A stretch of DNA of 64,000 nt from Falsirhodobacter flavus (GTDB lineage: Bacteria > Pseudomonadota > Alphaproteobacteria > Rhodobacterales > Rhodobacteraceae). Position numbers and translations under genes: made by a program. Positions 1 through 64,000 of this stretch are shown here, piece by piece. The stretch lies in contig JARWBI010000001.1 of NCBI GenBank assembly GCA_029846755.1, positions 930,001-994,000 of the forward strand, in the 5' to 3' direction. Below the pieces are notes generated by a model. It did no database searches, had not been told where the DNA came from, and saw nothing but the letters and a program-made list of their open reading frames with translations. Each line of letters begins with the position of its first letter. Position 1 is the first letter of the stretch.

Positions 1-1
1 C

Positions 2-532
2 TACCAGTCCATGCTGGAAGAAACGATCGCCAAGCTGAAATCGGGCGAGATTTCGGGCCTGACCGAAGCGGACGATCAATGGGCGCCGCAGATCAATCTT
101 GGCGTTCCTGTCCTGATCCCCGAGGAATATGTGCCGGATCTGGATATTCGCCTCGGCCTTTACCGCCGCCTATCGGGCCTGACCACCAAGGTCGAGATGG
201 AGGGCTTCGCCGCCGAATTGATCGACCGCTTTGGTCCGCTGCCGAAAGAGGTGAACACGCTGATGCTGGTCGTGCGGATCAAGGCGATGTGCAAGCGGGC
301 AGGGATCTCGCGTCTGGATGCCGGACCGAAGGGCGCGACGATCCAGTTCCACAACGACAAGTTCGCCGATCCGGCGGGTCTGGTCGATTTCGTCAAGGCG
401 CAGGCCGGCGCGAAGATCGTGGGCAACAAGATCTCCATTCCCGGCGAATGGGCGACCGAGGGCGATCGCATCCGCGGGTCCTTCGGCATTGCCCGCGATC
501 TGGCGGAAAAGCTCATGAAGAAGAAGGCCTAG
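2..532 (+). CDS. mfd: Transcription-repair coupling factor Mfd, C-terminal part (cut by window start)
   Basis: Mfd is a DNA translocase that removes RNA polymerase stalled at DNA lesions and recruits UvrA for transcription-coupled repair. Only the last 176 residues are visible, and the frame is open to the left edge, so the start lies outside. The visible part matches the C-terminal TRCF domain that follows the helicase motor: it opens in YQSMLEE, continues through LGVPVLIPEEYVPD and the LGLYRRLS stretch, and ends in KKKA. No helicase motif is present because those lie upstream. The stop codon shares a CTAG with the stop of the convergent transporter gene, so the two genes overlap by 4 nt and leave no room for a terminator. 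The identification rests on family resemblance of the C-terminal domain. Confidence 0.9.
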   Translation, partial: YQSMLEETIAKLKSGEISGLTEADDQWAPQINLGVPVLIPEEYVPDLDIRLGLYRRLSGLTTKVEMEGFAAELIDRFGPLPKEVNTLMLVVRIKAMCKRAGISRLDAGPKGATIQFHNDKFADPAGLVDFVKAQAGAKIVGNKISIPGEWATEGDRIRGSFGIARDLAEKLMKKKA

Positions 533-1728
533 CGCGCGGGAAGCGCGCGCATGGCCAGAAGTGCAAGGCCGGTGAAGCAGGCGACCCCGATGGCCAGCGG
601 CTGCACCGTGCCGTTGAACGACAGCCCGACGGGCGAGGCGAGCATGACACCCAGCACCGTCGCCACCCCGCCGATGACCGAGGCGGCAAGGCCCGCCAGA
701 TGGCCCATCGGTTCCAGCGCCATGGCGTTCAGGTTGCCCATCGTCATCCCCATCATGAAGAAGATGCTGGTGAACCAGAAGAAGACCGCCGGGAACAGCG
801 CCGCCTCGGGGATCAGGCTGAAAGCGCTGGACAGCGCCATGACGGTCGAGATGACAAATTGCACCGTCACCATCGCCGTAATCAGGTAACGCATTCCAAG
901 CCGCACCACGAGCCGCGCGTTCAGAAAGCTGGACGCCCCCGACAGCAGCGCCCCAAGCGCGAACCAGTAAGGAAACTCGTCCCCGCGCCCCAGGGCGACG
1001 TCGAAGATCTGCTGCACCGAGGTGATCGTTGCGAACATGCAGCCGAAGATCAGCGCCTGCACCCCGATGGACAGAAGAACGCTGCCGTTGGTCAGAACCT
1101 CTCGCGTGCCGGACAGAAGGATCGGCAGCCGTAGCGGGCGGCGTGCCTCGATGGGTAGCGTCTCGGGCTGGCGTGCCATCATCCATGCTGAAGACAGCAG
1201 CGAGAAGATCACGAAGGCCACGAACACCCCGCGCCAGCCGAAGCCCGCGATGATGAAGCTGCCCGCCATCGGCGCAACCGCCGGAACCAGCGTGAACACC
1301 ATCATGATGAAGCTGACGACGCGCGCCATCTCGCGCCCTTTGTAAAGGTCACGCACCATCGCCAACGCCACGATGCGCGGACCCGCGCCGCCAAGGCCCT
1401 GGATGAGACGCCCGACCAGCACGGCCTCCAGCGAAGTGCCTGACAGCGCGATCAGCGCGCCGGCGCAGTAAAGCACCGCCCCGCCCAGCATCACCGTCTT
1501 GCGCCCGAACGCATCCGAAAGCGGGCCGACGAAGAACGTACCGACCCCCATGCCCAGCATGAAGAAAGTCACGATCAGCTGCGCATGGTTCGGCGCGTCG
1601 GGCGTCAGCTCTGCTGCGATGGCGGGCAGCGAAGGCAGCATCGAATCGATGGAAAAAGCCACGGTGGCGATCATCGTCGCGATCAGCGCGATGAACTCCC
1701 CTTGCGATACGGCGGGGCGGGTGGTCAT
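529..1728 (-). CDS. MFS multidrug efflux transporter, Bcr/CflA type
   Basis: This is a 399-residue major facilitator protein, probably a proton-driven drug exporter of the Bcr/CflA subfamily in the inner membrane. Hydrophobic segments run through the whole chain in a pattern compatible with 12 helices. The cytoplasmic loop after the second helix carries the MFS motif A, seen as GPLSDAFGRKTVMLG. I start at MTTRPAVSQGEF because the 68 codons upstream have no hydrophobic or family character and coincide with the preceding gene. The start overlaps the stop of the DsbA-like gene in an ATGA, which implies translational coupling and one operon. Its 3' end overlaps mfd by 4 nt. The substrate cannot be told from the sequence. 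Confidence 0.85.
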   Translation of the reverse strand: MTTRPAVSQGEFIALIATMIATVAFSIDSMLPSLPAIAAELTPDAPNHAQLIVTFFMLGMGVGTFFVGPLSDAFGRKTVMLGGAVLYCAGALIALSGTSLEAVLVGRLIQGLGGAGPRIVALAMVRDLYKGREMARVVSFIMMVFTLVPAVAPMAGSFIIAGFGWRGVFVAFVIFSLLSSAWMMARQPETLPIEARRPLRLPILLSGTREVLTNGSVLLSIGVQALIFGCMFATITSVQQIFDVALGRGDEFPYWFALGALLSGASSFLNARLVVRLGMRYLITAMVTVQFVISTVMALSSAFSLIPEAALFPAVFFWFTSIFFMMGMTMGNLNAMALEPMGHLAGLAASVIGGVATVLGVMLASPVGLSFNGTVQPLAIGVACFTGLALLAMRALPAR

Positions 1729-2372
1729 TGGATCTGCTCGGCGATTTCGTCGATGATTTTTTGCCAAGTGTCCACCGATTGGGCGCCGGGAACCACGAAC
1801 TGACGGTCGATCAGGAATGTCGGAACGGCTGTCACACCTTTTTCCCGCGCATCGGCATCGCGGGCCGCCAGATCGTCGCGATCCGCCTCCGACGCCAGAA
1901 GCCGGGCAGTCACCTCGGCATCCATCCCGCACTCACCTGCGATTGCCGCCAGAACCGAGGCATCGCCGATATCGCGCCCGTCGCGGAAAAAGGCAGCGAA
2001 TAGCGCGCCTACCACGGCCTGCTGGCGTCCCTCCAGCCCCGCCCAATGGATCAGGCGATGCGCATCGAGCGTGTTGGGCATCCGCTTGGCCCGCTCGGGG
2101 TGAAACTCCAGCCCCGCATCCTCGGCGGCGCGCTGCACGTTCGCGAGCGCCGCGACTGCCTTGTCCCGGCCGCCGAAGCGCGCCTCCAGATATCCGGCAC
2201 GGTCCACACCGCCCGGGGGCAGATCGGGGTTAAGCTGGAACGGATGCCATTCGATCTGAAAAGCGTGATCCGGGCGGCTTTCCAGCGCCCGGTTCAGGTT
2301 CGCCCGCCCGATATGGCACCAAGGGCAGACAGGGTCGGAAAAGATGTCGAGACGGATCGTCGTCCGGGGCAT
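1725..2372 (-). CDS. DsbA-family oxidoreductase (FrnE-like thioredoxin fold)
   Basis: The 215-residue protein has the thioredoxin-fold active site CPWC near residues 16-19, inside DIFSDPVCPWCHIG. It continues with the helical insertion typical of the FrnE/2-hydroxychromene-2-carboxylate isomerase branch of the DsbA superfamily. A cis-proline region appears as GVTAVPTFLID. No signal peptide is visible, so it is predicted to be cytoplasmic, where FrnE-type proteins act as disulfide oxidoreductases or isomerases. I chose MPRTTIRLD because the strand pattern of the fold begins there. It is followed without a gap by the MFS exporter gene (4-nt overlap). A role in polyketide-type isomerisation, as for the name-giving family, is possible but not supported by neighbours. 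Confidence 0.8.
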   Translation of the reverse strand: MPRTTIRLDIFSDPVCPWCHIGRANLNRALESRPDHAFQIEWHPFQLNPDLPPGGVDRAGYLEARFGGRDKAVAALANVQRAAEDAGLEFHPERAKRMPNTLDAHRLIHWAGLEGRQQAVVGALFAAFFRDGRDIGDASVLAAIAGECGMDAEVTARLLASEADRDDLAARDADAREKGVTAVPTFLIDRQFVVPGAQSVDTWQKIIDEIAEQIQ

Positions 2373-2513
2373 GGCGCAGTCCTGAAGTTGAGCCTTTGGG
2401 ACCGCCGGAAAACCACGGGCGCGGCCCGCGACGTTTATGCCCAAGCCCGCCCGGAAAGACCAGACACCTTTGCGCGGATACTGGCCTGCCCGGCGCCTTC
2501 TGTGCGCATACGA

Positions 2514-2855
2514 TCAGCCGCCCTTGGGATCCTCGGCCAGATTGTCGTCGCCATATTTGCGGTCATCATCCGACGCATCCTCGCCCGGCGACATGTAGAG
2601 CGCGCTTTCGGCGATGGATGCGTTGTCATGCGTCTCGTCCATATGCACGTCGGCGGGAACGGCGCCTTCCAGCCATTCGGCGACCTGCTGGCCGACCTCG
2701 TCGCTGTCGCCAGCGCCGATCTCGGTCAGCCGGGCCTCGAACGCGGCGCGATCTCCTTCGACGTCGGACAGATCGTCCTCGGTGAGTTCCGGCCAGGTTT
2801 CCAGCATGGAATCCCGAAACGCTTCCCAATTCTTCGCCACGATCTGCCAGCGCAT
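2514..2855 (-). CDS. CsbD-like stress protein
   Basis: The 113-residue acidic protein begins with the CsbD-like pattern NWEAFRDSMLETWPELTEDDL followed at a short distance by G-R and a helix ending near GAG. CsbD proteins are small general-stress proteins of unknown biochemical role. The C-terminal half (about residues 60-113) is Asp/Glu-rich, probably disordered, and not part of the family core. Two ATGs lie six bases apart. The second, MRWQIV, is preferred because AAGGAG sits 6 nt upstream of it but abuts the first. A perfect GGAAC-N16-CGTT promoter ends about 25 nt upstream, inside the end of the preceding binding-protein gene. This fits sigma-EcfG control, the usual regulation of this family in alphaproteobacteria. 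Confidence 0.75.
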   Translation of the reverse strand: MRWQIVAKNWEAFRDSMLETWPELTEDDLSDVEGDRAAFEARLTEIGAGDSDEVGQQVAEWLEGAVPADVHMDETHDNASIAESALYMSPGEDASDDDRKYGDDNLAEDPKGG

Positions 2856-2879
2856 CGCCATCTCCTTCTTTGACGGCTC

Positions 2880-2904
2880 AACGCAGCGGGCTTGTCACGG
2901 TTCC
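2880..2904 (-). promoter_or_regulatory. EcfG-type general-stress promoter for the CsbD-like gene
   Basis: On the minus strand GGAAC (2904-2900) is followed after exactly 16 nt by CGTT (2883-2880), the consensus of alphaproteobacterial EcfG sigma factors. The start codon lies about 25 nt further on, with AAGGAG in between, so the expected leader is about 18 nt. The -35 element overlaps the stop region of the upstream binding-protein gene. Confidence 0.7.
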
Positions 2905-4709
2905 TGCCACCACGTCTCGGGCATGAAGCCGGGCCAGTCGCCATAAAGCGGCACATGCCCCGGATGGCGCAGGTCGCCGCGATAGGCGACGCGGGACACC
3001 TTGGAATACCAGAACGGCACCACGAAACGCCCGGTCATCAGGATGCGGTCCAGCGCCTCGGTCGCGCTTCGGAACTCGTCCGGTTCCCGGGCGCGCAGCA
3101 TTGCGGCGATCATCGCATCGGCGGCGGGCGACATCATCCCCATCAGGTTGCGCGATCCCGGCTGGTTGGCCCCTGCGGACCCCCAGTAGAGCACCTGCTC
3201 GGTTCCCGGCGAAAGCGAAAGCGCGCGCAGGATATGGGTCATGTCGAAATCGAAATTGGTCGTTCGTTCTTTGTATTGTGCGGAATCGACCGATGTGATC
3301 CGCGCCTCGATGCCCAGCCGCTTCAGCGCCTCGACATAGATCTGCGTGACGGTCGCGACCTGATCGTTGCCCTGTTGCAGCAGAACCTCGAACGCGAAAG
3401 GCTTGCCATCGCGGGTCAGAACGCCTTGTTCGACATGCCATCCGGCTTCTTCAAGAAGACGCATGGCGCGGCGAAGGTTCGCACGCTGCGCCCCCGCGCT
3501 GTCCTGCGCGGGCAGGGCATAGCCATCCAGCGCGCCGGGTGGCAGGCTGTCTCTATAGGGCGTCAGAAGATCCACGACGCCCTTCGAGGCAGCCGCGCCG
3601 GGGATCATGCCAAGATCGGAATTGGCGAAATAGGAATCGATCCGCGGTTCGACCCCGCCCGTGATCGTCTGGTTTATCAGCTTGAAGTCGAAGGCCAGAA
3701 TCAGTGCCTCGCGCACACGCCAGTCGTCGAACATCGGGCGGCGGGTGTTCATCACCAGCCCCTCCATCCCCGAGGGGCGGCGATGGGCGATCTCCTCCAG
3801 CTTCACGCCGCCGCTGCGGACGGCGGGGAAGTCGAAGTTGATTGCCCATCTGGCGGGGTTCAGCTCGCGCCACAGGGACAGGTTGCCGGACTTGAACGCC
3901 TCGAACATCACCGACGTGTCGGCATAGAATTCGGTGCGGATCGTATCGAAATTGTAGATCCCGCGATTGACCGGCAGATCGCGGCCCCACCAATCGGGGT
4001 TGCGGCGATAGGTGACCGAGCGCCCGGGATCGACGCCGTCGACCACATAGGGGCCGGAACCGATGGGCGGCTCGAGTGTGGACTGGGTGAAATCCTTCCC
4101 CTCCCACTGCGCCTTCTTCAGCACGGGGCGCAGGCCGAGCACCAGCGGCAGTTCGCGGTCGGGTTCGGTGAAGGTGAAGCGGACCGAGCGCGGGCCGGTG
4201 CGAAGCGTCTCGGCCACCTTGGACCACGACCCGGCATAGCGGGGCTGCCCGTCGGCGGCCAGGGTTTCGAACGACCAGATCACGTCATCGATCGTCACGG
4301 GCGATCCGTCCGAGAATCGCGCACCCTCGCGCAGGGTGAATTCGACGAAAGTTCTTGCGTCATCTGTCAGGACCGATTCGGCAAGCAGTCCGTAAAGCGT
4401 GAACGGCTCGTCCAGCGACCGTGCCATCAGGGTCTCGACCGTCCATGGTCCAAGGTTCCAAGGCGCACGACCGCGGATGATATAGGGGTTAAGCGAATCG
4501 AATCCGCCCGCTTCGCCGATTGCGATGGTGCCGCCCTTGGGCGCAGCGGGATCGGCATAGGGCAGGTGGTCGAAATTCGCAGGCAGGGCAGGTTCACCAT
4601 ACATGGCGATGCCGTGGGAAGGCTCTGCAAAGGCGGGCCAGGCGCCGGTCAGAAGGCCCGCCGCCGTGATGATGGCCTTCAAATGCCCCTGTATTTCCAC
4701 CCTCAGCAA
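2895..4709 (-). CDS. Extracellular solute-binding protein, family 5 (YejA-like, peptide type)
   Basis: This 604-residue periplasmic protein resembles YejA and other large oligopeptide-binding proteins of ABC importers. An N-terminal hydrophobic segment ends in AWPAFA-EP, a signal-peptidase I type site near residue 28. The mature part starts HGIAMYGEPALPANF, characteristic of the YejA branch, and contains the family 5 stretch LREGARFSDGSPVTIDDV. Known relatives deliver peptides to the YejBEF transporter, but no permease or ATPase gene lies near, so this is an orphan binding protein here. I use the first ATG of the signal peptide; GTG and TTG codons shortly after are alternatives. A vegetative-type promoter is visible about 40 nt upstream. 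Confidence 0.82.
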   Translation of the reverse strand: MLRVEIQGHLKAIITAAGLLTGAWPAFAEPSHGIAMYGEPALPANFDHLPYADPAAPKGGTIAIGEAGGFDSLNPYIIRGRAPWNLGPWTVETLMARSLDEPFTLYGLLAESVLTDDARTFVEFTLREGARFSDGSPVTIDDVIWSFETLAADGQPRYAGSWSKVAETLRTGPRSVRFTFTEPDRELPLVLGLRPVLKKAQWEGKDFTQSTLEPPIGSGPYVVDGVDPGRSVTYRRNPDWWGRDLPVNRGIYNFDTIRTEFYADTSVMFEAFKSGNLSLWRELNPARWAINFDFPAVRSGGVKLEEIAHRRPSGMEGLVMNTRRPMFDDWRVREALILAFDFKLINQTITGGVEPRIDSYFANSDLGMIPGAAASKGVVDLLTPYRDSLPPGALDGYALPAQDSAGAQRANLRRAMRLLEEAGWHVEQGVLTRDGKPFAFEVLLQQGNDQVATVTQIYVEALKRLGIEARITSVDSAQYKERTTNFDFDMTHILRALSLSPGTEQVLYWGSAGANQPGSRNLMGMMSPAADAMIAAMLRAREPDEFRSATEALDRILMTGRFVVPFWYSKVSRVAYRGDLRHPGHVPLYGDWPGFMPETWWQEP

Positions 4710-4744
4710 TGCCCCACGCCCCCGATCCTGTCTCTGGCGGCGCG

Positions 4745-4772
4745 AAACTAGACGCTACGCCAGCCATTTCAA
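4745..4772 (-). promoter_or_regulatory. Sigma-70-type promoter for the YejA-like gene
   Basis: On the minus strand TTGAAA (4772-4767) and TAGTTT (4750-4745) are 16 nt apart. Transcription would begin near 4738, about 28 nt before the start codon. It is back-to-back with the promoter of the candidate small RNA. Confidence 0.45.
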
Positions 4773-4781
4773 ACTTTTAAC

Positions 4782-4810
4782 TTGGCCCCGGGCATGTGGA
4801 GAGGTATAAA
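4782..4810 (+). promoter_or_regulatory. Sigma-70-type promoter of the candidate small RNA
   Basis: TTGGCC (4782-4787) and TATAAA (4805-4810) are separated by 17 nt. No open reading frame of note follows before the intrinsic terminator at 4864-4892, so the expected product is a short untranslated transcript. Confidence 0.5.
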
Positions 4811-4815
4811 GACCT

Positions 4816-4892
4816 CACTGCTCGATAGGTTTCTTGCCTGTATGAAACCTGCCTCAACAACTTAACGCTGGCCTCGTGCCAGCGTTTTTTTA
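4816..4892 (+). ncRNA. Candidate intergenic small RNA, about 75 nt
   Basis: Between the divergent binding-protein gene and bdhA lies a complete transcription unit: promoter, a hairpin AGGTTTC (4827-4833)/GAAACCT (4844-4850) with a 10-nt loop, an unpaired CT/CA-rich linker, and a strong intrinsic terminator. No conserved protein is encoded. This is the layout of many trans-acting bacterial sRNAs. I do not recognise it as a named family. The alternative is a 5' leader of bdhA with an attenuator, but the terminator is strong and bdhA has its own ribosome binding site well downstream. Confidence 0.5.
4864..4892 (+). terminator. Rho-independent terminator
   Basis: A perfect 9-bp stem AACGCTGGC/GCCAGCGTT with a 5-nt loop (CTCGT) runs directly into a T-tract. 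It ends the candidate small RNA and separates it from bdhA. Confidence 0.85.
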
Positions 4893-4953
4893 TTCCCGCA
4901 CCAGCCTGCGCCGGGGTTACCTTGGACGGCAAGCCAAACGCAAGGGGGTGGGC

Positions 4954-5724
4954 ATGTTGCAAGGCAAACGGGCGATCGTCACGGGATCGAATTCCGGCAT
5001 CGGGCTGGGCGTTGCGGTCGAGCTGGCCAGGGTGGGGGCGGATGTCGTCCTGAACTCCTTCACCGACCGGGACGAGGATCACGCGCTGGCCGCGAAATTA
5101 GCGGCGGATCATGGCATCAAGGCGCGCTATATCGCGGCGGACATGTCGAAGGGCGCCGACTGCCGCGCGCTGGTGGAAAAGGCTGGCGGCTGCGACATCC
5201 TCGTGAACAATGCGGGCATCCAGCACGTCGCCGGGATCGAGGAGTTTCCGGTCGAGAAGTGGGACGCGATCCTCGCGATCAACTTGTCGTCAGCCTTCCA
5301 TACCATCGCTGCCGCCCTGCCGGGAATGCGCGCGCAGGGCTGGGGGAGGATCGTCAACATCGCTTCGGCGCATGGGTTGACGGCCAGCTCCTACAAATCC
5401 GCCTATGTCGCGGCGAAACACGGGATCGTCGGTCTGACCAAGACGGCGGCACTGGAATGTGCCGGGCAGGGCATCACCGCCAATGCCATCTGCCCCGGCT
5501 ATGTGCTGACCCCGCTGGTCGAGGCGCAGATCCCCGACCAGATGAAGAAGACCGGCAAGGACCGCGAAACCACCATCCGGGAGGTCATGCTCGACCGCCA
5601 GCCGTCGAAGCAATTCGCGACGGTGGAGCAGGTGGGGGGCACGGCGGTGTTCCTGTGCTCGCCCGCCGCCGACCAAATCACCGGCACCACCATCAGCGTG
5701 GATGGTGGCTGGACGGCGCTATGA
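4954..5724 (+). CDS. bdhA: 3-hydroxybutyrate dehydrogenase (SDR family)
   Basis: This 256-residue short-chain dehydrogenase interconverts D-3-hydroxybutyrate and acetoacetate with NAD, as in polyhydroxybutyrate use. The Rossmann motif TGSNSGIG lies near residue 11, NNAG near 86, and the catalytic set is S in NIASAHG followed by YVAAK. The stretch GIQHVAGIEEFPVEKWD is typical of bacterial BdhA rather than of generic SDRs. It ends in the conserved SVDGGWTAL. I start at MLQGKRAIVTG, preceded by AAGGGGGTG; a longer frame upstream runs back into the terminator and is not coding. It converges with psuG, overlapping by 6 nt. A polyhydroxybutyrate synthesis cluster is not present in the window. Confidence 0.88.
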   Translation: MLQGKRAIVTGSNSGIGLGVAVELARVGADVVLNSFTDRDEDHALAAKLAADHGIKARYIAADMSKGADCRALVEKAGGCDILVNNAGIQHVAGIEEFPVEKWDAILAINLSSAFHTIAAALPGMRAQGWGRIVNIASAHGLTASSYKSAYVAAKHGIVGLTKTAALECAGQGITANAICPGYVLTPLVEAQIPDQMKKTGKDRETTIREVMLDRQPSKQFATVEQVGGTAVFLCSPAADQITGTTISVDGGWTAL

Positions 5725-6633
5725 CCGCGCGCTGATTTCCAACGCGATATCAGCGGCAAGGCGGGCGTTGTTCAGAACCAGCTGGATGTTGGAATCCAGC
5801 GACCGCCCCTCGGTCAGACGGAAGATGCGGTCCAGCAGGAAGGGCGTCACCTCCTTGGCGGCGATGTGCTGCTGCTCGGCGTCCTTCACCGCGGATGCGA
5901 TGACCGGGTCGATCTCGGACCGGGGGATTTCGTGCTCGGCCGGGATCGGGTTGGCGATCAACTGGCCGCCCGGCAGGCCAAGGCGGGCGCGCATCAGATG
6001 TGCCTCGGCAATCTGGGTTGCCGTATCCATCCGCAAGGGTGCCTTGATCCCGCTTTCGCGCGACCAGAAGGCGGGCAGGTCGTCCTGACCGAAGGCGATG
6101 ACCGGCACGCCATTCGTCTCCAGCACCTCCAGCGTCTTGGGGATGTCGAGGATTGCCTTCGCCCCCGCCGCCACGACCGTCACCGCCGTCGCGCCCAGTT
6201 CCGGCAGGTCGGCGGACACATCGAACGTCGTCTCGGCCCCGCGATGCACGCCGCCGATGCCGCCCGTTGCGAACACCGCGATCCCGGCCAGCTTGGCGCA
6301 GATCATCGTTGCGGCCACCGTCGTCGCCCCCACGCGCCCCGAGGTGAGGCCCACCGCCAGATCGGCGCGCGACAGTTTCATCGCATCCGGCGACTGGCCC
6401 AGACGGTCAAGCTCCGACGCCGTCAGCCCGACATGGATGCGCCCGTCAAGAATTGCGATGGTCGCAGGAACCGCGCCGCGTTCGCGGATCGCATCCTCGA
6501 CCGAGCGGGCCATCTCGACGTTCTGCGGGAAGGGCATCCCGTGCGTGATGATCGTGCTTTCCAGCGCAACGACGGGCCGGTTCGCGGCCAGCGCTTCGGC
6601 CACTTCGGGCAGGATGGTCAAGGGTGCGGTCAT
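5719..6633 (-). CDS. psuG: Pseudouridine-5'-phosphate glycosidase
   Basis: PsuG cleaves pseudouridine 5'-phosphate to uracil and ribose 5-phosphate, the second step of pseudouridine salvage. The 304-residue length is the family norm. It opens with PVVALESTIITHGMPFPQN and contains GGIGGVHRGAETTFDVSADL, both hallmark segments of the family. The start ATG overlaps the stop of psuK in an ATGA, so kinase and glycosidase are translationally coupled in one operon. It overlaps the convergent bdhA by 6 nt. No pseudouridine transporter gene is adjacent. Confidence 0.93.
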   Translation of the reverse strand: MTAPLTILPEVAEALAANRPVVALESTIITHGMPFPQNVEMARSVEDAIRERGAVPATIAILDGRIHVGLTASELDRLGQSPDAMKLSRADLAVGLTSGRVGATTVAATMICAKLAGIAVFATGGIGGVHRGAETTFDVSADLPELGATAVTVVAAGAKAILDIPKTLEVLETNGVPVIAFGQDDLPAFWSRESGIKAPLRMDTATQIAEAHLMRARLGLPGGQLIANPIPAEHEIPRSEIDPVIASAVKDAEQQHIAAKEVTPFLLDRIFRLTEGRSLDSNIQLVLNNARLAADIALEISARS

Positions 6634-7496
6634 TGGACATCTCCTGAAACGTGATCGGCGGCGGCGCGGAGCGCGGCCTTGAGCGCGGCATTGCGATCCG
6701 CGCCGCGAAGTTCGGACACGATATGTCCGGCCATGAAATTGTCGCCTGCGCCCGTGACCCGGGTCACAAGGACAGGGGGCGGCATGTCTGTGATGACGCC
6801 GCCATCGCTGCGCCCCTCGGCGCAGGCGCGGCCCCCGTCGGTCACAAGCACGCGCGACGCGCCCCGGTCCAGCAGCGCCTGCGCGGCGTCCGCTGCCGTC
6901 GTCGCCTGAACGCGCGACAGGATCACCGCTTCTTCAAGGTTCACATAGATCGTCGCGCGCGAGTGGTTCAGCAGCGGCAGCAGCCGTTCCGCCTTGCCGG
7001 GGCTGGCCGGGGCCACGCGCAGGTCGGCATCGGCAAACAGGGGCGATGCGGCAATCTCGGCCAGCAGGTGTTCCGTCAGGTTGCCATCCAGTGCGATCGG
7101 CCCGGTCCAGCCCATGCCCGTCAAGGGGCGCAGGATCTTGTCGCCTGCCGCCTCCAGCGAATGGGCGTCGGCAATGGCCGCGATCAACCCGTTCGCCCCT
7201 TCGACCGCCATGTAGCGGTCGGTCGGCAGATCGTCCGAGCGATAGATGTGATCCGTGACCATGCCCAGCCGCGCGCAGTCGGCGACCAGCTCGTCCCCCT
7301 CGGCATCGCGCCCGATGGCGGTCAGAAGGGCGGGGGTCAGCCCGAACCGGCGCAGGGTGATGGCGATGTTCATCGCGACCCCGCCGGGGATGCGCGTGAT
7401 GCGGCCCGGCACGTCCGATCCCACGCGCATCGCGGCGGGGGATCGTCCGATGATGTCCCAAAGGACCGAACCTATGCAAAGGATGTCTGGCGTCAT
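6630..7496 (-). CDS. psuK: Pseudouridine kinase, PfkB family
   Basis: This 288-residue ribokinase-family enzyme begins DILCIGSVLWDIIGRS and carries the PfkB substrate signature GGVAMNIAITLRRFG near residues 38-52. The C-terminal motif TGAGDNFMAGH supplies the anion hole and the catalytic Asp. The family alone does not fix the substrate. The 4-nt overlap with psuG makes pseudouridine kinase the clear choice, because the two act in sequence (phosphorylation, then C-C glycosidic cleavage). I start at MTPDILCIG, preceded by AAAGGA at suitable distance; the in-frame extension reaching into the rpsB leader is not family-like. Confidence 0.88.
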   Translation of the reverse strand: MTPDILCIGSVLWDIIGRSPAAMRVGSDVPGRITRIPGGVAMNIAITLRRFGLTPALLTAIGRDAEGDELVADCARLGMVTDHIYRSDDLPTDRYMAVEGANGLIAAIADAHSLEAAGDKILRPLTGMGWTGPIALDGNLTEHLLAEIAASPLFADADLRVAPASPGKAERLLPLLNHSRATIYVNLEEAVILSRVQATTAADAAQALLDRGASRVLVTDGGRACAEGRSDGGVITDMPPPVLVTRVTGAGDNFMAGHIVSELRGADRNAALKAALRAAADHVSGDVQ

Positions 7497-7534
7497 GCCG
7501 TCTTGTCCTTTACGGCGGCCCGCCACGCAAGGGG

Positions 7535-7563
7535 TTGCAATGCGCGCTCCGCCGATGTAGACG
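7535..7563 (+). promoter_or_regulatory. Sigma-70-type promoter for rpsB-tsf
   Basis: TTGCAA (7535-7540), a 17-nt spacer and TAGACG (7558-7563) are followed by a GC-rich discriminator (CGCCCC), as often seen at stringently controlled ribosomal promoters. The leader to the rpsB start would be about 110 nt. Confidence 0.5.
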
Positions 7564-7569
7564 CGCCCC

Positions 7570-7680
7570 ACTTCACAGGCGAGGCTTGGGCTGTTCGGGG
7601 GAGAAATCCCCGACGGTCCGCCGGTTGGGAGAGATCCCTCAAGGCTTCGCCGAGGCGCAAACCGGAAAAGGGTATTGGAC
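7570..7680 (+). promoter_or_regulatory. Structured 5' leader of rpsB (candidate S2 autoregulatory element)
   Basis: The leader can form a hairpin CGGGG/CCCCG (7596-7612). It can also form a branched structure closed by CCGGTT (7621-7626) and AACCGG (7660-7665) that encloses two small hairpins, GGGA-GAGA-TCCC and GGC-TTC-GCC. The closing helix ends directly next to the Shine-Dalgarno GGAAAAGGG. Ribosomal protein S2 is known to regulate its own mRNA in enterobacteria; the element here is inferred from structure only. Confidence 0.4.
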
Positions 7681-8436
7681 ATGGCGCTCCCCGATTTCTC
7701 CATGCGTCAGCTGCTTGAAGCTGGCGTTCACTACGGCCACCAGACCGCACGCTGGAACCCCAAGATGGCCGAGTTCATCTATGGCGACCGCAACGGCATC
7801 CACATCATCGACCTGACGCAGACCGTCCCGATGCTGGACAAGGCGCTGCAAGTCGTGCGCGACACCGTTGCAAAAGGTGGCCGCATCCTGTTCGTCGGCA
7901 CCAAGCGCCAGGCCCAGAAGCCGATCGCCGAAGCGGCCGAGCGTTGCGCACAGCACTACATGAACCACCGCTGGCTGGGCGGCACGCTGACCAACTGGAA
8001 GACCGTGTCGAACTCGATCCAGCGTCTGAAGCAGCTGGACGAGCTGATGTCGTCGGGCGCCGAAGGTCTGACCAAGAAAGAGCGCCTGAACATGGAGCGC
8101 GAGCAGGCCAAACTTCAGGCCTCGCTGGGCGGCATCCGTGACATGGGCGGCGTTCCGGACCTGCTGTTCATCATCGACGTGGGCAAGGAAGACCTCGCCA
8201 TCCTCGAAGCGCAGAAGCTGGGCATCCCGGTCGTCGCGGTCGTGGACACCAACACTTCGCCCAAGGGCGTCGACTACATCATCCCGGGCAACGACGACGC
8301 GGCCCGCGCGATCTCGCTGTACTGCGATCTGGTGTCCCGTGCGGCGCTGGACGGCATGACGGCGCAGATGGGCGCAGCAGGCATCGACCTGGGCGAGCTG
8401 GAAGCGGCCCCCGAGGAAGAAGCCGTCGAAGGCTGA
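7681..8436 (+). CDS. rpsB: 30S ribosomal protein S2
   Basis: The 251-residue protein starts [21 protein letters not shown] and continues with RWNPKM, the conserved start of S2. The segment FVGTKRQAQ and later LPDLLFIID-type strands (here [14 protein letters not shown]) are also diagnostic. S2 binds the back of the small subunit near S1 and is needed for translation initiation. I start at ATG rather than the in-frame TTG two codons earlier, because GGAAAAGGG is spaced 9 nt from the ATG. The C-terminus ends in an acidic tail. It is co-transcribed with tsf, the classical arrangement. Confidence 0.97.
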
Positions 8437-8455
8437 TCCTGTCGTCTGACCGTTA

Positions 8456-8479
8456 CCCGGCGGAATTAAACCCGCCGGG
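8456..8479 (+). terminator. rpsB-tsf intergenic hairpin (possible attenuator)
   Basis: A perfect 8-bp stem CCCGGCGG/CCGCCGGG with an 8-nt A/T-rich loop lies between rpsB and tsf and is followed by a weak T-containing stretch. It could lower tsf transcription relative to rpsB or stabilise the rpsB message. Confidence 0.5.
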
Positions 8480-8509
8480 ATTTCCATTCGAATATCGAGG
8501 AGAGCCGAG

Positions 8510-9385
8510 ATGGCAATCACCGCACAGATGGTGAAGGAACTGCGCGAATCGACCGGCGCAGGCATGATGGACGCCAAGAAGGCGCTGACCGAGACGAACG
8601 GTGACATGGAAGCCGCCGTCGACTGGCTGCGCACCAAGGGTCTGGCCAAGGCTGCCAAGAAATCCGGCCGCGTCGCTGCCGAAGGTCTGGTTGGCGTTGC
8701 CGTCTCGGGCGGCAAGGGCGTCGCGGTCGAAGTGAACTCTGAAACCGACTTCGTTGCCAAGAACGCCGATTTCCAGAAGCTGGTTTCGAGCATCACCGGC
8801 GCCGCGCTGAACGTGTCGGACGTGGACGCGCTGAAATCGGCCGACCTGAACGGTAAATCGGTCGAAACCACGCTGACCGAAGCGATCGCCGTCATCGGCG
8901 AGAACATGACGCTGCGCCGCATGGCCACCGTCGAAGGCGACACCGTGGCGTCCTACGTCCACACCGCAGCTGCCGACGGCCTGGGCCGCATCGGCGTGCT
9001 GGTTGCCGTGAAGGGCACTGACAACGGCATCGCGAAACAGATCGCCATGCACGTCGCCGCAACCAACCCGGCCTCGCTGGGCGAAGCCGATCTCGACCCC
9101 GCACTGGTCGAGCGTGAGAAGTCGGTCCTGACCGAACAGGCACGCGAATCCGGCAAGCCGGACGCTGTGATCGAGAAGATGATCGTGGGCCGCATGGCGA
9201 AATTCTTCGAGGAAGTGACTCTCCTCGGCCAGAAGTTCGTGCTGAACCCCGATATCACCGTCGCCCAGGCCGCCAAGGACGCTGGCGTCGAAGTTGTCGG
9301 CTTTGTCCGCATGGCTGTCGGCGAAGGCATCGAGAAGGAAAAAGAGGACTTCGCTGCCGAAGTGGCGAAAACCCTCGCAGGCTGA
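8510..9385 (+). CDS. tsf: Elongation factor Ts
   Basis: EF-Ts is the nucleotide exchange factor for EF-Tu. The 291-residue protein starts [26 protein letters not shown], containing the UBA-like N-terminal domain and the first EF-Ts signature. The second signature is visible as [11 protein letters not shown]. The length is normal for the family. GAGGAG lies at good distance from the ATG. It forms an operon with rpsB and is closed by a strong terminator. Nothing unusual is seen. Confidence 0.97.
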
Positions 9386-9406
9386 TCCAGCCCGCACTCC
9401 AACAGA

Positions 9407-9432
9407 GCGCCGTCCCCTGTGGGCGGCGTTTT
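9407..9432 (+). terminator. Rho-independent terminator after tsf
   Basis: An 8-bp GC-rich stem CGCCGTCC/GGGCGGCG (9408-9415 with 9421-9428, one G-U pair) is followed by TTTT. It ends the rpsB-tsf operon. Confidence 0.75.
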
Positions 9433-9570
9433 GCATTTCCGGCGGCGCTGCCGCAGGGCAGCCCGCGCGAAGGATGGCTCCCGCAAGGGGGCCTGACGCC
9501 GCGCGCGCCCCCTTGACCTTCCCGCCCCGCGGCCTCTTATTGACCTCGAACCGAAAAGAGGAGCCGCACC

Positions 9571-10170
9571 ATGGCCTTTACGCTTCCCGATCTTCCCTAT
9601 TCCCACGACGCGCTCGCCGATCTCGGCATGTCGCGGGAAACGCTGGAATTTCACCACGACATCCACCACAAGGCCTATGTCGACAACGGCAACAAGCTGA
9701 TCGCCGGGACCGAGTGGGAGAACAAGTCGCTGGAGGAGATCGTCAAGGGCACCTATCAGCCCGGCGCGGTTGCCCAGAACGGCATCTTCAACAACGCCTC
9801 GCAGCACTGGAACCACAACCTGTTCTGGGAAGTGATGGGTCCGGGCGAAAAGAAGATCCCCGGCGCACTGGAAAGCGCACTGACCGAATCCTTCGGCTCG
9901 GTCGACAAGTTCAAGGAAGAATTTGCCGCCGCCGGTGCGGGTCAGTTCGGTTCCGGCTGGGCATGGCTGGTCAAGGACGCCTCGGGCGCGCTGAAGGTCA
10001 CCAAGACCGAAAACGGTGTGAACCCGCTTTGCTTCGACCAGACCGCGCTCTTGGGCGTCGATGTGTGGGAGCATTCCTACTACATCGATTTCCGCAACAA
10101 GCGTCCGGCCTACCTCACCAATTTCCTCGACAAGCTGGTGAACTGGGAAGCCGTTGCTGCCAAGCTCTGA
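9571..10170 (+). CDS. sodB: Superoxide dismutase, Fe type
   Basis: The 199-residue enzyme dismutates superoxide to hydrogen peroxide and oxygen in the cytoplasm (no signal peptide). Metal ligands are H28 in EFHHDIHHKAY, H82 in SQHWNHN, and D164 and H168 in DVWEHSYY. Q78, in the helix that carries H82, is the position taken by the active-site Gln in iron enzymes, so the Fe class is favoured over Mn. Cambialistic use cannot be excluded. It has its own strong terminator and therefore looks monocistronic. A TTGACC with an imperfect -10 lies about 50 nt upstream, too weak to call firmly. Confidence 0.93.
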   Translation: MAFTLPDLPYSHDALADLGMSRETLEFHHDIHHKAYVDNGNKLIAGTEWENKSLEEIVKGTYQPGAVAQNGIFNNASQHWNHNLFWEVMGPGEKKIPGALESALTESFGSVDKFKEEFAAAGAGQFGSGWAWLVKDASGALKVTKTENGVNPLCFDQTALLGVDVWEHSYYIDFRNKRPAYLTNFLDKLVNWEAVAAKL

Positions 10171-10178
10171 TCCGCTTC

Positions 10179-10211
10179 GAAGCCCGCCGAAACCGGCGGG
10201 CTTCTTTCTTT
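10179..10211 (+). terminator. Rho-independent terminator after sodB
   Basis: A perfect 11-bp stem GAAGCCCGCCG/CGGCGGGCTTC with a 4-nt loop is followed by TTTCTTT. The EcfG-type promoter of the next gene starts 4 nt after it. Confidence 0.9.
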
Positions 10212-10214
10212 GCG

Positions 10215-10239
10215 GGAACAGGCGGCGCGGGCTCGCGTT
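10215..10239 (+). promoter_or_regulatory. EcfG-type general-stress promoter for the host-attachment-type gene
   Basis: GGAAC (10215-10219) and CGTT (10236-10239) are separated by exactly 16 nt. The start codon of the following gene is at 10270 with AAGGAG just before it. The promoter sits directly behind the sodB terminator, so the gene is transcriptionally isolated from sodB. Confidence 0.7.
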
Positions 10240-10269
10240 TTCACAGATCGAAGTGAAAAGGAGAAGCCG

Positions 10270-10719
10270 ATGAACCGCCTCTTGAACGGAACCTGGGTCG
10301 TGGTCGCCGATGGCGAAAAGGCGCTGTTCTTCGAAAACGAAGGCGATGGTCAATACCCGGTGCTTCGCGTGCGCCGCGAGGAAACCAACGACAATCCCCC
10401 TGACCGAGAGCAGGGCACCGACAAACCGGGCCGCATGGGCGACGGGCGTTCCGGCATCGGCTCCTCGGCCGAAGAAACCGACTTTCATCGGCTCGAGAAG
10501 GACCGTTTTGCCCAAAGCCTTGCCGACCTGCTGTTCAAGCTGGCGCATAAGGGCAAGTTCGACCGGCTGGTCATCGTCGCACCGCCCCAGACCCTCGGCG
10601 CGATGCGCCCGCATCTTCACAAGGAAGTGCAGGCCAAGATTATCCTAGAAATTCCCAAGACCCTGACCGGAATGCCGGTCGATCAGATCGAGAAGAACCT
10701 GCTGGCCGAATTGGCCTAG
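10270..10719 (+). CDS. Host attachment protein / baeRF-family protein
   Basis: The 149-residue protein resembles bacterial host-attachment proteins, which belong to a bacterial release-factor-like (baeRF) family. Typical segments are TWVVVADGEKALFFEN at the start, an acidic, charged middle region, and FDRLVIVAPPQTLGAMRPHL followed by EIPKTLTGMPVDQIE near the end. The name comes from plant-associated relatives; the biochemical role is not established. A nuclease- or ribosome-linked stress function has been suggested for the wider family. The perfect EcfG-type promoter 31 nt upstream supports a stress role here. AAGGAG precedes the ATG. It ends in a CTAG shared with the stop of the convergent LOG gene. 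Confidence 0.75.
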   Translation: MNRLLNGTWVVVADGEKALFFENEGDGQYPVLRVRREETNDNPPDREQGTDKPGRMGDGRSGIGSSAEETDFHRLEKDRFAQSLADLLFKLAHKGKFDRLVIVAPPQTLGAMRPHLHKEVQAKIILEIPKTLTGMPVDQIEKNLLAELA

Positions 10720-11252
10720 CCCAGCGCGGCCTCCAGTGCCGCGACATCGGGCACGGCGGTGACGAATTCGCGAAGGCTCGGCTCGGCAAAGCCTTCGCGG
10801 ATCGCATGGTCCAGCAGCGCCAGCAGCGGTTGCCAATACCCTTCGGTATCAAGCAGGAAGATCGGCTTTTCATGCAACCCGATCTGCCGCCATGTCAGCA
10901 CCTCGAAGAACTCGTCCAGCGAGCCCGCGCCGCCCGGCAATACCACGACTGCGTCCGAATTCATGAACATCACCTTCTTGCGCTCGTGCATGTCCTCGGT
11001 GATGACGAACTGGTTCAGATCGCGGCGCCCCTTTTCCCGCGCCATCAGATGCAGCGGGATCACCCCCAGCGATTTCCCTGCCGCCGCGCCGCGCGCAACC
11101 TCGCCCATCAGCCCGACATCTCCTGCGCCATAGACCAGCCGCCAGCCGCGCCGTGCGATCATCTCGCCGGTCGCCTTCGCCGCTTCGGCATAGGTGGGGC
11201 GCAGGCCGGCGCGCGATCCGCAGAAGACGCAGACGGAGATAGGATTGCTCAT
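10716..11252 (-). CDS. LOG-family protein (cytokinin riboside 5'-monophosphate phosphoribohydrolase type)
   Basis: The 178-residue protein has the Rossmann-like start ISVCVFCGSRAG and the family signature PGGAGSLDEFFE near residue 107, with the preceding conserved ERKKVMF block. LOG-family enzymes split nucleoside 5'-monophosphates into base and ribose 5-phosphate; older annotations call them lysine decarboxylases, which is incorrect. In non-plant bacteria the physiological substrate is unclear. The length is typical of the short, type I LOG group. The gene overlaps its convergent neighbour by 4 nt and diverges from the Atm1-type exporter. Confidence 0.85.
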   Translation of the reverse strand: MSNPISVCVFCGSRAGLRPTYAEAAKATGEMIARRGWRLVYGAGDVGLMGEVARGAAAGKSLGVIPLHLMAREKGRRDLNQFVITEDMHERKKVMFMNSDAVVVLPGGAGSLDEFFEVLTWRQIGLHEKPIFLLDTEGYWQPLLALLDHAIREGFAEPSLREFVTAVPDVAALEAALG

Positions 11253-11293
11253 GGGTTCACCTCTTTTTCGTCCCTCCTACATGCGGCGGGGGC

Positions 11294-11310
11294 GTGACGG
11301 CAAGGTGACG
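11294..11310. repeat. Direct repeat GTGACG-N5-GTGACG in the LOG/Atm1 divergent region
   Basis: Two GTGACG hexamers repeat with an 11-bp period. Read on the other strand this is CGTCAC-N5-CGTCAC, the same arrangement as at 45680-45696. An 11-bp tandem is typical of sites for OmpR/PhoB-type regulators; the regulator is unknown. Confidence 0.4.
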
Positions 11311-11370
11311 CCTCTGGTCTTTCGCGCCGCCAGACACTAGGTGAGGGGCCACTTCCGAAGGATTGCGACG

Positions 11371-13161
11371 ATGACCGACACCCCGACAAGCGGTTGGCAG
11401 ACGATGGCCCGCGTGCTGCCTTACCTTTGGCCGAAGGACGAGCCGTGGGTGAAGCGCCGCGTCGTGGGTGCGATGATCGCGCTGGTCATCGGCAAGATCG
11501 TCTCGGTCACGACGCCCATGGTCTACAAGCTGGTGGTGGACGCTTTCGACGCGCAGGACCCGGCGACCCTTCTGGCGCTGGGCGCGGTCGGGCTGACGGT
11601 GGCCTATGGTCTGGCCCGTTTTGGCGCCGTGGCCTTCGGCGAGTTGCGTGACCTGATCTTCGTCCGCGTCGGGCAGCGCGCCCTGCGCAAGCTGGCGCTG
11701 GAGACGTTCACCCATATTCACCGCCTGTCAATGCGCTATCACATCACCCGCCGCACTGGCGGCCTCAGTCGCATCATGGAGCGCGGGGTGAAGGGCGTAG
11801 ATTTCCTCCTGCGCTTCCTTCTGTTCTCTATTGGGCCGCTGATCCTCGAACTCTTGCTGGTTGCGGGAATATTCTGGGCGTTGTTCGGCTGGATATACAT
11901 GGTCGTCGTGCTGGCGACGATCGCGATCTATGTCGCCTTCACCTTCAAGATCACCGAGATCCGCGTGAAGATCCGCAAGGAGATGAACGACCAGGACAAT
12001 GACGCGAACCAGAAGGCGATCGACAGCCTACTGAACTTCGAGACGGTCAAGTATTTCGGTGCCGAGTCCCGCGAGGCGCAGCGTTACGATGTCGCGATGT
12101 CGAAATACGAAGGCGCGGCGGTTCGCACGGGGCAGAGCCTCGCGTTTCTCAACATGGGCCAATCGCTCATCATCACGGCGGGTCTCGTGATCGTCATGGT
12201 CATGGCTGCGCGCGGGGTGCAGGCCGGGGTTCTGACCGTGGGCGATTTCGTGATGGTCAACGCCTACATGATCCAGATCACCATGCCGCTGGGCTTTCTG
12301 GGAACGGTCTATCGCGAGATCCGTCAGGCGCTGGTCGATATGGGCCAGATGTTCGGGCTTTTGGCCCAGCCGACCGAGATCGCGGACAAGCCCGGCGCGC
12401 CCGACCTGCGCGTGATGGGGGGCGCGCTGGAATTCGAACATGTCGCCTTTGGATACGACGCTGAACGCCCGATCCTGAAGGATCTGAACCTGAGGGTCGA
12501 ACCGGGGCAGACGGTGGCTCTGGTCGGGCCCTCGGGGTCCGGCAAGTCGACGATCGGGCGGCTCCTGTTCCGTTTCTATGACGTGACGGCGGGCGCAGTG
12601 CTGATCGACGGGCAGGACCTGCGCGACATCACGCAGGACAGCCTGCACGCCCAGATCGGCGTCGTCCCGCAGGATACGGTGCTGTTCAACGACACGATCT
12701 TCTACAACATCGCCTATGGCCGCCCCGACGCGTCCGAGGCCGAGGTTCATGCCGCCGCCCGCGCCGCGAAAATTCACGATTTCATCACTTCGTTGCCCGA
12801 AGGGTATGAGACGGCGGTGGGCGAGCGGGGGCTGAAACTCTCGGGCGGCGAGAAACAGCGCGTCGGCATCGCCCGCACGCTTTTGAAGAACCCGCCGATC
12901 CTTCTGCTGGACGAGGCGACCTCGGCGCTGGACACGCAAACCGAGCGCGACATTCAGGAATCGCTGCGCGATATGGGGCAGGGGCGTACCGTCATCACCA
13001 TCGCGCACCGCCTGTCCACAATCGCCGATGCCGACCGCATTCTGGTGCTGGAGGCAGGCCGCGTGATCGAGGATGGGCGGCACGAGGATCTGCTGGCGCG
13101 CGGCGGCAAATACGCCCAACTCTGGGCCCGGCAATCCGCCGAGGAGGCCGAGGCCGCATGA
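11371..13161 (+). CDS. ABC exporter, Atm1/HMT1 type (fused permease-ATPase)
   Basis: This 596-residue half-transporter has an N-terminal six-helix membrane domain (about residues 25-310) and a C-terminal ATPase. In the ATPase, Walker A is GPSGSGKST, the signature is LSGGEKQRVGIA and Walker B is ILLLDEATSALD. The sequence around RRTGGLSRIMERG and NFETVKYFGAE is typical of the Atm1 family, which exports glutathione-linked sulfur or metal species linked to iron-sulfur and heavy-metal homeostasis. Alphaproteobacterial Atm1 relatives include the structurally known Novosphingobium protein. I start at MTDTPTSGWQ, preceded by GAAGGA. It is transcribed away from the LOG gene and followed by the YfgM-like gene after 61 nt. 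Confidence 0.87.
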   Translation: MTDTPTSGWQTMARVLPYLWPKDEPWVKRRVVGAMIALVIGKIVSVTTPMVYKLVVDAFDAQDPATLLALGAVGLTVAYGLARFGAVAFGELRDLIFVRVGQRALRKLALETFTHIHRLSMRYHITRRTGGLSRIMERGVKGVDFLLRFLLFSIGPLILELLLVAGIFWALFGWIYMVVVLATIAIYVAFTFKITEIRVKIRKEMNDQDNDANQKAIDSLLNFETVKYFGAESREAQRYDVAMSKYEGAAVRTGQSLAFLNMGQSLIITAGLVIVMVMAARGVQAGVLTVGDFVMVNAYMIQITMPLGFLGTVYREIRQALVDMGQMFGLLAQPTEIADKPGAPDLRVMGGALEFEHVAFGYDAERPILKDLNLRVEPGQTVALVGPSGSGKSTIGRLLFRFYDVTAGAVLIDGQDLRDITQDSLHAQIGVVPQDTVLFNDTIFYNIAYGRPDASEAEVHAAARAAKIHDFITSLPEGYETAVGERGLKLSGGEKQRVGIARTLLKNPPILLLDEATSALDTQTERDIQESLRDMGQGRTVITIAHRLSTIADADRILVLEAGRVIEDGRHEDLLARGGKYAQLWARQSAEEAEAA

Positions 13162-13222
13162 CGGCCTTGGCAACCCCCGCCGAACCCGTGTAAGACGAAC
13201 GCCAAAGGCAGGGAGCGTTTTC

Positions 13223-13870
13223 GTGAGCAACTCCGACAACTTCATCAACGAGGTGGCCGACGAACTGCGCCGCGAAAAACTGTTCGGCGCATTGAAGCGT
13301 TACGGCTGGATCGGCGTGCTTCTGGTGCTGGTCGTGGTTGGCGGCGCGGCATGGACCGAATGGCAGCGCAGCGGCGACCGCACGACCGACCGCCAGTTCG
13401 GCGACGCGCTCGTGTCGGCCCTGTCCGCCCCGACGCCCGAAGCCCGGCGCGAGGCGCTGGCCGCGGCCCCCGTGGGCGGCCCGCGCGAGGCGGTGGTTGA
13501 CCTGCTGCTGGCCTCCGATCCTGCGCAGGACAAGCCCGCGACGCTTGCTGCGCTGGACGAGGTTCTGGCCGATCAGTCGCTTCAGCCGATCTATCGCGAT
13601 CTGGCCGTGCTGCGGAAGGTTGTCGTCGCGGGTGCGGATATTGCGGCCTCAGAACGCCGTGCTCTGCTGGACCCCATCGCGGCACCGGGACGGCCCTACC
13701 GCCCGCTGGCGCTGGAGCAGCTTGCCTATCTGAACGTCGAGGCGGGCGAGACGGATGCCGCCATCGCCGCCTTCACCGCGCTGACCACCGATCAGCAGGC
13801 AACCCCTGCGCTGCGCCAGCGCGCGGCGCAGATGGTGACGGCACTTGGCGGCGAAATCGCAGCGGGCTGA
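13223..13870 (+). CDS. YfgM-like periplasmic tetratricopeptide protein
   Basis: The 215-residue protein has a short cytoplasmic start rich in charges, one membrane segment (about residues 29-47, IGVLLVLVVVGGAAW) and a helical periplasmic part with TPR-like repeats. It includes YRPLALEQLAYLNVEAGETDAAIAAF only in part-recognisable form. Position immediately before bamB and der matches yfgM in enterobacteria, where the protein works with the PpiD/SecYEG export machinery. Sequence similarity alone would be modest, so the assignment leans on topology and order. The start is a GTG; AGGGAG lies upstream. Only 5 nt separate it from bamB. Confidence 0.7.
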   Translation: MSNSDNFINEVADELRREKLFGALKRYGWIGVLLVLVVVGGAAWTEWQRSGDRTTDRQFGDALVSALSAPTPEARREALAAAPVGGPREAVVDLLLASDPAQDKPATLAALDEVLADQSLQPIYRDLAVLRKVVVAGADIAASERRALLDPIAAPGRPYRPLALEQLAYLNVEAGETDAAIAAFTALTTDQQATPALRQRAAQMVTALGGEIAAG

Positions 13871-13875
13871 GGGAC

Positions 13876-15222
13876 ATGATGAAGAAGACGACCGGATTCG
13901 CGGCGCTTGCCACCTTGACCCTGCTTGCCGCATGCGAAAAGGAACCGATCCTGCCCGGAGAGCGGTTCGACGTGCGCGCGCCGCTTTCGGCCAGCATCCC
14001 GACGACCCAGAACCCGACGCCGCGTGACGGCACGGGCCAGGTGGCGAACCGCGCCGTTGCCATCTCGCTTCCCGCGACCAGCACGGGATCGTGGACACAT
14101 CGCGGCGGCAATGCCCAGCACATTGCACCGCATGGCGCATTGTCTGCCCAGCCCGCGCGGGTATGGAGCGTCGATTTCGGCGCAGGCAATTCCCGTCGTC
14201 AGCGTATCGCGGCCGCACCCGTCGTGGCCGATGGCCGCATCTTTGCGATGGACGCGGACAGCCGTCTGGCGGCCGTGTCCACCGGCGGACAGCTGTTGTG
14301 GACGGCGCCGCTGAAACCGGCCGACGAAGGGCGCCGGACGCAGGTGTCCGGCGGCGGCATCGCCTATGGCGGCGGACGCGTTTTCGCCTCAACCGGCTAT
14401 GGCGAGGTTATCGCGCTGGACCCGGCCACCGGGGCGGTCGCATGGCGCCAGTCTGTCGGCGCCCCGGTGACCGGCGCGCCGACATTCGCTGACGGCACCG
14501 TCTATGCGGTCGGGCGGGACGGCACTGCATGGGCCATCGACGCAAGCAATGGCCGCGTGCGCTGGACACTTGCGGGAACGGCTGCGGTGGCCGGCATGAT
14601 CGGCACCGGATCCCCCGCGATTGCAGGCGGCAACGTGATCCTGCCCTTCTCCAGCGGCGAATTGGCGGGCGTTCTGCGCCAGTCGGGTCTGCGCCAGTGG
14701 TCGAGCGCGGTTGCGGGGCAGCGTCGTGGCAGCAGCTACAACATCATCCAGGACATCACCGGCGATCCGGTCGTCGATGGCGCCGTCACCTATGTCGGCA
14801 ACCAGGCGGGCCGGACCGTCGCGATTTCCACCGCCAATGGCGAACGGATCTGGATGGCGAACGAGGGGGCTTACGGCCCGGTCGTTCCGGTGGGCGGCTC
14901 GGTCTTCCTGATCTCGGACGAGGCGCATCTGGTTCGTCTGGACGCCGCGAGCGGAGAGACGATCTGGTCCGTACCTATGCCCTATTTCGAAACCGATGCC
15001 ACCAAGAAGCGGCGTGCGATCACGGCGCATTACGGGCCTGTTCTGGTCGGCGGGCGGATTGCCGTCGCCTCCTCGGACGGACAACTCCGTTTCTTCTCTC
15101 CGACGAACGGCGCGCTGGTCGGCACGACGGAAATTCCGGGCGGGGCCGGGGCGCAGCCTGCGGTCGCGGGCGGTGCGCTTTACGTGGTTTCGACGGGCGG
15201 GCAAATTCACGCTTTCCGCTGA
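13876..15222 (+). CDS. bamB: Outer-membrane assembly factor BamB (lipoprotein)
   Basis: This 448-residue lipoprotein has a signal peptide ending in the lipobox LLAAC (Cys at residue 20). It then has an N-terminal low-complexity stretch of about 70 residues and an eight-bladed PQQ-type beta-propeller with repeating blades such as VVADGRIFAMDADSRLAAVS. BamB is the propeller lipoprotein of the Bam complex that inserts beta-barrel proteins into the outer membrane; BamA itself is encoded 10 kb further on. The order yfgM-like, bamB, der is conserved widely in proteobacteria. The spacing of 5 nt upstream and 42 nt to der supports one operon. Confidence 0.9.
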   Translation: MMKKTTGFAALATLTLLAACEKEPILPGERFDVRAPLSASIPTTQNPTPRDGTGQVANRAVAISLPATSTGSWTHRGGNAQHIAPHGALSAQPARVWSVDFGAGNSRRQRIAAAPVVADGRIFAMDADSRLAAVSTGGQLLWTAPLKPADEGRRTQVSGGGIAYGGGRVFASTGYGEVIALDPATGAVAWRQSVGAPVTGAPTFADGTVYAVGRDGTAWAIDASNGRVRWTLAGTAAVAGMIGTGSPAIAGGNVILPFSSGELAGVLRQSGLRQWSSAVAGQRRGSSYNIIQDITGDPVVDGAVTYVGNQAGRTVAISTANGERIWMANEGAYGPVVPVGGSVFLISDEAHLVRLDAASGETIWSVPMPYFETDATKKRRAITAHYGPVLVGGRIAVASSDGQLRFFSPTNGALVGTTEIPGGAGAQPAVAGGALYVVSTGGQIHAFR

Positions 15223-15264
15223 CGCGCGAAGGGTGTAAGTCACCGGGCTTCAAAGGAGAGCGGA

Positions 15265-16728
15265 ATGAGCTTCACCCTCGCCATCGTCGGGCGTCCCAAC
15301 GTCGGCAAATCGACCCTGTTCAACCGGCTCGTGGGCCGGAAGCTCGCGCTGGTCGACGACCAGCCGGGGGTGACGCGCGATTTGCGCGAAGGCGATGCCA
15401 AGCTGATCGACCTGCGCTTCACCGTGATCGACACGGCGGGGCTGGAGGAAGTCACCGATGACAGCCTTCAGGGCCGGATGCGCCGTCTGACGGAACGCGC
15501 GGTGGACATGGCCGATGTGTGCCTGTTCCTGATCGACGGGCGTGTAGGCGTGACCCCCTCGGACGAGGTTTTCGCCGACATCCTGCGCCGCAAGAACGCC
15601 CATGTGATCCTTGGCGTCAACAAGGCCGAGGGCAAAGCGGGCGATTCCGGCGCGATCGAGGCTTGGAGCCTCGGTCTGGGCGAGCCGATCCGGCTTTCCG
15701 CCGAACATGGCGAGGGGATGGACGATCTCTATACGATCCTGCGCCCCATTGCCGACGGTTTCGCCGAACGCGCCGAACGTGATGCCCCTATCGTCGATGT
15801 GGACGTGCCCGAGGATTCGGAGGAGGAAGACGATCCCGAAGCCCATAAGCCGACCGAAAAGCACCCGCTGCAAATCGCGGTGATCGGGCGGCCGAATGCG
15901 GGGAAATCGACGCTCATCAACAAGATCCTCGGCTACGACCGTCTTCTGACGGGGCCGGAGGCGGGGATCACGCGCGATGCGATCTCGATCCGGACCCAGT
16001 GGCAGGGCGTGCCGACGCGGATCTTCGATACCGCCGGGATGCGCAAGAAGGCGCGGATCAACGACAAGCTGGAAAAGCTGTCCGTGTCCGACGGCCTGCG
16101 CGCCGTCCGCTTTGCCGAGGTCGTCGTCGTGCTTCTGGACGTGGAAATCCCGTTCGAACAGCAGGACCTTCGGATCGCCGACTTTGCCGAGACAGAGGGC
16201 CGTGCCGTCGTCGTCGCCGTGAATAAATGGGATCTGGAGGACGAGAAGCAGGAGAAGATGGCCGAACTGAAAGAGATGTTCGATCGCCTTCTGCCGCAGC
16301 TTCGCGGCGCGCCGCTGGTGACGGTTTCGGCCAAGACGGGGCGTGGGCTGGACCGCCTTCACGCCGCGATCCTCAAGGCGCATGACGTCTGGAACCGCCG
16401 CATCCCGACTGCGCGTCTGAATTCGTGGCTGGGCGCGATGACCGAGGCGCATCCGCCGCCCGCACCGGGTGGGCGCCGGATCAAGATGCGCTATATGACG
16501 CAGGTGAAGACCCGCCCGCCGGGATTCATCGTCATGTGCAGCCATCAGGACATGGTGCCCGACAGCTACAAACGCTATCTGGTCAACGGTCTGCGCGACC
16601 ATTTCGACATGCCCGGCACGCCGATCCGCCTGACGCTGCGCGGGCAGGGGGACAAGAACCCCTACAAGGACAAGAAGAACTTCGGCACACCTTCGCGTCT
16701 GCGCAAGCACCTCGACAAGAAGGGTTAA
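15265..16728 (+). CDS. der: Ribosome-assembly GTPase Der (EngA)
   Basis: Der has two tandem GTPase domains and a KH-like C-terminal domain and acts in 50S subunit maturation. The first P-loop is GRPNVGKST (residues 9-17) with DTAGLEE; the second is GRPNAGKST after about residue 210, with [11 protein letters not shown]. Base-recognition motifs are VNKAEG in the first domain and VNKWD in the second. An acidic linker of about 20 residues joins the two domains, as in alphaproteobacterial homologues. The total length of 487 is normal. AAAGGAGAG precedes the ATG. Its TAA overlaps the stop of the convergent binding-protein gene (TTAA). Confidence 0.96.
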
Positions 16729-18380
16729 TCCTCGGCCGGTTGCGGCGGGGGATCGACCCACCAGCGATGATGCTGGTGCAGGAAGGCCGGGTGCATCTCC
16801 ATCCCGTGCGCTCGGGGTGCGGCATGGCGGAAGATGGTGCGCCAATAGGGTTGGATCAGCACCGCCTCGTCCCGCAGGATGGTCTGCAATTCGGCCATGA
16901 CCTTGCTGCGGCTGCCGGCATCGTCGATGGACAGCGCCCGGTTCAGGGCGGCATCGAACGCGTCATTGGCGAAGCCGGTTTCGTTCCACGCCGCCCCGCT
17001 GCGATATCCGGCGTTCAGCACCTGGATGCCAAGCGGACGCATGTTCCATTCGGTGGCGGAAAAGGGATAGCGCGTCCAGTTTTCCCAATAGGTGCTTCCG
17101 GGCAGGTTGGTGCGCTTGACCTTCATGCCCGCATCGCGCATCTGCGCCGCAACCACGTCGCAACTGACCGCCTGCCACGTGTCGTCCAGCGAGATCAGCT
17201 CGAACTCGTGATCGGCCATTCCCGCTTCGGTCAGAAGCGCAAGCGCCGCATCCGGATCGACGATGGGGGCGGGCATTTCGGCGTAATCCGGCTGTATCGG
17301 ACAGACATGGTGATTCTCGCCGATCATGCCGAGGCTTGAATAGCCGATCTCCAGCACCACCGCGTTGTCGACGGCCATCTGGATCGCGCGGCGCACGCGG
17401 ACATCCGCGAATTCGGGCGCGGTCTGGTTGAACCGGACCGCCAATGTTGCCGCGGTCGGCGTCTCGTATCGCGTCCAGCCAAGCGCATCCAGCGCGGGCA
17501 GGAACTCTCCGAAGGATTGATAGGTGGCGTCGATCTGTCCATCCTTGGCAGCGGCGATCGTCGCGGAGGGATCGGTGCCGTAATCGACATATTCGATCCG
17601 GTCGAGCCATGGCCCCCCCAGACTTTCGCTGCCCCACCAGACGTGGCCGTCATTGCGCACGAGAACCTGCCGCCCCTGTTCGGACGCTTCGGGCAGAAAC
17701 GGTCCGGTCCCGACCGGCGTGGCCACCGGGTCGCCATTGTCATAGGACGGGTGGACGAGACAGGCGGGATAGTCGGAAAAGCTCGCGATGATGGTCACGT
17801 CCGGGAAAGACAGCGACAGGCGCACCGTATGTGGATCGTCGGCCACCGCCGCCCCGTCGCGCAATCCTTGCCGCGCATCGTCCTGAAGCGCGGCCATCCG
17901 GCCTGCCATGGAATTGCCGGGCACCGTGGCATCGGCCCAGCGCGCGATGTTGTGGATGACGTTCGCGGCGGTGAAGGGATCGCCGTTGTTCCACCGGACG
18001 CCCCGGCGCACATGCAGGACGTATTCGGTTGCGTCTGCATTCGCCTCCCAGCTTTCCAGCAGCATTCCGCGAAACGTGCCGTCGGCCTCGTATTCAACTA
18101 GGTATTCAAGCCAGCCGCGCAGGAAATTCGCAGCTTGCGGCCATGCGGCGGTTCGCGGATCGCCCAAGGGGCGCAGCTCCATCTGCATCCGCAGCGTTCC
18201 GCCTTTGTACGGCACTACCTCTTGCGCATGCGGCGCACCCAGCCCCAATAGCGCATAGGCGGCGGGGGTCGCGACGCCGAGGGCCGATACGCGGGTCAGG
18301 AATTCGCGCCGATCCATCGTCCCGCACCGGACCTCGCGCGCAAGAGACTGCGCGGCGGGGTGGATCGGCTGGCGGGGCAT
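16725..18380 (-). CDS. Solute-binding protein family 5 (peptide ABC type) with Tat signal
   Basis: The 551-residue protein belongs to the DppA/OppA-type binding proteins. About 20 residues precede a twin-arginine motif, [14 protein letters not shown], and a hydrophobic segment ending in GAPHAQ, so export by the Tat system as a folded protein is likely. The family 5 core is visible in [22 protein letters not shown] and the later [17 protein letters not shown] start at MPRQPIH because GGAGG lies 5 nt upstream of that ATG. No permease or ATPase gene is adjacent, so its transporter must be elsewhere. An EcfG-type promoter lies about 30 nt upstream. The AraC-type gene just upstream on the same strand may be a regulator, but this is speculative. 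Confidence 0.83.
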
Positions 18381-18409
18381 GGCGTCCTCCATAGGGGGTT
18401 CGGGGAACG

Positions 18410-18434
18410 AACGCGGCGGGGCGCGCGGCGTTCC
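18410..18434 (-). promoter_or_regulatory. EcfG-type general-stress promoter for the Tat-exported binding protein
   Basis: On the minus strand GGAAC (18434-18430) and CGTT (18413-18410) are 16 nt apart, a perfect match. The expected start of transcription, near 18403, leaves a leader of about 23 nt that carries GGAGG. The promoter lies directly behind the stop codon of the AraC-type gene. Confidence 0.62.
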
Positions 18435-18436
18435 GG

Positions 18437-19228
18437 TTAGTTGGCGCGGCGAAAGGCGGTGGGCGATGCGCCGGTCAGATTGCTGAAGGCGCGCGTGAAA
18501 TAGGCGGGCGATGCGAAGCCGAGGCTTCTTGCAATCTGTGCCACGGGCATGTCGGTCTCTGCAAGCAGGCGCCGCGCTTCGAACAGGATGCGGTCGTGCA
18601 GAAGCGCCGAGGCGGGCCGCCCGCTTGTCGCCTTGCAGCAGCGCGTCAGATGCGTGGGCGTGACGCCAAGCGCGGCAGCAAGGTCGGCGACGTTCATGCC
18701 CGTGCGGAATTCACGCTCCAGCAAGTCGGCATAGCGCGCGACAAGGCGGCGGGTCGCGTCATCGGGGGCGGTATCGGCATGTCCGCGTTCCACCTGCCGG
18801 TCAAGCCAGACCGAAAGCAGCCCGCACCAGTGCCGCGCGGCGCGGTCGGCGCCGATGCTGGTCGCCGCGACCTCGCGCTGGATATTGTCCATGAGCACGT
18901 TCAGCTCCTGCTGCACCAGCACCTCGCGGATCCGCAGATGGCGCGGGCGGTCGGACAGTGGCAACCCATGCCCGCGCCCGAAGAACAGCGCCTGCCCGAA
19001 GACCTGCTGGCCCACCTCGAACCCGTGCATCACCCCGGCGGGAATGAAGATCGCGTTGTGGGCAGTGTATCCGCGCGTCTGCCCGGCGACGGTGATGCGC
19101 CCTTGACCCTTGGTGAACCAGAGAAGCAAGGGCTCGGAAATCGAGCGCATCGCTTCCACCCGCCAGCGACCGCCGGCGGCCAGTCGGGGGATCGGAACAA
19201 CCCGCATGGGCGAAATCTGGTCCTGCAT
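18437..19228 (-). CDS. AraC-family transcriptional regulator
   Basis: This 263-residue regulator has an N-terminal cupin-like sensor domain (about residues 1-120, with [17 protein letters not shown]). The C-terminal AraC DNA-binding domain has two helix-turn-helix units: the first around [21 protein letters not shown], the second around [22 protein letters not shown]. The domain order is that of metabolic AraC regulators that sense a small molecule. The ligand is unknown. It reads in the same direction as the binding-protein gene downstream, with 56 nt between, so that gene is a candidate target. Confidence 0.88.
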
Positions 19229-19320
19229 GGCGGCCCCTTCCTGATGCGCCGAAGATTAAGCTACCCCTTGCGCCGAACCCAAGCGCAAAGACGCGGCCTG
19301 CTGCGGCGTACGCAGAAATG

Positions 19321-20178
19321 TCACGGCAGGGCCACAGGGCGCCACGCCTTCATGCGGTTGCGGAACCATGTGCGCTGGCGTTTGGCATATTGCCGCGAGG
19401 CAAGCTTGGCCGCGGCGCTGGCCTCGGGCAGCGTCATCGCACCCTGCAGATGCGCGATCAGTTCCGGGGCTCCGATCGCGCGCGAGGCGGGGCGTGTCGG
19501 CTGCCAGTGGGGCAATTCGCGCCGCGCCTCGTCCAGCGCGCCCTCGGCGAGCATCTGATCGAAGCGCAGATCGATCCGGCGCCCCAGCCAGTCGGGGTCG
19601 GGACGCAGGACCAGCGGCTCGGCCTCGCGCAGGGGCAAAAGCGGCGGCGCGGTATCGGCCTGCCATTCGGCAATGCCCCGCCCGGTCGCGCGCAGAACCT
19701 CCCACGCGCGCTGCACACGGGCGCGGTTGGCAAGGTCGATCCGCGCCGCGCTGGCAGCGTCCAGTTCCGCGATCAGTGCCCCGAGCTCCATCGCGTCGCC
19801 CTCCGCACGGATATCGGGCGGCGTCGCGGGAATCTCGGCCAGGCCTTCGGTCAGCGCGGTGAAGTAAAGCCCCGTGCCACCGACGATCACAGGACGCGGC
19901 CCGTCCAGAAGCGGCGCAACATCGCGCAGCCAATGACCGACGGAATAGTCCTGATCCCGCGCGACATGGCCGTAAAGCGCATGGGGCAGGGCCGCCTCCT
20001 CGGCCTCCGAAGGCCGCGCCGTCAGGATACGCCAGTTGGCATAGACCTGCAGCGCATCGGCATTCACGATCACGCCGCCGCCCTCGCGCACGATCTGCGC
20101 CGCCAGCGCGGATTTGCCGCTGGCGGTCGGCCCCGCGATCAGGACGGGGCGGTGCGGGGGAATATTGCCAAGGTCCAT
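19321..20178 (-). CDS. miaA: tRNA dimethylallyltransferase
   Basis: MiaA adds a dimethylallyl group to N6 of A37 in tRNAs that read codons starting with U. The encoded tRNA-Ser(CGA) elsewhere in this window is of that type and has A37. The 285-residue protein carries the P-loop GPTASGKSA near its start and the conserved [10 protein letters not shown] later, and ends with the [12 protein letters not shown] block. I start at [11 protein letters not shown], preceded by AGGAG; the longer frame upstream overlaps the divergent pyrH and has no family features. It is divergent from pyrH with 91 nt between. Confidence 0.93.
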
Positions 20179-20269
20179 CACGCTCCTGCTTCCGCCCGGT
20201 TGATCCCGGCGGCGTTTTCCGACATTTTCGCGCCAAGTCAAACCGGAACACGAAGGCGGGAGCCACAGA

Positions 20270-21001
20270 ATGAACGAGATCAGCCCAACTCCCGTCACCT
20301 ACAAGCGCGTGATGCTGAAAATCTCGGGCGAGGCGCTGATGGGCGATCAGGGCTTCGGTCTGAACCCGCCCACCGTCCAGCGCATCGCGAACGAGGTGAA
20401 ATCGGTTCACGATCTGGGGGTCGAGATCTGCATGGTCATCGGCGGCGGCAACATCTTCCGCGGCCTGCAGGGGTCAGCGCAGGGGATGGAGCGGACGACG
20501 GCGGATTACATGGGCATGCTGGCGACGGTGATGAACGCGCTGGCAATGCAGGCCGCGCTCGAATCGCTGAACATCCATACGCGGGTGATCTCGGCCATTC
20601 CGATGGATCAGGTCTGCGAACCCTATATCCGCCGCCGCGCCGTGCGCCATCTTGAAAAGAAGCGCGTCTGCATCTTCGCGGCGGGAACCGGCAACCCCTA
20701 TTTCACCACCGACACCGCGGCGACGCTGCGCGCAAACGAGATGGCCTGTCAGGCGATCTTCAAGGGGACCAAGGTGGACGGGGTCTATGACAAGGACCCG
20801 AAGAAGCATGCAGATGCGAAACGCTATGACAACGTCACCTATGACGAAGTGCTGCAGAAGCATCTGGGCGTGATGGACGCATCGGCCATCGCGCTCGCCC
20901 GCGACAACGATCTGCCGATCATCGTCTTCTCGCTGGACGAGCCGGGCGGTTTCCGCGGCATTCTGCGCGGCGAAGGCACCTATACGCGCGTGCGCGGCTA
21001 A
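20270..21001 (+). CDS. pyrH: UMP kinase
   Basis: PyrH phosphorylates UMP to UDP in pyrimidine nucleotide synthesis. The 243-residue protein has the amino-acid-kinase fold: [14 protein letters not shown] near the start, [22 protein letters not shown] and [12 protein letters not shown]. These match the hexameric bacterial UMP kinase family rather than eukaryotic-type UMP/CMP kinases. GGGAG precedes the ATG. It heads the long cluster pyrH-frr-uppS-cdsA-dxr-rseP-bamA, the same order as in many proteobacteria. A TTGATC with a weak CATTTT 17 nt later sits about 45 nt upstream and may be its promoter. Confidence 0.96.
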
Positions 21002-21068
21002 GGCTATACCGCCGCGACCGGGACTGCTATGAAGCCGGAACGCGCGCGGCACGAAGAAGGAATTTGCT

Positions 21069-21632
21069 ATGTCTGACGATCTGGAGATCGACCTCGATGC
21101 CATCGAGCGCCGCATGGATGGCGCAATCGCGTCCCTGCGCCAGGAATTCGGATCGCTGCGGACGGGCCGCGCCTCGGGCGCGATCCTCGACCCGATCCAG
21201 GTGGAAGCCTATGGCACCATGACGCCGATCAACCAGCTTGGCACCGTCAACGTGCCCGAGCCGCGGATGGTTGTCATCAACGTCTGGGACAAGGGCATGA
21301 TCTCGAAGGTGGAAAAAGCGATCCGCGAATCCGGCATCGGTATCAACCCGGTGGTGGACGGCCCGCTGATCCGCCTGCCGATCCCCGAGCTGAACGAGGA
21401 ACGCCGCCGCGAGCTGACCAAGGTTGCCGCCGGCTATGCCGAACAGGCTCGCGTCGCGATCCGCAACGTGCGCCGCGACGGGATGGACCAGATCAAGAAG
21501 GCGAAATCCGCAGGCATGGCCGAGGATGACCAGAAGATGTGGTCTGACGAGGTTCAGGCGCTGACCGACAAGGCCATCGCCAATGTCGACAAGACGCTTG
21601 AATCCAAGCAGCAGGAAATCATGCAGGTCTGA
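21069..21632 (+). CDS. frr: Ribosome recycling factor
   Basis: RRF splits post-termination ribosomes together with EF-G. The 187-residue protein has the family's usual length and shows [20 protein letters not shown] near the N-terminus and the C-terminal helix block [25 protein letters not shown] precedes the ATG. It lies 67 nt after pyrH and 24 nt before uppS, within the same cluster. No unusual feature is seen. Confidence 0.96.
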
Positions 21633-21656
21633 CCTGCGATCGAAAAGGGGCTGATC

Positions 21657-22382
21657 TTGGCCATCAAGGAGGAGACCGGCCGGGCGCGCCACGTTGCCAT
21701 CATCATGGATGGCAACGGACGGTGGGCCACGGAACGGGGGTGGCCGCGTCTTGTCGGGCACCGCAAAGGGGCCGAGAGGGTCAAGGAAATCGTGCGCTCC
21801 GCCCCCGATCTGGGGATAGAGTGGCTGACGATCTATGCCTTCTCGACCGAAAACTGGAAGCGCTCGACCGAGGAAGTGCTGGGTCTGATGGCGATCTTCG
21901 CCCGCTATATCGAGCGGGAGGCGGATCGACTGGCCGCCGAAGGGGTGCGAATGCGCTTCATCGGCGACCGCTCGCGTCTGGATTCCAAGCTGCAGAAGCT
22001 GATGGCGGGGATCGAGGCGCGGACGGCGCAGTTTTCGCGCCTGAACCTTACGGTCGCCATCAACTATGGCGGTCGGGACGAGATGGTGCGCGCGATGCGC
22101 CGCCTGTGCGCCGATGCGGCGGCAGGTCGGCTCGATCCGGCGGCGCTGTCGGATGCGACGATTTCCGGCGCACTGGATACGGCGGGCTTGCCCGACCCGG
22201 ACCTCATCATCCGCACCTCGGGCGAGACGCGGACGTCGAACTTCCTGCCGTGGCAGTCGGCCTATGCCGAATATGAATTCACGCCGACGCTTTGGCCGGA
22301 TTTCCGCCCGGACGAGCTTGCGACGATCCTGTCGCGCTTCGGCAATCGCGACCGCCGGTTCGGCGGCGTCCGGAAGGCATGA
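21657..22382 (+). CDS. uppS: Isoprenyl transferase (undecaprenyl diphosphate synthase)
   Basis: UppS makes the C55 undecaprenyl carrier for peptidoglycan and other wall polymers by cis-condensation of isopentenyl diphosphate. The 241-residue protein has HVAIIMDGNGRWA near the start (catalytic Asp in MDGNGRW), then FSTENWKR and the C-terminal DLIIRTSGETRTSNFLPWQ. The likely start is TTG at 21657, since the next ATG lies inside the conserved motif; AAGGGG is 7 nt upstream. The stop overlaps the cdsA start (ATGA), so the two membrane-lipid enzymes are coupled. Confidence 0.95.
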   Translation: MAIKEETGRARHVAIIMDGNGRWATERGWPRLVGHRKGAERVKEIVRSAPDLGIEWLTIYAFSTENWKRSTEEVLGLMAIFARYIEREADRLAAEGVRMRFIGDRSRLDSKLQKLMAGIEARTAQFSRLNLTVAINYGGRDEMVRAMRRLCADAAAGRLDPAALSDATISGALDTAGLPDPDLIIRTSGETRTSNFLPWQSAYAEYEFTPTLWPDFRPDELATILSRFGNRDRRFGGVRKA

Positions 22383-23182
22383 GGCGGGCCGCGAAACAGG
22401 GCCGGTGGGGCGATCTGCCCAAGCGGATGCTCTCGGCCGTCATCATGCTGGGGGTCGGGGCCATCGACGTCTGGATGGGCGGGCTCAGCTTTGCGATCCT
22501 TGTTCTGGTTCTGACGGGCGTGATGATCTGGGAACTGGTGCGGATGCAGCAGCCCAACGCGCCATGGGTCGCATTGGCGATGGGGGTGCTGGCGACCGTG
22601 GTGCTTTACGGGGTGCTGGTGCTGCCGATCGGGCCGATCTGGCCGCTGGCATTGGTCGCCCCGGCGCTGGTCTGCTCGGCGCTGGTGCAGCACCGCAAGG
22701 TCGCGGGCGTCTATGCATTCGCCATCATGATCGCGGGCTTCGCACTGATCGTCCTGCGGGACGAGGCGGGCAGGCCCGTGATCCTTTGGCTGGTCGCGCT
22801 GGTCGTGGCGTCTGACGTGATGGGCTATTTCGTCGGGCGCAGCCTTGGCGGGCCAAAGTTCTGGCCGCGCATCAGCCCCAACAAGACCTGGTCGGGTACC
22901 ATCGCGGGCTGGTTCGGCGCGGTGCTGGTGGGGCTGGCCTTTGTGCTGCTGCAGGGCGCGCCTTGGGGGCTGGTGCTGTTGTCGCCCGTCATCGCGCTTG
23001 CGGGGCAACTGGGCGACATTGCCGAAAGCTGGATAAAGCGGCGCGCGCAGGTCAAGGACAGCTCTCGTCTGATCCCGGGTCATGGCGGCGTTCTGGACCG
23101 TTTCGACGCGCTGATCGGGGCCGTCGTGGCCGTGACGCTGCTGAGCCTTCTGTTCCCCTTGCCTTTGCCCGAAGGGGCCTGA
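22379..23182 (+). CDS. cdsA: Phosphatidate cytidylyltransferase
   Basis: CdsA makes CDP-diacylglycerol from phosphatidate and CTP, the branch point of phospholipid synthesis. The 267-residue integral membrane protein has several hydrophobic segments. Its C-terminal family signature begins SDVMGYFVGRSLGG, continues with SPNKTWSGTIAG and includes VKDSSRLIPGHGGVLDRFD. I start at MRRAAKQGRW, whose ATG overlaps the uppS stop by 4 nt. One nucleotide separates its stop from the dxr start. Confidence 0.94.
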   Translation: MRRAAKQGRWGDLPKRMLSAVIMLGVGAIDVWMGGLSFAILVLVLTGVMIWELVRMQQPNAPWVALAMGVLATVVLYGVLVLPIGPIWPLALVAPALVCSALVQHRKVAGVYAFAIMIAGFALIVLRDEAGRPVILWLVALVVASDVMGYFVGRSLGGPKFWPRISPNKTWSGTIAGWFGAVLVGLAFVLLQGAPWGLVLLSPVIALAGQLGDIAESWIKRRAQVKDSSRLIPGHGGVLDRFDALIGAVVAVTLLSLLFPLPLPEGA

Positions 23183-23183
23183 C

Positions 23184-24341
23184 ATGCGCAGCATCTCCAT
23201 TTTCGGTGCGACCGGGTCGATCGGGGAAAGCACCTTCGATCTTGTCATGCGCAACCCCGGCGCCTATCGCACGGTCGCCCTGACGGGCGGGCGCAACGTC
23301 TCTCGGCTGGCCGAGATGGCGGTCGCCTTGCGGGCGGAGCTGGCGGTCACCGCCTATGACGACTGTCTGCCCGCGCTGCGCGACGCGCTGGCTGGAACAA
23401 GCGTGGAAGTGGCTGGCGGCGAGGCGGCGATCGCCGAAGCCGCCGACCGTCCAGCAGATTGGGTCATGTCCGGCATCGTGGGCGCGGCGGGTCTGGTGCC
23501 GGGGATGCGCGCGCTGCGTCATGGCGGCACGCTGGCGCTGGCAAACAAGGAAAGCCTTGTGACCGCAGGGCCGCTGCTGATGGAAACCGCGCGGGCGCAT
23601 GGCGCGACGATCCTTCCGGTGGACAGCGAACATTCGGCGGTGTTTCAAGCTTTGACCGGGGAAGACGCCGCCTGCGTGGAGCGTGTCATCATCACTGCAT
23701 CCGGCGGTCCATTCCGGACGTGGAGCGCTGAGCGGATCGCGAGCGCCACGCTGGCCGAGGCCGTGGCCCATCCAAGCTGGTCGATGGGGCAGCGTATTTC
23801 CATCGACAGCGCGTCGATGTTCAACAAGGCGCTGGAACTTATCGAGACGCGTGAATATTTCGATATAAGCCCCGAGAAGATCGAGGTTCTTGTTCATCCA
23901 CAATCCATCGTCCACGCTTTGGTCGGGTTCTGCGACGGCGGGATCATGGCGCATCTTGGCCCCGCCGACATGCGCCACGCCATCGGCTTTGCGCTGCACT
24001 GGCCGGGCCGGGGGGATGTTCCGGTGGAACGGCTGAACCTCGCGCAGATCGGCAAGCTCGAATTCCAGGATCCTGATATCACGAGGTTTCCGGCGCTTCG
24101 AATCGCGCGCGATGTGATGGAGGCGCGGGGGCTGCACGGGGCCGCTTTCAACGCCGCGAAGGAGATCGCGCTCGATCACTTCATCGCGGGCTCTCTGGCA
24201 TTTCCGCGCATGGCGGCGATAGTCGAGGAGACGCTGTCGCGGATGAACGGGCTGGGCCGCACCGCTGCAAATCTTGACGACGTGCTGGAGGTCGACGCAT
24301 CGGCCCGGCGCGTGGCGACATCGATCGCCGGAGGACAATAA
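23184..24341 (+). CDS. dxr: 1-deoxy-D-xylulose-5-phosphate reductoisomerase
   Basis: Dxr catalyses the first committed step of the non-mevalonate isoprenoid pathway and feeds UppS upstream. The 385-residue protein has the NADPH-binding start ISIFGATGSIGEST, then LANKESLV, the metal and substrate block PVDSEHSAVFQ, and the catalytic-loop stretch PSWSMGQRISIDSASMFNK seen in part. The length is normal. The stop codon directly abuts the TTG start of rseP. Confidence 0.95.
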   Translation: MRSISIFGATGSIGESTFDLVMRNPGAYRTVALTGGRNVSRLAEMAVALRAELAVTAYDDCLPALRDALAGTSVEVAGGEAAIAEAADRPADWVMSGIVGAAGLVPGMRALRHGGTLALANKESLVTAGPLLMETARAHGATILPVDSEHSAVFQALTGEDAACVERVIITASGGPFRTWSAERIASATLAEAVAHPSWSMGQRISIDSASMFNKALELIETREYFDISPEKIEVLVHPQSIVHALVGFCDGGIMAHLGPADMRHAIGFALHWPGRGDVPVERLNLAQIGKLEFQDPDITRFPALRIARDVMEARGLHGAAFNAAKEIALDHFIAGSLAFPRMAAIVEETLSRMNGLGRTAANLDDVLEVDASARRVATSIAGGQ

Positions 24342-25679
24342 TTGGATCTCACGACGCTTCTGCCCGGGTTCGGCGGGCTGGTCTGGACGGTGGCGGCATT
24401 CGTCGTCGCGCTGTCGATCATCGTGGCGATCCATGAATATGGCCATTACATCGTCGGCCGCTGGTCCGGAATCCATGCTGAGGTCTTCTCGTTGGGCTTC
24501 GGGCCGATCCTGTTCTCGCGCGTCGACAAGCGGGGAACGCGCTGGCAAATCGCGGCGCTGCCTCTGGGCGGCTATGTGAAATTCCTTGGGGATTCCGATG
24601 CGGCATCGGGGCGGGACGATGGCCGGATGCGGGATCTGGCGCCTGAACAGCGTCGCCATACGATGCATGGCGCGCCGCTCTGGGCCCGGGCGGCAACGGT
24701 TGCGGCGGGCCCGGCGTTCAACTTCGTCTCGGCCATCCTGATCTTTGCGTGTTTTGCCTTGTTCGGCGGCGTTGCGACGGATGCGCCGCTGGTCGGCAGC
24801 GTCAAGCCGCTCCCGCAGCAGTCCGAGGCCCTGCTGCCGGGCGATCTGATCCTTTCGCTTGATGGAAAGCCGACACCGGACCTCGGCGCATTCTATGACG
24901 CGGCGCAGGACCTCGCTCCGGCACCGACCGCCAGCTACGTCGTCAAGCGCGGCGAGGGGGAGCGGACCATCTCCGGCCCGTATCCCTTCCCGCCGGTCGC
25001 CGATGGCGTCGCGCCGCAATCTGCTGCTATCGCCGCAGGGATGCGCGCGGGCGATGTGGTGACGGCGGTGAATGGAACCCCCGTCCATTCCTTCAACGAA
25101 CTTCGCGAAACCATCGGTGCTTCGGACGGCGCACCTGTAACGCTCGACATTTGGCGCGGGGGCGAGACGCTGTCGCTGACCTTGACGCCTAAACGTCAGG
25201 ACGTGCCGCTGCCTGCGGGCGGATTCGAGACGCGCTGGCTGATCGGGTTGACCGGGGGGCTGGTGTTCCAGCCGGAAACCCGCACGCCGGGCCTGCTGGA
25301 GGCGGTCGGCCTCGGCGCCTCGCAGACCTGGGCCATCGGCGCGACCAGCTTGTCGGGGCTGTGGCACATGATCACGGGCGCGATCAGCACCTGCAACCTG
25401 CAGGGGCCGATCGGAATTGCGGAAACTTCGGGGGCCGCCGCGTCGGCGGGGGCGGGCAATTTCATCTGGTTCATCGCCGTTCTGTCCACCGCCGTGGGGC
25501 TGATGAACCTGTTCCCGGTGCCCGTCCTTGACGGCGGCCATCTGGTCTTTCACGCGGTCGAGGCGGTGACGGGCAAGCCCCCGGGCGACCGCACGCTTCA
25601 GGCGCTGATGGCGACAGGTTTCGCGCTCATCCTGACGATGATGATGTTCGCGCTGACAAACGACATCTTCTGCCCCTGA
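24342..25679 (+). CDS. rseP: Site-2 intramembrane metalloprotease RseP
   Basis: RseP-type proteases cut transmembrane segments of anti-sigma factors and signal peptide remnants. The 445-residue protein has the zinc motif HEYGH (H31-H35) in its first membrane helix. It then has periplasmic PDZ-type regions (GDLILSLDGKPTPD and later AGDVV-type AGMRAGDVVTAVNG) and the C-terminal metal-ligand motif PVLDGGHL. The start is TTG directly after the dxr stop, with GGAGG 7 nt upstream. It precedes bamA, as in most proteobacteria. The caulobacter homologue is called MmpA. No anti-sigma substrate gene is nearby. Confidence 0.93.
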   Translation: MDLTTLLPGFGGLVWTVAAFVVALSIIVAIHEYGHYIVGRWSGIHAEVFSLGFGPILFSRVDKRGTRWQIAALPLGGYVKFLGDSDAASGRDDGRMRDLAPEQRRHTMHGAPLWARAATVAAGPAFNFVSAILIFACFALFGGVATDAPLVGSVKPLPQQSEALLPGDLILSLDGKPTPDLGAFYDAAQDLAPAPTASYVVKRGEGERTISGPYPFPPVADGVAPQSAAIAAGMRAGDVVTAVNGTPVHSFNELRETIGASDGAPVTLDIWRGGETLSLTLTPKRQDVPLPAGGFETRWLIGLTGGLVFQPETRTPGLLEAVGLGASQTWAIGATSLSGLWHMITGAISTCNLQGPIGIAETSGAAASAGAGNFIWFIAVLSTAVGLMNLFPVPVLDGGHLVFHAVEAVTGKPPGDRTLQALMATGFALILTMMMFALTNDIFCP

Positions 25680-25685
25680 CGGCTT

Positions 25686-25714
25686 TTGACAAGCCGCTGC
25701 AATGCGGCTAGTCA
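25686..25714 (+). promoter_or_regulatory. Sigma-70-type promoter for bamA
   Basis: TTGACA (25686-25691), 17 nt, TAGTCA (25709-25714). The spacer contains an inverted repeat AGCCGC/GCGGCT that could bind a regulator. The -10 hexamer is identical to that of the promoter before fabZ. Confidence 0.6.
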
Positions 25715-25748
25715 GAACGACAACAAGGCTTAAAAACGGGGCAGAGGG

Positions 25749-28121
25749 ATGAAACGCACGAAGGGTGGCGTCGGCACGCGCAAGATCGGGCTGCGCCCGG
25801 CTGTCGTTTCGGTTTTCCTTGGCATATCGACGGTGGGCGGCGCCGTGCCACTGATGGCGCAAAGCTACAGCTTCTCGAACGTGGTGGTCGAGGGGAACGA
25901 GCGTGTGGACGCGTCGACCATCCTGTCCTTTGCCGGCATCCAGCGCGGGCAGGCGGTGAGCGGCGGACAACTCAACGACGCGTATCAGCGCATCGTGGAT
26001 TCGGGCCTGTTCGAGACGGTCGAGATCCAGCCGCAGGGCGGCACGCTGCGCATCGTCGTGGCCGAATATCCGATGGTCAACGTCGTCGCGTTCGAGGGCA
26101 ACTCGATCCTGTCGGATGAACGTCTGGCCGAACTCGTCTCGTCGCAGTCACGCCGCGCCTATTCGCCCTCGCAGGCCGAAGCCGACGCGGCGGCGATCAC
26201 CACCGCCTATGCCCAGTCGGGCCGGACGGCTGCCACCGTGACGCCGCAGATCATCCGCCGGTCGCAGAACCGCGTGGATCTCGTCTTCACCGTTGCCGAA
26301 GGACGCCCGACCGAGGTCGAGCGCATCTCTTTCACCGGCAATCGGAGCTTCTCGGACCGCCGCTTGCGGCAGGTGCTGGAAACGCGGCAAGCGGGCTGGC
26401 TGCGCCGCCTGATCTCGGCCGATACCTTCATCGCCGAGCGGGTGGAGCTGGACAAGCAGCTGCTGCGCGACTTCTATCTCTCGCGCGGGTTTGCCGACGT
26501 GCAGATCAACGACGCCTCGGCCGAGATCACGCGCGAGCGCGACGCCTTCTTCATCACCTTCGCCATTCAGGAAGGCCAGCGTTTCCGCATCGGGAACGTG
26601 TCGGTCGCGTCGGAAGTCGAGGGGCTGGATCCGACCGAGTTCCAGGAGGAACTGCGGCTCAAATCCGGCACCTACTATTCCCCCTCGGCCATCGAGACGA
26701 ACACGACCCGGCTTGAAAACGTCGGCGTGCGGCAGGGCCTGAACTTCGTGCGGATCGAGCCGCGGATCACCCGCGACGAACGAGCCGGGCTTTTGAACGT
26801 GCAGTTCACGCTGACCCGCGGCCCGCGCGTCTTCGTCGAACGCATCGACATCGAGGGCAACACGACCACGCAGGATCAGGTGATCCGCCGCCAGTTCCGC
26901 ACGGTCGAAGGCGACCCCTTCAACCCGCGCGAAATCCGCCAATCGGCGGAACGCATCCGTGCGCTCGGCTTCTTCTCGGACGCGCAGGTGGAAAGCCAGC
27001 AGGGTTCGGCGCAGGATCAGGTCGTCGTCAACGTCGATGTCGAAGAACAGCCGACGGGTTCGCTGTCCTTCGGCGTGGCCTATGGCGCCGTGTCGGGCGT
27101 CGGGTTCAACATCGGCTTCTCGGAGTCGAACTTCCTTGGGCGCGGCCAGTATCTGGGGCTGGATATCGGCACCGGCAGCGACAGCGTGAACTCCACGATC
27201 TCGTTCGCGGAACCCGCCTTCCTTGGCCGAGACCTGCGCTTTGGCCTTTCGGCGAACTATACCGAAACCGACCGCGAGAATTCGGATTACAACACCCGGA
27301 TCATCGGCTTCGGCCCCTCCATCGCCTTCCCGGTTTCGGAATACGGTCGTCTGGAACTGCGCTATCGCATCCAGAACGACAAGATCACCGGCGTGCGCAT
27401 TCGTCAGGGCGAGGAGGGCGACGAGGACTTCATCGCAGGCTCGTCCGACATCCTCGTCAAGGAGGAGGAGCAGGGTGCGCTGACGACGAGTTCGGTCGGC
27501 TATACCTGGAGCTATGACACGCGGACGGGCGGGATCAACCCGCTGGGCGGCGTGTTGCTGCGCTTCGGTCAGGACTTCGCGGGTCTGGGCGGGGATGTCG
27601 AATCCATCACGACCAGCTTCCTCGCGCTGGCCGAACGCCGGGTGTGGAACGAGGAACTGACGCTTCGCGCCGTGTTCGAGGGTGGCGCGATTGCCATGCT
27701 GAACGATCAGGAAAGCCGCGTGACCAACCGCTATTTCGGTAATGGGCGCATTCGCGGCTTCGATCCGAACGGCCTTGGTCCGCGCGATCTGAACGCCGAC
27801 AACGAGGATGCGCTGGGCGGCAACTATTTCGCCGTGGCGCGTCTGGAATCCGAATTCCCGCTGGGCCTTCCGGCGGAATACGGCGTGACGGGCGGGCTGT
27901 TCCTCGACGTCGGTTCTGTGTGGGGGCTGGACAACACCTCGGGCGGGAACTTCGGCGGGCAGGAGGTGGACGACAAGGCCTACCTGCGGTCTTCCGTCGG
28001 CTTTGCAGTGTTCTGGACGACGCCCATCGGCCCGCTGCGCTTCAACTTCACCAAGGCGCTGGTGAAGGAGGACTATGACGAAGAGCGCAACTTCGACCTG
28101 ACGCTCTCGACGCAATTCTGA
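25749..28121 (+). CDS. bamA: Outer-membrane protein assembly factor BamA
   Basis: BamA is the essential core of the beta-barrel assembly machine. The 790-residue precursor has a signal peptide ending near PLMAQ, then five POTRA-type repeats (about residues 35-420, starting SYSFSNVVVEGNERVDASTI), and a C-terminal 16-strand barrel. The conserved barrel motif is seen as RIRGFDPNGLGPRD (the VRGF/Y motif), and the protein ends in a terminal Phe, as needed for recognition by Bam itself. It has its own promoter and is coupled to the OmpH-type chaperone gene by a TGATG overlap. Confidence 0.96.
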   Translation: MKRTKGGVGTRKIGLRPAVVSVFLGISTVGGAVPLMAQSYSFSNVVVEGNERVDASTILSFAGIQRGQAVSGGQLNDAYQRIVDSGLFETVEIQPQGGTLRIVVAEYPMVNVVAFEGNSILSDERLAELVSSQSRRAYSPSQAEADAAAITTAYAQSGRTAATVTPQIIRRSQNRVDLVFTVAEGRPTEVERISFTGNRSFSDRRLRQVLETRQAGWLRRLISADTFIAERVELDKQLLRDFYLSRGFADVQINDASAEITRERDAFFITFAIQEGQRFRIGNVSVASEVEGLDPTEFQEELRLKSGTYYSPSAIETNTTRLENVGVRQGLNFVRIEPRITRDERAGLLNVQFTLTRGPRVFVERIDIEGNTTTQDQVIRRQFRTVEGDPFNPREIRQSAERIRALGFFSDAQVESQQGSAQDQVVVNVDVEEQPTGSLSFGVAYGAVSGVGFNIGFSESNFLGRGQYLGLDIGTGSDSVNSTISFAEPAFLGRDLRFGLSANYTETDRENSDYNTRIIGFGPSIAFPVSEYGRLELRYRIQNDKITGVRIRQGEEGDEDFIAGSSDILVKEEEQGALTTSSVGYTWSYDTRTGGINPLGGVLLRFGQDFAGLGGDVESITTSFLALAERRVWNEELTLRAVFEGGAIAMLNDQESRVTNRYFGNGRIRGFDPNGLGPRDLNADNEDALGGNYFAVARLESEFPLGLPAEYGVTGGLFLDVGSVWGLDNTSGGNFGGQEVDDKAYLRSSVGFAVFWTTPIGPLRFNFTKALVKEDYDEERNFDLTLSTQF

Positions 28122-28687
28122 TGCTTCGTGCTGCCGGCCTTGCGGTTGCGCTTCTTGCGGGCGCTGCCGCGGCGCAGGAGCCGCCTGCCGCCAGCGCAGA
28201 AAGCGCGATCCTAACCGTCGTCCCTGAACGCGTGCTGTCGGAATCGCGCGCGGGTCGGGCGATCACCCAGCGTTTCGAGGCTGCGACCCGGTCTCTGGTC
28301 GCCGAAAACCGCTCGATCGAGGCGGCGCTGGAGGCGGAGGAGCGCGATCTGACCGCACGCCGCGCCGTGACCCCGCCGGAGGATTTCGCCCGCATCGCGC
28401 AGGAATTCGACCAGCGGGTGGATGGCATCCGCGACCGTCAGGATGCCAAATCGCGCGACCTGACGCGGCGCCGGGATACCGAAAGACAGGCCTTCTTCGA
28501 AGCGACCATCCCCGTCTTCCGCACCATGATGGAAGAAGCCGGGGCCGTCGCGATCCTTGATCGCACGAGCGTGTTCCTGTCCTTTGATCTGATCGACGTG
28601 ACGGATCAGGCCATCCGCCGGATGGATGCCGAACTGGGCGACGGCGCGGCCATATTCGAAGCCCCGCCCAAGCCGGATGCCCCCTGA
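28121..28687 (+). CDS. Periplasmic chaperone, OmpH/Skp family
   Basis: The 188-residue protein has a short signal peptide ending around AAAAQE. A largely helical, charged middle part (about residues 50-140, [24 protein letters not shown]) forms the coiled-coil arms of the Skp fold. Skp-type chaperones carry unfolded outer-membrane proteins across the periplasm to BamA. Sequence conservation in this family is low, so the call depends on size, signal peptide, coiled coil and its location between bamA and fabZ-lpxA, which is the usual place. Its start overlaps the bamA stop by 1 nt. Confidence 0.85.
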
Positions 28688-28691
28688 CGCC

Positions 28692-28720
28692 TTGCCTGCC
28701 CGCCAGCCAGTTGCTAGTCA
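28692..28720 (+). promoter_or_regulatory. Internal sigma-70-type promoter before fabZ
   Basis: TTGCCT (28692-28697), 17 nt, TAGTCA (28715-28720), about 32 nt before the fabZ start. The same -10 and spacing occur before bamA. This would let the lipid A genes be expressed separately from bamA-ompH. Confidence 0.45.
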
Positions 28721-28751
28721 GACAGCGGGGAGACGCCCTTTAGGAGAGACG

Positions 28752-29216
28752 ATGACCGATCCTGCCATCCCGACCGAGGCCGATATCCAGCTGATCCAGC
28801 GGATCATTCCCCACAGGTATCCGTTCCTGCTGGTGGACAAGGTGCGCGATATCGTTCCGATGAAATCGGCGGTGGGCATCAAGAACGTCACCTTCAACGA
28901 GCCTCAGTTCCAGGGCCACTTCCCCGGAATGCCGGTGTTCCCCGGCGTCCAGATCGTCGAGGCGATGGCCCAGACCGCAGCGGTGATGGTCGGCGTTTCC
29001 ATGAACCTCGCCGACAAGAACATGCTGGTTTACTTCATGGGTATCGATTCCTGCAAATTCCGCCGGAAGGTCGGCCCCGGCGACGTGCTGGAGATGACGG
29101 TGACGACCAAGCGCGGTGGCGGCAAGGTCTGGAAATTCGCCGCCTCGGCCACGGTCGATGGCGAACTGGCCGCCGAGGCCGAGTTCACCGCGATGATGGA
29201 ATTCCCGAAAGGATAA
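28752..29216 (+). CDS. fabZ: (3R)-hydroxyacyl-ACP dehydratase FabZ
   Basis: FabZ dehydrates hydroxyacyl-ACP in fatty acid elongation and competes with LpxA for hydroxyacyl-ACP. The 154-residue hot-dog-fold protein shows [14 protein letters not shown] and then the active-site stretch [20 protein letters not shown], with the catalytic His and Glu. I start at [11 protein letters not shown], preceded by AGGAGAG. The gene lies 4 nt before lpxA. Confidence 0.95.
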
Positions 29217-29220
29217 GCCC

Positions 29221-30000
29221 GTGGCAATTCATCCTTCCGCCATCGTCGATCCTGCCGCCAAGATCGGCGAGGGATGCGAGATCGGCCCCTTTGCCGTCAT
29301 CGGCCCCGAGGTGACGCTTGGCGCCGGCGTCGTCGTCAAGAGCCACGCCGTCGTGACCGGCTGGACCGAGATCGGCGACGACACGGTCATCTTCCCCTTC
29401 GCCGTCGTCGGCGAGGTGCCGCAAGACCTGAAATACAAGGGCGAGCGGACGCGTCTGATCGTCGGCAAACGCTGCCGCATCCGCGAGGGCGCGACGCTGA
29501 ACCTTGGCACCGAGGGCGGCGGCGGCGTGACGCAGGTTGGCGACGACTGCCTGATGATGACCGGCAGCCATGTCGGACATGACGCCATCGTCGGCAACCG
29601 CGTGATCCTTGCCAACCAGGCGGCGGTCGCGGGGCATTGCATCCTTGGCGACGACGTGATCGTCGGCGGGCTGTCGGGCATCCACCAATGGGTGCGCGTC
29701 GGACGCGGGGCGATCATCGGCGCTGTCACGATGGTAACCAATGACGTCCTGCCACATGGTCTGGTGCAGGGTCCGCGCGGCGAGCTCGACGGGCTGAACC
29801 TCGTGGGGCTGAAGCGCCGCGGGGTCAGCCGCCCCGAGATCACCGCGCTTCGGGCGGGATACCAGATGCTGGCGCAGGGCGAGGGCACCTTCCTCGACCG
29901 CGCGCGCCGTCTGCATGACGAGACCGACAGCGATCATGTGCGCGAGATGACCGATTTCATCCTTGCCGCCACAGACAGATCCTTTCTGACGCCGAAATGA
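29221..30000 (+). CDS. lpxA: UDP-N-acetylglucosamine acyltransferase
   Basis: LpxA transfers a hydroxyacyl chain from ACP to UDP-GlcNAc, the first step of lipid A synthesis. The 259-residue protein shows the left-handed beta-helix built from hexapeptide repeats (for example IGEGCEIGPFAVIG), and the catalytic His lies in MTGSHVGHDAIVG. The start codon is GTG, with AAGGA upstream. Its ATGA overlap with lpxI couples the two genes. Confidence 0.96.
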   Translation: MAIHPSAIVDPAAKIGEGCEIGPFAVIGPEVTLGAGVVVKSHAVVTGWTEIGDDTVIFPFAVVGEVPQDLKYKGERTRLIVGKRCRIREGATLNLGTEGGGGVTQVGDDCLMMTGSHVGHDAIVGNRVILANQAAVAGHCILGDDVIVGGLSGIHQWVRVGRGAIIGAVTMVTNDVLPHGLVQGPRGELDGLNLVGLKRRGVSRPEITALRAGYQMLAQGEGTFLDRARRLHDETDSDHVREMTDFILAATDRSFLTPK

Positions 30001-30779
30001 GCCGGACCGCGATAATCGCCGGGCAGGGCGGTCTTCCCGCCGCGCTTGCCAAGGCTTTGGACGATCCGCTTGTTGCGGCGCTGGACGGATTCATGCCGGC
30101 TGGAATCGAGCCGCATATCGTGTTCCGGCTGGAACGTCTGGCGCTGTTCCTGCGCGAATTGCACCAGCGCGGTGTCGGCCGGGTGATCTTTGCCGGGGCG
30201 GTGCGCCGCCCACGGCTTGATCCTTCGCTGTTCGATCCGGCTACGGCGACGCTCGTTCCGCGCCTTCTTGCGGCGATGCAGGGCGGCGACGACGCAACCC
30301 TTCGCGCGGTCATCGCCTTGTTCGAGGAGGAGGGATTTGCGGTCGAGGGCGTCGAGGCACTTGCGCCCGAACTCGTGCCTTCGGCGGGGATGCTGTCCGG
30401 CACGGCGGATGAGGGGATGGCCCGCGATGCGGAGCGTGCGGCGGCGATCGTCGCGGCGCTTGGCGGCGTGGATGTCGGTCAGGGAGCCGTCGTCGCGCAG
30501 GGGCTTTGCCTTGCGGTCGAGGCGTTGCCCGGAACCGATGCGATGCTGGACTGGGTAGCTGCCACGCGCGAAGGGGCAGGCGGCGTCTTCTACAAGGCGC
30601 CGAAGCCCGGGCAGGACCGCCGGGTCGATCTGCCAACGCTGGGTGTCGATACCGTGGAAAGGGTCGCCAACGCGCGCCTTGACTGTATCGCGTGGGAGGC
30701 GGGCGGCGTCATCGTGCTGGATCGCGGCGCTGTGGTCGCGGCGGCTGAATCGCACGGAATAACGCTATGGGCGCGCTGA
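29997..30779 (+). CDS. lpxI: UDP-2,3-diacylglucosamine diphosphatase LpxI
   Basis: LpxI hydrolyses UDP-2,3-diacylglucosamine to lipid X and replaces the unrelated LpxH in alphaproteobacteria. The 260-residue protein has AIIAGQGGLPAALA at the start and the C-terminal block [24 protein letters not shown], with ALDGFMPAGIEP between. These match the family formerly called DUF1009. It is coupled by overlaps to lpxA (4 nt) and lpxB (13 nt), the enzymes acting before and after it in the pathway. Confidence 0.93.
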   Translation: MSRTAIIAGQGGLPAALAKALDDPLVAALDGFMPAGIEPHIVFRLERLALFLRELHQRGVGRVIFAGAVRRPRLDPSLFDPATATLVPRLLAAMQGGDDATLRAVIALFEEEGFAVEGVEALAPELVPSAGMLSGTADEGMARDAERAAAIVAALGGVDVGQGAVVAQGLCLAVEALPGTDAMLDWVAATREGAGGVFYKAPKPGQDRRVDLPTLGVDTVERVANARLDCIAWEAGGVIVLDRGAVVAAAESHGITLWAR

Positions 30780-31903
30780 GCTTCTTCCTCATCGCGGGCG
30801 AGCCTTCGGGCGACCGGCTGGGTGCGGCGCTGATGGCCGGTCTGCGTCAATCGCTGCCGGATGTGTCATTCCAGGGCGTCGGCGGTCCGCTGATGCAGGC
30901 GGAAGGGTTAGAGAGCATCTTTCCCATGGAGGAGCTTTCGGTGATGGGAATCGCCGAAGTGCTTCCGAAGTATCGCCAATTGAAACGAAGGATCGCGGAA
31001 GCGGCAAAGGCAGCGGTCGAGGCGAACCCGGCTGCGCTGATTACCATCGATTCGCCCGATTTCAACCTGCGCGTCGCGGCGCTGGTGAAGGCAGAACGAC
31101 CGGCGATGAAGGTGATTCACTATGTCGCCCCTTCTGTCTGGGCGTGGCGTCCGAAGCGCGCGCAGAAGATGGCGAAGGTGGTGGATCACGTCCTCGCGCT
31201 CTTGCCGTTCGAACCGCCATATATGACCGCCGCCGGGATGAGCTGCGATTTCGTGGGCCACCCCGTCGTGTCCGAGGAGCGGGCGACCGCCTCCGAAGCG
31301 GCGGCGTTCCGCGAGAATCTTGGATCCGATCCGCTGATCCTTGCGCTGCCCGGCTCGCGCCGTGGCGAGGTCACGCGCCTTGCGCCGATCATCGGCGAGG
31401 TGCTGGGCGAGGTGAAGAAGATCCACCCGAATGTCGGCGTATTGCTTCCCACCGTACGGGGCGTGGCCGATCTGGTGCGCAATCTGACCGCGAACTGGCC
31501 TGTGCAGCCGCGCATCATCGAGGATGCTGCGGGAAAACGTGTTGCCTTCAGGGCGGCGGATGTGGCGATCGCAGCCTCGGGGACGGTTTCGCTGGAACTT
31601 GCCGCGAACAGAGTGCCGATGGTGGTGGCCTATCGGCTCAACCCTATCTCCATGTGGCTGATGCAGCGGATGGCGTTGATTGATACGGTGACGCTGGTCA
31701 ACCTCGTCTCGGACACGCGAACGGTGCCGGAGTTTCTGGGAGACGATTGCCGTGCCGCGGCGATTGCCCCGGCGCTTCTGTCGCTCCTGGACGGCGCCCC
31801 TGCACAGGTCGCCGCGATGGAGGAGACGATGCGCCGCCTTGGCGAGGGCGATACGCCCCCGGGCCTGCGAGCGGCGCAATCGGTGATCCGCTTCCTGGGT
31901 TAG
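30767..31903 (+). CDS. lpxB: Lipid-A-disaccharide synthase
   Basis: LpxB joins lipid X and UDP-2,3-diacylglucosamine into the lipid A disaccharide at the inner membrane. The 378-residue protein has [16 protein letters not shown] at its start, [10 protein letters not shown], and the [14 protein letters not shown] block, followed by [11 protein letters not shown], all typical of this GT19 glycosyltransferase. It starts inside the end of lpxI (13-nt overlap). Its stop overlaps that of the convergent mnmA by 4 nt (TTAG). Confidence 0.95.
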
Positions 31904-33036
31904 CGTCCGCGCCAAATCCAGCCGCCGCCGAAGATGCGGCTGCCCTCGGGCGCATAGAAAACGCAGGCCTGACCTGCAGATACCCCATCCTCCGGCGAAA
32001 GGAGTTCCACCTCGGCCTCGGTGGCCGAGATCGGCCGCAGGATCGCCGGGCGCGGCGCACGGGTGGAACGGACCTTCACGTTCACATGCCATTCGGGACG
32101 CGAATCGAAGGCCCCATCCCCCAACCAGTTCACCTCGCGCACAGGGATGATCCGTGTCGACAGCGCCTCTTTGGGGCCGACGATCACATGGCGCAGGTCT
32201 GGGTCGAGCCGCACGACGTAAAGCGGATCGCCAAGGCCCCCGATGCCCAGACCCCGACGCTGCCCCACGGTATAGTGGATCACGCCGCGATGCTGGCCCA
32301 GCACGTTGCCTGCCATGTCCACGATGTCGCCGGGATCGGCGGCACCGGGGCGCAGCTTTTCGATCACGGCGGCATAATCGCCGTTCGGCACGAAGCAGAT
32401 GTCCTGACTGTCGGGCTTGTCCGCCACCGCAAGGCCATAGCGCGCGGCCAGCGCCCGCGTTTCCGCCTTCGACGCCAGATGTCCCAGCGGAAACCGCAAA
32501 TAGGACAGCTGTTCGGCCGTGGTCGAGAACAGGAAATAGCTCTGGTCGCGATTCGCATCGGTTGCGCAATGCAGCTCCGGCCCCGTGTTGCCCATTTTGC
32601 GCTGGATGTAATGGCCGGTCGCCATGCAGTCCGCGTCCAGATCCTTTGCAGTTTGCAGCAGGTCCTTGAACTTCACGCGCTCGTTGCAGCGGATGCAGGG
32701 GACGGGGGTCGCACCGGCCAGATAGGCATCGGCGAATTCGTCGATCACCGCCTCGCGGAAGGTATTTTCATAGTCGAGGACATAGTGGGGAAAGCCCATC
32801 TCCTCGGCCACGCGGCGGGCGTCGTGGATGTCGCGGCCAGCGCAACAGGCGCCCTTCTTGGCCAGCGCCGCGCCGTGATCGTAAAGCTGAAGCGTCACGC
32901 CCACGACGTCATAGCCTTCCTCCTTCAGCTGGGCCGCCACGACCGAACTGTCCACGCCGCCCGACATCGCAACGACGACGCGCGTTTGGGCCGGGGGCTT
33001 GGCAAAGCCCAGCGAGTTGAGGGGGTGGTCCAGCAT
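31900..33036 (-). CDS. mnmA: tRNA-specific 2-thiouridylase
   Basis: MnmA thiolates U34 in tRNAs for Lys, Glu and Gln. The 378-residue protein has the PP-loop [12 protein letters not shown], the two active-site Cys regions ([11 protein letters not shown] and [11 protein letters not shown]) and the conserved [13 protein letters not shown]. An extra double Cys (GACCAG) is also present, as in relatives. I start at [10 protein letters not shown]; the longer frame upstream reaches past a promoter and has no family features. A clear promoter lies 33 nt upstream. Confidence 0.95.
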
Positions 33037-33068
33037 GGCAAAGATTCCGGGTGTCGGGAAACCTGACG

Positions 33069-33096
33069 AATATAGGAAAATGCCATCTATCCTCAA
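33069..33096 (-). promoter_or_regulatory. Sigma-70-type promoter for mnmA
   Basis: On the minus strand TTGAGG (33096-33091), 16 nt, TATATT (33074-33069). The start codon is 33 nt downstream of the -10 hexamer. Confidence 0.55.
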
Positions 33097-33159
33097 CCCC
33101 CCGGCTTCACGCTTGCTTAATTGTGACAGTCCCATGATGCCTTCCAGAGAGGAAGTGCC

Positions 33160-33438
33160 ATGTATCTAAAACGCGTCTCCGGCCCTCGTCATGTCTCGTT
33201 GCCCGACGGCACGCTGCTGACCCGCGCCGATCTTCCGCCGCCCGAAACCCGCCGCTGGGTCGCAAGCCGCAAGGCGATCGTGGTCAAGGCGGTCGTCCAT
33301 GGGCTGATTACCGAACAGGAGGCGCTGGAAAAATATGCGCTCTCGCCCGAGGAATTCGCGCTGTGGCGCGATGCGATCGAAAATCATGGGGAAAAGGCGT
33401 TGAAAGTGACGGCGATCCAGAAGTATCGACAACTTTAA
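33160..33438 (+). CDS. sciP: CtrA inhibitor SciP (DUF1153)
   Basis: SciP is a small helix-turn-helix protein that binds CtrA-controlled promoters and CtrA itself and blocks CtrA-dependent transcription in alphaproteobacteria. The 92-residue protein matches over its whole length: [18 protein letters not shown] then [22 protein letters not shown], the helix-turn-helix. GAGAGGAAG precedes the ATG. It lies directly before ctrA in the same direction with 93 nt between, so the activator and its antagonist may be co-regulated. Confidence 0.92.
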
Positions 33439-33476
33439 ATTGTTTTCGTTTTTGCGGTGTAGACAGTAACGCGTGA

Positions 33477-33512
33477 TTAACCATTGGCTGCAAATGTGCG
33501 TTAACGGTTAAT
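33477..33512. promoter_or_regulatory. Cluster of CtrA half-sites in the ctrA upstream region
   Basis: The full half-site TTAACCAT (33477-33484) is followed by TTAACGGTTAAT (33501-33512), which holds a TTAAC in each orientation. They lie 20-55 nt before the ctrA start. Autoregulation by CtrA is inferred from the motif. Confidence 0.5.
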
Positions 33513-33531
33513 GGATCAAGCGGAGCTGGGA

Positions 33532-34239
33532 ATGCGGATACTTCTGGTCGAGGATGACCCCACGACGTCGCGCAGCATCGAGCTGATGCTGACACATGCC
33601 AACCTCAACGTCTATTGCACGGACATGGGCGAAGATGGCATCGACCTTGCCAAGCTCTACGACTACGATCTGATCCTTCTGGACCTGAACCTGCCGGACA
33701 TGAGCGGGCATGAGGTGCTGCGCCAGCTTCGCCTTGCACGGATCGACACGCCGATCCTGATCCTTTCGGGGTCGGACGATACCGACAACAAGATCAAGGG
33801 CTTCGGCTTTGGCGCCGACGATTACCTGACCAAACCGTTCCACCGCGAAGAACTGGTCGCCCGTATCCACGCCATCATCCGCCGGTCCAAGGGCCATTCG
33901 CAATCGGTGATCCGCACGGGCGCGGTTTCGGTGAACCTCGACGCCAAGACGGTCGATGTCGAGGGCAAGACGGTGCATCTGACCGGCAAGGAATACCAGA
34001 TGCTGGAATTGCTGAGCCTGCGCAAAGGCACGACCCTGACGAAAGAGATGTTCCTGAACCATCTTTACGGCGGCATGGACGAGCCCGAACTGAAGATCAT
34101 CGACGTCTTCATCTGCAAGCTGCGCAAGAAGCTGGTCGAGGCGACGGGCGGGGCGAACTACATCGAGACCGTCTGGGGGCGCGGATATGTGCTGCGCGAT
34201 CCGGTGCCCGACGCGCCGCGTCTGGCGGCAAGCGCCTGA
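33532..34239 (+). CDS. ctrA: Cell-cycle response regulator CtrA
   Basis: CtrA is the OmpR-type master regulator that controls division, motility and, in Rhodobacterales, gene transfer agents and other late functions. The 235-residue protein starts [17 protein letters not shown]; the phosphorylated residue is D51 in [13 protein letters not shown]. The C-terminal winged-helix DNA-binding domain includes [21 protein letters not shown] and ends near [13 protein letters not shown] start at MRILLVED rather than seven codons earlier, since that is where the receiver fold begins and GGAG lies just upstream. ChpT, which phosphorylates CtrA, is encoded at 62.9-63.5 kb and SciP directly upstream. Confidence 0.97.
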
Positions 34240-34271
34240 GGGGGCTGGACTGTCCCGGCATCGCTTTCTAA

Positions 34272-38491
<4,220 letters not shown>

Positions 38492-38493
38492 AG

Positions 38494-38519
38494 GTTCCTA
38501 ATAAGTTCTTTACTTGTTC
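38494..38519 (+). promoter_or_regulatory. Tandem LexA-type operator, GTTC-N7-GTTC-N7-GTTC
   Basis: GTTC occurs at 38494-38497, 38505-38508 and 38516-38519, an exact 11-bp period. GTTC-N7-GTTC is the known LexA (SOS) box of alphaproteobacteria, and here two boxes share the middle element. They lie between the recG stop and the small gene. The repeat is seen directly; binding by LexA is inferred. Confidence 0.75.
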
Positions 38520-38536
38520 CTCGAATCATGAGAACA

Positions 38537-38565
38537 ATCAGGCAACAGAAACGGAGTTGCCTGAT
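38537..38565 (+). promoter_or_regulatory. Hairpin over the start codon of the 39-residue gene
   Basis: A perfect 10-bp stem ATCAGGCAAC (38537-38546)/GTTGCCTGAT (38556-38565) has a 9-nt loop containing CGGA of the Shine-Dalgarno. The 3' arm includes the first two bases of the ATG. In the mRNA this could hold translation low or make it conditional. Confidence 0.5.
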
Positions 38566-38683
38566 GATTGACCAGATCACCACGATCCTTTCGAATTCCC
38601 GCCGCGCCTTCATCGAGGACGTTCTGGGCACCGTCGCGGTGTTCACGCTGCTGTTCGGCGCGCTCCACCTGCCATTGCTATAG
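38564..38683 (+). CDS. Small hydrophobic SOS-type protein, 39 residues
   Basis: The reading frame starts MIDQITTILSNSRRAFIEDVLG and ends HLPLL. The first 19 residues are polar with a double Arg; residues 20-39 form one hydrophobic segment long enough to span the membrane. CGGAG lies 8 nt upstream of the ATG. The gene has a double LexA-type operator and a promoter before it and a strong terminator after it, so it forms a complete unit. I do not recognise the sequence. The architecture resembles SidA of Caulobacter, a short SOS-induced membrane protein that blocks division, but no sequence relation can be claimed. The alternative is a short type I toxin-like peptide. Its size makes it easy for gene finders to miss. 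Confidence 0.65.
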   Translation: MIDQITTILSNSRRAFIEDVLGTVAVFTLLFGALHLPLL

Positions 38684-38723
38684 GTTCCTGCCCGCGTGTC
38701 CCCCCGCTGTGACACGCCTGACT

Positions 38724-38752
38724 GCCGCCGCCCGAAAGGGTGGCGGCTTTTT
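38724..38752 (+). terminator. Rho-independent terminator after the 39-residue gene
   Basis: A 10-bp stem GCCGCCGCCC/GGGTGGCGGC with a GAAA tetraloop is followed by TTTTT. The last bases overlap the stop codon of the convergent Fe-S scaffold-like gene. Confidence 0.9.
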
Positions 38753-39167
38753 ACTGCGCGGCCTCGGCGGCGGCGCTGATCGCCAGCAGGATCGACGCGT
38801 GGCGGTTGGGATAGGGCTGGGCTGCGCGAAGCGCCTCGAACCCGTCGAAGGGGGTGGGTGGGACCGGACCACCCTTCAGCATCGAGGCCAGCGCATCGCG
38901 GCCCGCCGCAAGTTCCGCAGCCGTGCGGCCCAGAACTGCCGACCCCAGCACGGAAGCCGCAGCCTGACCAAGCGCGCAGGCCTTCACTTCCTGCGCGAAA
39001 TCCGCAACTCGGCCATCCTTCATCACCACATCAACCGTGATCGACGAACCACAAGTAGGCGAGCGGCGCGTGGCCGTTCCAGTCGGTGCGGCAAGTCGCC
39101 CCGTCATCGGGATATCCGCCGCCAGCGCCAGAAGCCGGGCCGAATAAAGGTCGATCAGGTCGTTCAT
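38751..39167 (-). CDS. Iron-sulfur cluster assembly scaffold-like protein (SufU/IscU fold)
   Basis: This 138-residue protein resembles the IscU/SufU scaffold. It contains CGSSITVDVVMKDGRVADF, the region around the first ligand Cys, and the second Cys region ACALGQAAASVLG. The third region, normally ending in Arg-x-x-Cys-Ala, reads NRHASILLAI, so the third ligand Cys is absent. This variant is common in alphaproteobacteria and is probably not a classical scaffold. I start at MNDLIDLYSARLL, where the fold begins. It is divergent from hisI with 56 nt between and has no Suf or Isc neighbours. Confidence 0.78.
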   Translation of the reverse strand: MNDLIDLYSARLLALAADIPMTGRLAAPTGTATRRSPTCGSSITVDVVMKDGRVADFAQEVKACALGQAAASVLGSAVLGRTAAELAAGRDALASMLKGGPVPPTPFDGFEALRAAQPYPNRHASILLAISAAAEAAQ

Positions 39168-39223
39168 CTTTCCCCGCACGCCGTTTGCCCCTAGATAGGC
39201 GCGGACGCAGCCGAGGAAAACCC

Positions 39224-39583
39224 ATGCCTTTCGATCCAGACAGCCTGAAATACGACCCGAACGGACTGATCCCGGTGATCGCGCAGGACCATTCCTCGGG
39301 GGAGGTGCTGATGATGGCATGGATGAACGCGGATGCCGTGGCAAAGACGCTGGAGACGGGGCGCATGACCTACTGGTCTCGCTCGCGTCAGGCGTTCTGG
39401 GCCAAGGGCGAAACCTCGGGCCATGTGCAGACGCTGGTGGAGATGCGGGTCGATTGCGACCGCGACTGCCTTCTGACGCTGGTCGAACAGGTCGGACCGG
39501 CCTGCCATACGAACCGCCGCTCCTGCTTCTTCACGGCCATCCAGAGCGGGGCCGAGGTCGAGATCATCAAGGTGGAAGAATAA
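39224..39583 (+). CDS. hisI: Phosphoribosyl-AMP cyclohydrolase
   Basis: HisI opens the purine ring of phosphoribosyl-AMP in histidine synthesis. The 119-residue protein carries LMMAWMNADAVAKTL, the TYWSRSRQAFWAKGETSGH block and the zinc-binding Cys in VDCDRDCLL and ACHTNRRSCFF. The separate cyclohydrolase (no fused HisE) is the usual alphaproteobacterial form. I start at MPFDPDSLK, preceded by GAGGAA. The stop overlaps the ABC-F start (TAATG). No other his genes are in the window. Confidence 0.95.
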   Translation: MPFDPDSLKYDPNGLIPVIAQDHSSGEVLMMAWMNADAVAKTLETGRMTYWSRSRQAFWAKGETSGHVQTLVEMRVDCDRDCLLTLVEQVGPACHTNRRSCFFTAIQSGAEVEIIKVEE

Positions 39584-41394
39584 TGGCCCGCGCACCGCTT
39601 TTGCAGCTTTCCGACATTTCGCTGACGTTCGGGGGCGATCCGATCTTCGACGGGTTGTCGCTGAACGTCCAGCCGGGGGACCGGGTCGCGCTGGTCGGGC
39701 GCAACGGGTCGGGCAAGTCCACGTTGATGAAGATCATGGCCGGTCTGATCGAATCCGATCGCGGCGACCGCACGCTCGCGCCCGGTGTCACGACCGGATA
39801 CATGGAGCAGGACCCAGACCTGTCCGGCTTCGAGACCTTGGGCGATTTCGCCGCACATGGCCTGCCGGATGGCGAGGAATACAAGATCGCGATGGTGGCC
39901 GAGGGGCTGAAGTTCCGACCCGAAACGCCGGTCGCGTCTGCCTCTGGCGGGGAACGCCGCCGTGCCGCCCTGGCAAAGCTGTTGGCGTTGGAGCCGGAGT
40001 TGATGCTGCTGGACGAGCCGACCAACCATCTGGACATCGAAGCGATCCAATGGCTGGAGGCGCGGCTGAAGGAGACGCGGGCCGGCTATGTGCTCATCAG
40101 CCACGACCGCGCCTTCCTGAAGGCGCTGACCCGCGCAACGCTTTGGGTTGACCGGGGCGAGGTGCGGCGGCGCGAGATGGGCTTCGATGGCTTTGAGGAG
40201 TGGCGCGAAACTGTCTGGGCCGAGGAAGACGAAGCGCGCCACAAGCTGGACCGCAAGATCAAGGCCGAGGCGAAATGGGCTGTCGAGGGCATCAGCGCCC
40301 GCCGCAAGCGCAATCAGGGCCGCGTCCGCGCGCTCGCTGCGTTGCGCGAGGAACGCAGCAGCCAGATCCGCCGTCAGGGAACGGCGGCGATGGAACTGGA
40401 AAGCGGACCGGTCAGCGGCAAGCGTGTGATCGAGGCGCAGGGGATCACAAAATCCTTCAACTCTGTCGTGATCATCAAGGATTTCGACCTTCGGGTGCAG
40501 CGCGGCGACCGGATCGCCTTCGTCGGTCCGAACGGCGCGGGCAAGACGACGCTGCTGAAAATGCTGACCGGAGAGCTTGCCCCCGACACCGGAACAGTGA
40601 CGCTGGGCACCAACCTGTCGATCGCGGTCTTCGACCAGACGCGGGCGCAACTCGACAGCGGTGCGAGCCTTTGGGAGAACCTGACGGGCGATCCGCTTCT
40701 GGGCGTCTCGGGGCGGGCCGATCAGGTGATGGTGCGGGGTGCGCCGCGCCACGTCGTCGGCTACCTCAAGGACTTCCTGTTCGACGAGGGGCAGATCCGC
40801 GCCCCGGTCCGCTCGCTGTCGGGCGGAGAGAAGGCACGGCTGCTCCTGGCCCGGATCATGGCGCGGGAATCCAACCTGCTGATCCTGGACGAGCCGACCA
40901 ACGATCTGGACGTCGAAACGCTTGATCTGCTTCAGGAAATCCTTGGAGACTATGACGGCACGGTGCTTCTGGTCAGCCACGACCGGGACTTCATCGACCG
41001 CGTCGCGACCACCACCGTCGCACTGGAAAGCGAAGGCCGCGCCACCGTCTATGCGGGCGGTTGGACCGACTATCAGGCGCAGCGGCAGGAGGTTGCGGAG
41101 GCCGTCCAGCGCGTGACCTCGGCCGCCCCGAAACGGCAGGTCGAAGCGAAGCGCGAGGTGGGCCTCAGCTTTACCGAACGCAAACGGCTGGACCAGCTGC
41201 CGGGGCAGATCGAAAAGCTGGAGTCGGAAATCGCGAAACTCGGGGAACTTCTGGGCTCTGACGAACTCTTTACCAAGGAGCCCGTGAAGTTCCGCAAGGC
41301 GACCGAGATGCTGGCCGAACGCCAGAAAGCGCTTTCGGATGCCGAGGAGGAATGGCTGACGCTGGAGGAGAAGGCATCGGCCACTTCCGGCTGA
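39583..41394 (+). CDS. ABC-F family ATPase (Uup-like)
   Basis: The 603-residue soluble protein has two ABC domains without membrane segments. The first has Walker A GRNGSGKST, signature SASGGERRRAALAK and Walker B LMLLDEPTNHLD; the second has GPNGAGKTT, LSGGEKARLLLA and LLILDEPTNDLD. The linker is basic and coiled-coil-like, and the C-terminus has a short coiled coil (FTERKRLDQLPGQIEKLE), the Uup-type domain that binds DNA or ribosomes. ABC-F proteins act on ribosomes; Uup is linked to ribosome function and genome stability. The 1-nt overlap with hisI suggests cotranscription. Confidence 0.88.
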   Translation: MARAPLLQLSDISLTFGGDPIFDGLSLNVQPGDRVALVGRNGSGKSTLMKIMAGLIESDRGDRTLAPGVTTGYMEQDPDLSGFETLGDFAAHGLPDGEEYKIAMVAEGLKFRPETPVASASGGERRRAALAKLLALEPELMLLDEPTNHLDIEAIQWLEARLKETRAGYVLISHDRAFLKALTRATLWVDRGEVRRREMGFDGFEEWRETVWAEEDEARHKLDRKIKAEAKWAVEGISARRKRNQGRVRALAALREERSSQIRRQGTAAMELESGPVSGKRVIEAQGITKSFNSVVIIKDFDLRVQRGDRIAFVGPNGAGKTTLLKMLTGELAPDTGTVTLGTNLSIAVFDQTRAQLDSGASLWENLTGDPLLGVSGRADQVMVRGAPRHVVGYLKDFLFDEGQIRAPVRSLSGGEKARLLLARIMARESNLLILDEPTNDLDVETLDLLQEILGDYDGTVLLVSHDRDFIDRVATTTVALESEGRATVYAGGWTDYQAQRQEVAEAVQRVTSAAPKRQVEAKREVGLSFTERKRLDQLPGQIEKLESEIAKLGELLGSDELFTKEPVKFRKATEMLAERQKALSDAEEEWLTLEEKASATSG

Positions 41395-41505
41395 TGAAAT
41401 TTTCGTGACAGCCGGCCCTCTGGCGTTTTCCGAAATCAGCGCCATTTTCCCATTCATGCCGGACAGCCTTGGCGACCCGGACGAACGAAATTGGAGAATA
41501 CAAGA

Positions 41506-42096
41506 ATGAAACGCTTTGCAGTGCTCGCACTTGGGACAATGATCGCCGCACCCGCTTTTGCAGGTGGCCCGGTTGTCGTGGCGGAAGAGCCGATTGTCGC
41601 AGCACCCGCCCCGGTGGCGGTGGTCGAGCCCGTGACGGGCGACTGGGCCGGCGCTTACGTCGGTGCGCAACTTGGCTATGGCAGCGGTGGTGACACCGAT
41701 GGCGACGGCGCCATCGGCGGCGTGCACGCCGGTTACCGCTGGGATCTGGGCCGGACGGTTCTGGGCGTTCAGGGCGACTACAACGCAGCCGACCTGAAAG
41801 GTTCGGACGACGCGATCGAAGTCGACAAGATGTACAGCCTGAAAGGCCAGGCTGGTTACGATCTGGGCCGCACGCTCGTCTACGCAACGGCAGGTGTGGT
41901 CAAGGCTGACCTCGACTTCGCGGGCCAAAGCTACAGCGATCACGGCTGGACCGCCGGTGTCGGCGTCGACTACGCCGTCAACGACAACTGGACCGTCGGT
42001 GGCGAAGTGCTGACCAACAACTTCGGCGACTTCGACGACTCGGGCATCAAATACGACCCGACGACCGTTCAGGTCAAAGCTGCCTACAACTTCTGA
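41506..42096 (+). CDS. Small outer-membrane beta-barrel protein
   Basis: The 196-residue precursor has a signal peptide ending in PAFA-GG near residue 20, a Pro/Val/Ala-rich linker (about residues 21-42), and a barrel of alternating strands with many Gly and aromatic residues, starting [15 protein letters not shown]. It ends in AAYNF, the terminal Phe recognised by the Bam machine. It resembles the eight-stranded Omp25/OmpA-type porin-like proteins of alphaproteobacteria. GGAG precedes the ATG. Codon choice is strongly biased, which suggests high expression, and a terminator follows. Confidence 0.85.
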
Positions 42097-42117
42097 TTTT
42101 CAGAAGCATCGGACACG

Positions 42118-42146
42118 GGGCGCGGGGGGAAACCTTCGCGCCCTTT
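42118..42146 (+). terminator. Rho-independent terminator after the barrel protein gene
   Basis: GGGCGCG (42118-42124) pairs with CGCGCCC (42137-42143) and is followed by TTTGCTTTG. A small hairpin TTCTGA/TCAGAA lies just upstream, across the stop codon. Confidence 0.6.
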
Positions 42147-42173
42147 GCTTTGCCCGCCGGGGTTTGCTATCCC
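42145..42173 (+). promoter_or_regulatory. Sigma-70-type promoter for cysS
   Basis: TTGCTT (42145-42150), 17 nt, TATCCC (42168-42173), 24 nt before the cysS start codon. Confidence 0.4.
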
Positions 42174-42183
42174 CCGCGGGCAA
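42150..42183. repeat. Long inverted repeat at the cysS promoter
   Basis: TTGCCCGCCGGGG (42150-42162) and CCCCCGCGGGCAA (42171-42183) can pair over 13 positions with one mismatch and an 8-nt loop. It spans the spacer and the -10 hexamer, so it could be an operator. It could also be an RNA hairpin on transcripts that read through from upstream. Confidence 0.6.
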
Positions 42184-42196
42184 CCCGGAGATACCC

Positions 42197-43570
42197 ATGA
42201 CAGGCATCAGGCTTTTCAACACGAGGACGCGCACGAAAGAGGATTTTGTGCCGATCGATCCCGCGAATGTCCGGATGTATGTCTGTGGCCCGACCGTCTA
42301 TGACCGCGCCCATCTGGGCAATGCGCGACCCGTGGTGGTTTTCGACACGCTGTTCCGCCTACTGCGTCATGTGTTCGGCGCTGGTCACGTCACCTATGTC
42401 CGCAACTTCACCGATGTGGACGACAAGATCAACGACAAGGCGGCGCAGACGGGTCGCCCGATCCGCGACATCACCGATGAAACCATCGGCTGGTATCACG
42501 CCGACATGGACGCGCTTGGCGCGCTGCGTCCGACGCACGAGCCGCGCGCGACCGATTACATCGCGCAGATGATCGCGATGAACGAAACGCTGATCCAGCG
42601 CGGCCACGCTTACGCTGCCGAAGGGCATGTGCTGTTCGACGTCCGCAGCTTTCCCGATTACGGGCGGCTGTCCGGACGGTCTGTGGATGACATGATCGCC
42701 GGTGCGCGGGTCGAGGTCGCGCCGTTCAAGCGCGACCCGATGGATTTCGTGCTGTGGAAACCTTCGACTGGCGATCAGCCGGGCTGGGACAGCCCGTGGG
42801 GCAAGGGGCGTCCGGGCTGGCATATCGAATGCTCGGCGATGTCGTTCGATCTGTTGGGTCCGGCTTTCGACATTCATGCCGGCGGGATCGACCTGCAATT
42901 TCCGCACCACGAGAACGAGATCGCGCAAAGCTGCTGCGCCCATCCCGGCAGCGGCTTCGCCCGATACTGGCTGCATAACGAGATGCTGCAGGTCGAAGGC
43001 AAGAAGATGTCGAAATCGCTTGGGAACTTCTTTACCGTGCGGGATCTCTTGGATCAGGGTTATCCCGGCGAGGTGATCCGCTTCGTGCAGCTTTCGACCC
43101 ATTATTCCCGTCCGATGGACTGGACGGCGGCCAAGGCGGAACAGGCCGAAGCAACGCTGCGGAAATGGCGCGGTCTGATCGCGGGGGCGGAGCCTTCGGT
43201 GCCAGCGGCCTCGGTCGTCGCCGCTCTGGCTGACGATCTGAACACGGCGGGGGCGATTGCGGAACTGCACCGCCTGGCGTCCGAGGGCGACCGCGCGCGG
43301 CTTGCGGGATCGGCCGCGCTGCTTGGTCTGCTGGAGCCCGAGCTTGGGGGCTGGGCAGAGATTGCGGGACCGGATGCAGATGTGTCTGACCTGATCGCGC
43401 AGCTTCTGGCGGCGCGGGCCGAGGCGAGGGCGGCGAAGGATTTCGCCCGTGCGGACAAGCTGCGCGACGGGTTCGCCGCGGCAGGGGTGGCCGTCAAGGA
43501 CACCGCAGCGGGGGCGGAATGGACGCTTGCGCCGGGGTTCGATGCGGACAAACTGAAAGGGCTGTTGTGA
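42197..43570 (+). CDS. cysS: Cysteinyl-tRNA synthetase
   Basis: CysS charges tRNA-Cys. The 457-residue class I synthetase has the HIGH-type motif HLGN in [13 protein letters not shown], zinc-ligand Cys in YVCGPTVY and later [25 protein letters not shown], and the KMSKS loop KKMSKSLGN. The C-terminal DALR-type region is normal. I start at MTGIRLF, with GGAG upstream. The stop overlaps the next start (GTGA), so a squalene/phytoene-synthase-like protein is coupled to it. Confidence 0.96.
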
Positions 43571-44319
43571 GCCTCGATGCATGTGCCGGGCTGGTCCAGC
43601 GCGGCGATCCGGACCGTTTCGCCACGGTGATGGCGGCCCCGGTGGCGGCACGCGCATTGCTGTTGCCGCTTTATGCGTTCAACCTTGAAGTCGCACGCGC
43701 GCCTTGGGTGACCAAGGAAGCGATGATCGCCGAGATGCGCCTGCAATGGTGGCGCGACGCGCTGGAGGAGATGGCGGCGGGGCGCAGCCGGGCGCATGAG
43801 GTGGCGGGACCGCTGGCCGGGGTCGTGTCGAACCGCATCCCGGTCGCGATCCTGGACCGGATCGTCGAGGCGCGCCGTTGGGACATCTATAGCGATCCGT
43901 TCGACAGCGAGGATGACTTGATCGCCTATCTGAACGATACGGCGGGGGGGCTGATGTGGACGGCGGCACTGGCGCTGGGCGCGGGCGATACCGATGAAGC
44001 GAAGGTCCGTGACGTGGCGCTTGCAGGCGGGCTTGCCTCTTATCTTCGGGCGGTGCCGGAACTGCGCGCGCGGGGACGCCAGCCGTTGCCGCTGGCGTTC
44101 GATGTGCAGCGGCTGGCGGCGATCGGACTGGAACGGCTGTCCAGCCGCCGGGGCATCGCGCGGCGGATCGCCCCGGCGCTCTGGCCCGCATGGCAGGCGC
44201 GCGATATCCTTGCCCTTGCCCGTGCCGAGCCGGGGCGGGTAGAGGAAGGCGCATTGACAGTTCCGGAATTCCGCAAACGGGGTGGGTTGCTCTGGCGGGC
44301 GCTGACCGGACAGGCATGA
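43567..44319 (+). CDS. Squalene/phytoene synthase-family protein, probably NDUFAF6-like
   Basis: The 250-residue protein shows the all-helical fold of trans-isoprenyl head-to-head synthases: [29 protein letters not shown] and [15 protein letters not shown]. The two Asp-rich metal motifs of real squalene and phytoene synthases are not intact, because the second one reads without the RDxxED pattern. It is therefore more like NDUFAF6, the respiratory complex I assembly factor, than a terpene enzyme. The GTG start overlaps the cysS stop by 4 nt. No carotenoid or hopanoid genes are nearby. Confidence 0.75.
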
Positions 44320-44326
44320 CGGGAGG

Positions 44327-44369
44327 CGCGCCTTCCTCAAGCCCCCTCCGGGGACCATCGGAAGGCGCG
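44327..44369. repeat. Inverted repeat between the synthase-like gene and the glycosylase gene
   Basis: CGCGCCTTCC (44327-44336) and GGAAGGCGCG (44360-44369) form a perfect 10-bp stem. The 23-nt loop contains a smaller CCCC/GGGG hairpin. No T-tract follows, so it is not a standard terminator. It lies 36 nt before the GTG start of the glycosylase gene. Confidence 0.6.
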
Positions 44370-44404
44370 GTTGCCGCCCGCAAGACACGCAGACGGAGGG
44401 GCAT

Positions 44405-45022
44405 GTGAACCGCCGGATCATCACTTCGCCGCAATGCGTTGCCGAGGGCGCGACCTTTCTGATCCTGCGCGAACCGCGATTTGCCGCGATCCGAGACATT
44501 CCCTTGCGGCTTCGACCGGACGGGTTCGGCGCGCTGCTGGACGCGATCCTGAGCCAGCAGGTCTCGGTTGCTTCGGCAGCGGCGATCCGCAAGCGACTTT
44601 CGGATGCCGGTGTCGTCACGGAATCCGACGTGCTGGCGGCGGGCGAGGAGGGGCTTCGCGCCTGCGGTTTCTCGCGCCCGAAGATACGTTACGCACTGGC
44701 GCTGGCATCGGCGGGGGTCGATTTCGATGGCCTGCGAGGGTTGGAGGACGATGCGCTGATCGAAGTGCTGGCCGCCCAGCCCGGGATCGGGCGCTGGACG
44801 GCGGAGATTTATGCCATCTTCGCGCTCGGGCGCGCGGACATGTTTCCTGCAGGCGACCTTGCCTTGCAGGAGGCGGCGCGGGGCCTGTTTGCCCTTGACC
44901 GCCGCCCGACCGAACGGGAACTGCGCGCGATGGCCGAGGAATGGTCGCCGTGGCGGGCAGTTGCCGCGCGCATGCTCTTTGCCTATTACCGCAGCATGAA
45001 ATCACGCGAGGGCATCCTATGA
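44405..45022 (+). CDS. DNA-3-methyladenine glycosylase, AlkA-like (HhH-GPD)
   Basis: The 205-residue base-excision repair enzyme removes alkylated purines. The fold is helix-hairpin-helix: AILSQQVSVASAAAIRKRL in the first half and the HhH motif LAAQPGIGRWTAEIYAIFALGR. The catalytic Asp follows in MFPAGDLALQ. It is shorter than E. coli AlkA because it lacks the N-terminal beta domain, as in many alphaproteobacteria. The start is GTG, since the ATG one base earlier is out of frame; GGAGGG is upstream. It overlaps the esterase gene by 4 nt. Confidence 0.88.
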   Translation: MNRRIITSPQCVAEGATFLILREPRFAAIRDIPLRLRPDGFGALLDAILSQQVSVASAAAIRKRLSDAGVVTESDVLAAGEEGLRACGFSRPKIRYALALASAGVDFDGLRGLEDDALIEVLAAQPGIGRWTAEIYAIFALGRADMFPAGDLALQEAARGLFALDRRPTERELRAMAEEWSPWRAVAARMLFAYYRSMKSREGIL

Positions 45023-45678
45023 CGCGCAGGCTGGAATTCGGACGCAAGGAAGCACGGTCGGGCAAGGCGACCGGGATGGTCATCTTCGTTCATGGCTATG
45101 GCGCGGATGGGGCGGATCTTCTTGGGCTGGCCGACCCGCTGGCGCCGCATCTGCCGGACGTGGTGTTCATTGCGCCGGACGCACCAGAGCCGTGCAACGG
45201 CAATCCCTTCGGGCGCCAGTGGTTTCCGATCCCGTGGCTCGACGGGTCGAGCGAGGCGGCGGCGGAAGCCGGACTTCTTGCGGCCGCTGCCGATCTTGAC
45301 GCCTTCATCGACGAGCGGCTGGCCGAGGAAGGGCTGACCCCGGATCGGCTGGTGCTTGTCGGTTTTTCGCAGGGCACGATGATGAGCCTTCAGGTCGCGC
45401 CGCGTCGCGCGGTGCCCGTCGGCGGTGTCGTCGCATTCTCGGGGCGCCTTCTGGCGCCCGAGCGGCTGGAGGCGGAGGTCCGGTCGCGCCCGCCGGTCCT
45501 GCTGATCCACGGCGATCAGGATCCGGTGGTCGATTTCGCCTCCATGGCCATCGCCGCAGAGGCGCTGACCGCGCAGGGGTTTCAGACCTTCGGCCATGTG
45601 ATGAAAGGCACCGGCCACGGCATCGCGCCGGACGGGCTTCAGGTGGCGCTGTCGTTCATCGCACAACAACTGGGCTGA
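45019..45678 (+). CDS. Carboxylesterase/phospholipase-type alpha/beta hydrolase
   Basis: The 219-residue protein is of the small carboxylesterase (EstB, lysophospholipase-like) family. The nucleophile Ser lies in VGFSQGTMMSL, the acid in GDQDPVVD and the His in GTGHGIAPDG. FVHGYGADGADLLGLA provides the oxyanion hole. It has no signal peptide and is probably cytoplasmic. It is translationally coupled to the DNA glycosylase gene by ATGA. The natural ester substrate is not known. Confidence 0.85.
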   Translation: MTRRLEFGRKEARSGKATGMVIFVHGYGADGADLLGLADPLAPHLPDVVFIAPDAPEPCNGNPFGRQWFPIPWLDGSSEAAAEAGLLAAAADLDAFIDERLAEEGLTPDRLVLVGFSQGTMMSLQVAPRRAVPVGGVVAFSGRLLAPERLEAEVRSRPPVLLIHGDQDPVVDFASMAIAAEALTAQGFQTFGHVMKGTGHGIAPDGLQVALSFIAQQLG

Positions 45679-45679
45679 T

Positions 45680-45696
45680 CGTCACGCTATCGTCAC
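45680..45696. repeat. Direct repeat CGTCAC-N5-CGTCAC upstream of the HNH gene
   Basis: Two CGTCAC hexamers repeat with an 11-bp period right after the esterase gene. TATCCC follows 10 nt later, where the -10 hexamer of an activator-type promoter would be. The same repeat (other strand) occurs at 11294-11310. Confidence 0.45.
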
Positions 45697-45776
45697 CTCC
45701 TGCCACTATCCCTAGTGTGGCGGCCCAATGATCGAAGGGCTTGCCAGATGCGGAACGCCATATATAGTCCGTGTCA

Positions 45777-45825
45777 GGTGACGGGGCGGGGCTCCCCGCC
45801 TCGGGGCCGGAGCGGTGACGGGGCG
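45777..45825. repeat. Repeated GGTGACGGGGCG in the HNH leader
   Basis: The 12-mer occurs at 45777-45788 and 45814-45825, 37 nt apart. Between them lies GGCGGGG-CT-CCCCGCC, able to fold back. The second copy ends just before the AAGGAG of the HNH gene. Confidence 0.55.
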
Positions 45826-45839
45826 AAGGAGAGTTGCAG

Positions 45840-46424
45840 ATGGACGGCGATTTCAGGACCCATTTCGTGCGCGAACCTTCCGCGCTCAAGCAATATCCGG
45901 CACTTGTGCTGAATGCCGATTATCGTCCGCTGTCATATTATCCGCTATCGCTCTGGCCTTGGCAGGAGGCGGTGAAGGCGGCCTTCCTCGACCGGGTCAG
46001 CATCGTGGCCGAATACGACCAGACCGTGCGCAGTCAGCGGGCGGAGATACGGATACCCTCGGTCGTCGTTCTGAAAGATTTCATCAAACCCCAGAAGCGC
46101 GTGGCATTCACGCGCTTCAATCTTTTTCTGCGGGACGAATTCTGCTGCCAGTATTGCGGCGGCCGGGGCGATCTGACCTTCGACCATGTGCTTCCGCGCG
46201 CCAAGGGCGGCATCACAAGCTGGGAAAACGTCGTGGCGGCCTGTTCCCCCTGCAATCTGCGCAAAGGGTCGAAGACGCTGCGCCAGTCGGGCCTGCGCCT
46301 TGGCCGCGCCCCTCGCCGCCCCACGCCCGAGGAGATGCAGAACCACGGGCGACGGTTCCCGCCCAACCACCTGCACGAAAGCTGGGTGGACTATCTCTAC
46401 TGGGACACCGAACTCGACGCCTGA
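45840..46424 (+). CDS. HNH endonuclease
   Basis: The 194-residue protein has an N-terminal region with VLNADYRPLSYYPLSLWPWQ, common to a family of chromosomal HNH proteins in alphaproteobacteria. The nuclease domain follows: CQYCGG, DLTFDHVLPRAKGG (metal-binding Asp-His), SWENVVAACSPCNLRKG, with two zinc CxxC pairs. The function of this family in the cell is not established; no toxin, restriction or phage genes are nearby. I start at ATG 45840, 8 nt after AAGGAG; an in-frame TTG two codons earlier is too close to it. It overlaps the convergent cysteine hydrolase by 28 nt. Confidence 0.85.
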   Translation: MDGDFRTHFVREPSALKQYPALVLNADYRPLSYYPLSLWPWQEAVKAAFLDRVSIVAEYDQTVRSQRAEIRIPSVVVLKDFIKPQKRVAFTRFNLFLRDEFCCQYCGGRGDLTFDHVLPRAKGGITSWENVVAACSPCNLRKGSKTLRQSGLRLGRAPRRPTPEEMQNHGRRFPPNHLHESWVDYLYWDTELDA

Positions 46425-47026
46425 GCCCAGGCATCGAGGATCGCTTCGGTCGGGGCGGTTTCGATCTGTTCGCCAAACCGCTCCTGATAAAGGGTCATGA
46501 GTGCGTCGTGAGTCTGGTCGGCAGAACTGCAGATCGCATCCGAGGCAAGGACGACGCGATACCCGCGATCCACCGCACCGATCACCGCGCCGAGCACACA
46601 GACATCCGTCTCGCCGCCGCTGATGACGATGGTATCGACACCCGTGCCTAGCAGCAGCTTGTCGAGCGCACCTTCGGTCCATGGCGAATACACGGCTTTG
46701 TCGACGATCCGGGCGGGCGGGGAAAATCGCTCCAGCGCCGGGTGAAGGCCGAGGTGGACGGGGTCGAGGACCTCGCCCGTGACCTCGCTCCAACGCTGGT
46801 AATACCGCCGCCACGCGCCATTGGCATCCTCGGGGCGGTGGGGCGGGATGAAGCGCGTGAACACCGTCCGATCGGCATGATGTCGGGCGATGGCTTCGAC
46901 CTTGGGCAGAACCTCCTCCATCCACGGGACCGCCCAGGGAAGCCCCGGTCCGAACAGCCGCTGCATGTCGATGCAAAGGTGAATGGCAGTCGGACCAAGC
47001 GGCCCGTATCGAAGCCCCTCGGCCAT
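46397..47026 (-). CDS. Cysteine hydrolase, isochorismatase family
   Basis: The 209-residue protein has the catalytic triad of isochorismatase-like hydrolases: Asp in LCIDMQRLF, Lys in IVDKAVYSPW and Cys in GGETDVCVLGAV. These enzymes include nicotinamidases and carbamoyl hydrolases; the substrate cannot be read from the sequence. It follows the zinc alcohol dehydrogenase gene by 54 nt on the same strand and may be the last gene of the stress-promoted operon. I start at MAEGLRYGPLG. Confidence 0.83.
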   Translation of the reverse strand: MAEGLRYGPLGPTAIHLCIDMQRLFGPGLPWAVPWMEEVLPKVEAIARHHADRTVFTRFIPPHRPEDANGAWRRYYQRWSEVTGEVLDPVHLGLHPALERFSPPARIVDKAVYSPWTEGALDKLLLGTGVDTIVISGGETDVCVLGAVIGAVDRGYRVVLASDAICSSADQTHDALMTLYQERFGEQIETAPTEAILDAWAQASSSVSQ

Positions 47027-47080
47027 ATCAGCGACCCGGAACGAAAAAGCGGCGGGCCGCTGCGGTGTCGAATACAAGGC

Positions 47081-48250
47081 TCATGGATTCAGCACCACCT
47101 TGATGCAGCCGTCTGCCTTGTCGCGGAAGGTTTTGTAAAGCTCCGGCCCATCGGCAAGGCTTCCCTTGTGCGTGATGACGAAGGACGGGTCGATTCGGCC
47201 TTCCTCGATCAGCGACAGCAGCTTTGGCAGGTATCTCTGAACCGGGGTCTGCGCCATGCGGAACGTCAGGCCGCGATTGATGGCCGAACCGAAGGGGATC
47301 TTGTCGAGGAACCCGCCATAGACGCCGACCACCGATACGACGCCGAAGTTCCGGCAGCACATGATTGCCTGACGCAGCACATGCGGGCGGTCGGTTCCCA
47401 TGAAGGTCGCGACCTTGATCCGGTCAAGCGCCGCCATGAAGCCCGACGCGGTATCCGCCTCCGTCCCAACGGCGTCGATGCAGGCATCCGCGCCGCGCCC
47501 TTCGGTGCGGGCCATGATCTCGTCATAAATGTCGGCATCGCGGAAATCGAGCACCTCGGCCCCGGCGCTAGCGGCAAGGGCAAGGCGTTCGGGCACCGTG
47601 TCGATCGCGATCACGCGTTCCGCCCCAAGGATGAAGGCAGACCGGATCGCCATCTGTCCGACGGGGCCGCAGCCCCAGATCGCGATGGTGTCGCCCGGCT
47701 TGATGTCGCAGAATTCTGCGGCCATGTATCCCGTGGGGAAGATGTCCGAAAGGAACAATGCCTGATCGTCGCTGAGGTTCGAGGGAACGTGGATCGGCCC
47801 CGCATCGGCGAATGGAACGCGCAGATACTCCGCCTGACCGCCGGAATAGCCGCCCAGCAGATGCGAATACCCGAACAGCCCGGCGGGAGAGTTGCCCCAC
47901 ATCTTCTTTGCCTGATCGAAGTTGCGGTTGGATCTCTCGCAAGCGGAAAAGTAACCGCGCTGACAGAAGAAACAGTCGCCGCAGGCGATGGTGAAGGGCA
48001 CCACGACACGGTCGCCGACCTTCAGCTTTTTGTTGTCGCGCCCGACCTCCACGACCTCGCCCATGGTTTCATGGCCGATCACGTCGCCGTGGTGCATATG
48101 TGGGATGACGCCGTCATAGATATGCAGGTCCGACCCGCAGATCGCGCAGGACGACACCTTTATGATCGCATCGCGGCCGTCCTCGATCTTCGGATCGGGG
48201 ACGGTTTCGTATCGCATGTCGCTTTTGCCATGCCAGGTAAGCGCCTTCAT
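47081..48250 (-). CDS. Zinc-dependent alcohol dehydrogenase (glutathione-independent type)
   Basis: The 389-residue medium-chain dehydrogenase has the catalytic zinc site [13 protein letters not shown] and [10 protein letters not shown], the structural zinc lobe [15 protein letters not shown], and the NAD-binding fold [15 protein letters not shown]. Several features ([11 protein letters not shown], the long insertion before the Rossmann fold) place it with formaldehyde-dehydrogenase-like enzymes that often sit in stress clusters. It follows the SDR gene by 11 nt, so they form one operon under the EcfG-type promoter. The frame runs further upstream, but MKALTWHGK is the clear N-terminus. Confidence 0.87.
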
Positions 48251-48261
48251 CGCAATGTCCT

Positions 48262-49119
48262 TCAGATGATCGGCTGGCCGCCGGTGACGGCGATGGTCGC
48301 GCCCGATGTGTAGCTGGATTTGGGATCGGCCAGCATCACATAGGCGGTCGCGAGTTCCGCAGGCTGCCCGGCGCGTTTGAACGGGACCTGACTGCCGAAA
48401 TTCTTCACGCTGTCTTCGGGCATGGTCGAGGGGATGAGCGGCGTCCAGATCGGCCCTGGCGCGACGCAGTTCACGCGGATGCCGTTCTCGGCCAGACCTT
48501 GCGCCAGTCCGGCGGTGAAGTTCTGGATCGCGCCTTTGGTCGTGGCATAGGCCAGCAGCCCCGGATTCGGCTTGTCGGCATTGATCGAGGTCGTGTTGAT
48601 GATCGCCGAATTCGGCTTCATATGCGGCACCGCCGCCTTTGTCAGATAGAACATCGCGTGGATGTTTACGCGGAAGGTCAGGTCCCATTCATCGTCGGGT
48701 ATGTCGGTGATCCGGTCGAACGTGGCCTGATGGGCGGCGTTGTTCACAAGGATGTCGATGCCGCCAAGATCTGCCGCCGCGCGGTCGATGATGGCGCGGC
48801 AATGGGCGGGATCCTGAATGTCGCCCGGCACGAGGATCGCGGTCCGCCCCGCCTCGCGCACCAGCCGCGCAGTCTCCTTTGCATCGTCGTCCTCGGAAAG
48901 ATAGGAGATGAGGATGTCGGCCCCTTCACGGGCAAAGGCGATGGCAACTGCGCGTCCGATACCGCTGTCGCCGCCGGTAATAACGGCTTTCAGTCCCTCA
49001 AGCCGCCCCGATCCGACATAGCTGTCCTCGCCATGATCCGGGCGCGGGTCCATGCGGGCGGCGGTTCCAGGCATGTCCTGCTGTTGCGGGGGCTGCGGCG
49101 GGGTGGGGTGATCGGTCAT
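48262..49119 (-). CDS. SDR-family oxidoreductase (general-stress type, YghA/GSP39-like)
   Basis: The 285-residue SDR has an unusual Pro/Gln-rich N-terminal tail (about 40 residues), as in the Bacillus general-stress protein 39 and YghA families. The classical SDR core follows: [22 protein letters not shown], the Ser in [11 protein letters not shown] and YATTK. The substrate is not known. The EcfG-type promoter about 42 nt upstream and its place as first gene of an operon with the Zn-dependent dehydrogenase support a stress role. AGAGAG lies before the ATG. Confidence 0.85.
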
Positions 49120-49160
49120 TGGCTCTCTCTTTCAGATGCGCCGGGGCGCGCGGAGATGCC

Positions 49161-49187
49161 GAAACAGGCGGATGCCGTTTCCGTTCC
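49161..49187 (-). promoter_or_regulatory. EcfG-type promoter for the SDR-ADH-hydrolase operon
   Basis: On the minus strand GGAAC (49187-49183) is followed after 16 nt by TGTT (49166-49163), then TC, one mismatch from GGAAC-N16-CGTT. The SDR start codon lies about 40 nt further on. It is back-to-back with the promoter at 49190-49214. Confidence 0.6.
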
Positions 49188-49189
49188 AT

Positions 49190-49214
49190 GGAACTTTCCG
49201 CCCCGCAGTCCGAT
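49190..49214 (+). promoter_or_regulatory. EcfG-type promoter for the 52-residue membrane protein
   Basis: GGAAC (49190-49194) is followed after 16 nt by CGAT (49211-49214), one mismatch. The two divergent -35 elements together form the palindrome GTTCCATGGAAC (49183-49194). Confidence 0.45.
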
Positions 49215-49239
49215 GAGTCATCAAACGCAGGAGAGCGAC

Positions 49240-49398
49240 ATGCAGAACGAACCCTCGAAGGAAACCCGCAAACGCCGTGGCGGGATTGCCGTCATTGCCA
49301 TCGCGGCGGCGATCTTTGTCGTGATCTTTGCAGGCTACAACATCTGGTATGTAACCGAAGACGCGGCAGAGGAGCCGGCCCCGGCCGCGGCCCCCTGA
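49240..49398 (+). CDS. Small single-pass membrane protein, 52 residues
   Basis: The protein starts MQNEPSKETRKRRGG (a basic N-terminus), followed by one transmembrane helix (about residues 15-33, IAVIAIAAAIFVVIFAGY). It ends in a short acidic, Ala/Pro-rich tail. The positive-inside rule puts the N-terminus in the cytoplasm. I start at ATG 49240 because AGGAG is 8 nt upstream; an in-frame ATG nine codons earlier has no such signal. I recognise no family. It is divergent from the SDR stress operon and shares its palindromic promoter region, so a stress role is possible. Confidence 0.65.
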   Translation: MQNEPSKETRKRRGGIAVIAIAAAIFVVIFAGYNIWYVTEDAAEEPAPAAAP

Positions 49399-49546
49399 GC
49401 GCCGCACGGGCATTCGCCAAGTCGGCCCTTGGAAATCCATGCTCGTCAAAACTATAGTGTGCCCGGAACGCCGCCTCTCTGGACTTGTGGAAACGCGGTC
49501 GATATCACACAGGCGTTTGCGCTAACATATTCGGGAGACGAGAGAC

Positions 49547-51001
49547 TTGGTATCGCGGACTATCCCGGTCGATCCGTTCGACCTCGTCATCTTCGGCGGC
49601 ACGGGCGACCTTGCCCGGCGGAAGATCCTTCCAAGCCTTTATCGCCGCCATGTCGGTGGCCAGATGCCCGCCGAAGCGCGGATCATCGGCGCCGCTCGCG
49701 GCGAGATGACCGACGAAGATTTCCGCGCCTTTACCCGCGAGGCGATCGAGGAGTTCCTGCCGGAGACGAAACGCGACACGGTCACGCTGGACGAATTCCT
49801 TGCTAAGCTGCGCTATGTCCGTGTCGATGCGGTGGGGCAGGATGGCTGGAGCGACCTGCGCGATCTGGTGCGCCCCGGTGTGATCCGGGCCTTCTACTTC
49901 TCGGTCGCGCCATCGCTTTTCGGCGCACTGGCGGAACGGCTGCACGAACATGGCATCGCGGATGCGGAAAGCCGGATCGTGGTGGAAAAGCCCTTCGGCA
50001 AGAACCTGAAGACCGCACGCGATTTGAACGCGGTGCTTGCCGAACATTTCAGCGAGCAGCAGATCTATCGCATCGACCATTATCTGGGAAAGGAGACCGT
50101 TCAAAACCTGATGGCGGTCCGCTTTGCCAATATCCTGTTCGAGCCGTTGTGGAAAACCGAATATATCGACCATGTCCAGATCACGGTGGCCGAGACGGTC
50201 GGCGTGAACGGGCGCGGTGCCTATTACGACAAATCGGGCGCCATGCGGGACATGGTGCAGAACCACATGATGCAGCTTCTGTGCCTGATCGCGATGGAGC
50301 CGCCCTATCACTTCGATCCCGACGCCGTGCGGGACGAGAAGCTGAAGGTCATCCGCGCGCTGGAACCTGTGGCCCCCGAAGACATCGTGCGTGGCCAGTA
50401 TCGCGCGGGCGGCGGGCGTCCCGGCTATCTGGAAGATGCCGAGAACCCCGAAAGCCGGACCGAAAGCTATATCGCGCTGAAGGTCGGGATCGCGAACTGG
50501 CGCTGGAAGGGCACCCCCTTCTATCTGCGCACCGGCAAGCGGCTAAAGGCGCGCACGTCGGAAATCGCCATCACCTTCCGCCAGCCGCCGCATTCCATCT
50601 TCGACCACCCCGAAGGCTGGCGCGAGAACGTCCTTGTCATACGGCTGCAACCGAACGAGGGGATGAACATGATGGTCATGATCAAGGAGCCGGGGCCGGG
50701 CGGGATGCGACTGGCGCAGGTGCCGCTGGACATGTCCTTTGCCGAGGCGCTGGGCGAGGAAGGAGCGGACATTCCCGATGCCTATGAACGGCTCATCATG
50801 GACGTCATCCGTGGCAACCAGACCCTGTTCATGCGCGGCGACGAGGTGGAGGCCGCATGGGCCTGGGCCGATCCGATCATCGAAGGCTGGGAGGCGCGGG
50901 GCGACCGCCCGCACAGCTATGAACCCGGCACGTCCGGCCCCGAGGATGCGCTGATGCTGCTGCACCGCGATGGCCGCCGCTGGAGGGAGATACGCGAATG
51001 A
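49547..51001 (+). CDS. zwf: Glucose-6-phosphate 1-dehydrogenase
   Basis: Zwf oxidises glucose 6-phosphate to 6-phosphogluconolactone with NAD(P). The 484-residue protein has the nucleotide-binding GGTGDLARRK near the start, the active-site signature RIDHYLGKE and EYIDHVQITVAETVGV. Its length is typical. The likely start is TTG at 49547, 13 nt before the conserved N-terminal strand, with GGGAGACGAGAG upstream. It is coupled to pgl by an ATGA. The set zwf-pgl-pgi gives entry to the Entner-Doudoroff and pentose phosphate routes. Confidence 0.94.
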   Translation: MVSRTIPVDPFDLVIFGGTGDLARRKILPSLYRRHVGGQMPAEARIIGAARGEMTDEDFRAFTREAIEEFLPETKRDTVTLDEFLAKLRYVRVDAVGQDGWSDLRDLVRPGVIRAFYFSVAPSLFGALAERLHEHGIADAESRIVVEKPFGKNLKTARDLNAVLAEHFSEQQIYRIDHYLGKETVQNLMAVRFANILFEPLWKTEYIDHVQITVAETVGVNGRGAYYDKSGAMRDMVQNHMMQLLCLIAMEPPYHFDPDAVRDEKLKVIRALEPVAPEDIVRGQYRAGGGRPGYLEDAENPESRTESYIALKVGIANWRWKGTPFYLRTGKRLKARTSEIAITFRQPPHSIFDHPEGWRENVLVIRLQPNEGMNMMVMIKEPGPGGMRLAQVPLDMSFAEALGEEGADIPDAYERLIMDVIRGNQTLFMRGDEVEAAWAWADPIIEGWEARGDRPHSYEPGTSGPEDALMLLHRDGRRWREIRE

Positions 51002-51669
51002 AGATCACCGAATATCCAGACCGCGAATTCCTGATGCTGTCGCTTGCGAACACCATCGCGGGCGAATTGGCCGACTTCTTGCGGCGCGAGGGGCGGGCGA
51101 GCCTCTGCGTTCCCGGAGGCACCACGCCGGGTCCAATCTTCGATACGTTGTCGGGCGTCGATCTGGACTGGGCGAACGTGACCGTGTTCCTGAACGACGA
51201 ACGCTGGGTGCCCGAGGATAGCCCCCGGTCGAATACCCGGCTGCTGCGCGAAAGGCTGCTGGTCGGGCGGGCGGCGGCGGCGAAATACATCCCCATCCAC
51301 GCCGATACCGAAACGCCCGAGGAATCGCTCGACGCATTGGCCGAGGGGCTGAAGCCGCATCTGCCGATCTCGGTCCTGCTTTTGGGCATGGGGAGCGACA
51401 TGCACACCGCCTCGCTGTTCCCCGGCGCGGATCGGCTGGAGGAGGGGCTGTCGGATTCGGCGCCGCTTCTGCTGCCGATGCGCGCACCGGGTGCGGACGA
51501 GCCGCGCATCACGCTGACGGCCAAGCCTTTGAAAGGCGCGATTTCCACGCATCTGCTCATCACCGGCAAGGAAAAGCGCGACGCGTTGGAGCGGGCCGAA
51601 AAGCTGCCCTTGACCGAGGCGCCGATCCGCGCACTTCTTCCCAACGCCACGGTCCACTGGGCCGAATGA
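50998..51669 (+). CDS. pgl: 6-phosphogluconolactonase
   Basis: Pgl hydrolyses the lactone made by Zwf. The 223-residue protein is of the SOL/DevB type, with LCVPGGTTPGPIF, FLNDERWVPEDSPRSN and LLLGMGSDMHTASLFPG (usually GMGxDGHTASLFPG; here Met replaces Gly). Its start overlaps the zwf stop by 4 nt and pgi follows after 12 nt, so all three form one operon. Confidence 0.93.
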   Translation: MKITEYPDREFLMLSLANTIAGELADFLRREGRASLCVPGGTTPGPIFDTLSGVDLDWANVTVFLNDERWVPEDSPRSNTRLLRERLLVGRAAAAKYIPIHADTETPEESLDALAEGLKPHLPISVLLLGMGSDMHTASLFPGADRLEEGLSDSAPLLLPMRAPGADEPRITLTAKPLKGAISTHLLITGKEKRDALERAEKLPLTEAPIRALLPNATVHWAE

Positions 51670-51681
51670 AACGAGGATGAC

Positions 51682-53265
51682 ATGACTGACTGGCAGGCCC
51701 TGCGCGAATATCACGAGATGGTCGCGGACCGACCGATCCTGACCCTGTTCGACGATAATCGCGCGGCGGAGTTTTCGGTTTCCGCCGATGGGCTGCTGCT
51801 GGATTATTCCAAGACCAATATCGACGCCAAGGCGCGCGATCTGCTGATCGGGCTGCTGCGCGATCTGCCGGTGAAACGCGACGCGATGTTCTCAGGCGCG
51901 AAGATCAACGAGACCGAGGGCCGCGCGGTCCTGCATACACTGCTGCGCAACATGAACAGTGATGTGACCGTGAATGGGGCCGATGCGACCGTGGCGCTGC
52001 GCGAGACGCATGCGGCGATGCAGGCCTTCGCCCGCGACGTGCGGGGCGGGGCATTCAAGGGGCAAGGCGGCGCGATCACCGATGTGGTGAATATCGGCAT
52101 CGGCGGATCAGACCTTGGCCCCGCGATGGCGACGATCGCGCTTGCGCCCTATGCCGACGGGCCGCGCTGCCATTTCGTGTCGAACGTGGACGGCGCGCAT
52201 ATCCATGACGTGCTGGACGGGCTGAACCCGGAAACGACGCTGGTCATCGTCGCATCGAAAACCTTCACCACCATCGAGACGATGACCAATGCGGAAACCG
52301 CCAAGGCGTGGATGGCAAAGACGGTGAAAGACCCGGCGGCGCAGTTCGCTGCCGTTTCGACCGCGGCGGACAAGACTGCCGCCTTCGGCATCGACGCCTC
52401 ACGCGTCTTCGGGTTCGAGGATTGGGTCGGCGGACGCTACTCCATGTGGGGGCCCATCGGCCTGTCGCTGATGCTCGCCATCGGCCCCGAGGATTTCGAC
52501 CAATTCCTTGCCGGCGGCGCCGCGATGGACGCGCATTTCCGCCATGCTGCGCCCGAGGACAACCTGCCCGTGATGCTGGCACTGGTGGGCATCTGGCACA
52601 ACCAGATCTGCGGCTATGCCACCCGCGCTGTCCTGCCTTACGAGCAGCGGCTGGCACGGCTTCCGGCTTATCTGCAACAGCTGGAGATGGAATCGAACGG
52701 CAAGCGCGTCGCGATGGACGGCAGCGACCTTTCCATCCATTCCGGCCCCGTGGTGTGGGGAGAGCCGGGGACCAACGGCCAGCATGCCTTCTATCAGCTG
52801 ATCCATCAGGGCACGCGGGTGATCCCCTGCGAATTCCTTGTCGGAAAGGAAGGCCACGAGCCGGATCTGGCCCATCAGCACCGTCTGCTGGTTGCCAATT
52901 GTCTTGCGCAGTCCGAGGCGCTGCTTCGTGGCCGCTCCTTGGCACAGGCAACGGCGATCATGCAGAAGAAGGGGTTGGAGGGGGCCGAACTGGAACGTCA
53001 GGCGCGGCACCGGGTCTTTCCGGGCAACCGCCCTTCGACCACGCTCTGCTATCCCAAGCTGACCCCCTTCGTGCTGGGCCAGATCGTCGCGCTTTATGAA
53101 CACCGGGTCTTCGTCGAGGGAGTGGTGCTGGGCATCAACTCCTATGACCAATGGGGGGTGGAACTGGGCAAGGAACTGGCGCTGGCGCTGGCACCGATGC
53201 TGGAGGGCGCTCCCTCGGACGACAAGGACGGCTCGACTCGCGCGCTGATCGGCTATCTGGCCTAG
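51682..53265 (+). CDS. pgi: Glucose-6-phosphate isomerase
   Basis: Pgi interconverts glucose and fructose 6-phosphate. The 527-residue protein has the PGI signatures: [38 protein letters not shown] and the C-terminal [15 protein letters not shown]. Catalytic Glu and His lie within [10 protein letters not shown] and [15 protein letters not shown]. It is the last gene of the zwf operon. Its stop shares CTAG with that of the convergent RidA-type gene. Confidence 0.96.
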
Positions 53266-53609
53266 GCCGCTGCGGTCACGATGATCTCTACAAGGTAGTC
53301 GGGCGTGGCCAGCCGCGCCTCGCCCGTCGCCCGTGCCGGGGTGTGGCCCTGCGGCACCCACTCGTCCCAGACCGCGTTCATCTCGTCGAATGATGCGATG
53401 TCGGCGAGCCAGATCTGCGCCGACAGGATGCGCGTCTTGTCCGACCCGGCAAGGGCGAGGATGCGGTCGATCTCGGCCAGGCAATCGCGGGTCTGCTCGG
53501 CCACCGAGCGTCCGGGCCGTCCGACCTGTCCGGCCAGCCAGATCAGGCCGTTATGGACCACGGCTTCACTCATCCGCTTGCCGCATTCGATACGGTTGAT
53601 ATCGCTCAT
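53262..53609 (-). CDS. RidA/YjgF-family protein
   Basis: The 115-residue protein belongs to the RidA superfamily of imine/enamine deaminases, forming trimers with active sites between subunits. Visible family features are [10 protein letters not shown], the helix [25 protein letters not shown] and the C-terminal [21 protein letters not shown]. The catalytic Arg of RidA proper cannot be placed with certainty, so it may belong to one of the Rid subgroups without known deaminase activity. GGGGGAG precedes the ATG. It overlaps pgi by 4 nt. Confidence 0.85.
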
Positions 53610-53669
53610 GTATGACTCCCCCAGTGGTTGTGGCTCAGTGATACATATCTCCGAACGCGATTGATAGTT

Positions 53670-54182
53670 TCATCTATCCCCCTTCGGACCGATGGAGTGA
53701 GAGATGCGGCGCAGCAGAAACAACACGGCAATAGCGATCAGCGTCGCAAGGATCGCAAGTGTCAGCCGTCCGGTTCCGCAGGCAAGTCCTATGGCCCCCG
53801 CCATCCACATGCCCGCGCCGGTGGTCAGGCCCTGCACGCGCCCGCGCGACGTGATGATCGACCCCGCCGCCAGAAAGGCGACGCCGGCGGTGACCGCCTC
53901 GATCAGGCGCAGCGGGTCCGTGTTGTGCCTGACATCTGCGGGAAGATCGGTTGCGATCAACTCCCACGCGATCAGCGTGAACAGGCAGGAGGCAAGCGCT
54001 ACAAGGATATGGGTCCGCAATCCCGCCGTGCGCGCATGGATCTCTCGCTCGATCCCAATGACGCCGCCAAGGCAGCAGGCCATCAGCATCCGCACGATCA
54101 CCGTGGCCGTCGGCACGGCTTCCATGGGCGCGCGAAAATCGGCGCTCAGTGCCGTCATCAGGTCTGCGATCGAGATGCTCAT
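53670..54182 (-). CDS. MgtC/SapB-family membrane protein
   Basis: The 170-residue membrane protein has several hydrophobic helices and the MgtC family blocks GGVIGIEREIHARTAGLRTHILVA (in part) and TAGVAFLAAGSIIT, followed by GLTTGAGMWMAGAIGLACG. MgtC-type proteins are linked to survival at low magnesium and to ATP synthase or phosphate control; some members are just membrane proteins of unknown role. The start is unsure: ATG 54182 has GAAGGA very close, while ATG 54206 (178 residues) has no clear signal. It is divergent from the hybrid kinase. Confidence 0.82.
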   Translation of the reverse strand: MSISIADLMTALSADFRAPMEAVPTATVIVRMLMACCLGGVIGIEREIHARTAGLRTHILVALASCLFTLIAWELIATDLPADVRHNTDPLRLIEAVTAGVAFLAAGSIITSRGRVQGLTTGAGMWMAGAIGLACGTGRLTLAILATLIAIAVLFLLRRISHSIGPKGDR

Positions 54183-54325
54183 GTCCTTCGTTCCGACTGC
54201 CTGCATGAACAGATGGGGCGGCCGCGCAGCAAGGCCAGTCGAAGTTATGTGACGGAAAGCCTTACCTTCGGCGGTATCGCGCGCTACATCAGTCGTTCAG
54301 TCCCCCGAAGTCCTGGAATATCCCC

Positions 54326-56863
54326 GTGAACGAAATCCGCACCGAGGCATGGCAGGCCGGCCACAGCGAAGCCGGCAGCCTGATCGCAGCTTTCGACTGG
54401 TCGGCAACCTCGCTGGGGCCAAGGGATGGCTGGTCGCCCGAGCTTCGATCCACGGTCGACACGATCCTCAATTCTCCGATCCCCAAGGTCATGATGTGGG
54501 GCGCCGACCATCGGATGATCTACAACGACGCCTACCGCGAGATCATCGGGCGCTACCACCCCGCCATCGGTGGTCGGGTGGACGAAGTCTTGCCCGAGGT
54601 GTGGGATTTCAACCGCCGCGTGTTGGAGACCGGGATGCGCGGAGAGGCGCAATCCTATCTTCGCCAGCCGATGGTGCTGCTGCGGCACGGCGTGACGGAA
54701 GAGCTGGTCTTCGATCTGTTCTACACCCCCGTGCGCAAAGGCGACGGCATGGTGGGCGGCGTGATCTGCACGGTGCTGGACATGACTGCGCTGGTTCGCG
54801 CGGAACGGGATACGCGCGCCAGCAACGAACGGTTCGCCGCCGCGGTCGATGCGGTCCATGGCCATCTGTGGACCAACACGCCCGATGGCCGCATGACGGG
54901 CGACCAGCCGGGATGGTCGCGCCTGACCGGCCAGACACCCGACGAATACGAAGGCTATGGCTGGACCGCCGCCGTCCATCCTGACGACCGGGCGGGATCG
55001 CTTGCCGCTTGGCAAGCCTCGGTCGCATCGCGGACGACCTTTGTGCATGAACACCGCGTCCGGCGGGCCGATGGCGTCTGGCGCCATTTCGCGATCCGGG
55101 GCGTTCCGATCAAGGATGAAGGCGGCACGATCCGCGAATGGGTCGGCATCCATACCGACATCACGGCGCAGCGGCTGGCCGAGCTGGACCTGCTGCGTCA
55201 CGCGGGCGATCTGGAACGTCAGGTGCGACACCGGGAGCGCGCCGAGGAGCAGCTTTGCGCGCTGAACGAAACGTTGGAATCGCGCATCATCGCCGCGGTC
55301 GAGGAACGCCGCGCCGCCGAAGCCGCGCTTGCCCAGTCCCAGAAGATGGAGACGATCGGCAAGCTGACCGGCGGCGTCGCGCATGATTTCAACAACCTGC
55401 TTCAGGTCGTATCGGGCAACCTGCAACTTCTTGCGACCGATGTGATGAACAACGAACGCGCCGAACGCCGGGTTGCCAATGCGATGGCGGGGGTCGCGCG
55501 CGGATCGAAGCTGGCCTCGCAGCTTCTGGCTTTCGGGCGGCGTCAGGCGCTGGAGCCGCGGGTCGTCAACGTCACCCGCTTCGTGCGCAACATGGACGAC
55601 ATGCTGCGCCGCGCTTTGGGCGAGGGAATCGAGATTGAAACGGTCGAGGCGGGCGGTCTGTGGAACACCTTCATCGACCCGACCCAGATCGAGAACGCGC
55701 TTCTGAACCTTGCCATCAATGCGCGCGACGCGATGGACGGGCAGGGCCGCCTGACCATCGAGCTTGGCAACGTGCATCTGGACGACGCCTATGCCCGCAG
55801 TCATGACGAGGTCGATCCGGGCCAATACGTGATGCTGGCCGTTACCGATACCGGCTGCGGCATGACCCCGGACGTCATCGCCCGCGTGTTCGAGCCGTTC
55901 TTTTCGACCAAGGGCGAAGGCAAGGGCTCCGGTCTCGGGCTGTCGATGGTCTATGGCTTCGTCAAGCAGTCGGGCGGCCACATCAAGATCTATTCCGAGC
56001 CGGGGCACGGCACGACCATCCGCCTCTATCTTCCCCGCGCGATGCAGAGCGAGGATGTCGAGATCACCCCGGTTGACGTATCCGTCACCGGCGGCACAGA
56101 AACGGTTCTCGTGGTCGAGGATGACGACGACGTGCGCAACACGGTCGTCGAACTGCTGGCCGACCTCGGCTATACCGTGCTGCGGGCTGTGGATGCGCAA
56201 TCTGGCCTGACCGTGATCGAAAGCGGGGTGAAGATCGACCTGCTGTTCACCGATGTCGTGATGCCCGGCACGTTGAAAAGCCCCGAACTGGCCCGCAAGG
56301 CCAAGGAGCGGCTGCCGAACCTCGCCGTGCTTTTCACGTCTGGCTATACCGAAAATTCCATCGTCCATGGCGGGCGGCTGGATGCAGGGGTGGATCTGAT
56401 TTCCAAACCCTACACGCGCGAGGCGCTGGCGCGGAAAATCCGCCATGTGCTGGCGAACCAGGCGCAGCGCATGCGCGTCCAACAGCCCGCCGAGGTTCCG
56501 GCCGCGCGGCCCCGCACCATCCTGCTGGTCGAGGATGATGCGCTCATCCGCATGGGCACCAGCGACCTGCTGGAAGAACTCGGCCACAATGTTGTCGCCG
56601 CCGCAAGTGCCGAAGAAGCGCTGGTGCTGCTGGAAGGGCACGAGATCGACATCCTCGTGACCGACATGAAACTGCCGCGGATGTCGGGGTTGGAACTGGC
56701 CGAACGCCTGCTGGATCAGCGCCCGCGCTTGCCGGTGATCCTTGCGACCGGCGACAGCATGATCAGCTTCCCGCGCGCGGTGCTGCTGCCCAAGCCTTAC
56801 GGACTGGAGGAGATGACCGCGGCCATCGCCAAGAGCCTCGAAGGCGCGCATCAACCCGGTTGA
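54326..56863 (+). CDS. Hybrid sensor histidine kinase with two receiver domains
   Basis: The 845-residue soluble protein has an N-terminal PAS-like sensor region (about residues 40-150), a second PAS/PAC domain (about 165-290, ending EWVGIHTDITAQR) and a coiled-coil linker. The kinase core follows, with phospho-acceptor H353 in GGVAHDFNNLLQ, an ATPase domain (NLAINARDAMDG, DTGCGM, GSGLGLSMVYG) and two receivers with D643 (LLFTDVVMPG) and D780 (ILVTDMKLPRMSG). No membrane segment is visible, so it senses a cytoplasmic signal. The HDFNN type of H-box is common in alphaproteobacterial hybrid kinases. The start is GTG. Its output partner is not nearby. Confidence 0.88.
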   Translation: MNEIRTEAWQAGHSEAGSLIAAFDWSATSLGPRDGWSPELRSTVDTILNSPIPKVMMWGADHRMIYNDAYREIIGRYHPAIGGRVDEVLPEVWDFNRRVLETGMRGEAQSYLRQPMVLLRHGVTEELVFDLFYTPVRKGDGMVGGVICTVLDMTALVRAERDTRASNERFAAAVDAVHGHLWTNTPDGRMTGDQPGWSRLTGQTPDEYEGYGWTAAVHPDDRAGSLAAWQASVASRTTFVHEHRVRRADGVWRHFAIRGVPIKDEGGTIREWVGIHTDITAQRLAELDLLRHAGDLERQVRHRERAEEQLCALNETLESRIIAAVEERRAAEAALAQSQKMETIGKLTGGVAHDFNNLLQVVSGNLQLLATDVMNNERAERRVANAMAGVARGSKLASQLLAFGRRQALEPRVVNVTRFVRNMDDMLRRALGEGIEIETVEAGGLWNTFIDPTQIENALLNLAINARDAMDGQGRLTIELGNVHLDDAYARSHDEVDPGQYVMLAVTDTGCGMTPDVIARVFEPFFSTKGEGKGSGLGLSMVYGFVKQSGGHIKIYSEPGHGTTIRLYLPRAMQSEDVEITPVDVSVTGGTETVLVVEDDDDVRNTVVELLADLGYTVLRAVDAQSGLTVIESGVKIDLLFTDVVMPGTLKSPELARKAKERLPNLAVLFTSGYTENSIVHGGRLDAGVDLISKPYTREALARKIRHVLANQAQRMRVQQPAEVPAARPRTILLVEDDALIRMGTSDLLEELGHNVVAAASAEEALVLLEGHEIDILVTDMKLPRMSGLELAERLLDQRPRLPVILATGDSMISFPRAVLLPKPYGLEEMTAAIAKSLEGAHQPG

Positions 56864-56881
56864 TGCCGCCTGCGGCATCAA
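56860..56881 (+). terminator. Hairpin terminator after the hybrid kinase gene
   Basis: A perfect 9-bp stem TTGATGCCG/CGGCATCAA with a 4-nt loop spans the kinase stop codon and is followed by CGAAATTTT. The T-tract is weak and delayed. Confidence 0.5.
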
Positions 56882-56908
56882 CGAAATTTTGCACTTATGG
56901 GGGATAAG

Positions 56909-56998
56909 TGGCGGAGAGACAGGGATTCGAACCCTGGGTCGGCTCACACCGACAACGGTTTTCGAGACCGCCGCATTCGACCACTCTGCCACCTCTCC
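56909..56998 (-). tRNA. tRNA-Ser(CGA)
   Basis: On the minus strand the sequence folds into a 90-nt type II tRNA. It has acceptor stem GGAGAGG/TCTCTCC, D-arm with AGAGTGGTCGAATG, anticodon loop CTCGAAA with anticodon CGA, long variable arm, T-arm GGTTCGAATCC, discriminator G and an encoded CCA end. It reads UCG serine codons. A37 follows the anticodon, a substrate for MiaA, which is encoded in this window. Apart from this tRNA, its promoter and the kinase terminator, the 306-nt stretch 56864-57170 holds nothing I can identify. Confidence 0.96.
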
Positions 56999-57023
56999 GC
57001 GTCAGGGATCGTCCTTGGCGCGT

Positions 57024-57052
57024 CGTTTAGCGGGCGGCTCTGCCGACTGCAA
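57024..57052 (-). promoter_or_regulatory. Sigma-70-type promoter for tRNA-Ser
   Basis: On the minus strand TTGCAG (57052-57047), 17 nt, TAAACG (57029-57024). The mature tRNA would begin about 20 nt after the start of transcription. Confidence 0.5.
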
Positions 57053-57170
57053 GCGGCTTTTTTCCGCGCGGCGAAAGAATTTCGCAAAGACGCGTTGCGG
57101 GGGTGCGCTTGGCTTCCGGCGGCGCAGGCACTACCTGTCCGGCAGATGTGTTTTCGCGAAAGGCTTCGAC

Positions 57171-57989
57171 ATGCTGCGCGCATTCTTCACGGCCCTCGTC
57201 CTTGCCGTGCCGATCCCGGCCATGGCGCAGGAGACGGCGCGGGCGCTGTCCGATGCCATGATGATCCCCGAAATTGTCGCCGTGATGCGCGAGGAGGGGC
57301 TGGAAAGCGGCGCGATGATTCAGGACGAGCTGATGGGCGGGCGCGGCGGCGATCGCTGGCCGCAGATGCTGGAGCGGATCTATGACGTGGACCGGGCCCG
57401 GCAGGAATTCGACGAGGCATTCGCGAAGGAACTCGAGGGTCAGGATGCGCTTGCGTCCGAAATGCTGGCCTTCATGACGACCGAGCCCGGTCGCGACATC
57501 GTCCGGCTGGAGATCGAGGCCCGCCGCGCGCTGATCGACGACGCGGCCGAGGATGCGGCGAAGCTGCGGGTGCAGGAGATGACCGAACAGTCGGATCCGC
57601 GCCTCGATGTGCTGCGGCAATTCGCCGAGGTGAACCAGCTGGTGGAGATGAACGTCGCCGGCGCGCTCAACACCAACCTCGCGTTCTATGAGGGCCTGGC
57701 GAAGTCGGGTGCGCTGCCGGGGCTGACGCAGGAACAGATGCTTGACGATGTCCGGGCGCAGGAGCCGACCATCCGCGCCGAAACCGAAGACTGGCTCTAC
57801 CCTTATCTGGCGCTGGCTTACGGTCCGCTGCCCGACACGGATCTGGACAGCTACCTCGCGTTTTCGGAGTCCGAGGCGGGACAAAGGCTCAACGGTGCGG
57901 TCTTCGCCGCCTTCGATCAGGTTTTCGCGCGGATTTCCCGAGATGTCGGCGAGGCTGCGGGAATGTTCATGCAGGGCGAGGATATCTGA
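57171..57989 (+). CDS. Exported DUF2059-type protein
   Basis: The 272-residue protein has a signal peptide (MLRAFFTALVLAVPIPAMA-QE) and a mostly helical mature part, so it is probably periplasmic. The C-terminal stretch EDWLYPYLALAYGPLPDTDLDSYLAFSESE contains the DUF2059-like pattern, a helical domain of unknown function that usually follows a signal peptide. GAAAGG lies 8 nt before the ATG; in-frame codons upstream overlap the tRNA gene and are not coding. Its neighbours, a tRNA and the L21-L27 operon, give no functional hint. Confidence 0.75.
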   Translation: MLRAFFTALVLAVPIPAMAQETARALSDAMMIPEIVAVMREEGLESGAMIQDELMGGRGGDRWPQMLERIYDVDRARQEFDEAFAKELEGQDALASEMLAFMTTEPGRDIVRLEIEARRALIDDAAEDAAKLRVQEMTEQSDPRLDVLRQFAEVNQLVEMNVAGALNTNLAFYEGLAKSGALPGLTQEQMLDDVRAQEPTIRAETEDWLYPYLALAYGPLPDTDLDSYLAFSESEAGQRLNGAVFAAFDQVFARISRDVGEAAGMFMQGEDI

Positions 57990-57999
57990 CGCATTTGCG

Positions 58000-58028
58000 T
58001 TGACAGGGCGCGGGTGATCGCTCATAAG
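58000..58028 (+). promoter_or_regulatory. Sigma-70-type promoter for rplU-rpmA
   Basis: TTGACA (58000-58005), 17 nt, CATAAG (58023-58028). The leader to rplU would be about 120 nt and contains GC-rich pairing segments. Confidence 0.6.
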
Positions 58029-58157
58029 CGCCCGGTCTGGCGTCCATTGGGCGATCGGACCATATGGCAATTACGTCCGCAAGGGCGCGCAGTCCGAAGG
58101 CGCCAAACGCCGGGTCAAACCGGGGCCGCAGGGCGCGGAGAGAAGAAGGAAAGACCC

Positions 58158-58547
58158 ATGTTCGCGGTCCTCAAGACGGGCGGCAAGCAATACACCGTCC
58201 GCGCAGGCGACATCCTGCGCGTCGAGAAGCTTGCAGCCGAAGCTGGCGACAAAGTCCAGTTCAACGAAATCCTGATGGTTGGCGGCGATAACGTCACCGT
58301 CGGCGTGCCCTTCGTGGCCGGTGCTGCGGTTCAGGCCGAAGTCATCGCCCAGATCAAGGGCGAAAAAGTGATCCACTATGTCAAGCGCCGCCGGAAGCAC
58401 TCGTCGCAGCGCACCAAGGGTCACCGTCAGCACCTGACCCTGCTGCGCGTCACCGACGTGCTGGCCTCGGGCGGCGACAAATCCGACGTGAAATCGGCAA
58501 CCGGCACCGCCGATGCGCGCCGCGCAGCCCACGAATCGAAGGAGTAA
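58158..58547 (+). CDS. rplU: 50S ribosomal protein L21
   Basis: The 129-residue protein starts MFAVLKTGGKQYTVRAGD and has the conserved C-terminal block VKRRRKHSSQRTKGHRQHLT of L21. It is about 25 residues longer than the E. coli protein; the extra Ser/Asp/Ala-rich C-terminal tail is likely flexible and is seen in other alphaproteobacteria. AAGGAAAG precedes the ATG. It is co-transcribed with rpmA, 6 nt downstream, as in most bacteria. Confidence 0.97.
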   Translation: MFAVLKTGGKQYTVRAGDILRVEKLAAEAGDKVQFNEILMVGGDNVTVGVPFVAGAAVQAEVIAQIKGEKVIHYVKRRRKHSSQRTKGHRQHLTLLRVTDVLASGGDKSDVKSATGTADARRAAHESKE

Positions 58548-58553
58548 TCCCCC

Positions 58554-58823
58554 ATGGCACACAAGAAAGCAGGCGGTTCTTCCCGCAACGGTCGCGACTC
58601 GGCCGGTCGTCGCCTTGGCGTGAAGCTGTATGGCGGTCAGGCTGTCGAGTCGGGCAACATCATCGTGCGCCAGCGCGGCACCACCTGGTTCCCGGGTGAA
58701 GGTGTCGGCATGGGTCGCGACCACACGATCTTCGCCGTCCGCGAGGGCCGCGTGACCTTCAAGAAAGGCCTCAAGGGCCGCACATTCATTTCGGTTCTCC
58801 CGGTGGCGGAGGCCGCCGAGTAA
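58554..58823 (+). CDS. rpmA: 50S ribosomal protein L27
   Basis: The 89-residue protein has the full L27 pattern: [37 protein letters not shown] and the [12 protein letters not shown] core. Its N-terminal tail reaches the peptidyl transferase centre. There is no N-terminal leader of the type cleaved in Firmicutes. It follows rplU closely and is followed by a terminator. Confidence 0.98.
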
Positions 58824-58853
58824 GCCGAACCTTTACAGTTCGAATGTAACAGG

Positions 58854-58885
58854 GGGATCGGCTTCAGGGCCGGTCCCTTTGTGTT
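58854..58885 (+). terminator. Rho-independent terminator after rpmA
   Basis: A 9-bp stem GGGATCGGC/GCCGGTCCC (one G-U pair) with a 6-nt loop is followed by TTTGTGTTTT. Confidence 0.75.
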
Positions 58886-58941
58886 TTCAGAGCGCCGTGT
58901 GAAGGCGCGACATGAGCAGGCAAGATTCCAGGAGGATCAGC

Positions 58942-59487
58942 ATGACGCTCGACTTGGTTGCCGTCGACCCCCGACCCACCATTCCGGCGGGCCGGATCGT
59001 GTTGCGCCCGGTGCGCAAATCCGATGCAGGGCTGTTCGCCATGTATTCGGGCGACCGCCGCGTGGCCGAGGGGACGCGCTCCATTCCGCACCCGCTGCCG
59101 CCCGGCGCGACCGAGGCATTCGTTGCCCGCGTGATGGCGGCGAACACCGAGGAGGATGTCTGGGTCATGGACGGATCGGCCAGCGGTCTAGGCGAGGTGC
59201 TGGGCGTCATCAGCCTGAAGAAGATGGATCGCGACCAGTCCGAGATCGGATACTGGGTCGGGCCTGCCTTCTGGAATGCCGGCTTCGCATCGGAAGCTGT
59301 CCGCGCGCTGATCGAGGCCAATCCGCAGAAGAACCGCACCATCTTCGCCGAGGTGTTCCAGGACAACCCCGGTTCCGCGCGCGTGCTGACGAATTGCGGC
59401 TTCCAGTATCTGGGCGACGCCGAAAGTTTCTCGGTTGCGCGCAACTCGCGCGTGCCGACATGGACCTATATCCGCAAACTGGATTGA
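58942..59487 (+). CDS. GNAT-family N-acetyltransferase (RimJ/RimL type)
   Basis: The 181-residue protein has the GNAT fold of the RimJ/RimL subgroup: GRIVLRPVRKSDAGLFAMYS at the start, EIGYWVGPAFWNAGFASEAVRAL (acetyl-CoA binding region), and VFQDNPGSARVLTNCGFQYLG near the end. The targets of this group are N-terminal amino groups of ribosomal or other proteins. I start at MTLDLVAVD, with AGGAGG 6 nt upstream; an in-frame ATG ten codons earlier has no such signal. It lies between the L27 gene and obgE, a common place for this gene in alphaproteobacteria. Confidence 0.87.
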   Translation: MTLDLVAVDPRPTIPAGRIVLRPVRKSDAGLFAMYSGDRRVAEGTRSIPHPLPPGATEAFVARVMAANTEEDVWVMDGSASGLGEVLGVISLKKMDRDQSEIGYWVGPAFWNAGFASEAVRALIEANPQKNRTIFAEVFQDNPGSARVLTNCGFQYLGDAESFSVARNSRVPTWTYIRKLD

Positions 59488-61667
<2,180 letters not shown>

Positions 61668-61680
61668 AGGAGACGGAAAG

Positions 61681-62940
61681 ATGGACGGCGGAACGGTGAA
61701 CGGCCTGATGCAGCAGATCGGCGCAAAGGCGCGCGCGGCGGCGGCGGTGCTGGCCTTCGCCCCAGCCGACCGCAAGCGCGCGGCGCTGATAGGCGCGGCC
61801 GATGCCGTGCAGACGAACGCCGCAAGCATTCTTGCCGCCAACGCCCGCGATCTGGACACGGCGCGCGCACGCGGGCTTTCAGGCGCGATGCTGGATCGCC
61901 TCGTTTTGAACGACGACCGTTTGTGCGGGATCGTGGGCAGCCTTCGCGCGATCGCGGAACAAAAGGACCCGGTGGGCGAGGTCATCGCCGAATGGGACCG
62001 CCCGAACGGGCTGCATATCCGCCGCGTCCGCACGCCCCTGGGCGTCATCGGTGTGATTTATGAAAGCCGCCCGAACGTGACGGCGGATGCCGGGGCGCTG
62101 TGCCTGAAATCGGGCAACGCGGTCATCCTGCGCGGCGGGTCGGAGAGCGCGCAATCCTCGGCGGCGATCCATGCCTGTCTGGTGGAAGGTCTGCGTCAGG
62201 CGGGACTGCCCGAAGACGCGATCCAGCTTGTCCCGACGCAGGACCGCGAGGCCGTGACCGAGATGCTGCGCATGGTCGAATATATCGACGTCATCGTTCC
62301 GCGCGGCGGCAAGGGCCTTGTCGGCCTTGTCCAGCGCGAGGCGCGGGTGCCGGTCTTCGCCCATCTGGAGGGGATCAACCACGTCTATGCCGACCGCGAC
62401 GCTGATCTGGAAAAGGCGCGAGCGGTGGTGATGAATTCCAAGACCCGGCGCACGGGGGTCTGCGGGGCAGCGGAATGCCTGCTGATCGACCGGGGTTTCT
62501 TTGCCAAGCACGGGACGATCCTTGTCGAAGACCTGCTGCAAGCCGGGGTGGAGGTTCGCACCGAAGGCGATCTGCTGATCTCCGGCACCGTTAAGGCGCA
62601 ACCTGACGATTTCGGACGGGAATTCCTCGACAGCATCATCGCGGCAAAGATCGTGGACGGGGTCGATGCCGCCATCGATCATATCCGCACCCATGGCTCA
62701 GGCCATACCGAGGCGATCCTGACCGAGAACGCGGCGACCGCGCAGCAGTTCTTCACCAAGCTGGATTCCGCCATCCTGCTCCAGAATGCCTCGACCCAGT
62801 TCGCGGATGGGGGAGAGTTCGGGATGGGCGCGGAAATCGGCATCGCTACGGGCAAGATGCATGCGCGCGGCCCGGTGGGGGCCGAGCAGCTGACCAGCTT
62901 CAAATATCTGGTGACGGGAAACGGGACGATCCGGCCTTAG
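61681..62940 (+). CDS. proA: Gamma-glutamyl phosphate reductase
   Basis: ProA reduces glutamyl 5-phosphate to the semialdehyde with NADPH, the step after ProB. The 419-residue protein has [24 protein letters not shown] in its N-terminal half, the catalytic Cys in [14 protein letters not shown] and the C-terminal [28 protein letters not shown] precedes the ATG. The stop overlaps that of the convergent chpT by 4 nt (TTAG). Confidence 0.96.
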
Positions 62941-63524
62941 AATGACAGGGTGATCGTATCCCCGGCCTGATGGCGCGCGATGGTCCGGCCGATGCGCGCC
63001 GCCTCCGCCGGGGCGAGCGCGAACTGGACCTGGGCGGGCGAGACATCGCCGCTCGCGCCGTCCAGCAGCGACCAGAAGGCGGGAATATCGCGGAAACGCG
63101 GCGCCTGACCCTCGACCGTCCATTCGGTTCCCTGCGCGACGGTGATCCGCCCGCCATAAGGCATAGCGGTTTCAAGACACTGGATCAGCAGGAAGACGAC
63201 CTTCACCTCGGCCCGGGCCATGTCGACCGGACCCTGCCAGTCGACCGACAACCGCACGCCGCGCATCAGGTCCGACAGGATCGAGGCCACCTCGCCGCGC
63301 CCGATGCGCTGCTCCTCGCTTGCGGCGCCGAAGGCCACTCGGAAGAAGCGGATACGGGCATTGGCATTCGCCACGCTTTCCGAAATCAGCGCCATTTCCG
63401 GCCCCGCGCCGGGAAGCTCCATCTGCATCAGTTCGACCCCATTGCCGATGGCGCCGATCGGGCTGATAAGGTCGTGGCAGATGCGGGAGCCGATCAGCGC
63501 CGCAAAGTCGTGTTTCGGGGTCAT
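62937..63524 (-). CDS. chpT: Histidine phosphotransferase ChpT
   Basis: ChpT passes phosphoryl groups from the CckA hybrid kinase to CtrA and CpdR in alphaproteobacteria. The 195-residue protein shows the phospho-acceptor helix [24 protein letters not shown], where the conserved H in ICHDLISP is modified, and a degenerate C-terminal ATPase-like domain. This matches the ChpT fold (DHp plus pseudo-CA). I start at [10 protein letters not shown], with CGGAG upstream. CtrA and SciP are encoded 30 kb away in the same window. It is divergent from the DUF3553 gene with 22 nt between the starts. Confidence 0.9.
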
Positions 63525-63546
63525 GCGTGGCTCCGCAGGAGGGTTG

Positions 63547-63720
63547 ATGAACGCGATACTGGAGCCGGGCATGTATGTGCGCCACCCTGACCAACCCGAA
63601 TGGGGGCTGGGGCAGGTTCAGTCCAACATCAAAAACAGGATCACCGTCAACTTCGAACATGCAGGCAAGGTCGTGATCGACGGACGGTATGTGGATCTGT
63701 CGCCGGTTTTCGATGCCTGA
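63547..63720 (+). CDS. DUF3553-family small protein
   Basis: The 57-residue protein matches the DUF3553 pattern: LEPGMYVRHPDQPEWGLGQVQS followed by VNFEHAGKVVIDG. The same fold appears as a C-terminal domain of some UvrD-type helicases, where it may contact RNA polymerase or nucleic acid. As a stand-alone protein its function is unknown. GGAGG lies 5 nt before the ATG. It is divergent from chpT. Confidence 0.85.
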   Translation: MNAILEPGMYVRHPDQPEWGLGQVQSNIKNRITVNFEHAGKVVIDGRYVDLSPVFDA

Positions 63721-63761
63721 GACTTGGGTAATGCGCCGCGCCCCGCAGATCAACCGTTCGA

Positions 63762-63790
63762 TTGCAATTCGCTTCACCAGTCGCTAGGGC
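63762..63790 (+). promoter_or_regulatory. Possible promoter of the olsB-like gene
   Basis: TTGCAA (63762-63767), 17 nt, TAGGGC (63785-63790). The ATG follows after only 8 nt, so the transcript would be nearly leaderless; the AGGG may instead act as a ribosome binding site. Confidence 0.3.
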
Positions 63791-63798
63791 TTTCGGCC

Positions 63799-64000
63799 AT
63801 GATCCCGACGGAACCATATTTCTCACTTCGGCTTGCCCGTGACGAACGCGACCTGATGGCGGCGCAACGCCTGCGCTATCATGTCTTTGTGGAGGAGTTG
63901 GGCGGCGACGGCGAGATGGTCGATCACGACCGGAGACTGGAGCGCGATGCCTTCGATCCACATTTCGACCACCTGCTGCTGATCGACCGCCGCCGCGATG
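63799..64000 (+). CDS. olsB: Ornithine-acyl carrier protein N-acyltransferase OlsB-like, N-terminal part (cut by window end)
   Basis: OlsB makes lyso-ornithine lipid from ornithine and hydroxyacyl-ACP, the first step of phosphate-free ornithine lipid synthesis. Only the first 67 codons are in the window. The visible stretch AAQRLRYHVFVEELGGDGEMVDHD followed by LERDAFDPHFDHLLLID is diagnostic of the OlsB/hemolysin-like acyltransferase (GNAT-related) family. In Rhodobacterales the next gene is often olsA; it would be outside. The frame is open to the right edge. Confidence 0.85.
   Translation, partial: MIPTEPYFSLRLARDERDLMAAQRLRYHVFVEELGGDGEMVDHDRRLERDAFDPHFDHLLLIDRRRD

Follow-up and report, generated by a model that had tools for sequence, protein, structure and literature searches.

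A predicted stand-alone small RNA gene with a nearly fixed 40-nt 5' half, conserved across the Rhodobacteraceae

The intergenic region between a solute-binding protein gene of the SBP_bac_5 type and bdhA in Falsirhodobacter flavus holds a locus that is best explained as a stand-alone small RNA (sRNA) gene, whose RNA of about 74 nt would be transcribed, bound by Hfq and paired in trans with several mRNAs; we assign this reading a probability of roughly 0.7. Comparison among genomes of the family shows a putative promoter that belongs to the locus itself and is conserved, a nearly fixed unit of 40 nt that starts at the predicted +1, and a terminator in which pairing is kept, while transcription, Hfq binding and trans pairing of the RNA are what we infer.

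The locus occupies positions 4817 to about 4890 on the plus strand of the window, the 64,000-nt stretch of contig JARWBI010000001.1 that was analysed (Table 1). Its layout is the one that a sequence-only reading had described beforehand. The putative promoter TTGGCC-N17-TATAAA is present with its 17-nt spacer, and its motif is conserved across the family; the terminator, which had been put about 55 nt past the promoter, has its stem 53 nt from TATAAA and consists, as described, of a GC-rich 9-bp hairpin (six G-C pairs, loop of 5) followed by a T-tract of seven, and both the additional hairpin and the C/U/A-rich linker were found in between. The predicted +1, A4817, lies at a sharp edge of conservation 6 nt past the -10 hexamer. 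Just 5' of the -35 element, CAAACTTTTA may act as an UP-like element or be where some regulator binds.

Table 1. Positions in the window of the predicted sRNA gene, its parts and the neighbouring genes.
Feature	Position	Strand	Remarks
Family 5 extracellular solute-binding protein gene	2895..4709	-	Pfam SBP_bac_5, 221 bits; start codon uncertain
Conserved upstream promoter element CAAACTTTTA	4770..4779	+	44 to 57 of 60 identical per column
-35 element TTGGCC	4782..4787	+	conserved as CTTGG from 4781
-10 element TATAAA	4805..4810	+	columns 1-4 identical in 53 to 58 of 60
Predicted sRNA, about 74 nt	4817..4890	+	start at conservation edge; end from terminator
40-nt invariant block	4817..4856	+	no change in 56 of 60 family genomes
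5' hairpin, 7-8 bp	4827..4850	+	arms 4827-4833 / 4844-4850; 10-nt loop UUGCCUGUAU at 4834-4843
C/U/A-rich single-stranded linker GCCUCAACAACUU	4851..4863	+	6 nt at its start never vary (60 of 60)
Intrinsic terminator	4864..4891	+	stem 4864-4886; T-run 4885-4891 (seven Ts)
bdhA, 3-hydroxybutyrate dehydrogenase	4954..5724	+	TIGR01963, 360.9 bits (cut-off 307)
Indigoidine_A (psuG-like) protein gene	5719-6633	-	adjoins bdhA

Taken as a single sequence, the promoter and the terminator are not beyond chance. A consensus scan of positions 3800-6200 counted no sigma-70 promoter, because position 6 of the second hexamer is not the T that the scan demands. The same 2.4 kb contain one terminator against 1.5 expected from shuffles. 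The predicted fold of 4817-4891 is stable (z = -4.07). It is the comparison with other genomes that lifts the locus far above chance, and on this ground we regard it as real.

The conservation counts rest on 60 family sequences that were found by DNA similarity and not selected by any pattern. A DNA search with a 126-nt query gave one match each in 60 of 61 family genomes, the sole genome without a match being 74% complete, and none in 40 genomes from outside the family (21 of these not itemised). Loss of the region beside retained flanking genes is thus not the pattern encountered, but its opposite. A 35-nt core occurs in single copy and without mismatch in 124 of 125 Paracoccus genomes, including all 113 of good quality (the sole miss is 71% complete), and likewise without mismatch in 7/7 Falsirhodobacter genomes. 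The four family sequences in which the 40-nt block is not identical differ from it by 1, 1, 1 and 6 changes. Conservation drops at both edges of the block, except for the promoter parts CAAACTTTTA, CTTGG and TATA, and the combined promoter motif (CAAACTTTTA, -35, -10) is found exactly once per genome, at this locus, in each of the seven Falsirhodobacter genomes, compared with one match in total over all seven for the reversed motif. At least 117 stretches matched in a pattern scan of named genomes; among the matches listed are Ruegeria pomeroyi, Roseobacter, Sulfitobacter, Rhodovulum, Haematobacter and Neomegalonema.

A covariance model built from the homologous loci, a check that the sequence-only reading had proposed, matches the window locus at 4817-4895 with 100.4 bits and separates the family from its surroundings: in a class-wide sample of 385 genomes the five family genomes listed reach between 100 and 104 bits, whereas 16 non-family genomes match weakly, at 32.5 bits or less. 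Eight of these weak matches were examined (26.5 to 32.5 bits) and five were aligned; none of the five contains the 40-mer, what they share is mainly the terminator and the linker, and two of them also have a hairpin, with few letters in common.

The two stems of the predicted RNA have evolved very differently. In the covariation alignment (A1, 33 of 59 distinct sequences, hand-picked for diversity) both sides of the terminator stem have changed in 27 cells, where shuffles gave 8.7 (0/500), and such changes occur in all six counted pairs, so that its letters drift while pairing is kept; a T-run of seven or more is present in 59 of the 60 family sequences. In the 5' hairpin six of seven pairs never vary, so that covariation speaks neither for nor against this stem. 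A simple sRNA that carries seeds would not usually have a stem so fixed and lacking covariation, and this RNA stands out for how long its invariant part is.

At family cut-offs, Rfam 15 has a single match in the window, a tRNA at 56912-56998 (-), and none at the gathering score in 12 orthologous loci. Elsewhere in the window, 51682-53259 (+) encodes a homolog, 82% identical (tblastn), of a glucose-6-phosphate isomerase-like protein of genome G003, a name read from the sequence. The best sub-threshold Rfam match of the locus is SorX (RF02784), whose 73-nt model likewise comprises a 5' hairpin, a C/U-rich linker and a terminator. Identity with SorX was rejected: the score is 18.9 bits against a cut-off of 46.6, the locus is absent from the SorX-model matches at E <= 0.001 in the window's own genome (G000), and the true SorX lies elsewhere, at G000:C22:211946 (75.6 bits) and at G057:C4:2598225, the latter (G057, R. 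sphaeroides 2.4.1 coordinates) in agreement with the 2,598,224 given in the accessible text of PMC6238624. On chromosome 1 of G057 the predicted RNA itself runs on the minus strand from near 1,444,071, its 5' end, to about 1,443,998 (locus L021), a position that differs from those in the same accessible text for SorY (1,632,642), UpsM (694,720), PcrZ (2,565,820) and RSs1624 (1,724,505), and these four were rejected as well. At 43.6 bits, just below its cut-off, the SorX model also matches the place of SorY (G057:C4:1632636-1632725), and several genomes have other loci that it matches; a relationship between SorX and SorY is possible.

StsR (RSs0827) was suggested by its size and promoter type, being according to the accessible part of PMC8307010 a family-wide, independent gene of 72 nt with a terminator. 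This candidate was rejected too: the probe p-0827, as given in the accessible part of PMC3688512, has a single match in G057, at C4:858073-858092, about 586 kb from the predicted RNA, with which StsR has no sequence likeness. StsR nevertheless provides a yardstick. It was found in 48 of 101 genomes, and in the 30 of these with orthologs whose loci were available its longest invariant run is 13 nt, compared with 31 nt for the predicted RNA, in which 39 of the 40 block columns are invariant across the same 30 genomes. The invariant 13-nt core of these StsR orthologs (L272-L301), TGTCCCTCGTTCC, is likely a pairing seed; the ortholog in the window's own genome lies at G000:C44:228829.

The claim that the RNA is undescribed stood in part. 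It has no Rfam 15 match, and no description was found in the article texts reached on R. sphaeroides, R. pomeroyi and family-wide sRNAs; an unnamed entry in a supplementary sRNA list may exist. The main texts of the R. pomeroyi (PMC4809877) and P. denitrificans (PMC5107571) lists, as far as accessible, contain no certain match. For R. sphaeroides the accessible text of PMC8625941 counts 79 sRNAs, 38 of them orphan, so the RNA may be among the listed ones to which no function is assigned. One candidate for the same RNA is the P. denitrificans transcript 'intergenic 60', which the accessible part of PMC5107571 describes as intergenic, 80 nt long, very abundant and located at 1,384,880-1,384,960 (+), and as conserved in many Rhodobacteraceae, with Sphingomonadales matches also listed; its size and abundance fit, its spread roughly so. 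The core was found at these coordinates in 0 of 125 Paracoccus genomes, among which the strain itself apparently is not. The RNA may already sit, without a name, in published RNA-seq lists, and its position suggests an old R. sphaeroides name of the form 'RSs13xx'. One name of this form, 'RSs1368' (reportedly from Berghoff 2009), was not found in the literature searched.

How such an RNA might act is suggested by its build. The putative promoter of its own and the intrinsic terminator with a U-tail are those of an Hfq-type sRNA, and a terminator with a U-tail is the usual build of sRNAs that depend on Hfq; the hairpin and the accessible segments are further likenesses to the Hfq-dependent trans-acting sRNAs. 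Because the layout matches this type, pairing in trans is our best bet. The RNA of about 74 nt would be transcribed from its own promoter, Hfq would bind the U-tail and the A-rich linker, and pairing in trans with several mRNAs would involve the loop UUGCCUGUAU, whose stem would open along with it, the GCCUCA linker and the 5' end, which does not vary; these segments could cover Shine-Dalgarno sequences. Many targets constraining one and the same 40-nt stretch would explain why the stem lacks base-pair swaps. On the other hand, the RNA differs from the Hfq-dependent sRNAs in that 40 nt are frozen, the stem included, and in that a target screen found none.

This screen covered 374 orthologous genes in two genomes, took accessibility into account and used 15 shuffled decoys, and it gave no excess for the real RNA: five genes reached -8 kcal/mol against a decoy mean of 7.8, and 21 reached -6 kcal/mol against 32.9, the real RNA staying under the decoy mean at each threshold that any gene reached. 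Since the screen spans an estimated eighth of a genome, with crude start codons, it leaves room for targets. Target prediction with the loop and linker, as the sequence-only reading had proposed, was likewise without success: near-exact 13-nt complements exceed the reversed control (12 vs 6 and 21 vs 6, self matches removed), but no site in a 5' region recurs beyond the near-identical pair G000/G004, and the screen stays below its decoys. Two lead sites are present in both screened genomes, namely ACAGGCAAGA before a SPOR-domain-like gene (L345 near 19179 (-), L390 near 15586 (-)) and AGGCAAGAAAC in codons 3-6 of a PpiD/SurA-like gene (L322 near 10948 (-), L395 near 13673 (+)), both gene names being read from the sequence without a family search. 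They are complementary to the RNA without mismatch over 10 and 11 nt but do not rise above the decoys and mean little, because the best score of 12 of the 15 decoys equals or beats about -8.9. A pstS leader site seen in one genome was rejected as not conserved. Duplex energies with the leaders of the neighbouring genes gave mean z values against mononucleotide shuffles of -0.78 for the solute-binding protein (165 loci), a value inflated by leader stretches that run into the RNA gene in some loci, -0.13 for bdhA (132 loci) and +0.50 for the psuG-like gene (53 loci).

The neighbourhood of the locus bears on several other explanations. Of the 60 family loci, 58 have the solute-binding protein gene in divergent orientation at no more than 400 nt, and 38 have bdhA on the same strand no more than 600 nt downstream; the sRNA locus is retained in the other 22, where bdhA is not close downstream. 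For five of the seven Falsirhodobacter genomes the stretch examined showed no bdhA, and the psuG-like gene there lies directly beside the RNA, facing it; in a few loci neither the solute-binding protein gene nor bdhA was found nearby, and the former was not found near the locus in L057, L078, L085, L096, L101 and L108, among others. Independence of the predicted sRNA gene from its neighbours is thereby strongly supported, in line with the sRNA of about 75 nt, encoding no protein, that the sequence-only reading had proposed; that it acts in trans, as this reading also held, is probable. One could regard the RNA as a cis-acting leader or attenuator of bdhA, with the 40-nt block as a sensor and the terminator as the gate for read-through, and the frequent position of bdhA as well as the resemblance of an invariant domain ahead of a terminator to a riboswitch layout would agree with this. 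However, the RNA is not simply a leader, because it is kept where bdhA does not adjoin, and of 23 loci, by a crude picking, 12 have their first downstream open reading frame on the opposite strand and eight on the same one, with no such frame found in three. Moreover, the block is fixed while the letters of the terminator drift freely, which means that no conserved alternative pairing connects the two. Both observations make a bdhA leader or attenuator very unlikely as a general role.

A slightly smaller chance still is given to a DNA operator, the inverted repeat AGGTTTC-N10-GAAACCT being the site from which a bound transcription factor acts on the divergent solute-binding protein gene. The dyad is perfect and the divergent gene is nearly always there, but the invariant block lacks symmetry, its first letter is the predicted +1 and a terminator that covaries comes after it; the block also occurs in loci in which that gene was not found nearby (L057, L078, L085 and others). 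The least probable explanation is a tiny open reading frame (MKPAS...), for which we see hardly any chance. An NTG at RNA position 26 is kept in all 60 sequences (ATG 58, TTG 1, GTG 1), but a short in-frame stop is present in just 37 of them and the tails differ, third codon positions are no less invariant than the rest, and no Shine-Dalgarno sequence lies at the usual distance; as the stop is not kept, the peptide is unlikely, and the earlier statement that no protein is encoded agrees with this.

Alternatively, the RNA might be a protein-binding, sponge or housekeeping RNA, its whole 40-nt 5' half being frozen as one unit that is recognised by one protein or one abundant RNA, not used as mRNA seeds, and that docks onto a single essential partner in every Rhodobacteraceae cell. 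Letters of the stem that are frozen as well as its pairing would fit such a role, as would 39 invariant columns compared with the 13-nt run of StsR, which pairs with mRNA and sRNA, and the missing mRNA target signal in the screen. Then again, that signal was sought in just 374 genes of two genomes, and the terminator and U-tail speak for the usual Hfq sRNA. We consider docking onto a single partner unlikely, at about the odds of a long shot; if true, it would constitute a new kind of lineage-specific housekeeping RNA.

Among the Rhodobacteraceae are the Roseobacter group, Paracoccus and R. sphaeroides, a model for photosynthesis. An RNA that is kept almost letter for letter in nearly every family genome searched, under tighter constraint than StsR, must be important to the family as a whole, and it is probably a regulatory RNA. 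Why 40 nt, those of the stem among them, are held so firmly is a question that can be tested, and the predicted position in R. sphaeroides allows an immediate check against existing transcriptome and Hfq data.
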